The notes: generated by a model not told the origin, from the letters alone. Numbered from the stretch's first letter, positions 1 to 38,353 are shown. The stretch: 38,353 bases of DNA from Rhodothermus sp. (GCA_015487635.1 WFPM01000169.1:1-38353); one strand, 5' to 3'. A program made the numbers and translations.

Positions 1-775
1 GCTGCAGCAGGTGCCAGAGGGTGGGCAGGTCGAGGCCGTTGAGGCCGGTGCGCAGGCGCAGCGTGCACCAGAAGTCCAGCGCCAGCATTTGCACAAAGTG
101 GATCGGCACGGCGATCCAGAACGAGCGGCAGCGCCACACGAGCGCGCCCAGCAGCAGTCCGCCGGGAATCGACAGCAGCGCTTCGGCCGTAGGCTTGTTG
201 AAGTGCAGCGCGGCAAAGGGAAGCATCTGTACGAAGATCGCGTAGAGGCCCAGCGCCGGAGCTGTGCCGAATAGCACGAAGCCCCGCCATAGGTATTCCC
301 AGCCGATCCAGTACACCAGAAACAGCAGTTCGTAGAGCAGAAACATGCCCCAGTCGTGGACGACGGCCCGCAGACGCGGATTGATGGCCTGGAAAGCCGG
401 ATCGGCCGAAAGCACCCAGGTGCCGATCAGCACCACGGGCACGTAGAACGCCAGCGCGATCAGCCCGAAACGCAGGTCGCCTGCACCCAATCCGATCTCG
501 GCGGCGCGGCGTCGGAAGCCCAGCCGAAGCAGCAACACCGGCACGCCGAAGCCCAGCACGCCCTGCAGGACGGTCCACCACACCCAGGCTGCCAGCGGTG
601 TGGTCGGCAGGGTCAGCGCCGGTGCCAGCGTCTCAAGGTAGAACGTGCGGCGGCCGACGCGCAGTTGCAGGTAGGCGAGCAGGGGTGCGGCCACCAAAAC
701 CACGACGGCCTGACGGTCGAGCTGCTGCAGCGCCCGCCGCAGGCGGTAAATCTCCGAGGCGAAGCGACCGCTCAT
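1..775 (-). CDS. CPBP-family intramembrane protease-like protein (3' end outside window)
   Basis: The first 258 codons are inside the window; the C-terminus runs off the left edge. The protein has several hydrophobic segments (about residues 22-36, 62-86, 104-122, 143-158, 172-190 and 202-216). Three short motifs match the CPBP (Rce1/Abi-like) membrane metal-independent protease fold: W-E-Y-L-W-R-G at 159-165, a conserved Phe and His in A-A-L-H-F-N-K at 188-194, and I-H-F-V-Q at 225-229. The usual first motif is E-E-x-x-x-R; here the first Glu is Trp (W159) while E160 and R164 remain. Its ATG overlaps the stop of the upstream S9 peptidase as ATGA (772-775), so translation is probably coupled. 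The substrate is unknown; many family members process or protect against peptides. The family call is fairly safe, but catalytic activity is uncertain. Confidence 0.75.
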   Translation of the reverse strand, partial: MSGRFASEIYRLRRALQQLDRQAVVVLVAAPLLAYLQLRVGRRTFYLETLAPALTLPTTPLAAWVWWTVLQGVLGFGVPVLLLRLGFRRRAAEIGLGAGDLRFGLIALAFYVPVVLIGTWVLSADPAFQAINPRLRAVVHDWGMFLLYELLFLVYWIGWEYLWRGFVLFGTAPALGLYAIFVQMLPFAALHFNKPTAEALLSIPGGLLLGALVWRCRSFWIAVPIHFVQMLALDFWCTLRLRTGLNGLDLPTLWHLLQ

Positions 776-3075
776 TCCGAGGCCGGAGGCGTTTCGGCCG
801 GCAGATAGCGCATGAAAAACTCATAAATCCGCAGGATGCGGTCCATGCGGCGTTTCGGATCGCCTGAGCGCGACAGCTCGTGTCCTTCATCCGGATAGCG
901 CACGTACTCGACGGGCCGGCCCAGGATTTTCAGGCTTTTGTAGAGCATTTCACTCTGGATGACGCCGGTGCGCAGGTCCCGGTCGCTGTGCATGATCAAC
1001 AGGGGCGTGCGGATCTGGTGCACCCAGGTGATCGGCGAATTGTACAGGATGACCTCGCGCACCGAGACCGTGTCGCCCTGCAGCAGGGCGGGCGTTTCCC
1101 GATCCCACGGGTAGCCGCCGAAGTGCCAGGGTACGAGCCGCCAGGCGTTCCCCTCGCCCAGGAACGTCTGCAGGTCGTAGACGCCGCGCTGGGCCACGGC
1201 CGCTTTGAAGCGATGGTCATGCGCTACGATCCAGGCCGTCAGGTAGCCCGCATAGGAGCCGCCGGTCACCACCTGACGTTCCGGATCGATCCACGGCAGG
1301 CGGGCCGCCGCACGGGCCACGGCCAGCACGTCGCCAGCTGGCCCGTCGCCCCAGTCCTGATAGTTGGCCCGACGGAAGGCACGGCCGTAGCCCCCCGAGC
1401 CACGCGGGTTCGAGAACACGACGGCGAAGCCCTTGCTCGCAAAGAACTGGAATTCGTGCCACATGGTGGCTTCGCCCGGCCCCCACATGGCCGCCGGACC
1501 GCCGTGGATCTCCAGTAGCATGGGGTAGCGCCGGCCCTTCTCGAAAAAGGCCGGTTTCATCACCCAGTACTGGATCTCCAGTGTGTCGCGCTTGAGCGTG
1601 AACGCTTCGGGTCGGCTCAGCCGCTTCGTACGCAGCCAGGAAGCATTGTGCTCGGTGAGGCGACGGGGGTGCTTGAAGGCCAGGTCGGCCGCGTAGAGTT
1701 CGTACGGATTTGTCGGTTCGGTGAGCACGTAGTAGACGGTGGCTTCACTCAGGTCGTAGTCGCGCACGCCTTTATCGTAGTCGAGCAGGCGCTCAATCTT
1801 CGGCCGCAGGCGCACCACCTCGTCGGCGGTGAAGCGGGCGCGTGAGGCGGTGGTGTCCGGTGCCGTTGCCTCCGAGGGTCGCGGCGGATGCAGCTCGAAG
1901 AACGGGATGCGATAGAGCGGAAAGCCGCCGTTCGAGGGCGCCACGAAGTACAGGTAGCGCATGTCGGGCGCCCATTTCAGGTTGCGCACCGAGCGGTCGA
2001 AGTGCAACGTGAGCAGCTCGGGCGGGCGGCGCCCGTCGAGGCGAAACAGACCGATCTCGGTCTGGGCGTAGCCCGAGTCGGCCAGCGGCACGGCCAGAAA
2101 GGCAATCCACTGGCCATCGGGGGACGGCGTGGGTGCAAAGAGCGCATAGCCGTCGATGTGGAGCAGCAGGTTGATGCGACTGGTGTCGACGTCGATCAAG
2201 TAGAGGTCGCCACCGCGCGTGCGGTCCGGGTGACGGGTGGAGTCGAGTAGCGCGGCGGCCACAATCTGTTGGCCGTGCGGCAGCCATTCCGCGCCGGAGA
2301 ACGAGAAGAAGCCATGCGTCAGCGCCCGGGGCTTTGCGCCGGGGCGCGGTTCGACGACGTACAAGTGCTGAAAGCGCAACTGGGGCTGCAGCGACTGCTC
2401 GCCCTGAAAGTCGAGTCGATGGAAGACGCGCGGGTTGCCGCGGGCTTCGTTGCGGGCCAGCCAGGCGCGGATTTCGGCGAGCGAGCCGTCGGGGTTCGGG
2501 CGGGCGCCGGCCGTGTCGGCTGCGGTGCGGGCCGGTCGTTCGTCGGGCCAGGGCGGGGAGCCTTCGGCGCGGCGCACCTCTTTTTCCGAAAGCGTGGCAG
2601 TAAAGAGCAGCAGCGAGCCGTCCGGGCGCCAGCGTGGCCGACGGGCCCCGTAGCGAAAGTCGGTGAGCTGCTCGGCCTCGCCGCCGAAGAGCGGCATCAG
2701 GAAAAGCTGGGGCTTCCCGTTAACCGGTCGGACAAAGGCGAGGCGATCGCTTTCCGGATGCCAGGCCGGCTGGCTAGCCGTTCGGTCGCCGTGCGTGTAG
2801 GCGCGGGGTGGCATGCTTCCGTCGGTGGGCACCAGATACAGGTGCGTGCGGTAGGCGTAGCGCACGTCGGGTTCGGTCTCGACGGTGTCGATCTGGCGCA
2901 CGATATAGGCGAGCCAGCGGCCATCGGGCGAGACGGTTGGACTTTCGAGCTGGCGAATGCGCAGCAAGTCGGTGACTGTGATCGGCTCGTGGCCGTTCTG
3001 GGCCAACGCCGACAGAACCAGCAGACCCGGGGTCAGTCCGCAGATGAACAGCACGCGCAGAAAAAGACCTCGCAT
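772..3075 (-). CDS. Secreted S9-family prolyl-oligopeptidase-type serine peptidase
   Basis: A 767-residue alpha/beta-hydrolase peptidase of the dipeptidyl-peptidase IV / acylaminoacyl-peptidase group. The start is placed at the ATG at 3075 because it begins directly with a signal peptide (M-R-G-L-F-L-R... to about A-L-A-Q); an in-frame extension to 3192 would put 39 unlikely residues in front. The N-terminal half (about 40-440) is a WD/TolB-like propeller with repeated S-P-D-G-x-W and W-x-P-D/E-S-type strands. The C-terminal hydrolase domain has the nucleophile elbow G-G-S-Y-A-G-Y with Ser607, an acid in S-D-R-D (Asp700 most likely) and the catalytic His732 in D-E-G-H. It should cleave short peptides, often after Pro, in the periplasm or outside. 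It is the first gene of a two-gene unit with the CPBP protein downstream. Confidence 0.93.
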   Translation of the reverse strand: MRGLFLRVLFICGLTPGLLVLSALAQNGHEPITVTDLLRIRQLESPTVSPDGRWLAYIVRQIDTVETEPDVRYAYRTHLYLVPTDGSMPPRAYTHGDRTASQPAWHPESDRLAFVRPVNGKPQLFLMPLFGGEAEQLTDFRYGARRPRWRPDGSLLLFTATLSEKEVRRAEGSPPWPDERPARTAADTAGARPNPDGSLAEIRAWLARNEARGNPRVFHRLDFQGEQSLQPQLRFQHLYVVEPRPGAKPRALTHGFFSFSGAEWLPHGQQIVAAALLDSTRHPDRTRGGDLYLIDVDTSRINLLLHIDGYALFAPTPSPDGQWIAFLAVPLADSGYAQTEIGLFRLDGRRPPELLTLHFDRSVRNLKWAPDMRYLYFVAPSNGGFPLYRIPFFELHPPRPSEATAPDTTASRARFTADEVVRLRPKIERLLDYDKGVRDYDLSEATVYYVLTEPTNPYELYAADLAFKHPRRLTEHNASWLRTKRLSRPEAFTLKRDTLEIQYWVMKPAFFEKGRRYPMLLEIHGGPAAMWGPGEATMWHEFQFFASKGFAVVFSNPRGSGGYGRAFRRANYQDWGDGPAGDVLAVARAAARLPWIDPERQVVTGGSYAGYLTAWIVAHDHRFKAAVAQRGVYDLQTFLGEGNAWRLVPWHFGGYPWDRETPALLQGDTVSVREVILYNSPITWVHQIRTPLLIMHSDRDLRTGVIQSEMLYKSLKILGRPVEYVRYPDEGHELSRSGDPKRRMDRILRIYEFFMRYLPAETPPASE

Positions 3076-3501
3076 GGCCACAGGGGTTGTCCGCCGGCAA
3101 AACATTCCACAGCGCTTTGAAAGATACGAATTGACGAGACGGCTGCGAAGTATCGAGAGCTTCGAACACCGAAAAAGCGAGAGCACGGTCACGCCCTTAA
3201 ATATAGTCGGTAGCGGCCGGCAAGATCACGAAGCCAGGGCACCGGTCATTCAAAAAAACGGCAGATACCGCTTTTGTCGGCGTGAAGCATAGAGGGCGGG
3301 TTCCTGCCCGCGTTGTGCTTCGGAGTCTTGGTGTGTTTTTTCTGGATTCGGGGGACGTTGTCTGAGGTATCCGTCAGGGGCGGTCTGTAGGGCAGCGTAG
3401 TTATGCTGCTGACACCTTGCATCTGAGGCAAATGTCCGGATACGTGCTAAAGCCGGTTTTGCCGGCCGCGGTCATCCCTACAGGCGTATTGTCAGGAGAC
3501 C
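3076..3501. other. Intergenic region between the PII-like gene and the S9 peptidase gene
   Basis: No convincing gene is seen in these 426 bases. It should hold the promoter of the minus-strand peptidase gene. An AT-rich patch at 3198-3205 reads TATATTTA on the minus strand and could be a -10 (or a Bacteroidota-type -7) element, but a good partner element is lacking. A small perfect inverted repeat, GCGGG-TTCCTG-CCCGC, lies near 3297-3312, and a CCGG-TTTTG-CCGG hairpin lies near 3452-3466, close to the end of the PII-like gene. Either could act as a weak transcription stop; neither has a clean T tract. Confidence 0.4.
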
Positions 3502-3846
3502 TCACAGGGCGGCCTGACCGCGCTCACCTGTCGAGATGCGCACGGCATCCTCCACCGGGAGCACGAAGATTTTTCCGTCTCCACGAAGGCCGGTGTGGGC
3601 AGCCTGCTGGATGGTCTGCACTACCTGTTCGGCAAGTTCGTCCCGGCAGAAAATTTCCAGGCGTACGTGCCGGATAAAATCGACCACTTCGGCCGGGGAG
3701 GCCGGGGGGGTATCCTGGCGGAACCACCCCCGGCCAAAGCCTTCCACGTTGCTGATGCTCAGGCCGGTAAGGCCACGCACGCGGTGCAGCGCAAGGACAA
3801 CAGCCTGTAGTTTGTGCGGCTTGATGTAGGCATAGACCAGCTTCAT
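3502..3846 (-). CDS. PII-like signalling protein of the metal-efflux-associated type
   Basis: A 114-residue GlnB/GlnK-superfamily protein. The N-terminus M-K-L-V-Y-A-Y-I-K-P-H-K matches the first PII strand and the I-K-P signature, and the C-terminal signature T-G-L-R-G-D-G-K-I-F-V-L-P followed by R-I-S-T-G-E is nearly canonical, so the B- and C-loop phosphate/nucleotide-binding parts are intact. The T-loop region (about residues 33-54) is unlike nitrogen PII proteins: the uridylylated Tyr and the R-G-A-E-Y stretch are absent. The ATG at 3846 overlaps the stop of the RND pump gene as ATGA, so it is the last cistron of the efflux operon. Such PII-like proteins next to CusA/CzcA pumps have been described as a separate group (PII-NG). 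By inference it senses nucleotide or metal state and acts on the pump, not on nitrogen metabolism. Confidence 0.88.
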   Translation of the reverse strand: MKLVYAYIKPHKLQAVVLALHRVRGLTGLSISNVEGFGRGWFRQDTPPASPAEVVDFIRHVRLEIFCRDELAEQVVQTIQQAAHTGLRGDGKIFVLPVEDAVRISTGERGQAAL

Positions 3847-6800
3847 AGGGCGTCCGGTTTGGGTTGATCGTATGGCAGACGAATCGCGAACCACTTATAC
3901 AGGGCGGGTAGCACCAGCAGCGTCAGGATGGTAGAGGTGAACAGCCCGCCCACCACGACGGTGGCCAGCGGTCGTTGGACCTCGGCGCCGGTTCCCTGGG
4001 AGAATAGCAGCGGAAACAGGCCCAGTGAGGTGGTCAGGGCGGTCATGAGCACCGGCCGCAGACGAAGGAGGGCGCCCTGAATGGCTGCCCGATCAACCGA
4101 CCACCCGTCTCGAATGAGCTGGTTGATGTAAGATACCAGCACGAGGCCATTTTCCAGTGCAATCCCAAAGAGTGCAATGAAGCCCACCGAAGCGGGCACC
4201 GATAGATGCTGGCCGGTCAGCCACAGTCCCAGAATCCCGCCCACCAGGGCCAGCGGAATGTTCAGGATGATCAGCGCAGCATTGCGCACCGAGTTGAACG
4301 TGCTGTAAAGCAGCACCAGGACGATCAGCAGCGTAATGGGAATGACAAGCATCAGGCGCCGGTTAGCCTGCTGCTGCAATTCGAACTGGCCCCCCCAGGT
4401 AATGAAATAGCCGGGCGGCAGAGTAATCCGCTCGCGGATTGCCCGCTGGGCTTCGGCCACAAAGGAGCCGATATCCCGCCCTTCTACGTTGAGCTGGATC
4501 GTGATAAAGCGCTGCAGATCCTCACGGGTAATCTGACGCGGGCCGATGACCTCTTCCACCTGAGCCAGTTCGGCCAGCGGTACCTGGATGCCGCCGGGTG
4601 CCGGAATCAGCAGCTGTCGGATCTGTTCCGGCGTTGAACGAAATGGTTCCTGGTAGCGGACGTAAATGGGAAAACGCCGCACGCCTTCGAAGACCAGTCC
4701 GGCTTCGACGCCCCCGATGGCGGCTTCAACCGTTCGCTGCACATCGGCCACGTTGATGCCATAGCGCGCAATAGCGTCGCGGTCCACGACAATCCGAATC
4801 TGGGGCGTGCCGGTAATCTGATCGGCCTGAACGTCGCGCGCGCCCTCAATGGTCTGGAGGACGGCCACGATCTCGTCGGCCTTCTCCTTGAGCGTTTCCA
4901 GGTCGTCGCCAAAGAGCTTGACCGCCAGTTCGGCACGGACGCCTTCGAGCAGCTCGTCGACGGTCATCTGGATGGGCTGGGTAAAATTGGTCAACACGCC
5001 CGGCAGCGTACCCAGCTCCTCACGGATAAGTGCCAGCAGGGCCTCCTGGTTGTCTACCCGCCATTCATCACGGTCTTTCAGCAGGATGTACATTTCGGCC
5101 GAGTTGATGGGGTCGCTGTGGGCGCCGACTTCGCCCCGGCCGATTCGGGTAACGACGCCGATTACTTCGGGGATTTGCATCAGGCGGCGCTCGACCCGTT
5201 GCGTGGTAGCTTTGGCTTCCGTCAGGGAGATGGAAGGTGCCATGGTCAAGCGAAGCACAATGGTCCCTTCCTGGAGCGTGGGCGTGAACTCACTGCCCAG
5301 GAAAGGAAACGCCGTAGCCCCCAGCAGCAATAACCCACCGGCCAGTCCGATGGCCCAGGTACGTCGCTGGACAAAGAACGTGACCATCGGACGATAATAG
5401 TGGAGCAAACGCTGAATCACGCGTTCTCCGATGGGGGTGCGTTGGGTGGCGGTGCGACGCATGAACAGACTGGAGAGTACAGGCGCAACCACCAGCGCAA
5501 AAACCAGCGAGCCGAACATGGCCAGCGCGGTGGTATAGGCCAGCGGCCGGAACGTTTTGCCTTCGACGCCCTGCAGGGTAAACAGCGGTAGAAAAACGAT
5601 GACGATAATGGCAATGGCGAATGCCACCGGACGGGCCACTTCCAGACAGGCACGGGCGACCACATGCAGCCGGGGTTCGTCCGGCGCTGCATTGCGCAGG
5701 TGGCGGTCAACGTTTTCGACCATCACAATGGCCCCATCGACCATCATGCCGATGGCAATGGCCAGGCCACCCAGCGACATCAAATTGGCCGAGATGTCCA
5801 GCTGACCCATGAAAAGCGTGGCCAGCAGCACCGAAAAGGGAATGGAAAGCGCTACGACGATGCTGGGACGCCAGGAGCCCAGAAAGGCAACCAGTATCAG
5901 AATAACCAGCAGAATGCCCTGCCAGAGGGCATTGGTGACGGTGGAAACGGCCGCTTCGACGAGGGTCTTCTGTTCATAATAGGGCACGATCCGAATACCC
6001 GGTGGGAGTACCCCTTCGATCTGTTCCAGCTTTTCTTCCACGCGGGCGATTACCGTCGAAGCGTTGGTGCCGTACAATTTGATTACCATCCCGGCGACCA
6101 CCTCTTCTTCGCCGTTGCGCGTCTGCAACCCCCGGCGAATGGCACCGCCGATTTCCACGCGGGCAAGGTCGCGCACATAGATCGGCGTACCATCGACGGT
6201 TTTGACCACAATGTTCTCGATGTCCGAAATGCCGGTGACCAGTCCTTCAGAGCGGATGACGAACTGCTCCCCGTTGCGCTCAATAAACTGGGCTCCGACG
6301 TTCAGGTTATTTGCCTCGATGGCTTCAACCAGTTCGGCCATCGTGACGCCGTAGCGCAACAGGGCATTCGGGTCCACATTGACCTGAAACTGGCGCTCGA
6401 AACCACCGATGCCGAGTACTTCGGTGACCCCCGGCACCGATTCCAGCATGGGTTTGATAACCCAGTCCTGGATGGTGCGGAGCTCTTCCAGGGAATAGCG
6501 TCCGGTCGTATCCTCCAGATAATAGAACAGGACCAAGCCCATGCCAGTAGAGATCGGTCCCATCTGGGGTTCGCCAAACCCCGGTGGGATCTGCTCCCGC
6601 ACTTCCTGCAGGCGTTCGCCGACTACCTGGCGGGCAAAGTAGATGTCCGTACCGTCCTCAAAATAGATGTTGACGACCGAGAGGCCGAAGTTGGAGACCG
6701 AGCGGATCTGCTTGAGGCGGGGCAGTCCGCTCATGGCCCGTTCGATCGGATAGGTAACATACTGTTCAACTTCCTGGGGTGCCAGGCCTCGGGTTACCGT

Positions 6801-6947
6801 AAACACCTGCACCAGGGAAGGCGAGACGTCCGGGAAGGCATCGACAGGCAGGCGCGTGTAGGCGTACCAGCCGGCACCCATAACCAGCAGGCCCAGTGAA
6901 AGGACCAGCAGGCGATTCCGCAGGGCAAAATCTATCAGCTTACGCAT
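3843..6947 (-). CDS. czcA: Heavy-metal efflux RND pump, CzcA/CusA family
   Basis: A 1034-residue proton-driven inner-membrane pump of the heavy-metal RND group. It has the duplicated RND plan: one TM near the N-terminus (10-30), a large periplasmic loop, TM bundle about 340-490, a second periplasmic loop and a final TM bundle about 865-1020. The TM4 segment (391-412) contains D404-G-A and E411-N, the D-G-A-x-x-x-x-E-N signature; the upstream Asp present in CzcA (D-F-G) is Ala here, as in CusA. The start of the second periplasmic domain (E-F-T-P-T-L-Q-E-G) is typical of the family. Substrate choice between Co/Zn/Cd and Cu/Ag cannot be decided by eye because features of both are mixed. It follows the adaptor gene by 31 bases and overlaps the PII-like gene by 4. 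The czcA symbol is a family label. Confidence 0.94.
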   Translation of the reverse strand: MRKLIDFALRNRLLVLSLGLLVMGAGWYAYTRLPVDAFPDVSPSLVQVFTVTRGLAPQEVEQYVTYPIERAMSGLPRLKQIRSVSNFGLSVVNIYFEDGTDIYFARQVVGERLQEVREQIPPGFGEPQMGPISTGMGLVLFYYLEDTTGRYSLEELRTIQDWVIKPMLESVPGVTEVLGIGGFERQFQVNVDPNALLRYGVTMAELVEAIEANNLNVGAQFIERNGEQFVIRSEGLVTGISDIENIVVKTVDGTPIYVRDLARVEIGGAIRRGLQTRNGEEEVVAGMVIKLYGTNASTVIARVEEKLEQIEGVLPPGIRIVPYYEQKTLVEAAVSTVTNALWQGILLVILILVAFLGSWRPSIVVALSIPFSVLLATLFMGQLDISANLMSLGGLAIAIGMMVDGAIVMVENVDRHLRNAAPDEPRLHVVARACLEVARPVAFAIAIIVIVFLPLFTLQGVEGKTFRPLAYTTALAMFGSLVFALVVAPVLSSLFMRRTATQRTPIGERVIQRLLHYYRPMVTFFVQRRTWAIGLAGGLLLLGATAFPFLGSEFTPTLQEGTIVLRLTMAPSISLTEAKATTQRVERRLMQIPEVIGVVTRIGRGEVGAHSDPINSAEMYILLKDRDEWRVDNQEALLALIREELGTLPGVLTNFTQPIQMTVDELLEGVRAELAVKLFGDDLETLKEKADEIVAVLQTIEGARDVQADQITGTPQIRIVVDRDAIARYGINVADVQRTVEAAIGGVEAGLVFEGVRRFPIYVRYQEPFRSTPEQIRQLLIPAPGGIQVPLAELAQVEEVIGPRQITREDLQRFITIQLNVEGRDIGSFVAEAQRAIRERITLPPGYFITWGGQFELQQQANRRLMLVIPITLLIVLVLLYSTFNSVRNAALIILNIPLALVGGILGLWLTGQHLSVPASVGFIALFGIALENGLVLVSYINQLIRDGWSVDRAAIQGALLRLRPVLMTALTTSLGLFPLLFSQGTGAEVQRPLATVVVGGLFTSTILTLLVLPALYKWFAIRLPYDQPKPDAL

Positions 6948-6978
6948 GGCTTACTCTGGTCAGCGCGTGGAACGTGGG

Positions 6979-8178
6979 TCAATGACCGTGGCCTTCGCCG
7001 ATTTCTTCTTTTTCCAGCTCAGCTTTCAGGGTAAAGGCGCCCTGGACTACAACCGGCTCGCCAGGAGCCAGGCCGTCGGCAATGGCCACGAGGCTGTCGG
7101 TTTCCGCTGCAATCTGGATACGGCGCGGGACAAACCCTTCTGGTGTGGGCACAAAGACGATTGGATGGTCGTCCATCGTCTGAACGGCTGAGCTGGGTAC
7201 GACCACCTCGTAAGCCCGACGTTCGATCACAATCTGGCCGGTGACGAACAGGCCAGGCTTCCAGCGGTCATGGGGATTGGGAAGCACCACACGGGCCAAC
7301 CCGGTGCGTCGGTCTTCCTCTACCAGAGGCTGCACATAGGAGATGATTCCTTCTTCCTGATGGTCCAGGCCGACGATGGTAACCCGCTGGCCTTCCCGAA
7401 TGCGGACCAGGTCCTGCTGATAGATCGACAGATCGACCCAGACGGTGGACAGATCGGCCACCGTGAAAACCGTGGTGAAGGCTTCGACGGCTTCTCCCTG
7501 AACAATGTGTTTGGCCACCACGGTACCCCGGATAGGGGCGCGTAGCTGATAAACCCGCAACAGACTGTCGGGCTGATTAGGCAGGGCGGCAATGTAGCGG
7601 CGGGAGAAGCCGAGGGCCAGCAGTTTCTGCGCAGCCGAGCGCAGCGCAATCTGTGCTTCGGCCAGGGCCTGGCGAGCTTCCAGGTACTCCTGCTCGGAGG
7701 AGACCTTCTCGCGATACAGGCGGGCTTCGCGCTCGTAGGTGGCCTGGGCCAGCTCCAGGCGAGCCAGGGCATCCAGGTAGTTGGCCTTCAGTTCGGCCAG
7801 CTCCCGGCTTTCAAGAACGGCCATGAGCTGCCCGGCTTCGACCCGGTCGCCCAGGGAAACGTACACTTCCTGAACGATGCCGGACAGTCGGGGCACAACG
7901 TGCGCGAAGCGGTCTTCGTTGACCCGTACCTCACCCGGAAAGGTTTTGGTGAAGGCCAGTGTGCCCGGGCCGGCCGTATCGACAACAATTGCAAAATCCT
8001 CCAGGTCGACAGCTTCAAGACGGACCGCTTCAAGATGCTCCGTCTCTGCTTCTGTCTCCGTTTCAGGTTTGGCAGAAGGAGGTGGGGGATCGGCATCGCC
8101 TGCCTGGCATCCCAATACCCAGAGCGTCAGGCCAAGGCCCAACAGCGGAAAAGCGAGCCGTTTATAGTGGATCCTCAT
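6979..8178 (-). CDS. Periplasmic adaptor lipoprotein of the metal RND efflux system (CzcB/CusB family)
   Basis: A 399-residue membrane-fusion protein linking the RND pump to the outer-membrane channel. The signal ends in a lipobox (W-V-L-G-C at about residues 20-24), so it is a lipoprotein. An acidic Thr/Glu linker (about 37-50) follows. The barrel-sandwich/lipoyl half-motif is seen around G-I-V-Q-E-V-Y-V-S-L-G-D-R-V-E-A-G (about 100-116) and its partner L-R-A-P-I-R-G-T-V-V, flanking a coiled-coil hairpin rich in Ala, Glu and Leu (about 130-195). Beta-barrel and membrane-proximal domains follow. The C-terminus ends E-G-H-G-H, a small His cluster common in metal adaptors. It lies 19 bases downstream of the TolC-type gene and 31 upstream of the pump. 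Confidence 0.92.
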   Translation of the reverse strand: MRIHYKRLAFPLLGLGLTLWVLGCQAGDADPPPPSAKPETETEAETEHLEAVRLEAVDLEDFAIVVDTAGPGTLAFTKTFPGEVRVNEDRFAHVVPRLSGIVQEVYVSLGDRVEAGQLMAVLESRELAELKANYLDALARLELAQATYEREARLYREKVSSEQEYLEARQALAEAQIALRSAAQKLLALGFSRRYIAALPNQPDSLLRVYQLRAPIRGTVVAKHIVQGEAVEAFTTVFTVADLSTVWVDLSIYQQDLVRIREGQRVTIVGLDHQEEGIISYVQPLVEEDRRTGLARVVLPNPHDRWKPGLFVTGQIVIERRAYEVVVPSSAVQTMDDHPIVFVPTPEGFVPRRIQIAAETDSLVAIADGLAPGEPVVVQGAFTLKAELEKEEIGEGHGH

Positions 8179-8197
8179 GGCGTTTCTCTCAATTCGT

Positions 8198-9559
8198 TTA
8201 GGGAGACAATGTATTCAGTGGTTGACCGATCAACGCTTCGACCTCGGCGCGGGCCTGGTGATAATCCCGCAGTGCATCGAGGTACTGGTTGGTCGTTTCG
8301 AGCAGGGTACGCTGGGCATCCAGCACGGTCAGCAGGTCGAATTTGCCTTCCCGATATCCCTGCTCGACGGCCGCAAAGATCTCGCGGGCCGCCGGCAATA
8401 CTTCTTGCTGCAATTGCCGCACTGCCTGGTAGGCGGTGAGCAGGCGGGCATGGGCAATGGCAAGACGCCGAATCAGGGCCTGGCGAACCGCTTCTTCTTC
8501 GATTTCGGTTTGCACCAACCGGTAGCGGGCTTCCTGGATGTTTCCCTGCTGGCGGTTGAACAGAGGAAGCGGAAGTCGCAGGCCCAGGCGGAAAGCTTGC
8601 AGACCGGTATTGCCATAGCGGACCATACCGGCTACCAAGCTTAGATTGGGAATTCGGAGCGCCTGTGCCAGTTGCAACTCAGATTGCCGCAGGGCACGGC
8701 GGGCTGTGAACTGGGCAAAAGCTGGATGCTGCGTCAACAAGGGGGTAAGCGCGGTAAAAGAAGGCACCGAATCGACAGCGCTCAGCGTCCCGACGGCCCG
8801 ATCGAAGCGTGGACCGGCCGTTCCCCAGAGGCTTCGGAGCTGGCGACGGGCCGCTTCCAGAAGCTGGGCGGCTTCTCGGGCTGCCAGTTCGGCATTGGCC
8901 CGAACGACCATGGCCCGGCGCGCCTCAAACGGTGGGGCTTTCCCGGCCGACACACGGGCTCGCACCGCCTGCTCAAAGCGGCGGGCCAGAGCCAGCAGGC
9001 TGTCGGCCAACCGCAGTCGCTCCTGGGCGGTCAACACTTCCACAAAGGCCTGCCGGGTGCGGGCAATCAGCTCCAGCCGCATGGCCTCGTAATTCCACCC
9101 GGCCAGCAGTGCTTCTTGGAAGGCCTGCTGGCGAGCCGCCCCTAGATCCCCACCCAGCGGAAGCTCCTGGCTCAGGAGCAGGCTCATTTCCTGATCCTGA
9201 GGATCGAGTCCTGGCGTTGTAATACCTGCTCCATCAATTTCCGATTCCAGCTCAGGATTGGGCCAGAGTCCGGCCTGGAGCGTCCGCGCTTCACGTGCCC
9301 GCACCTCCCACGCGGCTGCCTGAAGGTCCGGGTTGAACCGAAGCGTGTAACGAAGCGCTTCTTCGAAGGTGAGCCGGGGTATCGAACGGCTCGTATCCGT
9401 CGTCGCTAATTCAATCGGCCGTTTGGGAGGTCGGTAAACAGGTTGGTCGGCAGCTAGCGGGCGAGGCGGCTGCCAGGCCAGATCGCGGGGGGCCGTACAT
9501 CCCAGACTCAGGAACAACAAAAAGCTAAGCCATAGATACGAACGAACAGAGTAAACCAT
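8198..9559 (-). CDS. TolC-family outer-membrane efflux lipoprotein (CzcC-like)
   Basis: A 453-residue outer-membrane factor for the tripartite metal pump. A short signal (Y-L-W-L-S-F-L-L-F-L) ends at a lipobox L-S-L-G-C, giving a lipid-anchored TolC-type protein. The rest is mostly long amphipathic helices in two repeats, each beginning with a pattern such as L-T-F-E-E-A-L-R-Y-T-L-x-x-N-P and then long Ala/Glu/Arg/Leu coiled-coil runs; L-R-L-P-L-P-L-F-N-R-Q-Q-G (about 324-336) is a typical CzcC motif. A ribosome-binding site GGAGA sits about 7 bases before the ATG. It follows the small Cys/His gene by 116 bases and precedes the adaptor gene closely, all on the minus strand. Confidence 0.92.
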   Translation of the reverse strand: MVYSVRSYLWLSFLLFLSLGCTAPRDLAWQPPRPLAADQPVYRPPKRPIELATTDTSRSIPRLTFEEALRYTLRFNPDLQAAAWEVRAREARTLQAGLWPNPELESEIDGAGITTPGLDPQDQEMSLLLSQELPLGGDLGAARQQAFQEALLAGWNYEAMRLELIARTRQAFVEVLTAQERLRLADSLLALARRFEQAVRARVSAGKAPPFEARRAMVVRANAELAAREAAQLLEAARRQLRSLWGTAGPRFDRAVGTLSAVDSVPSFTALTPLLTQHPAFAQFTARRALRQSELQLAQALRIPNLSLVAGMVRYGNTGLQAFRLGLRLPLPLFNRQQGNIQEARYRLVQTEIEEEAVRQALIRRLAIAHARLLTAYQAVRQLQQEVLPAAREIFAAVEQGYREGKFDLLTVLDAQRTLLETTNQYLDALRDYHQARAEVEALIGQPLNTLSP

Positions 9560-9675
9560 AGGGATTCTCCAGGAATATTGATGGAAAGACCCGAAACCCC
9601 TCTTTCAGGAAAACGGGCGGTTGGATGCTGGCATCCCTCAGGAAAGGAAAAAGGGAACGCCGTTTTTGGAGATAA

Positions 9676-10146
9676 TCAGAGGCGAAGAATGATGGTGCGC
9701 AGAGCCGCAGCGAAGTGAGGGAGAAAGGCCGGAGTTTCTGCCAGACGGACAATGGGCCTTAGATTCCAATGGACTGGAATCCAAGGTATGCCTACCACAG
9801 CCACCACCAGCACAAAGGACGAAGCACGTACCCACTGACCGTATCCGTCGGTGGGACTGAGCAGAAACGGAATGTCGACGCAGTGGGTTTCTTCAGCCCA
9901 GTGCTTCCACTGCGTCGTTGAGGTAGCTGAAGCAAACGGAAGCTTCAGCTCATGTACTTCCCACTGGGCCAGCAGCTCAGTTACGGCACCCTTGCTGTCT
10001 GCCACGCCCTCAACATGGATTCGTCCTCCGGCCTCAATACACAGCAGCAACCCGGTCAATGCATGAGGCCCCAGCGGAAAGAACGCCAGCAGCCCCAGCA
10101 TCAGCCGGCCGACCGTCGGAACGATATGTGCTCGAATGCGCCGCAT
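9676..10146 (-). CDS. Small exported/membrane protein at the head of the metal efflux operon
   Basis: A 156-residue protein starting M-R-R-I-R-A-H-I-V-P at 10146. A longer in-frame reading to 10344 is possible but would overlap feoB and add a non-signal leader, so the ATG after it is preferred. It has a hydrophobic N-terminal segment (about 13-37) and a second one near 111-122. Two short motifs recall an uncharacterised family found beside Czc/Cus operons: L-L-C-I-E-A-G-G-R-I near 33-42 and T-H-C-V-D-I-P-F near 93-100. The role is not known; location suggests metal sensing, binding or pump assembly. No strong Shine-Dalgarno or promoter was recognised before it. It lies 104 bases downstream of feoB, so read-through from the iron operon is possible. 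Confidence 0.7.
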   Translation of the reverse strand: MRRIRAHIVPTVGRLMLGLLAFFPLGPHALTGLLLCIEAGGRIHVEGVADSKGAVTELLAQWEVHELKLPFASATSTTQWKHWAEETHCVDIPFLLSPTDGYGQWVRASSFVLVVAVVGIPWIPVHWNLRPIVRLAETPAFLPHFAAALRTIILRL

Positions 10147-10250
10147 AGAAACCAGCTCGGCTGTCCTACTTACCGAAAGGCTCAGGCGATGTTTTGCAAA
10201 AAATCGGCTAAGGTTCTGGATAATAAAGCACAACCTCAGGAAAGCCCCCT

Positions 10251-12512
10251 TCAACCCAGCCCCAGCAGGCGGCCGCCCTGGTAAATAAACAGCGAAAACA
10301 GGTAGGCCAGGGCGAACATGTAAAGCCACATGACGGCCGGCCACTTCCAGGTGCCCAATTCACGCCGCGCGATGGCCAGCGTACTCATGCATTGCAGGGC
10401 AAACACGTAAAAAACCAGCAGACTGACGGCCACCAGTGGGGAGTAGGCCGGATCGGCGCGCAACACCTCGCGCAGGATGATTTCGTCGTCGCTGGCCCGA
10501 GCAACTCCGTAGATGGTGGCCATGGTGCCCACGATCACTTCACGGGCCGGAAAGGACGAAATGATGCCGGCCGTGATCTTCCAGTCGAAGCCCAGCGGTC
10601 GCATCATCGGCGCCAGCGCATGGCCCAGGCGTCCGATGAAACTCTGGCTGATCTGGCGGGCGGCTTCGGCGTCGGCGATGGGGGCCAGGCGCTCTTCATA
10701 GGTAGCCTCCAGTTCCTCAAAGGCCGCGACCGGCGCACCGACGGTTTCCAGACTGTCGCGGGCGTGCGCGTACCAGGTCTCCAGCTCCTGGCGCGCGGTG
10801 GTCAGCTCCGGATCCAGTTCGGCCCGCGGAAAACTGGCCAGAAACCAGATTACAATGCTCAGGCTGAAGATGATCTTGCCTGCCCGTGTGACGAAGGCCT
10901 TGGCGCGGTCGATCATCCGATAGACGATCTGCTTGAACTGGGGGGCCCGGTAAGGGGGGAGCTCCATGACAAAGTAGGCGCTCTCGCCTTTGAAAACGAA
11001 GGTCTTGAGCACCCAGGCCGCCACAAAGGCCATTCCTGTGCCCAGCAGATAGAGGCTGAACATGGCCAGCCCCTGGGTATCGAACGGGCCGAGCACCGGG
11101 ATTTTCGGAATGAACGCCGCAATGAACAGCGTGTAGACGGGCAGGCGGGCCGAGCAGCTCATCAGCGGCGTGACCATGATCGTGATGATCCGGTCGCGCT
11201 CGTTGTCGAGCGTGCGTGCGGCCATGATGGCCGGCACGGCGCAGGCGTAGCCGCTCAGCAGCGGCACCACCGAAGCGCCACTCAGCCCCAGTCTGCGCAT
11301 GAGGCGATCCATGATGAACGCCACACGGGCCATGTAGCCGGTGTCTTCCATAAGCCCCAGGAAGAAAAACAGCAGCAGGATCTGGGGCAGGAAGACGAGC
11401 ACGTTGCCCACGCCCGTGATGGCGCCGTCGACGATCAGGTCTTCCAGGAAGCCGTCGGGCATGACGGCACGCACCTGCTCGCCGGTCCAGGCCACGGCCG
11501 CTTCGATGGCGTCCATGAACGGCACGGCCCAGGAGAAGATGGCCTGGAAGATGAGCAGCAGCAGGGCGAAGAAGATCAGCGGGCCGGCCACGCGGTGCGT
11601 GAGCACGGCGTCGATGCGGTCCGAGAGCGTGCGCTCTTGGGCATCGGGTCGCTTCCGCAGCACTTCGGCCACGAGCGGGCTCAGCCAGCCGTAGCGGCCG
11701 ATCATCTCGGCCTGACGGTAGGGCACCCGGCGAGCTTCCAGATCCCGGCGGGCTTCGAGGGCGGCCTCGTAGAAGCGGGGCGCGCGTTGCTGCCAGGTTT
11801 CGAGCAAGGGATCGCTGGTCAGCGCGCTGAGCGCCTCGAAGAAACGCTGCCGCTCGGGTACGTCCGGGGCCTCTTCGCCCAGCCGCTGCGCCATCTCTTC
11901 CACGACGGAGGCCACGGCCGGCATGAGCATCCAGCGCCGCTCGGCTGGTGGGGGCGGCACGCCGCGCAGCAGGATTTCCTTCAGGCGATCGACGCCCTGA
12001 CCTTTACGGGCCACCATGGGCACCACCGGCACACCCAGCCGCCGCGCCAGGCCCTCGACGTCCAGTTCCAGGCCGTTTTCCGCCAGGGCATCCATCATGT
12101 TGAGCGCTACCACGACCGGCAGGCCCAGGTCCATGATCTGGGAAACCAGATAGAGATTGCGCTCCAGGTTCGTGGCATCCACCACACACACGACCACGTC
12201 GGGCGCCGGCTCGCCCCGCATGCGCCCGACCAGCACCTCATAGGCGACGCGCTCGTCGATGGAGCGGGGATTCAGACTGTAAGTGCCGGGCAGATCAACG
12301 ACTTCGATGCGTTCGTGCCCGACCAGCCGGCCGCTTTTGCGCTCGACCGTCACGCCCGGGTAGTTGGCCACCTTCTGGCGCAACCCGGTCAGCAGGTTGA
12401 ACAGCGTGGTCTTGCCCACATTCGGGTTGCCGGCCAGCGCAATGCGCCGGGTAATGGTCGGCGCCCGGGGCGCTTCGACGGCGACAGCCGGTTCGTGGCA
12501 GCTTCCGCTCAT
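10251..12512 (-). CDS. feoB: Ferrous iron transport protein FeoB
   Basis: A 753-residue Fe2+ transporter, close to the usual length of about 770. The N-terminal cytosolic G-protein domain shows G1 at 28-36 (G-N-P-N-V-G-K-T-T), G2 Thr in Y-P-G-V-T-V-E, G3 D73-L-P-G and G4 N138-M-M-D. A helical GDI-like domain (about 180-280) follows, then the membrane permease half with two gate (nucleoside-recognition) regions; C-A-V-P-A-I-M-A-A-R and L-M-S-C-S-A-R-L-P-V-Y-T are hallmark FeoB motifs with conserved Cys. The ATG overlaps the stop of feoA as ATGA. It imports Fe2+ across the inner membrane. There is no frameshift or truncation. Confidence 0.97.
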   Translation of the reverse strand: MSGSCHEPAVAVEAPRAPTITRRIALAGNPNVGKTTLFNLLTGLRQKVANYPGVTVERKSGRLVGHERIEVVDLPGTYSLNPRSIDERVAYEVLVGRMRGEPAPDVVVCVVDATNLERNLYLVSQIMDLGLPVVVALNMMDALAENGLELDVEGLARRLGVPVVPMVARKGQGVDRLKEILLRGVPPPPAERRWMLMPAVASVVEEMAQRLGEEAPDVPERQRFFEALSALTSDPLLETWQQRAPRFYEAALEARRDLEARRVPYRQAEMIGRYGWLSPLVAEVLRKRPDAQERTLSDRIDAVLTHRVAGPLIFFALLLLIFQAIFSWAVPFMDAIEAAVAWTGEQVRAVMPDGFLEDLIVDGAITGVGNVLVFLPQILLLFFFLGLMEDTGYMARVAFIMDRLMRRLGLSGASVVPLLSGYACAVPAIMAARTLDNERDRIITIMVTPLMSCSARLPVYTLFIAAFIPKIPVLGPFDTQGLAMFSLYLLGTGMAFVAAWVLKTFVFKGESAYFVMELPPYRAPQFKQIVYRMIDRAKAFVTRAGKIIFSLSIVIWFLASFPRAELDPELTTARQELETWYAHARDSLETVGAPVAAFEELEATYEERLAPIADAEAARQISQSFIGRLGHALAPMMRPLGFDWKITAGIISSFPAREVIVGTMATIYGVARASDDEIILREVLRADPAYSPLVAVSLLVFYVFALQCMSTLAIARRELGTWKWPAVMWLYMFALAYLFSLFIYQGGRLLGLG

Positions 12513-12733
12513 AACCGCTCCACCAGAATCAGCTCGGCTTCGTGCTTGCGGATGGAAAGGTGAAAGCCACGGACCTTCAGGTCGATGGGATCGCCCAGAG
12601 GAGCCAGTCGAATCAGTTCGACTTCGGTGCCGGGCAGCAGGCCCATTTCGAAGAGGCGCGGCGGCAGCTGATCGCTGACGTAGCCCGTTACGCGGCCCCG
12701 CTCGCCCGGCCGGAGGTCACGCAGCGTCGTCAT
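12509..12733 (-). CDS. feoA: Ferrous iron transport accessory protein FeoA
   Basis: A 74-residue SH3-like beta-barrel protein of the FeoA family. The diagnostic stretch is R-L-F-E-M-G-L-L-P-G-T-E-V-E-L-I-R (about 26-42), followed by G-D-P-I-D-L-K-V-R-G-F-H-L-S-I-R-K near 47-63. FeoA proteins bind or modulate FeoB; this one is translationally coupled to feoB through a 4-base overlap. It is 3 bases downstream of the Cys-rich FeoA-like gene, so the three form one transcription unit. Confidence 0.95.
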   Translation of the reverse strand: MTTLRDLRPGERGRVTGYVSDQLPPRLFEMGLLPGTEVELIRLAPLGDPIDLKVRGFHLSIRKHEAELILVERL

Positions 12734-12736
12734 CGT

Positions 12737-12967
12737 TCAGGCAGGGACGGCAAACAGCCGCATGGCCACTTCTCGCTGGAGCGCCAGCCGGCAGGCCCCC
12801 AGGCCCAGGATGCACTTGTCGGCGTTGAGCATCACACAGGCCCGGCAGCCCTCCCGCACGCCCAGCTCCCGCAGCCGTTGCGCCTGCTCCTCGTCGAGGG
12901 CCAGCCACTCGATCTGCACATACTGTCCTTGCTGAAAACAGGTCAGCGGGGCCGCATCACTCCGCAT
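12737..12967 (-). CDS. Cysteine-rich FeoA-like domain protein, first gene of the feo operon
   Basis: A 76-residue second FeoA-fold protein. L-R-E-L-G-V-R-E-G-C corresponds to the FeoA motif L-x-x-M-G-L-x-x-G, and the rest fits a small SH3-like barrel. Unlike the neighbouring FeoA it carries Cys10, Cys41, Cys44, Cys52 and Cys59; the C-x-x-C-x7-C-x6-C spacing could hold Fe-S, Fe or Zn. This is inference from spacing only. GGAGG lies 9 bases before the ATG. It is preceded by a promoter with a palindromic operator (12998-13012). No FeoC gene is visible, and this protein might serve a comparable regulatory role. Confidence 0.85.
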   Translation of the reverse strand: MRSDAAPLTCFQQGQYVQIEWLALDEEQAQRLRELGVREGCRACVMLNADKCILGLGACRLALQREVAMRLFAVPA

Positions 12968-12997
12968 GGCTTCCTACCTCCGGCCGATGGCTTTAGC

Positions 12998-13012
12998 TTA
13001 GACATAGTCTAA
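12998..13012. promoter_or_regulatory. Palindromic DtxR/MntR-type metal operator before the feo operon
   Basis: A perfect inverted repeat TTAGAC-ATA-GTCTAA sits 31 bases upstream of the first feo gene. Half-sites of the TTAG...CTAA kind are known for DtxR/IdeR/MntR/SirR-family iron or manganese repressors. It overlaps the candidate -10 hexamer of the minus-strand promoter, so bound repressor would block transcription when metal is plentiful. The repressor gene itself is not in this window. The repeat is seen directly; the family assignment is inference. Confidence 0.65.
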
Positions 13013-13034
13013 ATGTTCACGCGCAGAAATGCAA
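13006..13034 (-). promoter_or_regulatory. Candidate sigma70-type promoter of the feo operon
   Basis: On the minus strand TTGCAT (13029-13034) and TAGACT (13006-13011) are separated by exactly 17 bases. The -10 overlaps the TTAGAC/GTCTAA operator. Transcription would begin near 13000, about 30 bases before the first ATG. The hexamers are imperfect, so this is a candidate only, but position and overlap are sensible. Confidence 0.5.
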
Positions 13035-13083
13035 CGCCTGACACCCATGGGGTTTCCTTTTCAAGAAATTTTATTGCCAGACT

Positions 13084-14847
13084 TTACTGGTCGATGGAAG
13101 CTGCAACGCGTTGCAGCTTCAGATCGCGCAGTCGGAGCTGGAGGCGGGTCTGGCCCTGCCAGGTGTTCTCCTGAAGCGTGAAGGCTAGGGCAAGCGGTTG
13201 CCCGGTGCGGCGGCTGTGCTGTACGGCCGGAAGCAGGCGTTCCTTTCCGAAGCCGATCACCTCGCAGGGTGGGTCGTCGGGATACGCGCGCTGGCGCACG
13301 TAGAACTTCAGATGTTTGCCCTCATTGCCGACCAGTTTCGGTTCGCCTACCACTTCCAGATCGCGGGCCATGAACAGCGGCTCTTCGTTTTCGGGGCCGT
13401 GCGGTCCGAAGCGCTGTAGCATGCGCCAGAAGCGTTCGTCAAGCGTGTGCAGGTCGAGCAGCGCGTCGATCTCCAGGCGGGGGACGAGCAGTTCGGGGGT
13501 CATGCGGGCTCCCACCGCCTCGTTGAAGCGCTCGCGGAAGGCCTCGAGCCGTGCTTCCTCCAGCGCCAGGCCGGCCGCGTAGGTGTGACCGCCGAACTGG
13601 AGCAGCAGGTCCTCGCAATCGCGTAGCGCCTCGTAGATGTTGAGGCCGGCAATGGACCGGGCCGAGCCTTTGAGAATGGAATCGACGGCGCAGAGCAGGA
13701 TGGTGGGGCGGTAGAAACGCTCGACGATGCGGCTGGCCACGATCCCGATGACACCCAGGTGCCAATCGGGATCGTAGAGCACGAGTGCGTGGCGGTCGTC
13801 GCGGGCCGTGATCTGGCGTTCGGCCTGGGCGATGGCTTCTTCGAGGGTCTGGTGGTCGAGTTGCTGGCGCGTGCGGTTGGCCTCCTCCAGCTCGGCGGCC
13901 AGCTTGTCGGCCGTGGCGGTGTCTTCGGCCAGGAGCAGCGCCACGGCCCGGTTGGCATCGCCCAGCCGTCCGGCCGCATTGATGCGGGGCGCCAGCCCGA
14001 ACACGATGCCGTGCATGGTGAGCGTCTCCAGGGGCCAGCGGGCGCGGGCGGCCAGTTGCTGCAGGCCCGGCCGCGTGCTCCGACGCAGGTAGCGCAGTCC
14101 TTCGGCCATGAGGATGCGGTTTTCGCCGGTCAGCGGCACGATGTCGGCCGCCGTCGAGAGCGCTACCAGGTCGAGGTACCGGTAGGCCGCCTCGGGCGAT
14201 TCGCCCAGCACCTGGAGCGTGGCCTGCACCAGTTTGAAGGCCACCGCGCAGCCCGAAAGTTCGGGGAAGGGGTAGGGGCAATCCGGCCGTTTGGGGTCGA
14301 GCACGGCCACCGCTTCGGGCAGCATGGCACCGGCCGTGTGGTGGTCGCAGATGATCAGATCGACGCCCCGTGTGCGGGCGTAGGCTGCTTCTTCGGCGGC
14401 CGTGATGCCACAGTCCAGCGCGACGAGCAGCCGAGTGCCGGCTTCCAGCGCTTCTTCAAGCGCTTTTTGCGAAAGGCCATAGCCATGCCGGAAACGATCG
14501 GGCACGAAGTAGCGGACGGGCAAGCCGTGCTCTTTCAGAAACGAGGTCATGAGCGCCGTGGCCGTCGTGCCGTCCACGTCGTAGTCGCCGTAGACGAGCA
14601 CCTGCTCGCGGTCTTCGATGGCGCGGGCCAGGCGCCGGGCGGCCGCCTCCATGTCGGCCATCAGAAAAGGGTCGTGAAGCTGCTCGAGTGCCGGCCGGAA
14701 GAAGGCGCGCGCTGCTTCCACCGTGGTGATACCTCGTGCCACCAGCACCCGGGCCAGCGGCTCGGGCAGATTACGCGCGGCCGCCATCAGCGTGGCCACG
14801 GCGTTCGGGTCGGGCAGGGGGCGGCGAACCCACCGGTACTTGCGCAT
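13084..14847 (-). CDS. recJ: Single-stranded-DNA-specific 5'-3' exonuclease RecJ
   Basis: A 587-residue DHH-superfamily exonuclease acting in recombination and mismatch/base-excision repair. Motif I is D-Y-D-V-D-G-T at 88-94, motif II is A-L-D-C-G-I-T-A near 143-150, and motif III is C-D-H-H at 167-170, together providing the two-metal site. The DHHA1 domain has F-G-G-H-T-Y-A-A-G, and an OB-fold occupies the C-terminus. The start at 14847 (M-R-K-Y-R-W) is chosen over an in-frame start at 14982 because it matches family N-termini and lies about 29 bases after the likely transcription start. Length fits the family. Confidence 0.95.
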   Translation of the reverse strand: MRKYRWVRRPLPDPNAVATLMAAARNLPEPLARVLVARGITTVEAARAFFRPALEQLHDPFLMADMEAAARRLARAIEDREQVLVYGDYDVDGTTATALMTSFLKEHGLPVRYFVPDRFRHGYGLSQKALEEALEAGTRLLVALDCGITAAEEAAYARTRGVDLIICDHHTAGAMLPEAVAVLDPKRPDCPYPFPELSGCAVAFKLVQATLQVLGESPEAAYRYLDLVALSTAADIVPLTGENRILMAEGLRYLRRSTRPGLQQLAARARWPLETLTMHGIVFGLAPRINAAGRLGDANRAVALLLAEDTATADKLAAELEEANRTRQQLDHQTLEEAIAQAERQITARDDRHALVLYDPDWHLGVIGIVASRIVERFYRPTILLCAVDSILKGSARSIAGLNIYEALRDCEDLLLQFGGHTYAAGLALEEARLEAFRERFNEAVGARMTPELLVPRLEIDALLDLHTLDERFWRMLQRFGPHGPENEEPLFMARDLEVVGEPKLVGNEGKHLKFYVRQRAYPDDPPCEVIGFGKERLLPAVQHSRRTGQPLALAFTLQENTWQGQTRLQLRLRDLKLQRVAASIDQ

Positions 14848-15281
14848 GGCGTGCGTCGCGTTCGATGCCGGAAGGCAATCCAAAGATACCGGCAGGCTCC
14901 CCCTCCCGCAACCTGCCCCCGGAAAATTGTTGCCCCGAACGGGGCGTCGAGGTAAACGTGTACCTGTTTGCAGTAAACCCAAACCAGGAAGCGAAGCAAC
15001 GTTCTATTTTCTCTGGACGTATGAATGGAACATCTCCCGAATTATGATCGAAGTGGCGCTTTTCTTTGGGAACACGGAGCGCATCTCAGGGACGACACTT
15101 TTCCGCTTCTGCGTCCGTGCATCCCATGTTGGACAGTTTTGAATGGTAGCGGGCTATTTTTCAGCGTGTTGTGCAGTTTTTGAATTTTATCATTTTTTAA
15201 CAATTCGGATATTGACTTGTTTTTTTTGAATTTAAAATGTAATTGCAAAATGCACCCCTTAGACCTTAAACAAGGTGAATT
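14848..15281. other. Divergent intergenic region with a very AT-rich segment
   Basis: These 434 bases separate recJ from the Cys-rich peptide/propeller locus. The left part carries the recJ promoter. The right part (about 15141-15250) is sharply AT-rich for this genome: in 15181-15240 only 11 of 60 bases are G or C. It contains TTGACT at 15212-15217 with TAAAAT at 15233-15238 (15-base spacer) or TGTAAT at 15238-15243 (20-base spacer), so a promoter for the plus-strand locus probably lies here, but the exact elements are not certain. No gene is supported. Confidence 0.5.
14883..14911 (-). promoter_or_regulatory. Candidate sigma70-type promoter of recJ
   Basis: On the minus strand TTGCGG (14906-14911) and TATCTT (14883-14888) are spaced by 17 bases, about 35 bases before the recJ ATG. 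It supports the shorter recJ start. The -35 is weak and the -10 is moderate. Confidence 0.45.
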
Positions 15282-15515
15282 ATGCGACGCGAGGTCTTCC
15301 TACTGGCCTTTTCAGCTGCTTTGCTGGTGATTGCTTTACTGTTGCCCGCTCCACAGACGCAAGGACATCCTTTCTGTGAGCACGACGTTTGTCAGACAGA
15401 AGAATCGTCACGTACCGGAGAGCTGCGGGGTATCTGTTTACACCGGAATTACTATGCAACCAATTGTATCATGAACGGATCACTCTGCAACATGGAAAAC
15501 TGTGAGCCCGAATAA
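15282..15515 (+). CDS. Small exported six-cysteine peptide A
   Basis: A 77-residue peptide with no family I recognise. M-R-R-E precedes a hydrophobic segment (6-22) that looks like a signal peptide or single membrane anchor. The mature part has six cysteines at 32, 37, 52, 62, 69 and 74 and is otherwise polar. A good Shine-Dalgarno (AAGGTG) lies about 6 bases before the ATG. The motif C-E-H-D-V-C (32-37) matches C-E-Y-D-R-C in the next gene, and the cysteine spacing is nearly the same, so the two are paralogs. Six cysteines suggest three disulfides or a metal site outside the cytoplasm. It is followed after 18 bases by the second peptide. Confidence 0.75.
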   Translation: MRREVFLLAFSAALLVIALLLPAPQTQGHPFCEHDVCQTEESSRTGELRGICLHRNYYATNCIMNGSLCNMENCEPE

Positions 15516-15533
15516 GTTAATCCGTAGGAAGCC

Positions 15534-15740
15534 ATGAAAAGAGCAGGCATTATTGTACTCATTGCACTCCTATGGTTTATCATTGGCTTATTGATGCCCC
15601 GGTTTGCAACGCAGGCTTTACATTGTGAGTACGATAGATGCGTGGGAGCCTATTGCGTGGATTCCGAGAAACCCACCGGCTGTGACGCGACGATGGTAGA
15701 AGGATGTCGCACCTATGATTGTGAGGTGGTGGTCGAATAG
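15534..15740 (+). CDS. Small exported six-cysteine peptide B
   Basis: A 68-residue paralog of the peptide just upstream. M-K-R is followed by a hydrophobic segment (4-21), then a polar tail with cysteines at 31, 36, 41, 50, 58 and 63. The shared plan with peptide A is C-x4-C, a variable loop, then C-x(8-9)-C-x(6-7)-C-x4-C, and the first pair is C-E-x-D-x-C in both. A TAGGA ribosome-binding site lies before the ATG. Its last 26 bases overlap the start of the first propeller lipoprotein, so the genes are probably co-translated. Role unknown; an exported disulfide peptide served or sensed by the neighbouring propeller proteins is possible. Confidence 0.75.
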   Translation: MKRAGIIVLIALLWFIIGLLMPRFATQALHCEYDRCVGAYCVDSEKPTGCDATMVEGCRTYDCEVVVE

Positions 15741-17013
15741 CACAGGCGTGATCGCGCTTCTATGGACTGGTTTACTGGGGGGGTGTAAGGGAGGTCTGCA
15801 GGATCCTGGAAAGGGACAGCACTGGCATCCGGATCCTGCACGGCTGCCTTCACCGGAAGCTTTTGACTGGGTTATCACTGCACAGGACAGTACCGATCCG
15901 GTGCTGCACACATGGGCAGCACGACTGCGGCAGGCGCAACTGCGATGGGAGCGGGGCGCATGGCTTTCGGAAGACCGGTATAGCATGTTTGGAAGGGTGT
16001 GGGATGTGGTGGTGGATGGAGAAGGCCGGGTGGTGGTGCTGGACTTTGAAAATCAGGAAATCCGTGTGTATGACCAACGAGGAAGTTTTGAGACATTGGT
16101 GGGGCATCAAGGTGAAGGTCCGGGCGAGTACATTCAGGCGGGAAGATTGCTGATAGGAGAAAATGATTCTCTGTACGTTTATGATTATTCACGTTCCCTG
16201 TTTGTCATATACCGTCGTCATGAATCAGGATATACGTTTGAGCGCATATTAGATCTGCCGGACGGCGCCTCTTCCTTGGATTATGCCTGTCTTCATTCAG
16301 AAGGATACATCGTAACTCAGAAATCATCGCGCCTCCGAGAAGATCCTTTATTTTACAAAATTGACTTTTCTTCCTCTGTAATAGAAAGCTTTGGAACACA
16401 CAGGCATTATCACACCGAGGAAGATGAAGGATTTCTGCATGACCAGATCAACAGGGCTTACGTACTGTGTGGGCAGGGAGTCGTCGCAGTTTATTTGTTT
16501 TACCCGATCGTCGACTACTTTTCAGGAAATAGAAGATATAGCTTTTTCCTTAAGGAAGTAAATCTTCAACCGTTTCTTCTGATAGATAATAGGATTGCGG
16601 AATATTTGAATACAGATAGATTTATTGAAAAAACATCTTACACAGGATGGGTAGATCAGTTAGAGGAGCCTGTTCTTTTGAAAGAAGATCTCCTGTTTTA
16701 CAACTTCGTTCGGTACGAGGCCAGAAATGGAGAAATCATCAACCGATATCCCATGGCGTATCTGCTGGATTTGCCTCGACGTAAGGCGCTGTTGTTAAAT
16801 CTGGAAGCATATCCTTTTGCTGCGCTGGCGGCCGTGCGGGACTCGGTGCTTGTCGGGTTTCGCTGGGATTTCTACCGGGAAGAAATTCCACACATCGCCT
16901 ATTATGTACTTCCCTCGCAATCGTCCGGCAAGGAGGCTTATGAGTCGCCTGATAACCGGGCTTATCCTGGCTCTATGGCTAACGGGATGCCGGCAAACAG
17001 AGTCTCCCGATGA
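15715..17013 (+). CDS. Six-bladed beta-propeller lipoprotein 1
   Basis: A 432-residue predicted lipoprotein. The N-terminus has a hydrophobic segment ending L-L-G-G-C (lipobox, Cys near residue 24). The body has repeats of a propeller: D-V-V-V-D-G-E-G-R-V-V-V-L-D, I-R-V-Y-D-Q-R-G and G-H-Q-G-E-G-P-G-E-Y; the G-x-G-x-G-P-G-E-[FY] signature is common in NHL/TolB-like six-bladed propellers of Bacteroidota. It is paralogous to the next gene (both begin the mature part with a P-S-P...F-D-W-V stretch). Its coding sequence is unusually AT-rich (41 of 120 bases are G or C in 16561-16680). The last 74 bases overlap the next gene in another frame. Likely sits in a membrane facing the periplasm or outside; ligand unknown. 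Confidence 0.8.
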   Translation: MIVRWWSNSTGVIALLWTGLLGGCKGGLQDPGKGQHWHPDPARLPSPEAFDWVITAQDSTDPVLHTWAARLRQAQLRWERGAWLSEDRYSMFGRVWDVVVDGEGRVVVLDFENQEIRVYDQRGSFETLVGHQGEGPGEYIQAGRLLIGENDSLYVYDYSRSLFVIYRRHESGYTFERILDLPDGASSLDYACLHSEGYIVTQKSSRLREDPLFYKIDFSSSVIESFGTHRHYHTEEDEGFLHDQINRAYVLCGQGVVAVYLFYPIVDYFSGNRRYSFFLKEVNLQPFLLIDNRIAEYLNTDRFIEKTSYTGWVDQLEEPVLLKEDLLFYNFVRYEARNGEIINRYPMAYLLDLPRRKALLLNLEAYPFAALAAVRDSVLVGFRWDFYREEIPHIAYYVLPSQSSGKEAYESPDNRAYPGSMANGMPANRVSR

Positions 17014-18106
17014 GCTCTATCCGAGCCCGGATCGGCTTCAGGGGCCGTTTGATTGGGTGTTGGCGCCTGAACCGGCGCACCAGGGCATCCCTGGCGATCT
17101 AGCGGCCGTGCCGGCGCTTACACAGGCAGAAGTGCTTCGGATAATCGGCGGCTCTGAAGGGCAAACGCCGGACTACTTTCTGGGGCGGGTTGTGTATGCC
17201 ACGTTTGATCCGGAAGGCCAACTGGTGGTCGTCGATCAGGGCAACGGAGAGGTCCGCTTTTTCGATCGGGAAGGTCGTTTTTTGTTCAAGATCGGTCGGA
17301 AGGGGATGGGACCGGGTGAGTTTGACCAGCCCGCTTATGTCGCCTTTGACAGCAGGGGCTGGCTGTACGTGCTGGAAGAAGGTCGGGCGCGCCTGCATCG
17401 CTTCCGGCCGGAAGGGGCAGGTTTTGCGCTGGTGCAGACGTATAACCTGCACTCCCAGCTGCAGGCGAGTCCTCTTGGATGGTGTTTGCTGGCAGATACC
17501 CTGTATGTGTATACCAGTGCGGTGCAAGAGCACCCGCTATTCCATGTGTTGACGCTGGACGGCGTGGTGGTCCGCACTTTTGGGAAGCAGGACGTTTATC
17601 CGCCGGAGGCGTTGCCCAAAGGCTTTGCCCCCTTTTTCCTGGAAGCCCGGTTGTACTGCGATCCCTACGGGTCCGGGCTCATGCTGGCCTATCGATACCT
17701 GCCGGTTCTGGAGTATTACACTACCAGTGGAAATCGTCGGTGGCGGGTGCGGATCGACGGGGCGCCCATTGTAGCGTATCGGAGTGTAGCGGAGGGACGT
17801 TTGCAGCCGGCATTGCGGGCACAGGGATATCGCCTACGCAATCTATGGACACTGCCTTCGGGTAGGGTGCTTATCCATCTGGTGTATCAGGCGCAGCGGT
17901 CGGAGCGTCCCCTTGCTGCCGAGACGATTGCCACATACGTGTTCTGGCTGGATCCTGTGCAGAGGCAATGGGGCTGGCAGAAGGTAACTTTTCCGTTTTT
18001 CCGCCTGTATGCCTGGCAGGGGCGCTATGCGGTGGGAATAAGCCCCGAATCCGAGTTGCCTCACGTCGCCCTGTTTCGCATTCCAGAAACTACGGAAGGC
18101 ACTTGA
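16940..18106 (+). CDS. Six-bladed beta-propeller lipoprotein 2
   Basis: A 388-residue lipoprotein. The start at 16940 is fixed by a perfect AGGAGG at 16931-16936 and by the signal peptide that follows directly (M-S-R-L-I-T-G-L-I-L-A-L-W-L-T-G-C), ending in a lipobox. Propeller strands include Y-A-T-F-D-P-E-G-Q-L-V-V-V-D, V-R-F-F-D-R-E-G-R-F and G-R-K-G-M-G-P-G-E-F, the same signature as propeller 1. The coding sequence has ordinary high G+C, unlike its paralog. It starts inside the end of propeller 1 and is followed 3 bases later by the thioredoxin-fold gene. Function unknown; propellers of this kind bind peptides, sugars or partner proteins. Confidence 0.85.
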   Translation: MSRLITGLILALWLTGCRQTESPDELYPSPDRLQGPFDWVLAPEPAHQGIPGDLAAVPALTQAEVLRIIGGSEGQTPDYFLGRVVYATFDPEGQLVVVDQGNGEVRFFDREGRFLFKIGRKGMGPGEFDQPAYVAFDSRGWLYVLEEGRARLHRFRPEGAGFALVQTYNLHSQLQASPLGWCLLADTLYVYTSAVQEHPLFHVLTLDGVVVRTFGKQDVYPPEALPKGFAPFFLEARLYCDPYGSGLMLAYRYLPVLEYYTTSGNRRWRVRIDGAPIVAYRSVAEGRLQPALRAQGYRLRNLWTLPSGRVLIHLVYQAQRSERPLAAETIATYVFWLDPVQRQWGWQKVTFPFFRLYAWQGRYAVGISPESELPHVALFRIPETTEGT

Positions 18107-18109
18107 TGC

Positions 18110-18652
18110 ATGAAAAGTATGCGGGATGGCCTGTTGCTACTCAGCGGGCTTTTACTAGGGCTGGCAGCTCCGCTCTACTATCAGAAGCTGAGCCCGGATC
18201 CCTGGCGGCTCCTGGCAGATACCGGGCGGAGAACCCTTGTGCTGGTATACATCGGTTCGCCAACGTGCGGCCCCTCCAATGATCCCCGGTTACCTTCCTT
18301 GATGGAGGCCGTGCGCACGCGCCTTTCTGCAGCAGCAGTGGCGCAGGGGATTGCTTTTCGAGTGGTGGGGATTGCCATCAGCCGTGACGTGCGGAGTGGC
18401 CTAGATCATCTGGAGAAGGTGGGGCCTTTTCACGAGATAGCTGCAGGAGCACGCTGGCACAATCTGGCCATGCGGTATGTGCAGGAGGTGGCTCCAGGCT
18501 TAGAGGCTACCCCGCAGCTGATTTTGCTGGATTGGCGTCCGGATTCCGTTCGCCCACTCCTTCGATGGATCGGCGTAGATAAAATGGAGCGGTGGGTAGA
18601 AGCCGGCATGCCGCTTCCACGTCTGGACGACATGGCCGCTCAATCCCAGTGA
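18110..18652 (+). CDS. Membrane-anchored thioredoxin-fold protein with a CGPS site
   Basis: A 180-residue protein with an N-terminal hydrophobic anchor or signal (7-23) and a thioredoxin-like domain. The first strand and active-site turn read L-V-L-V-Y-I-G-S-P-T-C53-G-P-S56, that is CxxS instead of CxxC, and the cis-Pro loop is A-T-P-Q-L-I-L. G-P-F-H-E-I near 103-108 and R-W-H-N-L further on look like a conserved patch of a family I have seen only as hypothetical in Gemmatimonadota/Rhodothermota-type genomes (recollection, not checked). A lone Cys could form mixed disulfides or isomerise, but not oxidise by itself. It closes the peptide/propeller operon, so the Cys-rich peptides are attractive partners. 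Confidence 0.75.
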   Translation: MKSMRDGLLLLSGLLLGLAAPLYYQKLSPDPWRLLADTGRRTLVLVYIGSPTCGPSNDPRLPSLMEAVRTRLSAAAVAQGIAFRVVGIAISRDVRSGLDHLEKVGPFHEIAAGARWHNLAMRYVQEVAPGLEATPQLILLDWRPDSVRPLLRWIGVDKMERWVEAGMPLPRLDDMAAQSQ

Positions 18653-18669
18653 AGACAGACCACCTGCTT

Positions 18670-18686
18670 CCTTTCTGGCGGAAAGG
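18670..18686. terminator. Candidate hairpin after the peptide/propeller operon
   Basis: A perfect inverted repeat CCTTTC-TGGCG-GAAAGG lies 17 bases after the stop of the thioredoxin-fold gene and just after the end of the opposing sorting-domain fragment. It could serve both strands, but there is no T tract on either side. Confidence 0.35.
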
Positions 18687-18687
18687 T

Positions 18688-18992
18688 TCAGGCCAGGCGC
18701 GTCAGCGTCCGGACCTGCACGCCCGATTCGGTTTCGAGGCGGACCAGATAGGTGCCGGCCGCCAGGTGAGCGCCGTCGAAGGTAAACCGGTAGGTGCCGG
18801 CCGGCCGGACGCCTTCGACAAGCCGGGCCACTTTGCGGCCGAGCAGGTCGTAGACGGCCAGCCGTACACGTTGCATTCGGTCCAGCGCGAATGTGGGCGT
18901 CGTGGTGAACCGGAACGGGTTCGGGGGCCGGCCTGCAGGGCCACGGCGGCCGGGATCGTCCGGGCGTCATGCGCCAGTGCCGTCAGTAGCAA
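18688..18992 (-). pseudogene. Orphan type IX secretion (Por) C-terminal sorting domain, frameshifted remnant
   Basis: Reading the minus strand from 18966 to 18688 gives a near-complete type A sorting domain: N-P-F-R-F-T-T-T, then L-A-V-Y-D-L-L-G-R-K-V, then A-G-T-Y-R-F-T-F-D and L-A-A-G-T-Y-L-V-R-L. Its frame closes upstream at a stop at 18967-18969. A second frame (TTG at 18992) reads ...I-P-A-A-V-A-L-Q-A-G-P, which is just what normally precedes N-P-F in such proteins. One extra base in the five-C run at 18923-18927 (minus strand) would join the two. Even joined, only about 100 residues remain and no catalytic or binding domain precedes it, so it is a remnant of a secreted protein cut down by deletion. 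A sequencing error in the run is an alternative for the frameshift only. Confidence 0.7.
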
Positions 18993-19420
18993 CGCAGCCG
19001 ACGGTGTACCCTTTTAAGATCGCCGGCCGGGTAGCCTCCGCCTGTTATCCGACGATTAACCGGGCATTAGCGAATCGTTAACGGTGGGCTTGATGGCGCT
19101 TTTCATAAAACGCTGGCGTGTTAAGTGGTCTCGTTTTTCGATAGAAGGAAAGATTCGGCGCCTGTCGAAACAAAGCTCCGGCACTCTGGTTGGGCCGAAA
19201 AGCTGAGGGACGTTCGGGAAAGGGCGTGTGCTCCGTCGTGGTGGGCGCAACCGCGTGATCCAGGCAGCCGCCTTGCTCCGTCCCGACCCGAGCACCTGTG
19301 AAAGGCGAATGCCAGCGTATTGTTAGAAGTTATCCGAAAAATAGGTTCGGAGCAGCTCGCAATTTCTCGCGTGGTTATAGCTTGCTGTTTGAATTCGTAT
19401 GCAGCACGCCCAACGCGCTC
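18993..19420. other. Non-coding stretch between the sorting-domain remnant and the repeat cluster
   Basis: No reading frame here has a recognisable product, and those open are short and lack ribosome-binding sites. The sequence is of mixed composition. It may be decayed coding DNA linked to the lost upstream part of the sorting-domain gene, but I see no family signature on either strand. Confidence 0.4.
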
Positions 19421-19685
19421 GTAGTCAGGCACGGACGCAGCGCAGTGCCGGCTCGGGTGACGCCCCTACGGCTAGCGCCTTCGTGGCTGACTACAAACGC
19501 AATTGGTGCTCGTGGTCAGGCGCGAAGCGCCGGCTTACCAGATTTCCCCTTGTTTTCCGGATGAGTTTTAAGTTCTAGACAACCACTTTGGCGGGCGCTT
19601 TCGTGCCTTACTACCGACGCGTGCCTGCTTGTAGTCAGGCACGAAGCGAAGCGGGGTGCCGCTGAGAGCCGCCGGTGCCTGATAC
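19421..19685. repeat. Cluster of alternating inverted REP-like repeats
   Basis: Copies of a roughly 19-base unit, close to GTAGTCAGGCACGAAGCGC, occur in alternating orientation: direct at 19421-19440, inverted at 19474-19494, direct (worn) at 19513-19530, inverted at 19595-19614, direct at 19631-19650, and a worn inverted copy at 19674-19685. Neighbouring pairs can fold into long hairpins, and the third copy also contains its own GGCGC-GAA-GCGCC hairpin. This is the layout of REP/BIME elements. No transposase is adjacent. The copies are unequal and widely spaced, so this is not a CRISPR. Confidence 0.65.
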
Positions 19686-19795
19686 GGGTGGTGTTGACGG
19701 CATGCCGCTTATGTCTGGCGCCTGAGGCGGACGATGAACAGGGGTAAGCCATAAATGTGCGGGCCGAAGGGGGCGTGAGATAGGGGCTACCCCGA

Positions 19796-21025
19796 ATGCA
19801 GGTACCAACCGGCCCGAACAGGATGGCGGCCCGATCGGAATGGCGCATTCTGCTGGCGCTCTGGCTGATGGTCTTTTCAGCCAGCAGTCAGGTGGTCATC
19901 ATGGCGCCAATCCTGCCGCGTATCGGGGCCACGCTGGGCATTGCCGAAGTCGAGCAGGGAAGCCTGATTACAGCCTATGCCGTGATGCTCAGTGTGATGG
20001 CGCTGGTGGCCGGACCCGTCTCGGACCGGCTGGGGCGGCGGCCGATGCTGCTGGCCGGAAGCGGGGCCATGTCGGCTGCGTTGCTGCTGCACGGCGTGGC
20101 CTACAGCTTCGCCGCACTGCTGGCGGTGCGGGCGCTGGCCGGAGCGGCCGGCGGACTGCTCAGCGGCGCGGCCGTCAGCTACGTGGGCGACTATTTCCCG
20201 TACGAGCGCCGCGGCTGGGCCAACGGCTGGGTGATGAGCGGGATCGCCTTCGGCCAGATCGTGGGGATTCCGACCGGGACGCTGCTGGCGGGACTGGCCG
20301 ACTTCCGCTGGCCGTTTCTGATGTTCGGGCTCACGATGGCGCTGGCCACGCTTCTGATCTGGCGTTACGTGCCGCAGCCGCCCGGCGTGCGCTCCGAGCT
20401 GCCGCTTTCGCTTCGCAACGTTCTCCGCCGCTACTACGAGTTGCTTCGCCGGCCGGACACGGCCCGCTCGCCGCTCGTGTACTTCCTGATGTTTTTCAGT
20501 ATCGGGCTTTTTCTGATTTACCTGCCCACCTGGTTGGAGCACACGCAGAGCTTCCGGACCGAAGAGATGGCGCTGCTTTTTCTCATCGGCGGGCTGGCGA
20601 ACGTGGTGGTCGGACCGCTGGCCGGGCGGCTTTCGGATCGCATCGGCCGCAAACCCTTGATCGTGGGGGCCACGCTGGGGCTGGCGGTGCTGATGGCAGG
20701 TGCGCCGCTGCTGATGCAGGGCGATGTGGCCATTTACACGCTGTTTGCGCTGGCGATGGCGCTGGTGGGCATGCGGATGAGTCCGCTGCAATCGCTGTTG
20801 ACGGCGCTGGTGCCGGGCGCGCGGCGCGGTTCGCTCATGAGCCTGTCGATTGCACTGGGCCAGCTCGGTATCGGGATCAGCGGCGTGGCGGCCGGCTGGC
20901 TCTACACGCAGTACGGCTACCTCAGCAATGCGCTGCTGGGTGCGTTCGCGCTGGTGCTGATGGCGCTGGTGGTGGGCTACGGCCTGCCCGAGCCCGACTT
21001 GCAGGCTTCGGTGAAGGAAGGGTAG
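19796..21025 (+). CDS. MFS transporter
   Basis: A 409-residue major facilitator with 12 predicted membrane helices in two halves. Motif A appears in both halves: G-P-V-S-D-R-L-G-R-R-P in the loop after TM2 (about 75-85) and G-R-L-S-D-R-I-G-R-K-P at the matching place of the second half. The first half has further drug:H+-antiporter-like features (R-A-L-A-G-A-A-G-G near TM4), so it is probably an exporter, but the substrate cannot be told. Two starts are possible: ATG 19796, with AGGGG about 10 bases before it, and ATG 19823 (M-A-A-R-S-E-W). It stands alone on the plus strand and ends 1 base from the convergent epimerase gene. Confidence 0.9.
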   Translation: MQVPTGPNRMAARSEWRILLALWLMVFSASSQVVIMAPILPRIGATLGIAEVEQGSLITAYAVMLSVMALVAGPVSDRLGRRPMLLAGSGAMSAALLLHGVAYSFAALLAVRALAGAAGGLLSGAAVSYVGDYFPYERRGWANGWVMSGIAFGQIVGIPTGTLLAGLADFRWPFLMFGLTMALATLLIWRYVPQPPGVRSELPLSLRNVLRRYYELLRRPDTARSPLVYFLMFFSIGLFLIYLPTWLEHTQSFRTEEMALLFLIGGLANVVVGPLAGRLSDRIGRKPLIVGATLGLAVLMAGAPLLMQGDVAIYTLFALAMALVGMRMSPLQSLLTALVPGARRGSLMSLSIALGQLGIGISGVAAGWLYTQYGYLSNALLGAFALVLMALVVGYGLPEPDLQASVKEG

Positions 21026-21026
21026 G

Positions 21027-22034
21027 CTACAGCCAGCCCTGCTGCCGGTACCAGGCGATGGTTTCCTGAATGCCTTCTTCGAGGCCGATCTGCTGCCGGT
21101 AGCCGAAGTCGCGGCGGGCTTTGTCCACCGCGCACATCTTGCAGGCGTGGCGGATTTCGCGGGCTTTTTCTCGGTTGAGTGGCGGGTAGGTGCCTGTCAT
21201 GCGCCCGGCCAGCTCCACCAGTGCACCGATCGGTTCTACCAGAAACGGCGGGATGTGCACGGTCAGGGCCCGGCGGCCCAGGGCTTTCAACGTGGCGTCC
21301 CGGATCTCGTGCCAGGAGTAGAACTGCTCGCTGCCGATGAAGTAGGTCTGGCCGGTGGTGATGTCCGACTCGGCGGCGTCCACCATGCCGCGCACCAGGT
21401 CGCGCACGTGCACTAGGCTCAGTTCGGGGCGACGGCCGCTGCCCACGATGGGGCACAGCCCCCGGCTGACCGTGCGGAAGAACGTGTAGATGTCGGCCTC
21501 GCGGGGGCCGTAGACGGCCGGCGGGCGCACCACGACGAGGGGAAGCCGCTCGGCGAACGACGGACCGTCGGCGCGGGGCGCCCGCAGCGCCTGCTCCATG
21601 AGCGCCTTGCTCCGGCCGTAGGCGCTGAGCGGACGCAGCGGCGATTCCTCGGTGGCCACGCCGCCCTGACAGTAGCCCACGGCCGCCAGGCTGCTCGTGA
21701 TGAGCACTTTGCGGACGTTCGGGTTGGCCGTCAGCACGGCGCCCAGCAGGTTCAGCGTGGCCGTGATGTTGCCCTGCTCGAAGGTGGCCCAGTCGCGCGC
21801 CCGCGTCACGCCCGCCACGTGAAAGACCACGTCTGCGTCGCGCACGGCTTCCCAGAGCACTTCGATCCGGGAAAAGTCGCCACGGACGGGCACGATGTCG
21901 AGTCCTTCGAGCCAGCGCAGTTCCTTTCGCACCAGACAGCGCACTTCGCGGTAGCCCCGGCGCAGCAGTTCTTCTACCAGGTGACTGCCGATGAAGCCGG
22001 TTCCGCCGGTAACGAACGCAACGCCTCGGTTCAT
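21027..22034 (-). CDS. Extended SDR, NAD-dependent epimerase/dehydratase
   Basis: A 335-residue Rossmann-fold enzyme. The nucleotide-binding motif is T-G-G-T-G-F-I-G (about 9-16) at the N-terminus, and the catalytic Y-G-R-S-K (YxxxK) lies near 139-143, with S-S-L-A in the upstream Ser strand. The pattern H-V-A-G-V-T-R-A and V-V-R-P-P-A-V-Y-G-P are typical of the extended family that acts on nucleotide sugars, hydroxysteroids or dihydroflavonols. The substrate is not clear. It is 12 bases downstream of rlmD on the same strand, and converges with the MFS gene. Confidence 0.9.
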   Translation of the reverse strand: MNRGVAFVTGGTGFIGSHLVEELLRRGYREVRCLVRKELRWLEGLDIVPVRGDFSRIEVLWEAVRDADVVFHVAGVTRARDWATFEQGNITATLNLLGAVLTANPNVRKVLITSSLAAVGYCQGGVATEESPLRPLSAYGRSKALMEQALRAPRADGPSFAERLPLVVVRPPAVYGPREADIYTFFRTVSRGLCPIVGSGRRPELSLVHVRDLVRGMVDAAESDITTGQTYFIGSEQFYSWHEIRDATLKALGRRALTVHIPPFLVEPIGALVELAGRMTGTYPPLNREKAREIRHACKMCAVDKARRDFGYRQQIGLEEGIQETIAWYRQQGWL

Positions 22035-22046
22035 GGCACCAGCAGG

Positions 22047-23447
22047 TTAACGGGCCCGCAGGGCAACGACACTCTCCACATGGTCGGTGTGCGGAAATAG
22101 ATCGACGGGCTGCACGGCCTCGATCCGGTACTGCTCACGGAGCAACTTCAGGTCGCGGGCCTGGGTCTGGGGATTGCAGCTCACGTAGACGAACCGTTCC
22201 GGGCGGAGTTGGCCGATGCGGCGCACTACCTTCGGATGTATGCCTGCCCGCGGCGGATCGACGATCACGACGTCGGGGCGGCCGTGCGCGCGCACAAACG
22301 CCGGCGTGAGCACTTCCAGCAGGTCGCCGGCCACGAAGGTGCAGTTCGTGATGCCGTTGGCCGCTGCATTGGCGCGGGCGTTCTCGACGGCCGATGCGAC
22401 CAGCTCCACGCCCACGACGCGGCGCACGTGCGGGGCGATAAAGATAGAGATCGTGCCGGTGCCGCAGTAGAGATCGTAAACCAGGTCGTTCGGGCGCAGC
22501 GTGGCCAGCTCACGGGCCACTTCGTAAAGCCGTTCGGCCTGCTCGGTGTTCGTCTGGAAAAATGCATCGGGGGCGATCTCGAAGCGAAACGGCCCGATGC
22601 AATCGTGAATGACCCCCGGACCGAAGATCGTGTAGGTGGCTTCGCCGTAGGAGACCTGGGCCGGGCGCGTGTTGATCGTATTGACGAGCGTGGTGACTTC
22701 CGGAAAGTGCGTCTGCAGGAAGACGCCCAGCTCGGCCATGCGGGCCTCGTCGTAGCGGCTGGTGACCAGGTTGACCATGACCTCACCGGTGCGCGTGCCC
22801 GTGCGGATCACCAGATGGCGCAGGTAGCCTTCGTGCCGTCGGATGTCCCACGGCTCCCAGCCTTTCTCCTTGAAAAACGCCCGCAGCGCGTTGAGCAACC
22901 GCACGGTGATCGGCTCGGGCAGGTGGCATTCCTCCAGATCGATCACCTTGTAGAAGTTGCCCGGCACGTGGAGTCCCACGGCGAAGTGGCGGTCGAGCGG
23001 CCGGCCGCTGGCAATTTCGTCAGCTGTCAGCCAGCGGTCTGCGCTGAAGGAAAACTCCATCTTGTTGCGATAGCCGTAGAGCCGGGGAGAAGGCAGCGTG
23101 GGACGCACCTCGACGTCTTCGAAGCCGCCGTGGTGAACGAGCGCCTCATAGACGCTCTGGCGTTTGGCTTCGAGCTGGGCTTCGTAGCGCACATGCTGCC
23201 ACTTGCAGCCTCCGCAGGTGCCGAAGTAACGACAGCGCGGCTCGGTGCGGAGCGGGCTCGGCTCGAGCAGCTCGACGATGCGCCCCTCGGCGTAGTTTTT
23301 CTTGCGCTTGATGACGCGCACGCGCGCCCGGTCGCCGGGCACACCGCCTTCGACGAACAGCACGTAGCCGTCCACACGGGTGAGCGACTTGCCGCGGTCG
23401 GCGAATTTTTCGACAATCAGCTCCAGCTCGGCGCCTTTTTTCAGCAC
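22047..23447 (-). CDS. rlmD: RlmD-type 23S rRNA (uracil-C5) methyltransferase
   Basis: A 466-residue SAM-dependent RNA m5U methyltransferase. An N-terminal TRAM domain (about 1-60) is followed by an iron-sulfur motif with Cys72, Cys78 and Cys81 (C-x5-C-G-G-C). The SAM site is D-L-Y-C-G-T-G-T-I-S, the substrate loop V-D-P-P-R-A-G, and the catalytic Cys lies in V-S-C-N-P-Q-T. The gene starts at GTG: no ATG exists before the upstream in-frame stop. RlmD methylates U1939 in E. coli; assignment within the RlmD/RlmCD/TrmA-like group in this phylum is by similarity, so the exact target is less sure than the reaction. Confidence 0.93.
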   Translation of the reverse strand: MLKKGAELELIVEKFADRGKSLTRVDGYVLFVEGGVPGDRARVRVIKRKKNYAEGRIVELLEPSPLRTEPRCRYFGTCGGCKWQHVRYEAQLEAKRQSVYEALVHHGGFEDVEVRPTLPSPRLYGYRNKMEFSFSADRWLTADEIASGRPLDRHFAVGLHVPGNFYKVIDLEECHLPEPITVRLLNALRAFFKEKGWEPWDIRRHEGYLRHLVIRTGTRTGEVMVNLVTSRYDEARMAELGVFLQTHFPEVTTLVNTINTRPAQVSYGEATYTIFGPGVIHDCIGPFRFEIAPDAFFQTNTEQAERLYEVARELATLRPNDLVYDLYCGTGTISIFIAPHVRRVVGVELVASAVENARANAAANGITNCTFVAGDLLEVLTPAFVRAHGRPDVVIVDPPRAGIHPKVVRRIGQLRPERFVYVSCNPQTQARDLKLLREQYRIEAVQPVDLFPHTDHVESVVALRAR

Positions 23448-23512
23448 GACACTTCCGGGGTGGGTCCATGATTGGGCTCAACAAACCACCGAGCCGGCGA
23501 AAGGGTTCGGTG

Positions 23513-24109
23513 CTATTGTTCGGAAAGCAACGAGGACCGGTGGGGTTCGACCTGGCGGCCGGCTTCTTGCAGCCAGCTCAGTGCTTGGCGGCGGTCGGTG
23601 CACCGAGCCAGCAGTTCGACGAGCTTCACCTGCCGGGCTGCCACGTAGCGGGCCACGGCCTGCAGAATGGCTGCGCCTACGGCCGGATGGCGACGCAACA
23701 GCAGTTTGAGATCAGGGCGGAACAGACCCAGCACCTGTACCTCGGTAGTCGCCTGGGCCGTCTCCATTCGAGGGAACTCGCCCAGCAGGGCAAGGTGGCC
23801 GCACGTGTCATACTCGCTCAGCCGGGCCAGCTCTTCGAACTGGCCGTTTCCGTTTTCCATGAGTAGCCGTACGGTGCCCCGGATGATGATATACAGCCCC
23901 AGGCCGGGGTCGCCTTCGAAGTAGATCACTTCATGGCGGCGGTAGGTGCGGGTGTGCAGATAGGGCAGCACCGTCTTCAGAACGCGCCGGGGCAGGTGCT
24001 GAAAGATGGGGACGTGCCGCAGCACGTGCAGCAACTCGCGCGTGTAGGCGTCTTCGCGCGGGCGAAACAGCGCCCGGTAGCCGCGTTGCAGGGTATGCCA
24101 GATACGCAT
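23513..24109 (-). CDS. Stand-alone cyclic-nucleotide-binding-domain protein
   Basis: A 198-residue protein with a CRP/FNR-type beta-roll (about 34-150) but no helix-turn-helix after it, so it is not an ordinary Crp-family regulator. The phosphate-binding cassette reads G104-H-L-A-L-L followed by P-R114-M-E-T-A; the usual G-E-L Glu that contacts the ribose is His105, while the Arg is kept. The basic N-terminus (Y-R-A-L-F-R-P-R) and a helical Ala/Arg/Leu C-terminus may mediate protein contacts. It lies between the TamA/BamA-like gene (11 bases) and rlmD (65 bases) on the same strand. Ligand and partner are unknown. Confidence 0.85.
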   Translation of the reverse strand: MRIWHTLQRGYRALFRPREDAYTRELLHVLRHVPIFQHLPRRVLKTVLPYLHTRTYRRHEVIYFEGDPGLGLYIIIRGTVRLLMENGNGQFEELARLSEYDTCGHLALLGEFPRMETAQATTEVQVLGLFRPDLKLLLRRHPAVGAAILQAVARYVAARQVKLVELLARCTDRRQALSWLQEAGRQVEPHRSSLLSEQ

Positions 24110-24120
24110 GATCAGGTCGG

Positions 24121-26631
24121 TTAGAACGCGTGACCGATGCCAAAGTGCAGGGTCGGACGGCGCAGGCCGTCAGGCAGCAGGCCGTCCTCCGGGCGGGCCG
24201 GGTCATGCAGGCGATAGGCCACATCCAGTCGAATAATGAGATATTCCCAGGCCAGACGCAAGCCCACGCCGCCTCCCCAGCCCAGGTCCTGAAAAAAACG
24301 ACCGAGGCGGAAGTGTCCGGCTTCGGGACCCGGATTGCGCGGGCCGAGCCAGACGTTCCCCGCATCGGTGAAGATCGTCCCGATCCAGTCAGCGGCCAGC
24401 ACGTGCCGTAGCAGCCGCTGGCGTAGTTCCAGGCTGGCTTCCAGTTTAAACTCGCCGCCCAGCAGGTTGGTACCGTCCAGGTTGTCCGCCAACTGCAGGC
24501 GGCCGGGGCCCAGCCCGCGCAGCGGCCAGCCCCGGACGCTGTTGGCGCCGCCGCTGTAGAAACGGCGGTCGAAGGGAATCACGTCTGGCTGACCAATGGG
24601 ATGCGCTGCCCCGAGTTGTAGCTTGCCGGCCAGCACGGTCCCCGGCCGGAGCGGCCGGTAGCGCCGCAGGTCCAGGCTCGCGCGCACGTAAGGACGGTAG
24701 CGCAGGCGGTTGCCCGTCACCCCGCTCCGGAAAAGGGGCAGTCCCGGCAACGTGCCTTCGTGCCGGCCCGGCGTGAACACGGTGCGGTCGAGCAGGTCCG
24801 ACAGCAAGCCGCCAGTCTCGACGGACAGCTCATGCGCATAGCCGCGCTCACGGCGCAGCGGGTTGAAACGGGCGGATTGCAGGGTGTAGCGTATGACGTC
24901 GTTAATCTGAGGAACCGTGTAATCGTCGAGGATCTGGGCGCGCTGCACTGGATCCTCGATAGGGCGGAGCACTTCGTCGAGGAAGGCCGCGCGGAAGCCG
25001 CTCAGCGTGTCCGGATTGCTCAGGCTCAGGTCGAGCAGGTCCACGAACGACGTCAGCGTGGGCGTGTGCTGGAGTTCGAGGCGGAAGCGGGCCGTGCCGC
25101 GTCCCCGGATAACCAGCCGGAGCACGTCGCGACGGGCCGTGAGCAGGCTGAGTGACAGCCGGGTGCGGGCGTCGTAAAGTCGAAGCCAGCGTTCGAGCGC
25201 ACCGAAGGGACGCACAGCATACGGATAGACCAGCGAGGCGGTGATTTCGAGCTGGGCGGAGGTGAGCAGCCCCTCTTCGAAGTTGCCCGAGATGGATCCG
25301 GCCGTCCGCAAGCTGAACGTCTCGGCGCGGCCCAGCAGGTTGGCGTTTTCGTAGGTGACGGCCACGCCCGTGCCCAGTTCGTTCTCGCTGCCGGTGAGCA
25401 GGCCGTTGCGTTGCAGCATGAAGGTTTCCAGGCGCATCCGATGGCGCGGCCGGGTGGTCAGCGTAAAGCGGTGGGGCAGCCGCGGGGCCGCTTCGTCGGG
25501 CAGTCGCAGCGTGTCGTGCCAGGCGGGTTCGAAGCGGACGTACGAGAACAGGCCGGTGGCCTCCAGGCGGCGGCGCGTGCTGAGCAACAGGGCGCGGTTG
25601 TACCAGTCGCCCGGCCGGAAGCGCAGCATGCGGGCCAGAAAGGACGGCTTCAGGCGGCGTTCCTGACGGCGGGTGACCACCAGCCGGCCGGAGGCCAGCG
25701 TGTCGGCGAACGGTTCCAGCCAGAGCGTGTCGCGCCGGAAAAACGGGTCAGGCTCCGGCCCGTCCACTTCGGCCTCCAGATCGCCGAAGCGAAAGCGGGG
25801 ACCGGGATGAATCCGAAAGATCAGGTCGAAGGAGTCCGGACGGGCCGGAATCACGATGGCGCGGATGGAGTCGCGTGTGACGGCCGCATAGCCCGCATTC
25901 CACAGGAATTCCATGAGCCGCTGACGCTCTTCCAACAGTGTCAACTCTGAGTAGCGCTGGTTGCGGGTCCGGAGTTGACGGGAAGTATCGGTCGGCGGAT
26001 CGTGGCGCAGGCGAGAGCCTGCCAGCAGCGCCCGCTGAAGCTCCGGCGGGAGCGTTTCGATGCCTTCGTAGCGGACGTGCCGCAGGTAGGTCGGAGGGCC
26101 TTCGTCGATGTGGAAAATCACGTGCAGATGTCCGGGGCGTAGCGTGTCCAGCCGGGCTTCCACGCGGGCTCGGGGAAAGCCTTCCTGGCGGTAGAAGAGC
26201 GTAAGGCGTTCGACGTCGGCCTGCACGACGGCCGGTTCGTAATAGGCGGGCGGTTCGCCGCTGGCCATTAGCGCGCGGCTCAGCAGCCCGCCCAGCTTGC
26301 CGGAAGCGCCCAGGCGATAGAGCCACAGCCACCAAGTAAAGCCGGGAATGCCGAGAAAGCGCCGATTGGCCGTTGTGTGGATGTACGGGCGAAGGGTTTC
26401 GTCAGAGAAGGAGCGGTTGCCTTCCAGGCGGACGTCGCGCACCAGCCAGGCCTCAGAAAAAAATTGCTGCTGGGTCTGCCCCCACACCGGAAGCCCACCC
26501 AGCAGCCCCCAGCCGATCAAACAGAGCAGCAATCCTTTAAGCAGACGGGGAGTGGCCGGACAGCCGACCGCAGTCCGGGTTACTCTTCCTCGTAGTAGAA
26601 GTCGTCGTCGGCCGTGGGATAGTCCGGCCAT
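24121..26631 (-). CDS. BamA/TamA-like outer-membrane assembly protein
   Basis: An 836-residue Omp85-superfamily protein. A hydrophobic segment (about 33-51) ends at W-G-Q and looks like a signal peptide after a long basic leader. POTRA domains follow: V-R-D-V-R-L-E-G-N-R-S-F-S-D-E-T-L near 66-82 and Y-L-R-H-V-R-Y-E-G-I-E-T-L near 180-195, at least three in total before a C-terminal beta-barrel. The barrel contains the V-R-G-W surface-antigen/L6 motif (S-V-R-G-W-P-L-R-G) and ends in G-I-G-H-A-F, with the terminal Phe expected for barrel insertion. It probably assembles or exports outer-membrane proteins or lipids. The ATG at 26631 lies inside the DUF2795 gene (52-base overlap); no better start was found. 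Confidence 0.88.
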   Translation of the reverse strand: MAGLSHGRRRLLLRGRVTRTAVGCPATPRLLKGLLLCLIGWGLLGGLPVWGQTQQQFFSEAWLVRDVRLEGNRSFSDETLRPYIHTTANRRFLGIPGFTWWLWLYRLGASGKLGGLLSRALMASGEPPAYYEPAVVQADVERLTLFYRQEGFPRARVEARLDTLRPGHLHVIFHIDEGPPTYLRHVRYEGIETLPPELQRALLAGSRLRHDPPTDTSRQLRTRNQRYSELTLLEERQRLMEFLWNAGYAAVTRDSIRAIVIPARPDSFDLIFRIHPGPRFRFGDLEAEVDGPEPDPFFRRDTLWLEPFADTLASGRLVVTRRQERRLKPSFLARMLRFRPGDWYNRALLLSTRRRLEATGLFSYVRFEPAWHDTLRLPDEAAPRLPHRFTLTTRPRHRMRLETFMLQRNGLLTGSENELGTGVAVTYENANLLGRAETFSLRTAGSISGNFEEGLLTSAQLEITASLVYPYAVRPFGALERWLRLYDARTRLSLSLLTARRDVLRLVIRGRGTARFRLELQHTPTLTSFVDLLDLSLSNPDTLSGFRAAFLDEVLRPIEDPVQRAQILDDYTVPQINDVIRYTLQSARFNPLRRERGYAHELSVETGGLLSDLLDRTVFTPGRHEGTLPGLPLFRSGVTGNRLRYRPYVRASLDLRRYRPLRPGTVLAGKLQLGAAHPIGQPDVIPFDRRFYSGGANSVRGWPLRGLGPGRLQLADNLDGTNLLGGEFKLEASLELRQRLLRHVLAADWIGTIFTDAGNVWLGPRNPGPEAGHFRLGRFFQDLGWGGGVGLRLAWEYLIIRLDVAYRLHDPARPEDGLLPDGLRRPTLHFGIGHAF

Positions 26632-26801
26632 ATTTCTTCAATGCTCTCGTAGGGCTCCCCGTCGTCCTCCAGCTCCTTGAGGTTCTCAATCACCTCGATC
26701 GGCGCACCCGTACGCTCGGCGTAGTCGATCAATTCATCACGGGTGGCCGGCCAGGGCGCGTCCTCCAGATAGGAGGCCAGCTCAAGCGTCCAGTACGCCA
26801 T
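26580..26801 (-). CDS. DUF2795-domain small acidic protein
   Basis: A 73-residue protein starting M-A-Y-W-T-L-E at the ATG at 26801. The core W-P-A-T-R-D-E-L-I-D-Y-A-E-R-T-G-A-P (17-34) and the downstream Y-E-S-I-E-E-I-W-P-D-Y-P match DUF2795, a small helical domain of unknown function. The tail (64-73) is almost all Asp, Glu, Phe and Tyr. It is the first gene of a probable operon with the TamA/BamA-like gene, which starts inside it in another frame. Confidence 0.82.
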   Translation of the reverse strand: MAYWTLELASYLEDAPWPATRDELIDYAERTGAPIEVIENLKELEDDGEPYESIEEIWPDYPTADDDFYYEEE

Positions 26802-26858
26802 CGTCGGCACACAGGTTTGGTTAACACATTCGCTTTCCTTCCCCCTCTATGGGCCGGC

Positions 26859-26887
26859 ACAATAGCACACCGACCCGAAAAATGCAA
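26859..26887 (-). promoter_or_regulatory. Candidate sigma70-type promoter of the DUF2795-tamA-cNBD-rlmD operon
   Basis: On the minus strand TTGCAT (26882-26887) and TATTGT (26859-26864) are separated by 17 bases. Transcription would start near 26852, about 50 bases before the DUF2795 ATG. The -35 is identical to the candidate feo -35. Confidence 0.55.
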
Positions 26888-26971
26888 GAGGCTGCGTTCG
26901 CTTATATCGGCTTTTTTTCCCTATCGGCGAAAGTTGACAAGAGTTCCCGCCCAGAAGGGCAAAATGAAATT

Positions 26972-27943
26972 TCAGTCCAGCGAAATTCTGGAGTTTTCGG
27001 CGGCTTCGAGCAGTTGCTGATACTGGTGAGGGGTCATGCTGGGGGCTACGAACTGCAAGGGGTTCAGGGCGCGACCCCGGTTGTCGCGCACCTCGTAATG
27101 CAGGTGGGGGCCAGTCGAGCGGCCCGAGTTGCCGCTGAGGGCGATCTGGTCGCCCCGCTGCACCTTCTGACCGCGCCGGACCAGGATTTTGGACAAGTGG
27201 GCATAGAGCGTGCGGTAGCCGGTGGCCGGATGCTCCAGGATGATGTAGAGCCCATAGCCAGCACTGCGACCGGTCTTGTGTACGATGCCGTCGCCCGGCG
27301 CATAGACGGGCGAGCCGTAGGAAAGCAGAATGTCGACCCCCTCGTGCATCTTGCGCACGCGCAGGATGGGATGCAGGCGCATCCCGAAGCCCGATACAAT
27401 TACGCCATCGGCCGGAAGCAGTGCCGGCATCTGCCGACGCCAGGCTTCCCGGGCCTCGGTCAGTTTCACGAGCTCCCGGTAGCTGGCGTTTTGCAGGGCG
27501 ATTCTGCGCTCCAGGGCGTCCAGCTTCTGGGCGGTTTCCCGCAGCAGCATGGCCGTCGGTTTGCTGAAGCGGTCGAACTCAGCATAGGTATCGGTACCGC
27601 CCACGCCCACCTGCCAGACGTCTTCCGAGATCGGCTCGGCGTCCAGCAGCGTGCGGTACAGCGATTGATCGTGCGCCGCCAGTTCGTTCAGCCGGGCCGA
27701 GAATTGATCCAGTTTCTTGCTCAGGCGGCTCAACTGCGCCCGAAGGGCTTCGTTTTCGGCCTCCAGGGCCAGTTCCCGCGGGGTGGCCAGCCGACCCGTG
27801 TAGTACCAGAAAAGCAGTCCACCGGCTCCGAGCAGAAAGACCACCAGGCTGGCAAGTACCAGCAGACGCCGTAGAGGATGCGGACGAACCTCTACGAACG
27901 AACACGTCGTGTGGTCGAAATAGTAGTACCGGTTCTTCGGCAT
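26972..27943 (-). CDS. M23-family metallopeptidase (LytM-type cell-wall hydrolase)
   Basis: A 323-residue membrane-anchored peptidase. The start at 27943 (M-P-K-N-R-Y-Y-Y-F) is preceded by GGAAGGGG and gives the N-terminus usual for Bacteroidota members. One TM helix lies near 28-46, a coiled coil near 53-95, and the peptidase domain near 195-300. Zinc ligands are visible in H-P-I-L-R, H-E-G-V-D and H-L-H-Y-E-V, so it should be active as an endopeptidase on peptidoglycan cross-bridges, unlike inactive EnvC/NlpD-type relatives. It has its own promoter and is not closely linked to either neighbour. Confidence 0.92.
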   Translation of the reverse strand: MPKNRYYYFDHTTCSFVEVRPHPLRRLLVLASLVVFLLGAGGLLFWYYTGRLATPRELALEAENEALRAQLSRLSKKLDQFSARLNELAAHDQSLYRTLLDAEPISEDVWQVGVGGTDTYAEFDRFSKPTAMLLRETAQKLDALERRIALQNASYRELVKLTEAREAWRRQMPALLPADGVIVSGFGMRLHPILRVRKMHEGVDILLSYGSPVYAPGDGIVHKTGRSAGYGLYIILEHPATGYRTLYAHLSKILVRRGQKVQRGDQIALSGNSGRSTGPHLHYEVRDNRGRALNPLQFVAPSMTPHQYQQLLEAAENSRISLD

Positions 27944-28162
27944 GATACCACCCCTTCCATGCATCAAAACTTCACGTAACACCCCACCCAATTAAAAATC
28001 GTGCCCGGCAGGAAAATCTTCAATGCATGGGTGGTCGAAGGCAGGTGGGACCTTGCATTTTAACTAAAAACGCATTGGAAAATACACGTCGGCTCTGATT
28101 GTGTCAACAGGAGGAAAGTGGACGACAGGGTAGTTTTGGTTTCCTTTTTGCGCGCCAATGGC
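27944..28162. other. Leader region between hprK and the M23 peptidase gene
   Basis: A 219-base gap with no gene. It carries the TTGACA/TATTTT promoter at 28079-28107 and an otherwise plain leader of about 130 bases for the M23 gene. No clear terminator for hprK was found. Confidence 0.45.
28079..28107 (-). promoter_or_regulatory. Strong sigma70-type promoter of the M23 peptidase gene
   Basis: On the minus strand a consensus TTGACA (28102-28107) and TATTTT (28079-28084) are separated by 17 bases. It lies between the end of hprK and the M23 gene and would give a leader of about 130 bases. This is the best promoter seen in the window. Confidence 0.65.
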
Positions 28163-29182
28163 TTATTCGTAATCCTGCTCAAAATATTCGGTGCCCCGCA
28201 ATGGTACCGAGGAAGCCTTCTGGCGAATGCGTTCGCTCAGGCGCCGCGCGAAGACTTCGGCCGGGTCGTATCCGTAGTGCCGTAGCAAATGGTTCATGGC
28301 GATGACCTCGCAGAGCACCGTGATGTTTTTGCCGGGGGTGATAGGTACTTTCACCATGGGCAGGTCCACATCGAGCAGCCGGTAGGTGTCCTCGACCATC
28401 CCCAGGCGGGTGTACTCCTCTTCGGGATCCCACAGCTCCATTTTCACGACCACTTCTATCCGCTTCTGAAAGCGGATGGCGCGGACGCCGAACATGGCCC
28501 GGACGTCGATCAGGCCCAGGCCCCGCACTTCCATGAAGTGCTGTACCAGGTCGGTACCCGTGCCCATGAGCACGGTCTCTTCCTTGCGCGTGACGATCAC
28601 CACGTCGTCGGCCACCAGACGATGGCCGCGTTCGACCAGGTCGAGCGCCACCTCGCTTTTGCCGATGCCCGGCTTGCCGATCAGCAGCAGCCCGATGCCA
28701 TAGACGTCCACCAGCGAGCCGTGGACGGTCATCTGAGGGGCGAACTGGTCGTTGAGAAAGTCGCGCAGCAGCGCCATGAAGCGCGTCGAGGGCACCGGTG
28801 TGCGATAGACCGGAACGCCGGCTTCGGTGGCCATCTGGACCAGTTCGGGCTCCAGTTCGTTGTTGTCGGTCAGGAAAATGCAGGGAATGGGGAACTGGAG
28901 CAGATTCTGAAAGGCCCGGCGGCGCTGCTCCGGGGGCAGATGGCGCAGGTAGCGATTCTCGGTGTTGCCCAGAATCTGAACGCGCTGGTAGGTAAACAGC
29001 TCGGTGTAGCCGGCCAGCACCAGGCCGGGACGGTTCAGCTCGCTGTCGACCACCAGGCGCAGCGTGTCGTCTACCTGATTGACGCGCTCGACCGGAAGGC
29101 CGACCGTCTTCTGGAGCTGTTCGACCATGAAGGAGACCGTGATCGACTCTTTGCGATAGACGCGGTTGGGCTGGTAGGGCAT
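28163..29182 (-). CDS. hprK: HPr kinase/phosphorylase HprK
   Basis: A 339-residue bifunctional Ser-kinase/phosphatase. The start is the ATG at 29182 (M-P-Y-Q-P-N); GGAA lies 8 bases before it. The N-terminal domain is of normal size. The catalytic part shows H154-G-S, the P-loop G-K-P-G-I-G-K-S (169-176), L-V-A-D-D (189-193) and the HprK signature M-E-V-R-G-L-G-L-I-D-V, and V-P-I-T-P-G-K-N-I near 277-285. In Firmicutes it phosphorylates HPr Ser46 for carbon control; outside them it often acts without a full sugar PTS. No HPr or PTS gene is in the window. It follows the MoxR gene by 15 bases. Confidence 0.95.
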   Translation of the reverse strand: MPYQPNRVYRKESITVSFMVEQLQKTVGLPVERVNQVDDTLRLVVDSELNRPGLVLAGYTELFTYQRVQILGNTENRYLRHLPPEQRRRAFQNLLQFPIPCIFLTDNNELEPELVQMATEAGVPVYRTPVPSTRFMALLRDFLNDQFAPQMTVHGSLVDVYGIGLLLIGKPGIGKSEVALDLVERGHRLVADDVVIVTRKEETVLMGTGTDLVQHFMEVRGLGLIDVRAMFGVRAIRFQKRIEVVVKMELWDPEEEYTRLGMVEDTYRLLDVDLPMVKVPITPGKNITVLCEVIAMNHLLRHYGYDPAEVFARRLSERIRQKASSVPLRGTEYFEQDYE

Positions 29183-29197
29183 GGCCAATTCCGGGCT

Positions 29198-30193
29198 TCA
29201 GGGTACGGGAATATGAGCCAGCAGGCGTTCGACCAGCATATCGCTGGTGACGGCTTCTGCTTCGGCTTCATAGCTGAGCACCAGGCGATGGCGGAGCACG
29301 TCGGGCGCTACGGCGCGCACGTCGTCGGGCGTCACGTAGGGGCGATGCTCCAGAAACGCGTGGGCCCGCGCGGCCAGGTTCAGGTAGATCGTAGCGCGGG
29401 GCGAAGCGCCAAACTCAAGGTACGGTCGTAGTTCGGCTAGACCATACGCCTCGGGCGTGCGCGTAGCCACCACCAGATCCACGATGTACTGCTCGACGCG
29501 TTCGTCCACGTACAGCTCGTTGAGCGCCTGGCGGGCCCGGAGCACGTCGTCGCCCGTAGCGACCGTGCGCACCTCGGGCACTGCGTTCGTGCGCGCCATA
29601 CGCCGCATGATGGCCAGCTCTTCGTCGCGTGAAGGGTAATCGACGTGGAGCTTGAGCATGAAGCGGTCGAGCTGGGCCTCGGGCAACGGATAGGTGCCCT
29701 CCTGCTCGATCGGATTCTGGGTGGCCAGCACCAGAAACGGCTCGGGCAGCCGGAACGTCGTGTCGCCCAGCGTCACCTGGCGTTCCTGCATGCTTTCAAG
29801 CAGGGCACTCTGCACCTTGGCCGGGGCCCGGTTGATCTCGTCGGCCAGGATCAGGTTGGCGAAAATCGGTCCTTTCCGGATGGAGAACGTTCCATCTTTC
29901 TGGTTGAAATAGAGCGTTCCCAGCAGATCGGCCGGAAGCAGGTCGGGCGTGAACTGAATGCGCTGAAACTGCACGCCCAGCGCGCGGGCCAGTGTGCTGA
30001 CCGTCAGCGTTTTGGCCAGACCCGGCACGCCTTCCAGCAGGACATGCCCGCCGCAGAGCAGACCGATCAGCAGGCGGTCGATCAGGTAGTGCTGACCGAC
30101 GATCACGCGGCCCACTTCGGCCCGCAGGTCGTCCAGAAAGGCACCGTCCGCTTCGATGCGGGCATTGACGCGCGCCAGGTCGAACGAAGGCAT
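29198..30193 (-). CDS. MoxR-family AAA+ ATPase
   Basis: A 331-residue AAA+ chaperone-like ATPase. Walker A is G-V-P-G-L-A-K-T (about 55-62), Walker B is L-I-L-A-D-E-I-N-R-A (about 114-123), sensor 1 is A-T-Q-N-P-I-E-Q-E-G-T-Y-P-L-P-E-A-Q-L-D, typical of MoxR, and an arginine finger follows in D-R-F. MoxR proteins usually work with VWA/DUF58 proteins; none is adjacent here. It lies 61 bases downstream of the galactokinase-like gene and 15 upstream of hprK on the same strand. Confidence 0.94.
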   Translation of the reverse strand: MPSFDLARVNARIEADGAFLDDLRAEVGRVIVGQHYLIDRLLIGLLCGGHVLLEGVPGLAKTLTVSTLARALGVQFQRIQFTPDLLPADLLGTLYFNQKDGTFSIRKGPIFANLILADEINRAPAKVQSALLESMQERQVTLGDTTFRLPEPFLVLATQNPIEQEGTYPLPEAQLDRFMLKLHVDYPSRDEELAIMRRMARTNAVPEVRTVATGDDVLRARQALNELYVDERVEQYIVDLVVATRTPEAYGLAELRPYLEFGASPRATIYLNLAARAHAFLEHRPYVTPDDVRAVAPDVLRHRLVLSYEAEAEAVTSDMLVERLLAHIPVP

Positions 30194-30254
30194 GGATAAA
30201 GAAGATTTTCGATGGACCGCCCTATCGAAGTCGTGGCAAACGCAGGGGTTCCCG

Positions 30255-31472
30255 TCAGAGCAGGATCGCTTCGGGCTTGCGACCGAAATGTGTCTCGAAG
30301 GTTTGTTGCAGGCGTTCCAGATAGACAGGTAGTTGGAAGGGACGGCCGGTCACCAGCACTCCGTTGCCGTAGCCGTTCATACTGGCGCCGAAGATACCCT
30401 CCAGGCTCATCGCTTCGGCTGCTTCGACGATCAGGTCAGCCTCGGCGCAGGAAGCCTGCCAGTCGTACCGCAGGGCCGCGTGCGACATGAGCAATAGCGA
30501 GCCCAGCTTCTGCCAGTCCTGCTGTCGGATGGCTACGACCATATGGTGCACCCGGTGGTTTTCGGAGACCAGGTAGCGAAGCACCGGATGCAGCCGGCGG
30601 GGCAGCAGGGCTTGGGCGCGGGAAAGGTCGCGATAGGCCAGTTCGCGCAGGGAGGTGAGCTCGCGAAAACCTCGGCGCTGCAGAATTTCGACAATCTGGT
30701 GGGTTAGGGTACGTTGCCGGCGGTGGTGTTCGGGTGGAGGCAGCAGCGTGCAGCCGGCGTCGATCAGCAGCCAGCGCAGCACGTCCGACGGGGGTGCTTC
30801 CAGTTCGAGATGTTCAAGCGTGGCGGCGTCGATCAGCACGAACGTACCGGGTCGGGCCACCCAGGCGGCCAGCAGGTAGGCGACGCTAAAGGGAAAGCCC
30901 GTGCAGCGCTCGATAACGTCCGCCAGGGCCCGGAGCTGCGCGTCCGAGCGATCGGCGGTGGGTTGCAGAGCCTGCATCAGGGCAACGGCCAGCGAAGCCA
31001 GCCGCATCTCGCGGGCAAACGGCGGTACGGAACTGAACACCGCCATGTCGTAGGCCTGCTCGGGGCAGCAATGGCGCAGCACCGAAAAGGCCAGTACCAC
31101 TTCGAGCGGCCAGTCCGGCGGCACGGACGCGTCGAGCGATAGTGTCCAGGGGGTCTCGTCCGGAGGAAACAGCAGGCGGCTGGCCTTTTCGCGGGCCGGG
31201 CGCACGCTCACGGCCGTTCCATGCGGTGCGGCCAGTAGCAGCGCAAAGCCATCGAAGTAATGCGTATGCGCGGCCAGCAGTCCCGGCGTGCCGTGCACGA
31301 AGGTCGTACGTGCGGTTTCGGTGTCGGCCGAACTCAGCCGCTGTAGCAGGGCCTGACATTGCACCCTGTGCTCCTCCGGCGCCGGGGGCGCTTCGGCCTC
31401 CAGTCGGGCGAGCACTTCCCGATAAGTGCGCAGCGGGTGTTTATCGGTGCCGTTAGCAGGGGGTAGATCCAT
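30255..31472 (-). CDS. Degenerate galactokinase-like protein (GHMP superfamily)
   Basis: A 405-residue protein aligned with galactokinase along its length but with damaged motifs. Motif 1 reads G-T-P-G-L-L-A-A-H-T-H-Y-F-D-G (61-75) where galactokinases have P-G-R-V-N-L-I-G-E-H-T-D-Y: the Glu is Ala68 and the substrate Asp is His71. The ATP loop that should read V-P-x-G-x-G-L-S-S-S reads V-P-P-F-A-R-E-M-R-L-A-S (149-160), losing the Gly and Ser residues. The late region keeps M-S-H-A-A-L-R-Y and motif 3 as M-N-G-Y-G-N-G-V. The frame is intact and the G+C normal, so it is kept by selection, probably as a sugar-binding or regulatory pseudokinase. It sits between fmt and moxR. Confidence 0.75.
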   Translation of the reverse strand: MDLPPANGTDKHPLRTYREVLARLEAEAPPAPEEHRVQCQALLQRLSSADTETARTTFVHGTPGLLAAHTHYFDGFALLLAAPHGTAVSVRPAREKASRLLFPPDETPWTLSLDASVPPDWPLEVVLAFSVLRHCCPEQAYDMAVFSSVPPFAREMRLASLAVALMQALQPTADRSDAQLRALADVIERCTGFPFSVAYLLAAWVARPGTFVLIDAATLEHLELEAPPSDVLRWLLIDAGCTLLPPPEHHRRQRTLTHQIVEILQRRGFRELTSLRELAYRDLSRAQALLPRRLHPVLRYLVSENHRVHHMVVAIRQQDWQKLGSLLLMSHAALRYDWQASCAEADLIVEAAEAMSLEGIFGASMNGYGNGVLVTGRPFQLPVYLERLQQTFETHFGRKPEAILL

Positions 31473-31547
31473 ACAGTAAAGTGTTGGGTCTGTCGGCAGA
31501 GAAGCGACGCTTGTTTTTCTGTCGATACGTTCGGTGCCAGAAACGGT

Positions 31548-32510
31548 TCAGCTCAGCCGATCGCCGGGGTGGAGCGGATAGCCGTGCAGGAACGCATCGG
31601 CCGGAAGCACGCGGCGCCCTTCCTGCTGCAATTCCAGAATTTCTACGGCGCCCTCGCCACAGGCCACCACCAGCCGGCCGTCGGCCTCCAGCACGGTGCC
31701 CGGCAGCCCTTCACCTTCAGCCAGGCGCGAGCGGTAGAGCTTGAGCAAGCGGTCGCCGTGCATCGTCCAGGCACCGGGGTGCGGCGAGAGGCCGCGGATG
31801 TGGTTGTGGACCACCCGGGCCGGACGATCCCAGGGCACGCGCGCCTCCTCGCGGGTGAGCTTGGGAGCCAGCGTGGCCTGGCTGTCGTCCTGGGGCCGGG
31901 GATGCGCCTCGCCCCGTTCGATCAGCCGGACGGTTTCGAGCACGGCCTCGGCGCCCAGATGCATGAGCCGGTCGTGCAGTTCGCCAGCCGTCTCCTCGGG
32001 GCCGATCGGCGTACGCTTCTGCAGGATAATTTCACCGGTGTCCACTTCGGGGCGCAGAAAGAACGTGGTGACGCCGGTCTCCGTCTCGCCGGCCATGATG
32101 GCCCGGTGAATGGGTGCCGCGCCCCGGTAACGGGGCAAAAGCGAGGCGTGCAGGTTGAAGGCGCCCAGCCGTGCCTGCGTGTACACCTCGGGCGGTAGGA
32201 TCTTAAAAGCCACCACCACGATGACGTCCGGCCGCAGGTCGGCGATGGCCTCGGCAAAGGCCGGATCGCGCACGGACTCCGGTTGCAGGATGGGCGACAG
32301 CCTCAGACGCAGCGTCGCTTCTTTGACGGGGGTAGGCTGCACGCGCTGGCCGCGTCCGCGCGGGCGATCGGGGCCGGTCACCACCGCCACCGGACGGTAA
32401 CCGGCCTCGACCAGCCGCTCGAGCGAGGGCACGGCAAACGCCGGCGTGCCCATGAACACAATGCGCAGCGGAGACGCGGTCTCCTGCTGTTTCTTGTTTT
32501 CATTCTTCAT
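31548..32510 (-). CDS. fmt: Methionyl-tRNA formyltransferase
   Basis: A 320-residue enzyme that formylates initiator Met-tRNA using 10-formyl-THF. The N-terminal catalytic domain starts I-V-F-M-G-T-P-A-F-A-V-P and contains N-L-H-A-S-L-L-P-R-Y-R-G-A-A-P-I, with the catalytic Asn and His, and the essential Asp in E-V-D-T-G-E-I. The C-terminal barrel, about 215-315, is complete. Its first 11 bases overlap the end of fabF. Length and motifs are normal. Confidence 0.96.
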   Translation of the reverse strand: MKNENKKQQETASPLRIVFMGTPAFAVPSLERLVEAGYRPVAVVTGPDRPRGRGQRVQPTPVKEATLRLRLSPILQPESVRDPAFAEAIADLRPDVIVVVAFKILPPEVYTQARLGAFNLHASLLPRYRGAAPIHRAIMAGETETGVTTFFLRPEVDTGEIILQKRTPIGPEETAGELHDRLMHLGAEAVLETVRLIERGEAHPRPQDDSQATLAPKLTREEARVPWDRPARVVHNHIRGLSPHPGAWTMHGDRLLKLYRSRLAEGEGLPGTVLEADGRLVVACGEGAVEILELQQEGRRVLPADAFLHGYPLHPGDRLS

Positions 32511-33780
32511 AGCGCCGGAAGGCTACCGTGGCATTGTGGCCGCCGAAGCCGAACCCGTTGGAAAGCGCCACGCGGATCTCACGCTGGCGCGGCCTGTGCA
32601 GCGTGTAGTCCAGATCGCAGGCCGGGTCCAGTTCCTCGACGTTGATCGTGGGCGGGACGGTCTGGTGCCAGATGGCCAGTACCGTCGCGATCGCTTCGAC
32701 GGCCCCGGCCGCACCCAGCAGGTGCCCCGTCATGCTCTTGGTGGCCGAGCAGCTCAGCCGATAGGAATGCTCACCGAACACACCCTTGATGGCATCCGAC
32801 TCGATCGGATCGCCTACCGGTGTCGAGGTCGCGTGCATGTTGATGTAATCCACTTCTTCCGGCGCAATGCCGGCATCCTGAAGCGCATGCAGCATCGACT
32901 GGCGCGCCCCCCGCCCGGTCGGCTCCGGCGCGGCGAAGTGATAGGCGTCGTCCGACATACCGAAGCCGATCAATTCGGCGTAGATGCGGGCGCCGCGCGC
33001 CCGCGCATGCTCCAGCGTTTCCAGCACAAGGGCACCGGCCCCTTCGCCCACCACGAAGCCATCCCGGTTCTTGTCGAAGGGGCGGCTGGCCGTCTTGGGA
33101 TCGTCGTTGCGCGTGGAAAGCGCCTTCATGGCGTTGAAGCCGCCGATGCCCAGCGGCGTGATAGGCGCTTCGCTACCGCCGCAGAGCACCACATCGGCGT
33201 GGCCGTGCCGCAATAGCATCGTGGCATCGATCAGCGCGTGGTTGCCGGTGGCGCAGGCCGACACCACCGAGTAGTTCGGGCCGCGCAGGTCGTGCTCGAT
33301 GGCAATCAACCCGGCCGCCATGTTCGAGATCATCATAGGCACAAAGAACGGGGAAAGCCGGCGCGGTCCCTCGCGCAGGTACAGCGCCGTCTGTTCTTCG
33401 AAAAGGCGTAGCCCGCCGATGCCACTTCCGAACACCACGCCGAAGCGCTCGCGCGCTTCGTCCGAGAGCGTGCTCGTGTCGATCCCCGCATCGCTGAGCG
33501 CCTGCCGGGCGGCCGCCAACGCATATTGGGCATACGGATCCAGTCGGCGGGCCAGCTTGCGATCCATGTAGTTGAGGGGGTCGAATCCCTTCAGTTCGCA
33601 GGCAAAGCGCGTCTCAAAGCAGGAAGCGTCGAAGCGGGTGATCGGCCCGGCACCACTTTCACCGCGCATCATGGCGTCCCAGAATTCCTGCGGGGAAAGC
33701 CCGATCGGCGTGATGGCGCCCAGTCCGGTGACAACCACCCGTCGGGGCTTGACCATATGTGTCGGCTGCATAGGGATCAT
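32500..33780 (-). CDS. fabF: 3-oxoacyl-ACP synthase II (FabF type)
   Basis: A thiolase-fold elongation enzyme of fatty-acid synthesis. From the ATG at 33780 it has 426 residues; ATGs at 33771 and 33756 are also in frame, and the last (M-V-K-P-R-R-V-V-V-T-G-L-G) matches the family start best, so the true N-terminus may be 8 residues shorter. The active-site Cys is in S-A-C-A-T-G-N-H (C176 in the long numbering), the two His residues are in H-A-T-S-T-P-V-G-D and K-S-M-T-G-H-L-L-G-A-A-G. No acpP lies beside it; the upstream neighbour is the divergent macrodomain gene. fmt overlaps its end. Confidence 0.95.
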   Translation of the reverse strand: MIPMQPTHMVKPRRVVVTGLGAITPIGLSPQEFWDAMMRGESGAGPITRFDASCFETRFACELKGFDPLNYMDRKLARRLDPYAQYALAAARQALSDAGIDTSTLSDEARERFGVVFGSGIGGLRLFEEQTALYLREGPRRLSPFFVPMMISNMAAGLIAIEHDLRGPNYSVVSACATGNHALIDATMLLRHGHADVVLCGGSEAPITPLGIGGFNAMKALSTRNDDPKTASRPFDKNRDGFVVGEGAGALVLETLEHARARGARIYAELIGFGMSDDAYHFAAPEPTGRGARQSMLHALQDAGIAPEEVDYINMHATSTPVGDPIESDAIKGVFGEHSYRLSCSATKSMTGHLLGAAGAVEAIATVLAIWHQTVPPTINVEELDPACDLDYTLHRPRQREIRVALSNGFGFGGHNATVAFRRYEE

Positions 33781-33822
33781 CAGGTTTTATTCGGGTTCTG
33801 GAAAAGATGGACCTTTGTACGC

Positions 33823-33900
33823 CGGAAGCAAGACTTCCGTCCTACACCGGTGCGTAAAAAACAAAAAAGTCGCATAAAAGTCAGCCCTCGACCAGGGCTG
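33823..33900. promoter_or_regulatory. Two hairpins in the fabF/macrodomain divergent region
   Basis: Two perfect inverted repeats lie between the divergent genes: CGGAAG-CAAGA-CTTCCG at 33823-33839 and CAGCCCT-CGACC-AGGGCTG at 33882-33900. Seen from the minus strand the second is followed by a T-rich stretch (33854-33880), like an imperfect terminator in the leader of fabF. They may be attenuation or protein-binding sites, or structure of no function. Confidence 0.35.
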
Positions 33901-33926
33901 CATGTTGGCCGCGGGCGTTTTATCTT
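33898..33926 (+). promoter_or_regulatory. Candidate promoter of the macrodomain-ggt operon
   Basis: CTGCAT (33898-33903) and TATCTT (33921-33926) are spaced by 17 bases, 40 bases before the macrodomain ATG. The -35 is one base from the TTGCAT of two other candidate promoters in this window, and the -10 equals that of recJ. Evidence is positional only. Confidence 0.4.
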
Positions 33927-33965
33927 CCGGAAAGCGCCTTCCGATCGACGCAAGCCGAGATAGCC

Positions 33966-34511
33966 ATGCGGGTGCAGCAGGGCGATTTTACGCTGGAGAT
34001 CGTCCAGGGCGACATCACGAAACAGCCCGACATGGAGGCCATCGTAAACGCGGCCAATGCGCAGCTCATGCCGGGCGGGGGCGTGGCCGGAGCCATCCAC
34101 CGGGCGGCCGGACCCGAACTGGCCGAAGCCTGCCGGCCGCTGGCGCCGATCCGCCCGGGTCAGGCCGTGATCACGCCCGGCTTTCGGCTGCCCAACCGGT
34201 ATGTGATTCACGTGCTGGGGCCGGTTTACGGGCGTGATGTGCCCTCGGACCAGATCCTGGCCGAAGCCTATCGCAACGCACTGAAACTGGCCGACGAGCA
34301 TGGCATCCGCTCGGTGGCGTTTCCGGCGATTTCTACTGGCGTGTTCGGCTACCCGATGGAAGAGGCCGCGGAGGTGGCGCTGAAAACCGTGCGCGAAGCG
34401 GCGCCGAAGCTCAGGTACGTGCGCCACGTGCGGTTCGTGCTCTTCGACGAACGCGCCCGCAAGATCCACGAAGAAGTACTGGCTCGCCTTCAAACTGCCT
34501 CCGAGTCATGA
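33966..34511 (+). CDS. Macrodomain ADP-ribose-binding hydrolase
   Basis: A 181-residue single macrodomain of the MacroD/YmdB type. I-V-N-A-A-N (26-31) with the following G-G-G-V-A-G-A-I-H-R-A-A-G (37-49) is the ADP-ribose loop, and A-I-S-T-G-V-F-G-Y-P (121-130) is the distal phosphate loop. Active members remove O-acetyl or mono-ADP-ribose groups; the residues seen fit an active enzyme. It is the first gene of a plus-strand cluster; its stop overlaps the ATG of the gamma-glutamyltransferase gene by 4 bases. Confidence 0.93.
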   Translation: MRVQQGDFTLEIVQGDITKQPDMEAIVNAANAQLMPGGGVAGAIHRAAGPELAEACRPLAPIRPGQAVITPGFRLPNRYVIHVLGPVYGRDVPSDQILAEAYRNALKLADEHGIRSVAFPAISTGVFGYPMEEAAEVALKTVREAAPKLRYVRHVRFVLFDERARKIHEEVLARLQTASES

Positions 34512-36292
34512 TGAAAGGCACCGGTAACGTCTCGATCTGGCTGATTCTGCTGCTCATGTGGATTCCGCTTTCGCATGGCCGGGCGCAGGTGTTCGGACAC
34601 GGCGGCGGCGACCGGCTCGTCGGCGCGCCGTTTGCCACCCGGAGTCCGGTGCTGGCCCGCCACGGCATGGCCGCCACCAGCCAGCCGCTGGCCACGCAGG
34701 TGGCCCTGGACATTCTGAAAAAAGGGGGCTCGGCCGTCGATGCGGCCATTGCCGCCAATGCCGTGCTGGGACTGATGGAGCCCACGGGGTGTGGCATCGG
34801 CGGCGACCTGTTTGCCATCGTATGGGATCCGGAAACGCGGCGGCTCTACGGGCTGAACGCCAGCGGCCGCTCGCCGCGGGGGCTCTCGTTCGAAACCATG
34901 GTGGCCGAGGCCCGACGCCTGCAACCTCCGGAGCCCGGCGAGCCGCCCACGATCCCGCTCTGGGGCGTGCTGCCGGTCACGGTGCCCGGCGCGGTGGATG
35001 GCTGGTTCGAGCTGCACGCCCGCTTCGGCCGCCTGCCCATGCGCGAGGTGCTGGCTCCGGCTATTCGCTACGCCCGCGAGGGCTTTCCCGTCTCGCAGGT
35101 GATCGCCTACTACTGGGCCCGGAATCTGGAGCGGTTTCAGGAAAACCGGCACCTGATCCCCGAATTCGACAACGCGCTCCGGACCTTCTTCCCCGGCGGC
35201 CGGGCCCCTCGCGAGGGGGAAATCTTCCGCAACCCGGATCTGGCCCGCACCTACGAGCTCCTGGCCGAACAGGGCCGGGATGCCTTCTACCGGGGCGTGA
35301 TCGCCGAGACGATCGACGCCTACATGCGCCGCATCGGGGGCTATCTGCGTAAAGAAGACCTGGCCGCCCACCGGAGCGAATGGGTCGAACCTGTTTCGGT
35401 CAACTATCGCGGCTACGACGTTTACGAGCTGCCGCCCAACGGCCAGGGGATCGCCGTGCTACAGATGCTCAACATTCTGGAGGGGTTCGATCTGAAGGCC
35501 ATGGGCTGGGGCAGCGCCGACTATCTGCACGTCATGGCCGAGGCCAAACGGCTGGCTTTCGAGGATCGTGCCCGCTTCTATGCGGACCCGGACTTTTATC
35601 AGGTACCACTGGAGCAACTGCTCTCCAAAGAATATGCGGCCGAGCGTCGCCGCCTGATCCGGATGGACACGGTGATAGCCGAGGTGGGACCGGGCCTGGA
35701 TGAACCGCTGCCGGACGGCGACACGATCTATCTGACCGTGGCCGACTCGTCGGGCATGATGGTCTCGCTCATCCAGAGCAACTACACGGGCATGGGGAGC
35801 GGCCTGGTGCCCGACGGGCTGGGCTTCATGCTGCAGGATCGCGGGGCGCTCTTCGCGCTGGTGCCCGGCCATCCCAACGCCTATGCGCCCGGCAAGCGGC
35901 CTTTCCATACGATCATTCCGGGCTTCGTGATGAAAGACGGCGAGCCCTGGCTCAGCTTTGGCGTGATGGGCGGCGACATGCAGCCGCAGGGGCATGTGCA
36001 GGTGCTTACGAACCTCATCGATTTCGGCATGAACGTGCAGGAGGCGGGCGATGCGGCCCGCTGGCGGCACATCGGCGGCCGCACGCCGCTGGGCACGAAC
36101 GAAGGTACGGGCGTGTTGCTGCTCGAAAGCGGCTTTGATCCGGCCGTTGTGCAGGAGCTGGAGCGCCGCGGCCATCGCGTCCGGTTCACGCGCGGGGCGT
36201 TCGGCGGCTACCAGGCCATTCTGCGCGACTCGCTGGGCGTCTATCACGGAGCTTCGGAAATGCGCAAGGATGGACAGGCCGCAGGCTACTGA
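34508..36292 (+). CDS. ggt: Gamma-glutamyltransferase-family secreted enzyme
   Basis: A 594-residue Ntn-hydrolase precursor. The signal peptide (I-W-L-I-L-L-L-M-W-I-P-L) ends near residue 26. The large-subunit part has the early T-S-Q-P-L-A-T and G-G-S-A-V-D-A-A-I-A-A-N stretches. The self-cleavage site is D-T406-I-Y-L-T-V-A-D, where Thr406 should become the N-terminal nucleophile of the small subunit; the tail has G-G-D-M-Q-P-Q-G-H. The I-Y-L variant in place of T-H-Y is common in a GGT-like clade whose substrate need not be glutathione, so the symbol marks the family only. It acts in the periplasm or outside. It overlaps the macrodomain gene (4 bases) and the next gene (23 bases). Confidence 0.92.
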   Translation: MMKGTGNVSIWLILLLMWIPLSHGRAQVFGHGGGDRLVGAPFATRSPVLARHGMAATSQPLATQVALDILKKGGSAVDAAIAANAVLGLMEPTGCGIGGDLFAIVWDPETRRLYGLNASGRSPRGLSFETMVAEARRLQPPEPGEPPTIPLWGVLPVTVPGAVDGWFELHARFGRLPMREVLAPAIRYAREGFPVSQVIAYYWARNLERFQENRHLIPEFDNALRTFFPGGRAPREGEIFRNPDLARTYELLAEQGRDAFYRGVIAETIDAYMRRIGGYLRKEDLAAHRSEWVEPVSVNYRGYDVYELPPNGQGIAVLQMLNILEGFDLKAMGWGSADYLHVMAEAKRLAFEDRARFYADPDFYQVPLEQLLSKEYAAERRRLIRMDTVIAEVGPGLDEPLPDGDTIYLTVADSSGMMVSLIQSNYTGMGSGLVPDGLGFMLQDRGALFALVPGHPNAYAPGKRPFHTIIPGFVMKDGEPWLSFGVMGGDMQPQGHVQVLTNLIDFGMNVQEAGDAARWRHIGGRTPLGTNEGTGVLLLESGFDPAVVQELERRGHRVRFTRGAFGGYQAILRDSLGVYHGASEMRKDGQAAGY

Positions 36293-37106
36293 GTCGATAC
36301 CGGTGTTTCGTATTGGGCTGATCGGCGGCGGCCGGGAAGCCCGCAGCCTGCACACTGCCCTGCGCGCGCTCTATTCGGATCGTTCCATTGCCCGCTTTTC
36401 AGAAAGCACACTGGACGTGCCAGACGCCCGGCTGGCCGCCTGGATGCAGGCGCTGGAGGTGGTCTTTATTGCCACGCCTCCGGCCGAGCGCTTCCGCGTA
36501 ACGGAGATCGCCCTGCGGGAAGGGATGCACTGCTTTGTGGCCTGGCCACCGGCCCCGGCATTGCAGGATCTGGAGCGACTGGTCCGGCTGGCCGAAGAAG
36601 CCTGCGTGGAGGTGGGTGTCAGCCGGCCCCTGCGTTTCCATCCGAAGTTGCAGAACGTTCGGAACGGCGCGCCGCCCGCACTGCTCGTTTACCGCCAGCA
36701 GGTGGGCGGGCGCGGCGTGGTGCCCTGGCACGCCCGACTGGCCGAAGCCGTCGATCTGTGCTGCGCGCTGGCCCGTTCCAGTAGCGTGCTGCGTATCGAA
36801 GGGGAAGCCGTCCGGGGTGGTCCTACCTGGCTCGAAGCGGTAGCCTTCGGACTGCGTTTTCACAGCGGTACCTATGCGCAGGTGCTGATGTGGCGTAACG
36901 GCGACGATACCACACCCGAACTGTACCTGGCGCGTACCGGTTGGCACCGCTGGCTCCGACTCGAAGCATCCGACGATCGCCTGACGAAGGCCGAAGTCCT
37001 TGCCTTTCTGCAGGCGCTGGCCGGACGCCAGCCGGCCCCGGTCTCGCTCTTGGAAACCCTGCAGGTGCTCCGGATCGTCGAACGTTTGATGAGTCGGCTG
37101 CGTTAA
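36270..37106 (+). CDS. Short Gfo/Idh/MocA-like Rossmann protein
   Basis: A 278-residue protein. The start at 36270 lies inside the end of the gamma-glutamyltransferase gene and gives the Rossmann strand F-R-I-G-L-I-G-G-G (13-21). V-V-F-I-A-T-P-P-A-E-R (64-74) is the typical Gfo/Idh cofactor loop. Where the family has E-K-P with the catalytic Lys, this protein has A91-W-P-P, and it is about 60 residues short of the usual length, so it may lack dehydrogenase activity. H-P-K-L-Q and W-L-E-A-V-A-F-G belong to the second domain. It is followed after 2 bases by the nucleotidyltransferase gene. Confidence 0.72.
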   Translation: MDRPQATESIPVFRIGLIGGGREARSLHTALRALYSDRSIARFSESTLDVPDARLAAWMQALEVVFIATPPAERFRVTEIALREGMHCFVAWPPAPALQDLERLVRLAEEACVEVGVSRPLRFHPKLQNVRNGAPPALLVYRQQVGGRGVVPWHARLAEAVDLCCALARSSSVLRIEGEAVRGGPTWLEAVAFGLRFHSGTYAQVLMWRNGDDTTPELYLARTGWHRWLRLEASDDRLTKAEVLAFLQALAGRQPAPVSLLETLQVLRIVERLMSRLR

Positions 37107-37108
37107 GT

Positions 37109-38353
37109 ATGGCCCCCGCAACCACCCGCATGATCATGACGGTCACGGTTCGGCCGCTACCGCTGCACGTACAGGAACGCCTGGAGTCGCGTCCCTACGC
37201 GCCTCTGCTGCGTCGGATCGGCGAGCTGGGACAGCAGCACGAAATCCCGGTCTATGCCGTGGGCGGTGTCGTACGTGATCTGTTTCTGGATCGACCGACT
37301 ACCGACATCGACTTCGTGACGGTGGGTCCCGGAACGGGGATTCGACTGGCCCGCCTCGTGGCACGCGCTCTGGGGGGGTGCACCGTGCACGTCTATGAGA
37401 ATTTTGGTACGGCGGCCATCCGCGTGCCCACGCCGGACCGCAGCGGCAGCTTCGTGCTGGAGTTCGTAGCGGCCCGTCGCGAAAGCTACCGCAAAGACTC
37501 CCGTAAGCCCATCGTCGAAAACGGCACGCTCGACGACGACCTGCGCCGCCGCGACTTCACCATCAACGCGATGGCCATCGACCTGTGGCCCTCCCGCTGG
37601 GGGACGCTGATCGATCTGTTCCACGGGCGGCGCGATCTCCGGCAACGGCTGCTGCGCACGCCGCTCGATCCGCGCCAGACCTTCGAGGACGACCCGCTGC
37701 GGATGATCCGGGCGGCCCGTTTCGCCGCACAACTGAACTTCCGCGTAGAGCCCGACACGTTCGCGGCCATGCGCGAAAAGGCGCACCGCGTCGAGATTCT
37801 CAGTCAGGAGCGCATCACCGACGAACTGCAGAAGATCCTGTGTGCGCCGCAGCCTTCCATCGGCTTCAAAATTCTGGAATCCACCGGCATTCTGGCGCGC
37901 ATTTTTCCCGAACTGGTAGCGCTCAAGGGCGTCGAGACGATCGACGGGCATCGCCACAAGGACAACTTCTACCACACGTTGCAGGTGGTAGACAACGTGG
38001 CCCGTATGACGGCCAACCGGCCCTGCGAGGACGACGCCGTCTGGCTGCGCTGGGCGGCCCTGCTGCACGACATCGCCAAGCCGGCCACCAAACGTTTCGT
38101 GCCGGGCACGGGCTGGACCTTCCACGGGCACGAAGACCTGGGCGCCCGCATGGTGCCCCGCATCTTCCGTCGCCTCAAGCTGCCCATGGACGAGCGCATG
38201 GCCTACGTGCAGAAGCTTGTCCGCCTGCACCACCGACCCGTCGCACTCGTCGATGAGCAGGTGACCGACTCGGCCATCCGACGCCTGCTCTTCGAGGCCG
38301 GTGACGAGCTGGAAGACCTGATGCTGCTGGTGCGTGCCGACATCACCTCCAAA
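37109..38353 (+). CDS. cca: CCA tRNA nucleotidyltransferase / poly(A) polymerase with HD domain (3' end outside window)
   Basis: The first 415 codons of a class II nucleotidyltransferase. The head domain has V-G-G-V-V-R-D (51-57) and D-I-D-F (66-69), the two metal-binding Asp residues; R-R-R-D-F-T-I-N-A-M-A is the conserved template/arm motif, and D-P-L-R-M-I-R-A-A-R-F the neck. An HD domain follows: H-T-L-Q-V-V-D then L-L-H-D-I-A-K-P. It adds CCA to tRNA 3' ends, or A residues; the two activities cannot be split by eye. ATG codons at 37109, 37130 and 37136 are all in frame; the first is 2 bases after the preceding stop and is used here. The right end of the window cuts the gene. Confidence 0.92.
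   Translation, partial: MAPATTRMIMTVTVRPLPLHVQERLESRPYAPLLRRIGELGQQHEIPVYAVGGVVRDLFLDRPTTDIDFVTVGPGTGIRLARLVARALGGCTVHVYENFGTAAIRVPTPDRSGSFVLEFVAARRESYRKDSRKPIVENGTLDDDLRRRDFTINAMAIDLWPSRWGTLIDLFHGRRDLRQRLLRTPLDPRQTFEDDPLRMIRAARFAAQLNFRVEPDTFAAMREKAHRVEILSQERITDELQKILCAPQPSIGFKILESTGILARIFPELVALKGVETIDGHRHKDNFYHTLQVVDNVARMTANRPCEDDAVWLRWAALLHDIAKPATKRFVPGTGWTFHGHEDLGARMVPRIFRRLKLPMDERMAYVQKLVRLHHRPVALVDEQVTDSAIRRLLFEAGDELEDLMLLVRADITSK

Follow-up and report, generated by a model that had tools for sequence, protein, structure and literature searches.

A recurrent peptide, propeller and thioredoxin-fold cassette in Rhodothermia, a candidate system for assembling disulfide-stabilised complexes outside the cytoplasm

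Small exported peptides encoded directly upstream of six-bladed beta-propeller lipoproteins, in tandem copies, are a feature of Bacteroidia, where the two partners belong to the NVEALA (PF14055) and TolB_like (PF15869) families. To our knowledge this layout has no known function, and we know of none assigned to the DUF5128 propellers (PF17170). In two genomes of Bacteroidia type, G424 and G504, NVEALA peptides lie directly before propellers of either the TolB_like or the DUF5128 family, and at two loci of G504 the propeller is followed by a lipoprotein that combines a thioredoxin-like domain (CTSC) with a DUF1573 domain. Tandem loci of peptide and six-bladed propeller occur in Rhodothermia also, and no role has been found for either.

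The locus and its likeness to NVEALA–propeller loci

The window is a 38,353-nucleotide stretch of DNA from Rhodothermus sp. Between positions 15282 and 18652 its + strand carries five ORFs, encoding two peptides, two propellers and a thioredoxin-fold protein, here termed the helper.

15282..15515, + strand: pepA, a 77-residue Sec-exported peptide with six cysteines (32, 37, 52, 62, 69, 74) and the C-terminus CEPE
15534..15740, + strand: pepB, a 68-residue Sec-exported peptide with six cysteines (31, 36, 41, 50, 58, 63)
15715..17013, + strand: propeller 1, a 432-residue six-bladed beta-propeller lipoprotein (DUF5128) with lipobox Cys24 and the conserved pair Cys192/Cys252
16940..18106, + strand: propeller 2, a 388-residue six-bladed beta-propeller lipoprotein (DUF5128) with lipobox Cys17 and the conserved pair Cys182/Cys240
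18110..18652, + strand: thioredoxin-fold helper, 180 residues, with a membrane helix (2-26), active-site Cys53 in CGPSN as its sole cysteine and a conserved TPQ loop
14918..18687, no strand: approximate extent of an insertion flanked by recJ and by a gene remnant whose tail is of T9SS type; the site is empty in three congeners

Successive genes are separated by an 18 nt gap, a 26 nt overlap, a 74 nt overlap and a 3 nt gap. Propeller 2 is taken to start at the ATG at 16940, a longer ORF from a TTG at 16817 not giving a lipoprotein start. Cysteines are few and neatly distributed, each peptide containing six, each propeller three (the lipobox residue plus two) and the helper one. The first-pass annotation had proposed five overlapping or nearly touching genes on one strand, for two paralogous cysteine-rich peptides, two six-bladed propeller lipoproteins and an anchored CGPS thioredoxin-fold protein, all of them exported. 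The ORF coordinates agree with this layout, and the identities hold as well: the peptides fit one common profile, both propellers score above the DUF5128 gathering cut-off of 22.9 bits (42.2 and 32.8 bits), and the helper has an N-terminal membrane helix ahead of a thioredoxin fold modelled by AlphaFold with a pLDDT of 91.7 (35 relatives in the alignment). Signal peptides in the peptides, lipoboxes in the propellers and the helix of the helper predict that all five products leave the cytoplasm; export, lipidation, membrane anchoring and the lack of a resolving cysteine in the helper are readings of sequence or of models.

In the profile shared by pepA (E 2.2e-22) and pepB, four cysteines are invariant and two nearly so, and acidic residues are conserved in a CExDxC motif. 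PepB has a likely signal peptidase I site before LHCEYD, and its AF2 model (pLDDT 87.8) consists of two hairpins for which a fold search of the PDB returned no meaningful match (best E 2.8). The six-cysteine peptides match no known family. Pairwise dN/dS for pepA against its G004 copy is 0.11, and values of 0.11-0.39 were obtained for seven of the eight peptide pairs that could be estimated, with synonymous sites near saturation in some; these ratios indicate purifying selection on the peptides in most pairs. With a peptide model lacking a PDB match and a thioredoxin-fold family lacking a Pfam match, the locus offers two new families to name.

The annotation had likened the layout to that of NVEALA loci whilst holding the peptides distinct from NVEALA, and both views are upheld. 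In G424 and G504, too, a short exported peptide stands immediately upstream of a related lipoprotein with a six-bladed propeller, the pair recurring in tandem, and the G504 loci share with the window the full order of peptide, propeller and thioredoxin fold. By contrast, NVEALA peptides have few cysteines while those of Rhodothermia have six, and PF14055 has no match among the window peptides and 42 relatives, nor in the genomes of the class, that of the window included, which rules out NVEALA membership. The window propellers, moreover, match DUF5128 and not TolB_like (11.7 bits for propeller 1, below the cut-off of 29.2; propeller 2 unlisted). Finally, the thioredoxin protein of Bacteroidia is a CxxC lipoprotein with DUF1573, whereas the helper is a short anchored CxxS protein, and comparison of the two profiles gave only a weak match (E 0.002-0.003, probability 11%). 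The thioredoxin proteins are of different families, and the peptides are non-homologous by every test used.

Recurrence and probable acquisition of the cassette

Profile searches of 245 Rhodothermia genomes yielded 44 strong peptide matches (E below 2e-5), spread over 18 genomes, and matches to the thioredoxin-fold helper in 52. In 35 of the 44 cases a helper gene in the same orientation follows the peptide gene at no more than 4.5 kb. Peptides of the family consistently adjoin propeller and thioredoxin-fold genes in other genomes, so that the outcome which would have told against the first-pass proposal, peptides never found beside such genes, does not apply. Of the remaining nine, six are found on five contigs with an adjoining propeller, one belongs to a decayed cassette (C162) and one, in G030, precedes a second, decayed copy of the helper. 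The ninth, in G197 (C98, 1641-1880), is an orphan that is convergent to a helper gene and has no propeller of its own. When the genome of the window and its relatives are considered, the helper gene is present in 20 of 60, with peptides and propellers adjoining it in most. Among 392 genomes of the phylum, a single stand-alone helper relative was found outside the class, with no propeller adjoining, and the family is nearly restricted to Rhodothermia.

The genome of the window, surveyed by profile searches, has 14 DUF5128 matches and two further copies of the cassette, at C233 and, in decayed form, at C162. What is left at C162 is the tail of pepA, pepB, one propeller and a remnant of the thioredoxin-fold gene, its CGPSN changed to GGPSN. 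Up to six cassettes occur in the single genome G004. Clustering of every ORF lying up to 5.5 kb from the helper (~63 loci) revealed no family beyond propeller, helper and peptide in more than seven neighbourhoods, those recurring in seven or fewer including MacB/FtsX-type permeases and an ABC ATPase. The cassette is therefore described as having three parts. No regular fourth member, whether exporter, protease, regulator or a protein of DsbB type, emerged from this clustering of ORFs. Searches of the available literature returned no description of the cassette, and nothing on NVEALA or a layout of this kind.

Three congeners (G003, G004 and G006) have a few hundred bases where the window has its 3.8 kb insertion, and two others carry two unrelated genes at the same site. 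The G+C content of the insertion is 44-61%, against mostly 65-70% around it, and the chromosomal context varies from one cassette to another. Together, the empty sites, low G+C and varying context argue that the cassette is accessory and probably acquired. No transposase or integrase was seen at the cassette ends in the window, and a search for plasmid carriage gave no match.

Conserved cysteines and a possible joint exchange of peptide and propeller

The closest structural counterparts of the helper model in the PDB include DsbE, TlpA, ResA, tryparedoxin and Sco proteins such as Sco1, while sequence and profile searches of Pfam and the PDB with the helper family gave no meaningful match. With TlpA, ResA and DsbE the helper shares the fold, a membrane anchor and a predicted extracytoplasmic side; it differs from them in the loss of the resolving cysteine, in having no Pfam match and in its narrow distribution. 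The nucleophilic cysteine and a cis-proline loop (TPQ in most) are conserved across the family. The position of the resolving cysteine is occupied by Ser or Ala in most cassette helpers and by Cys in the free-standing relatives. In a 35-row alignment, the part that starts at the motif holds a single cysteine in each of the 16 CxxS rows and two in each of the 11 CxxC rows. The window helper, with CGPS and Cys53 only, has neither the CxxC of TlpA and ResA nor the CxxxC of Sco proteins. About one sixth of the cassette helpers with a readable motif are CxxC, so that the monothiol (CxxS/A) state appears from the alignments to be that of most cassettes, not of all. In eukaryotes, CxxS sites of disulfide isomerases isomerise, neither oxidising nor reducing, and hold their clients for longer (PMC12384036, a review). 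The helper may, by analogy, behave as such an isomerase or holdase; ERp44 and AGR2 likewise combine a thioredoxin fold with a CxxS site, although they are proteins of the eukaryotic ER and the likeness is one of mechanism, with no homology claimed past the fold. Intact peptides stand beside a broken helper at C162, L073 and L106, which implies that the helper may be dispensable or supplied in trans.

The propellers have conserved cysteines of their own. An alignment of 66 cassette propellers contains two columns of cysteines other than that of the lipobox, filled in 62 and 63 rows and corresponding to Cys192 and Cys252 of propeller 1. Both cysteines occur together in 62 of the 66, and all 15 propellers that do not belong to a cassette with a peptide lack them; Fisher's test gives p ~4e-11 when two borderline loci are scored as exceptions, kinship among the propellers being ignored. 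As an extra feature tied to the cassette, the pair sets these propellers apart within DUF5128. The two borderline cases are those of the 17 propellers classed outside cassettes which do have the pair, at C162 and L122; both follow peptides of the family, and the helper there is decayed or was not found. Conversely, the cassette propellers at L107, L120 and L123 lack the pair despite an adjoining helper. The pair thus goes with the cassette, and part of this can be explained by shared descent of the cassette propellers. Both cysteines occur in a similar sequence context, shortly before an LYV-type strand, which suggests equivalent places in neighbouring blades.

Peptides and propellers also seem to be matched to one another. 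Propellers 1 and 2 fall into separate clades with full support, peptides A and B form separate groups, and the same loci cluster together in both trees. The reduced C162 locus retains pepB and propeller 1, suggesting that these two are partners. Further evidence comes from a syntenic pair of loci, G003:C4 and G006:C256. Nucleotide identity, 0.8-0.9 in the flanks and 0.7-0.8 in the peptide leader, drops to 0.35-0.7 over the stretch that encodes mature peptide and propeller before recovering to 0.7-0.9 in the helper. The propeller has a dS of 2.08 and the peptide one of 2.1; for the helper the value is 0.49, and the better-matched genes of the flanks lie at 0.56-0.89, so that mature peptide and propeller have about threefold more synonymous divergence than helper and flanks. 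The simplest account is that mature peptide and propeller were replaced as one block by recombination at this one pair of loci. In another genus the cassette has been vertically inherited with no swap, and the block exchange is therefore one example and not a rule. That peptide and propeller vary jointly speaks more for a role in recognition or competition than for one in housekeeping.

A putative assembly mechanism and its alternatives

We propose, with a probability of about one half, that the cassette assembles a disulfide-stabilised complex of peptide and propeller outside the cytoplasm, aided by the helper as an isomerase or holdase. The peptide would be exported by Sec, cut by signal peptidase I and folded into a small two-hairpin mini-protein with three disulfides, and the propeller would be lipidated. 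Disulfides would be introduced by the general oxidase of the cell. The anchored CxxS helper would then form transient mixed disulfides with the peptide, the propeller pair or both, shuffling them to the native state; alternatively, it might retain its client until peptide and propeller, as cognate partners, have docked. Peptide and propeller would constitute a matched pair and the helper a generic component. The binding of peptide to propeller, the client of the helper, the surface location and the final function are what we infer. The first-pass annotation had guessed at disulfide-peptide maturation, display or signalling: the cysteine pair and the monothiol active site lend indirect support to maturation, while for display or signalling the evidence consists of the lipoprotein and signal sequences. 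A bolder and less probable reading would see in the cassette a hitherto undescribed means of recognition or conflict in Rhodothermia, whereby each hypervariable peptide has a cognate propeller of its own, the two are exchanged between strains as a block and one dedicated monothiol isomerase serves all variants.

A rival and unlikely account is that the peptide is a bacteriocin antagonising close relatives, with the lipoprotein propeller protecting the producer and the helper folding the peptide. The peptides are indeed small, disulfide-rich and, by prediction, secreted; peptide and propeller were apparently replaced jointly with leader, helper and flanks retained; the cassette is multi-copy, accessory and often decayed; and for one pair the peptide has a dN/dS of 1.27, as against 0.36 for its propeller and 0.27 for its helper. 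Yet no dedicated exporter or lysis gene recurs in the ~63 neighbourhoods, a propeller of 390-430 residues is large for an immunity protein, PADLOC returned no defence-system match and the peptides lie outside known families. The absence of a recurrent regulator, sensor kinase, sigma or anti-sigma gene from the same neighbourhoods weighs on a second account, according to which the propeller lipoprotein is a receptor for the peptide, itself a signal outside the cell or a ligand for adhesion, and the paralogous pairs form separate channels. A lipoprotein receptor is plausible, and the matched pairs (A and B with 1 and 2) and the six cassettes of G004 would suit such channels, but overall we think it quite improbable.

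Two enzymatic or metal-handling schemes have very little to commend them. Sco1 proteins among the fold matches and the conserved acidic residues of CExDxC might indicate a redox or metal module, with a Sco1-like helper and with metal carried by the cysteine-rich peptide and the propeller pair. Sco proteins, however, have CxxxC plus a histidine where the helper has a single cysteine, and no metal transporter or oxidase gene recurs in the ~63 neighbourhoods, making such a module very doubtful. The mau operon of methylamine dehydrogenase combines the same three kinds of part, namely a disulfide-rich small subunit, a propeller large subunit and a thioredoxin-like helper of MauD type. An enzyme of this type is nonetheless scarcely credible here: the peptides have no conserved Trp pair or catalytic residue beyond cysteines and acidic residues, the window propellers are six-bladed by family, and no further enzyme-maturation or electron-carrier family recurs in those neighbourhoods.

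The new findings are a propeller cysteine pair tied to the cassette, a helper that is monothiol in most cases and an apparent joint exchange of peptide and propeller at one locus. The thioredoxin-fold partner, the tracking cysteines and the block exchange turn a vague neighbourhood into testable claims on the disulfides formed, the binding partners and the specificity of the pairs.

The association of peptide with propeller extends further than the helper. A single filter was applied throughout, requiring a small exported ORF with at least four cysteines in its mature part. Such an ORF lies ahead of 43 of the 73 cassette propellers, 6 of the 14 remaining propellers and 5 of 286 genes of other kinds, more often before propellers than chance would give (Fisher p 3e-30 for cassette propellers and 1e-6 for the remaining ones). 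The six cases among non-cassette propellers imply that the pairing of peptide and propeller goes beyond cassettes of three parts. In the genome of the window, propellers on C115, C193, C40 and C152 adjoin exported cysteine-rich peptides which have other cysteine plans and end in PE.

The recJ–T9SS site

The cassette in the window is followed by the end of a gene for a T9SS-type sorted protein:

18688-18990, - strand: short tail of the T9SS-type gene

This tail is probably the remnant of a deleted gene, since in the congeners G002 and G005 about 4.3 kb more than in the window lies between the homologous tail and the next conserved block. From recJ to the tail, both congeners (locus L126 in G002, L125 in G005) have in the cassette's place one glycosyltransferase-like gene and one for an LpxH-like metallophosphoesterase, and the site may therefore be a hotspot for differing insertions.

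Variation in and beside the cassette

In a third congener (G003, contig C7, locus L060) both peptides have been lost and the helper is frameshifted, while both propeller frames are still open. Elsewhere a tandem array lies near the cassette and is larger in one of two close strains:

L085, 3631-3830, and L141, 4946-5704: tandem array, G193 versus G194

Other peptide–propeller loci

The window's own genome encodes a second propeller-paired peptide family, comprising two paralogues whose genes overlap other DUF5128 propellers, with the helper gene absent:

L021 (contig C115), 6555-6836: exported peptide, seven mature Cys, GGPE end
L022 (contig C193), 6179-6469: exported peptide, seven mature Cys, GGPE end

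In the Bacteroidia-type genome G504, a lipoprotein that combines a thioredoxin-like domain and DUF1573 comes after each of two NVEALA–TolB_like loci:

L158, 8496-9365: lipoprotein
L159, 6804-7667: lipoprotein
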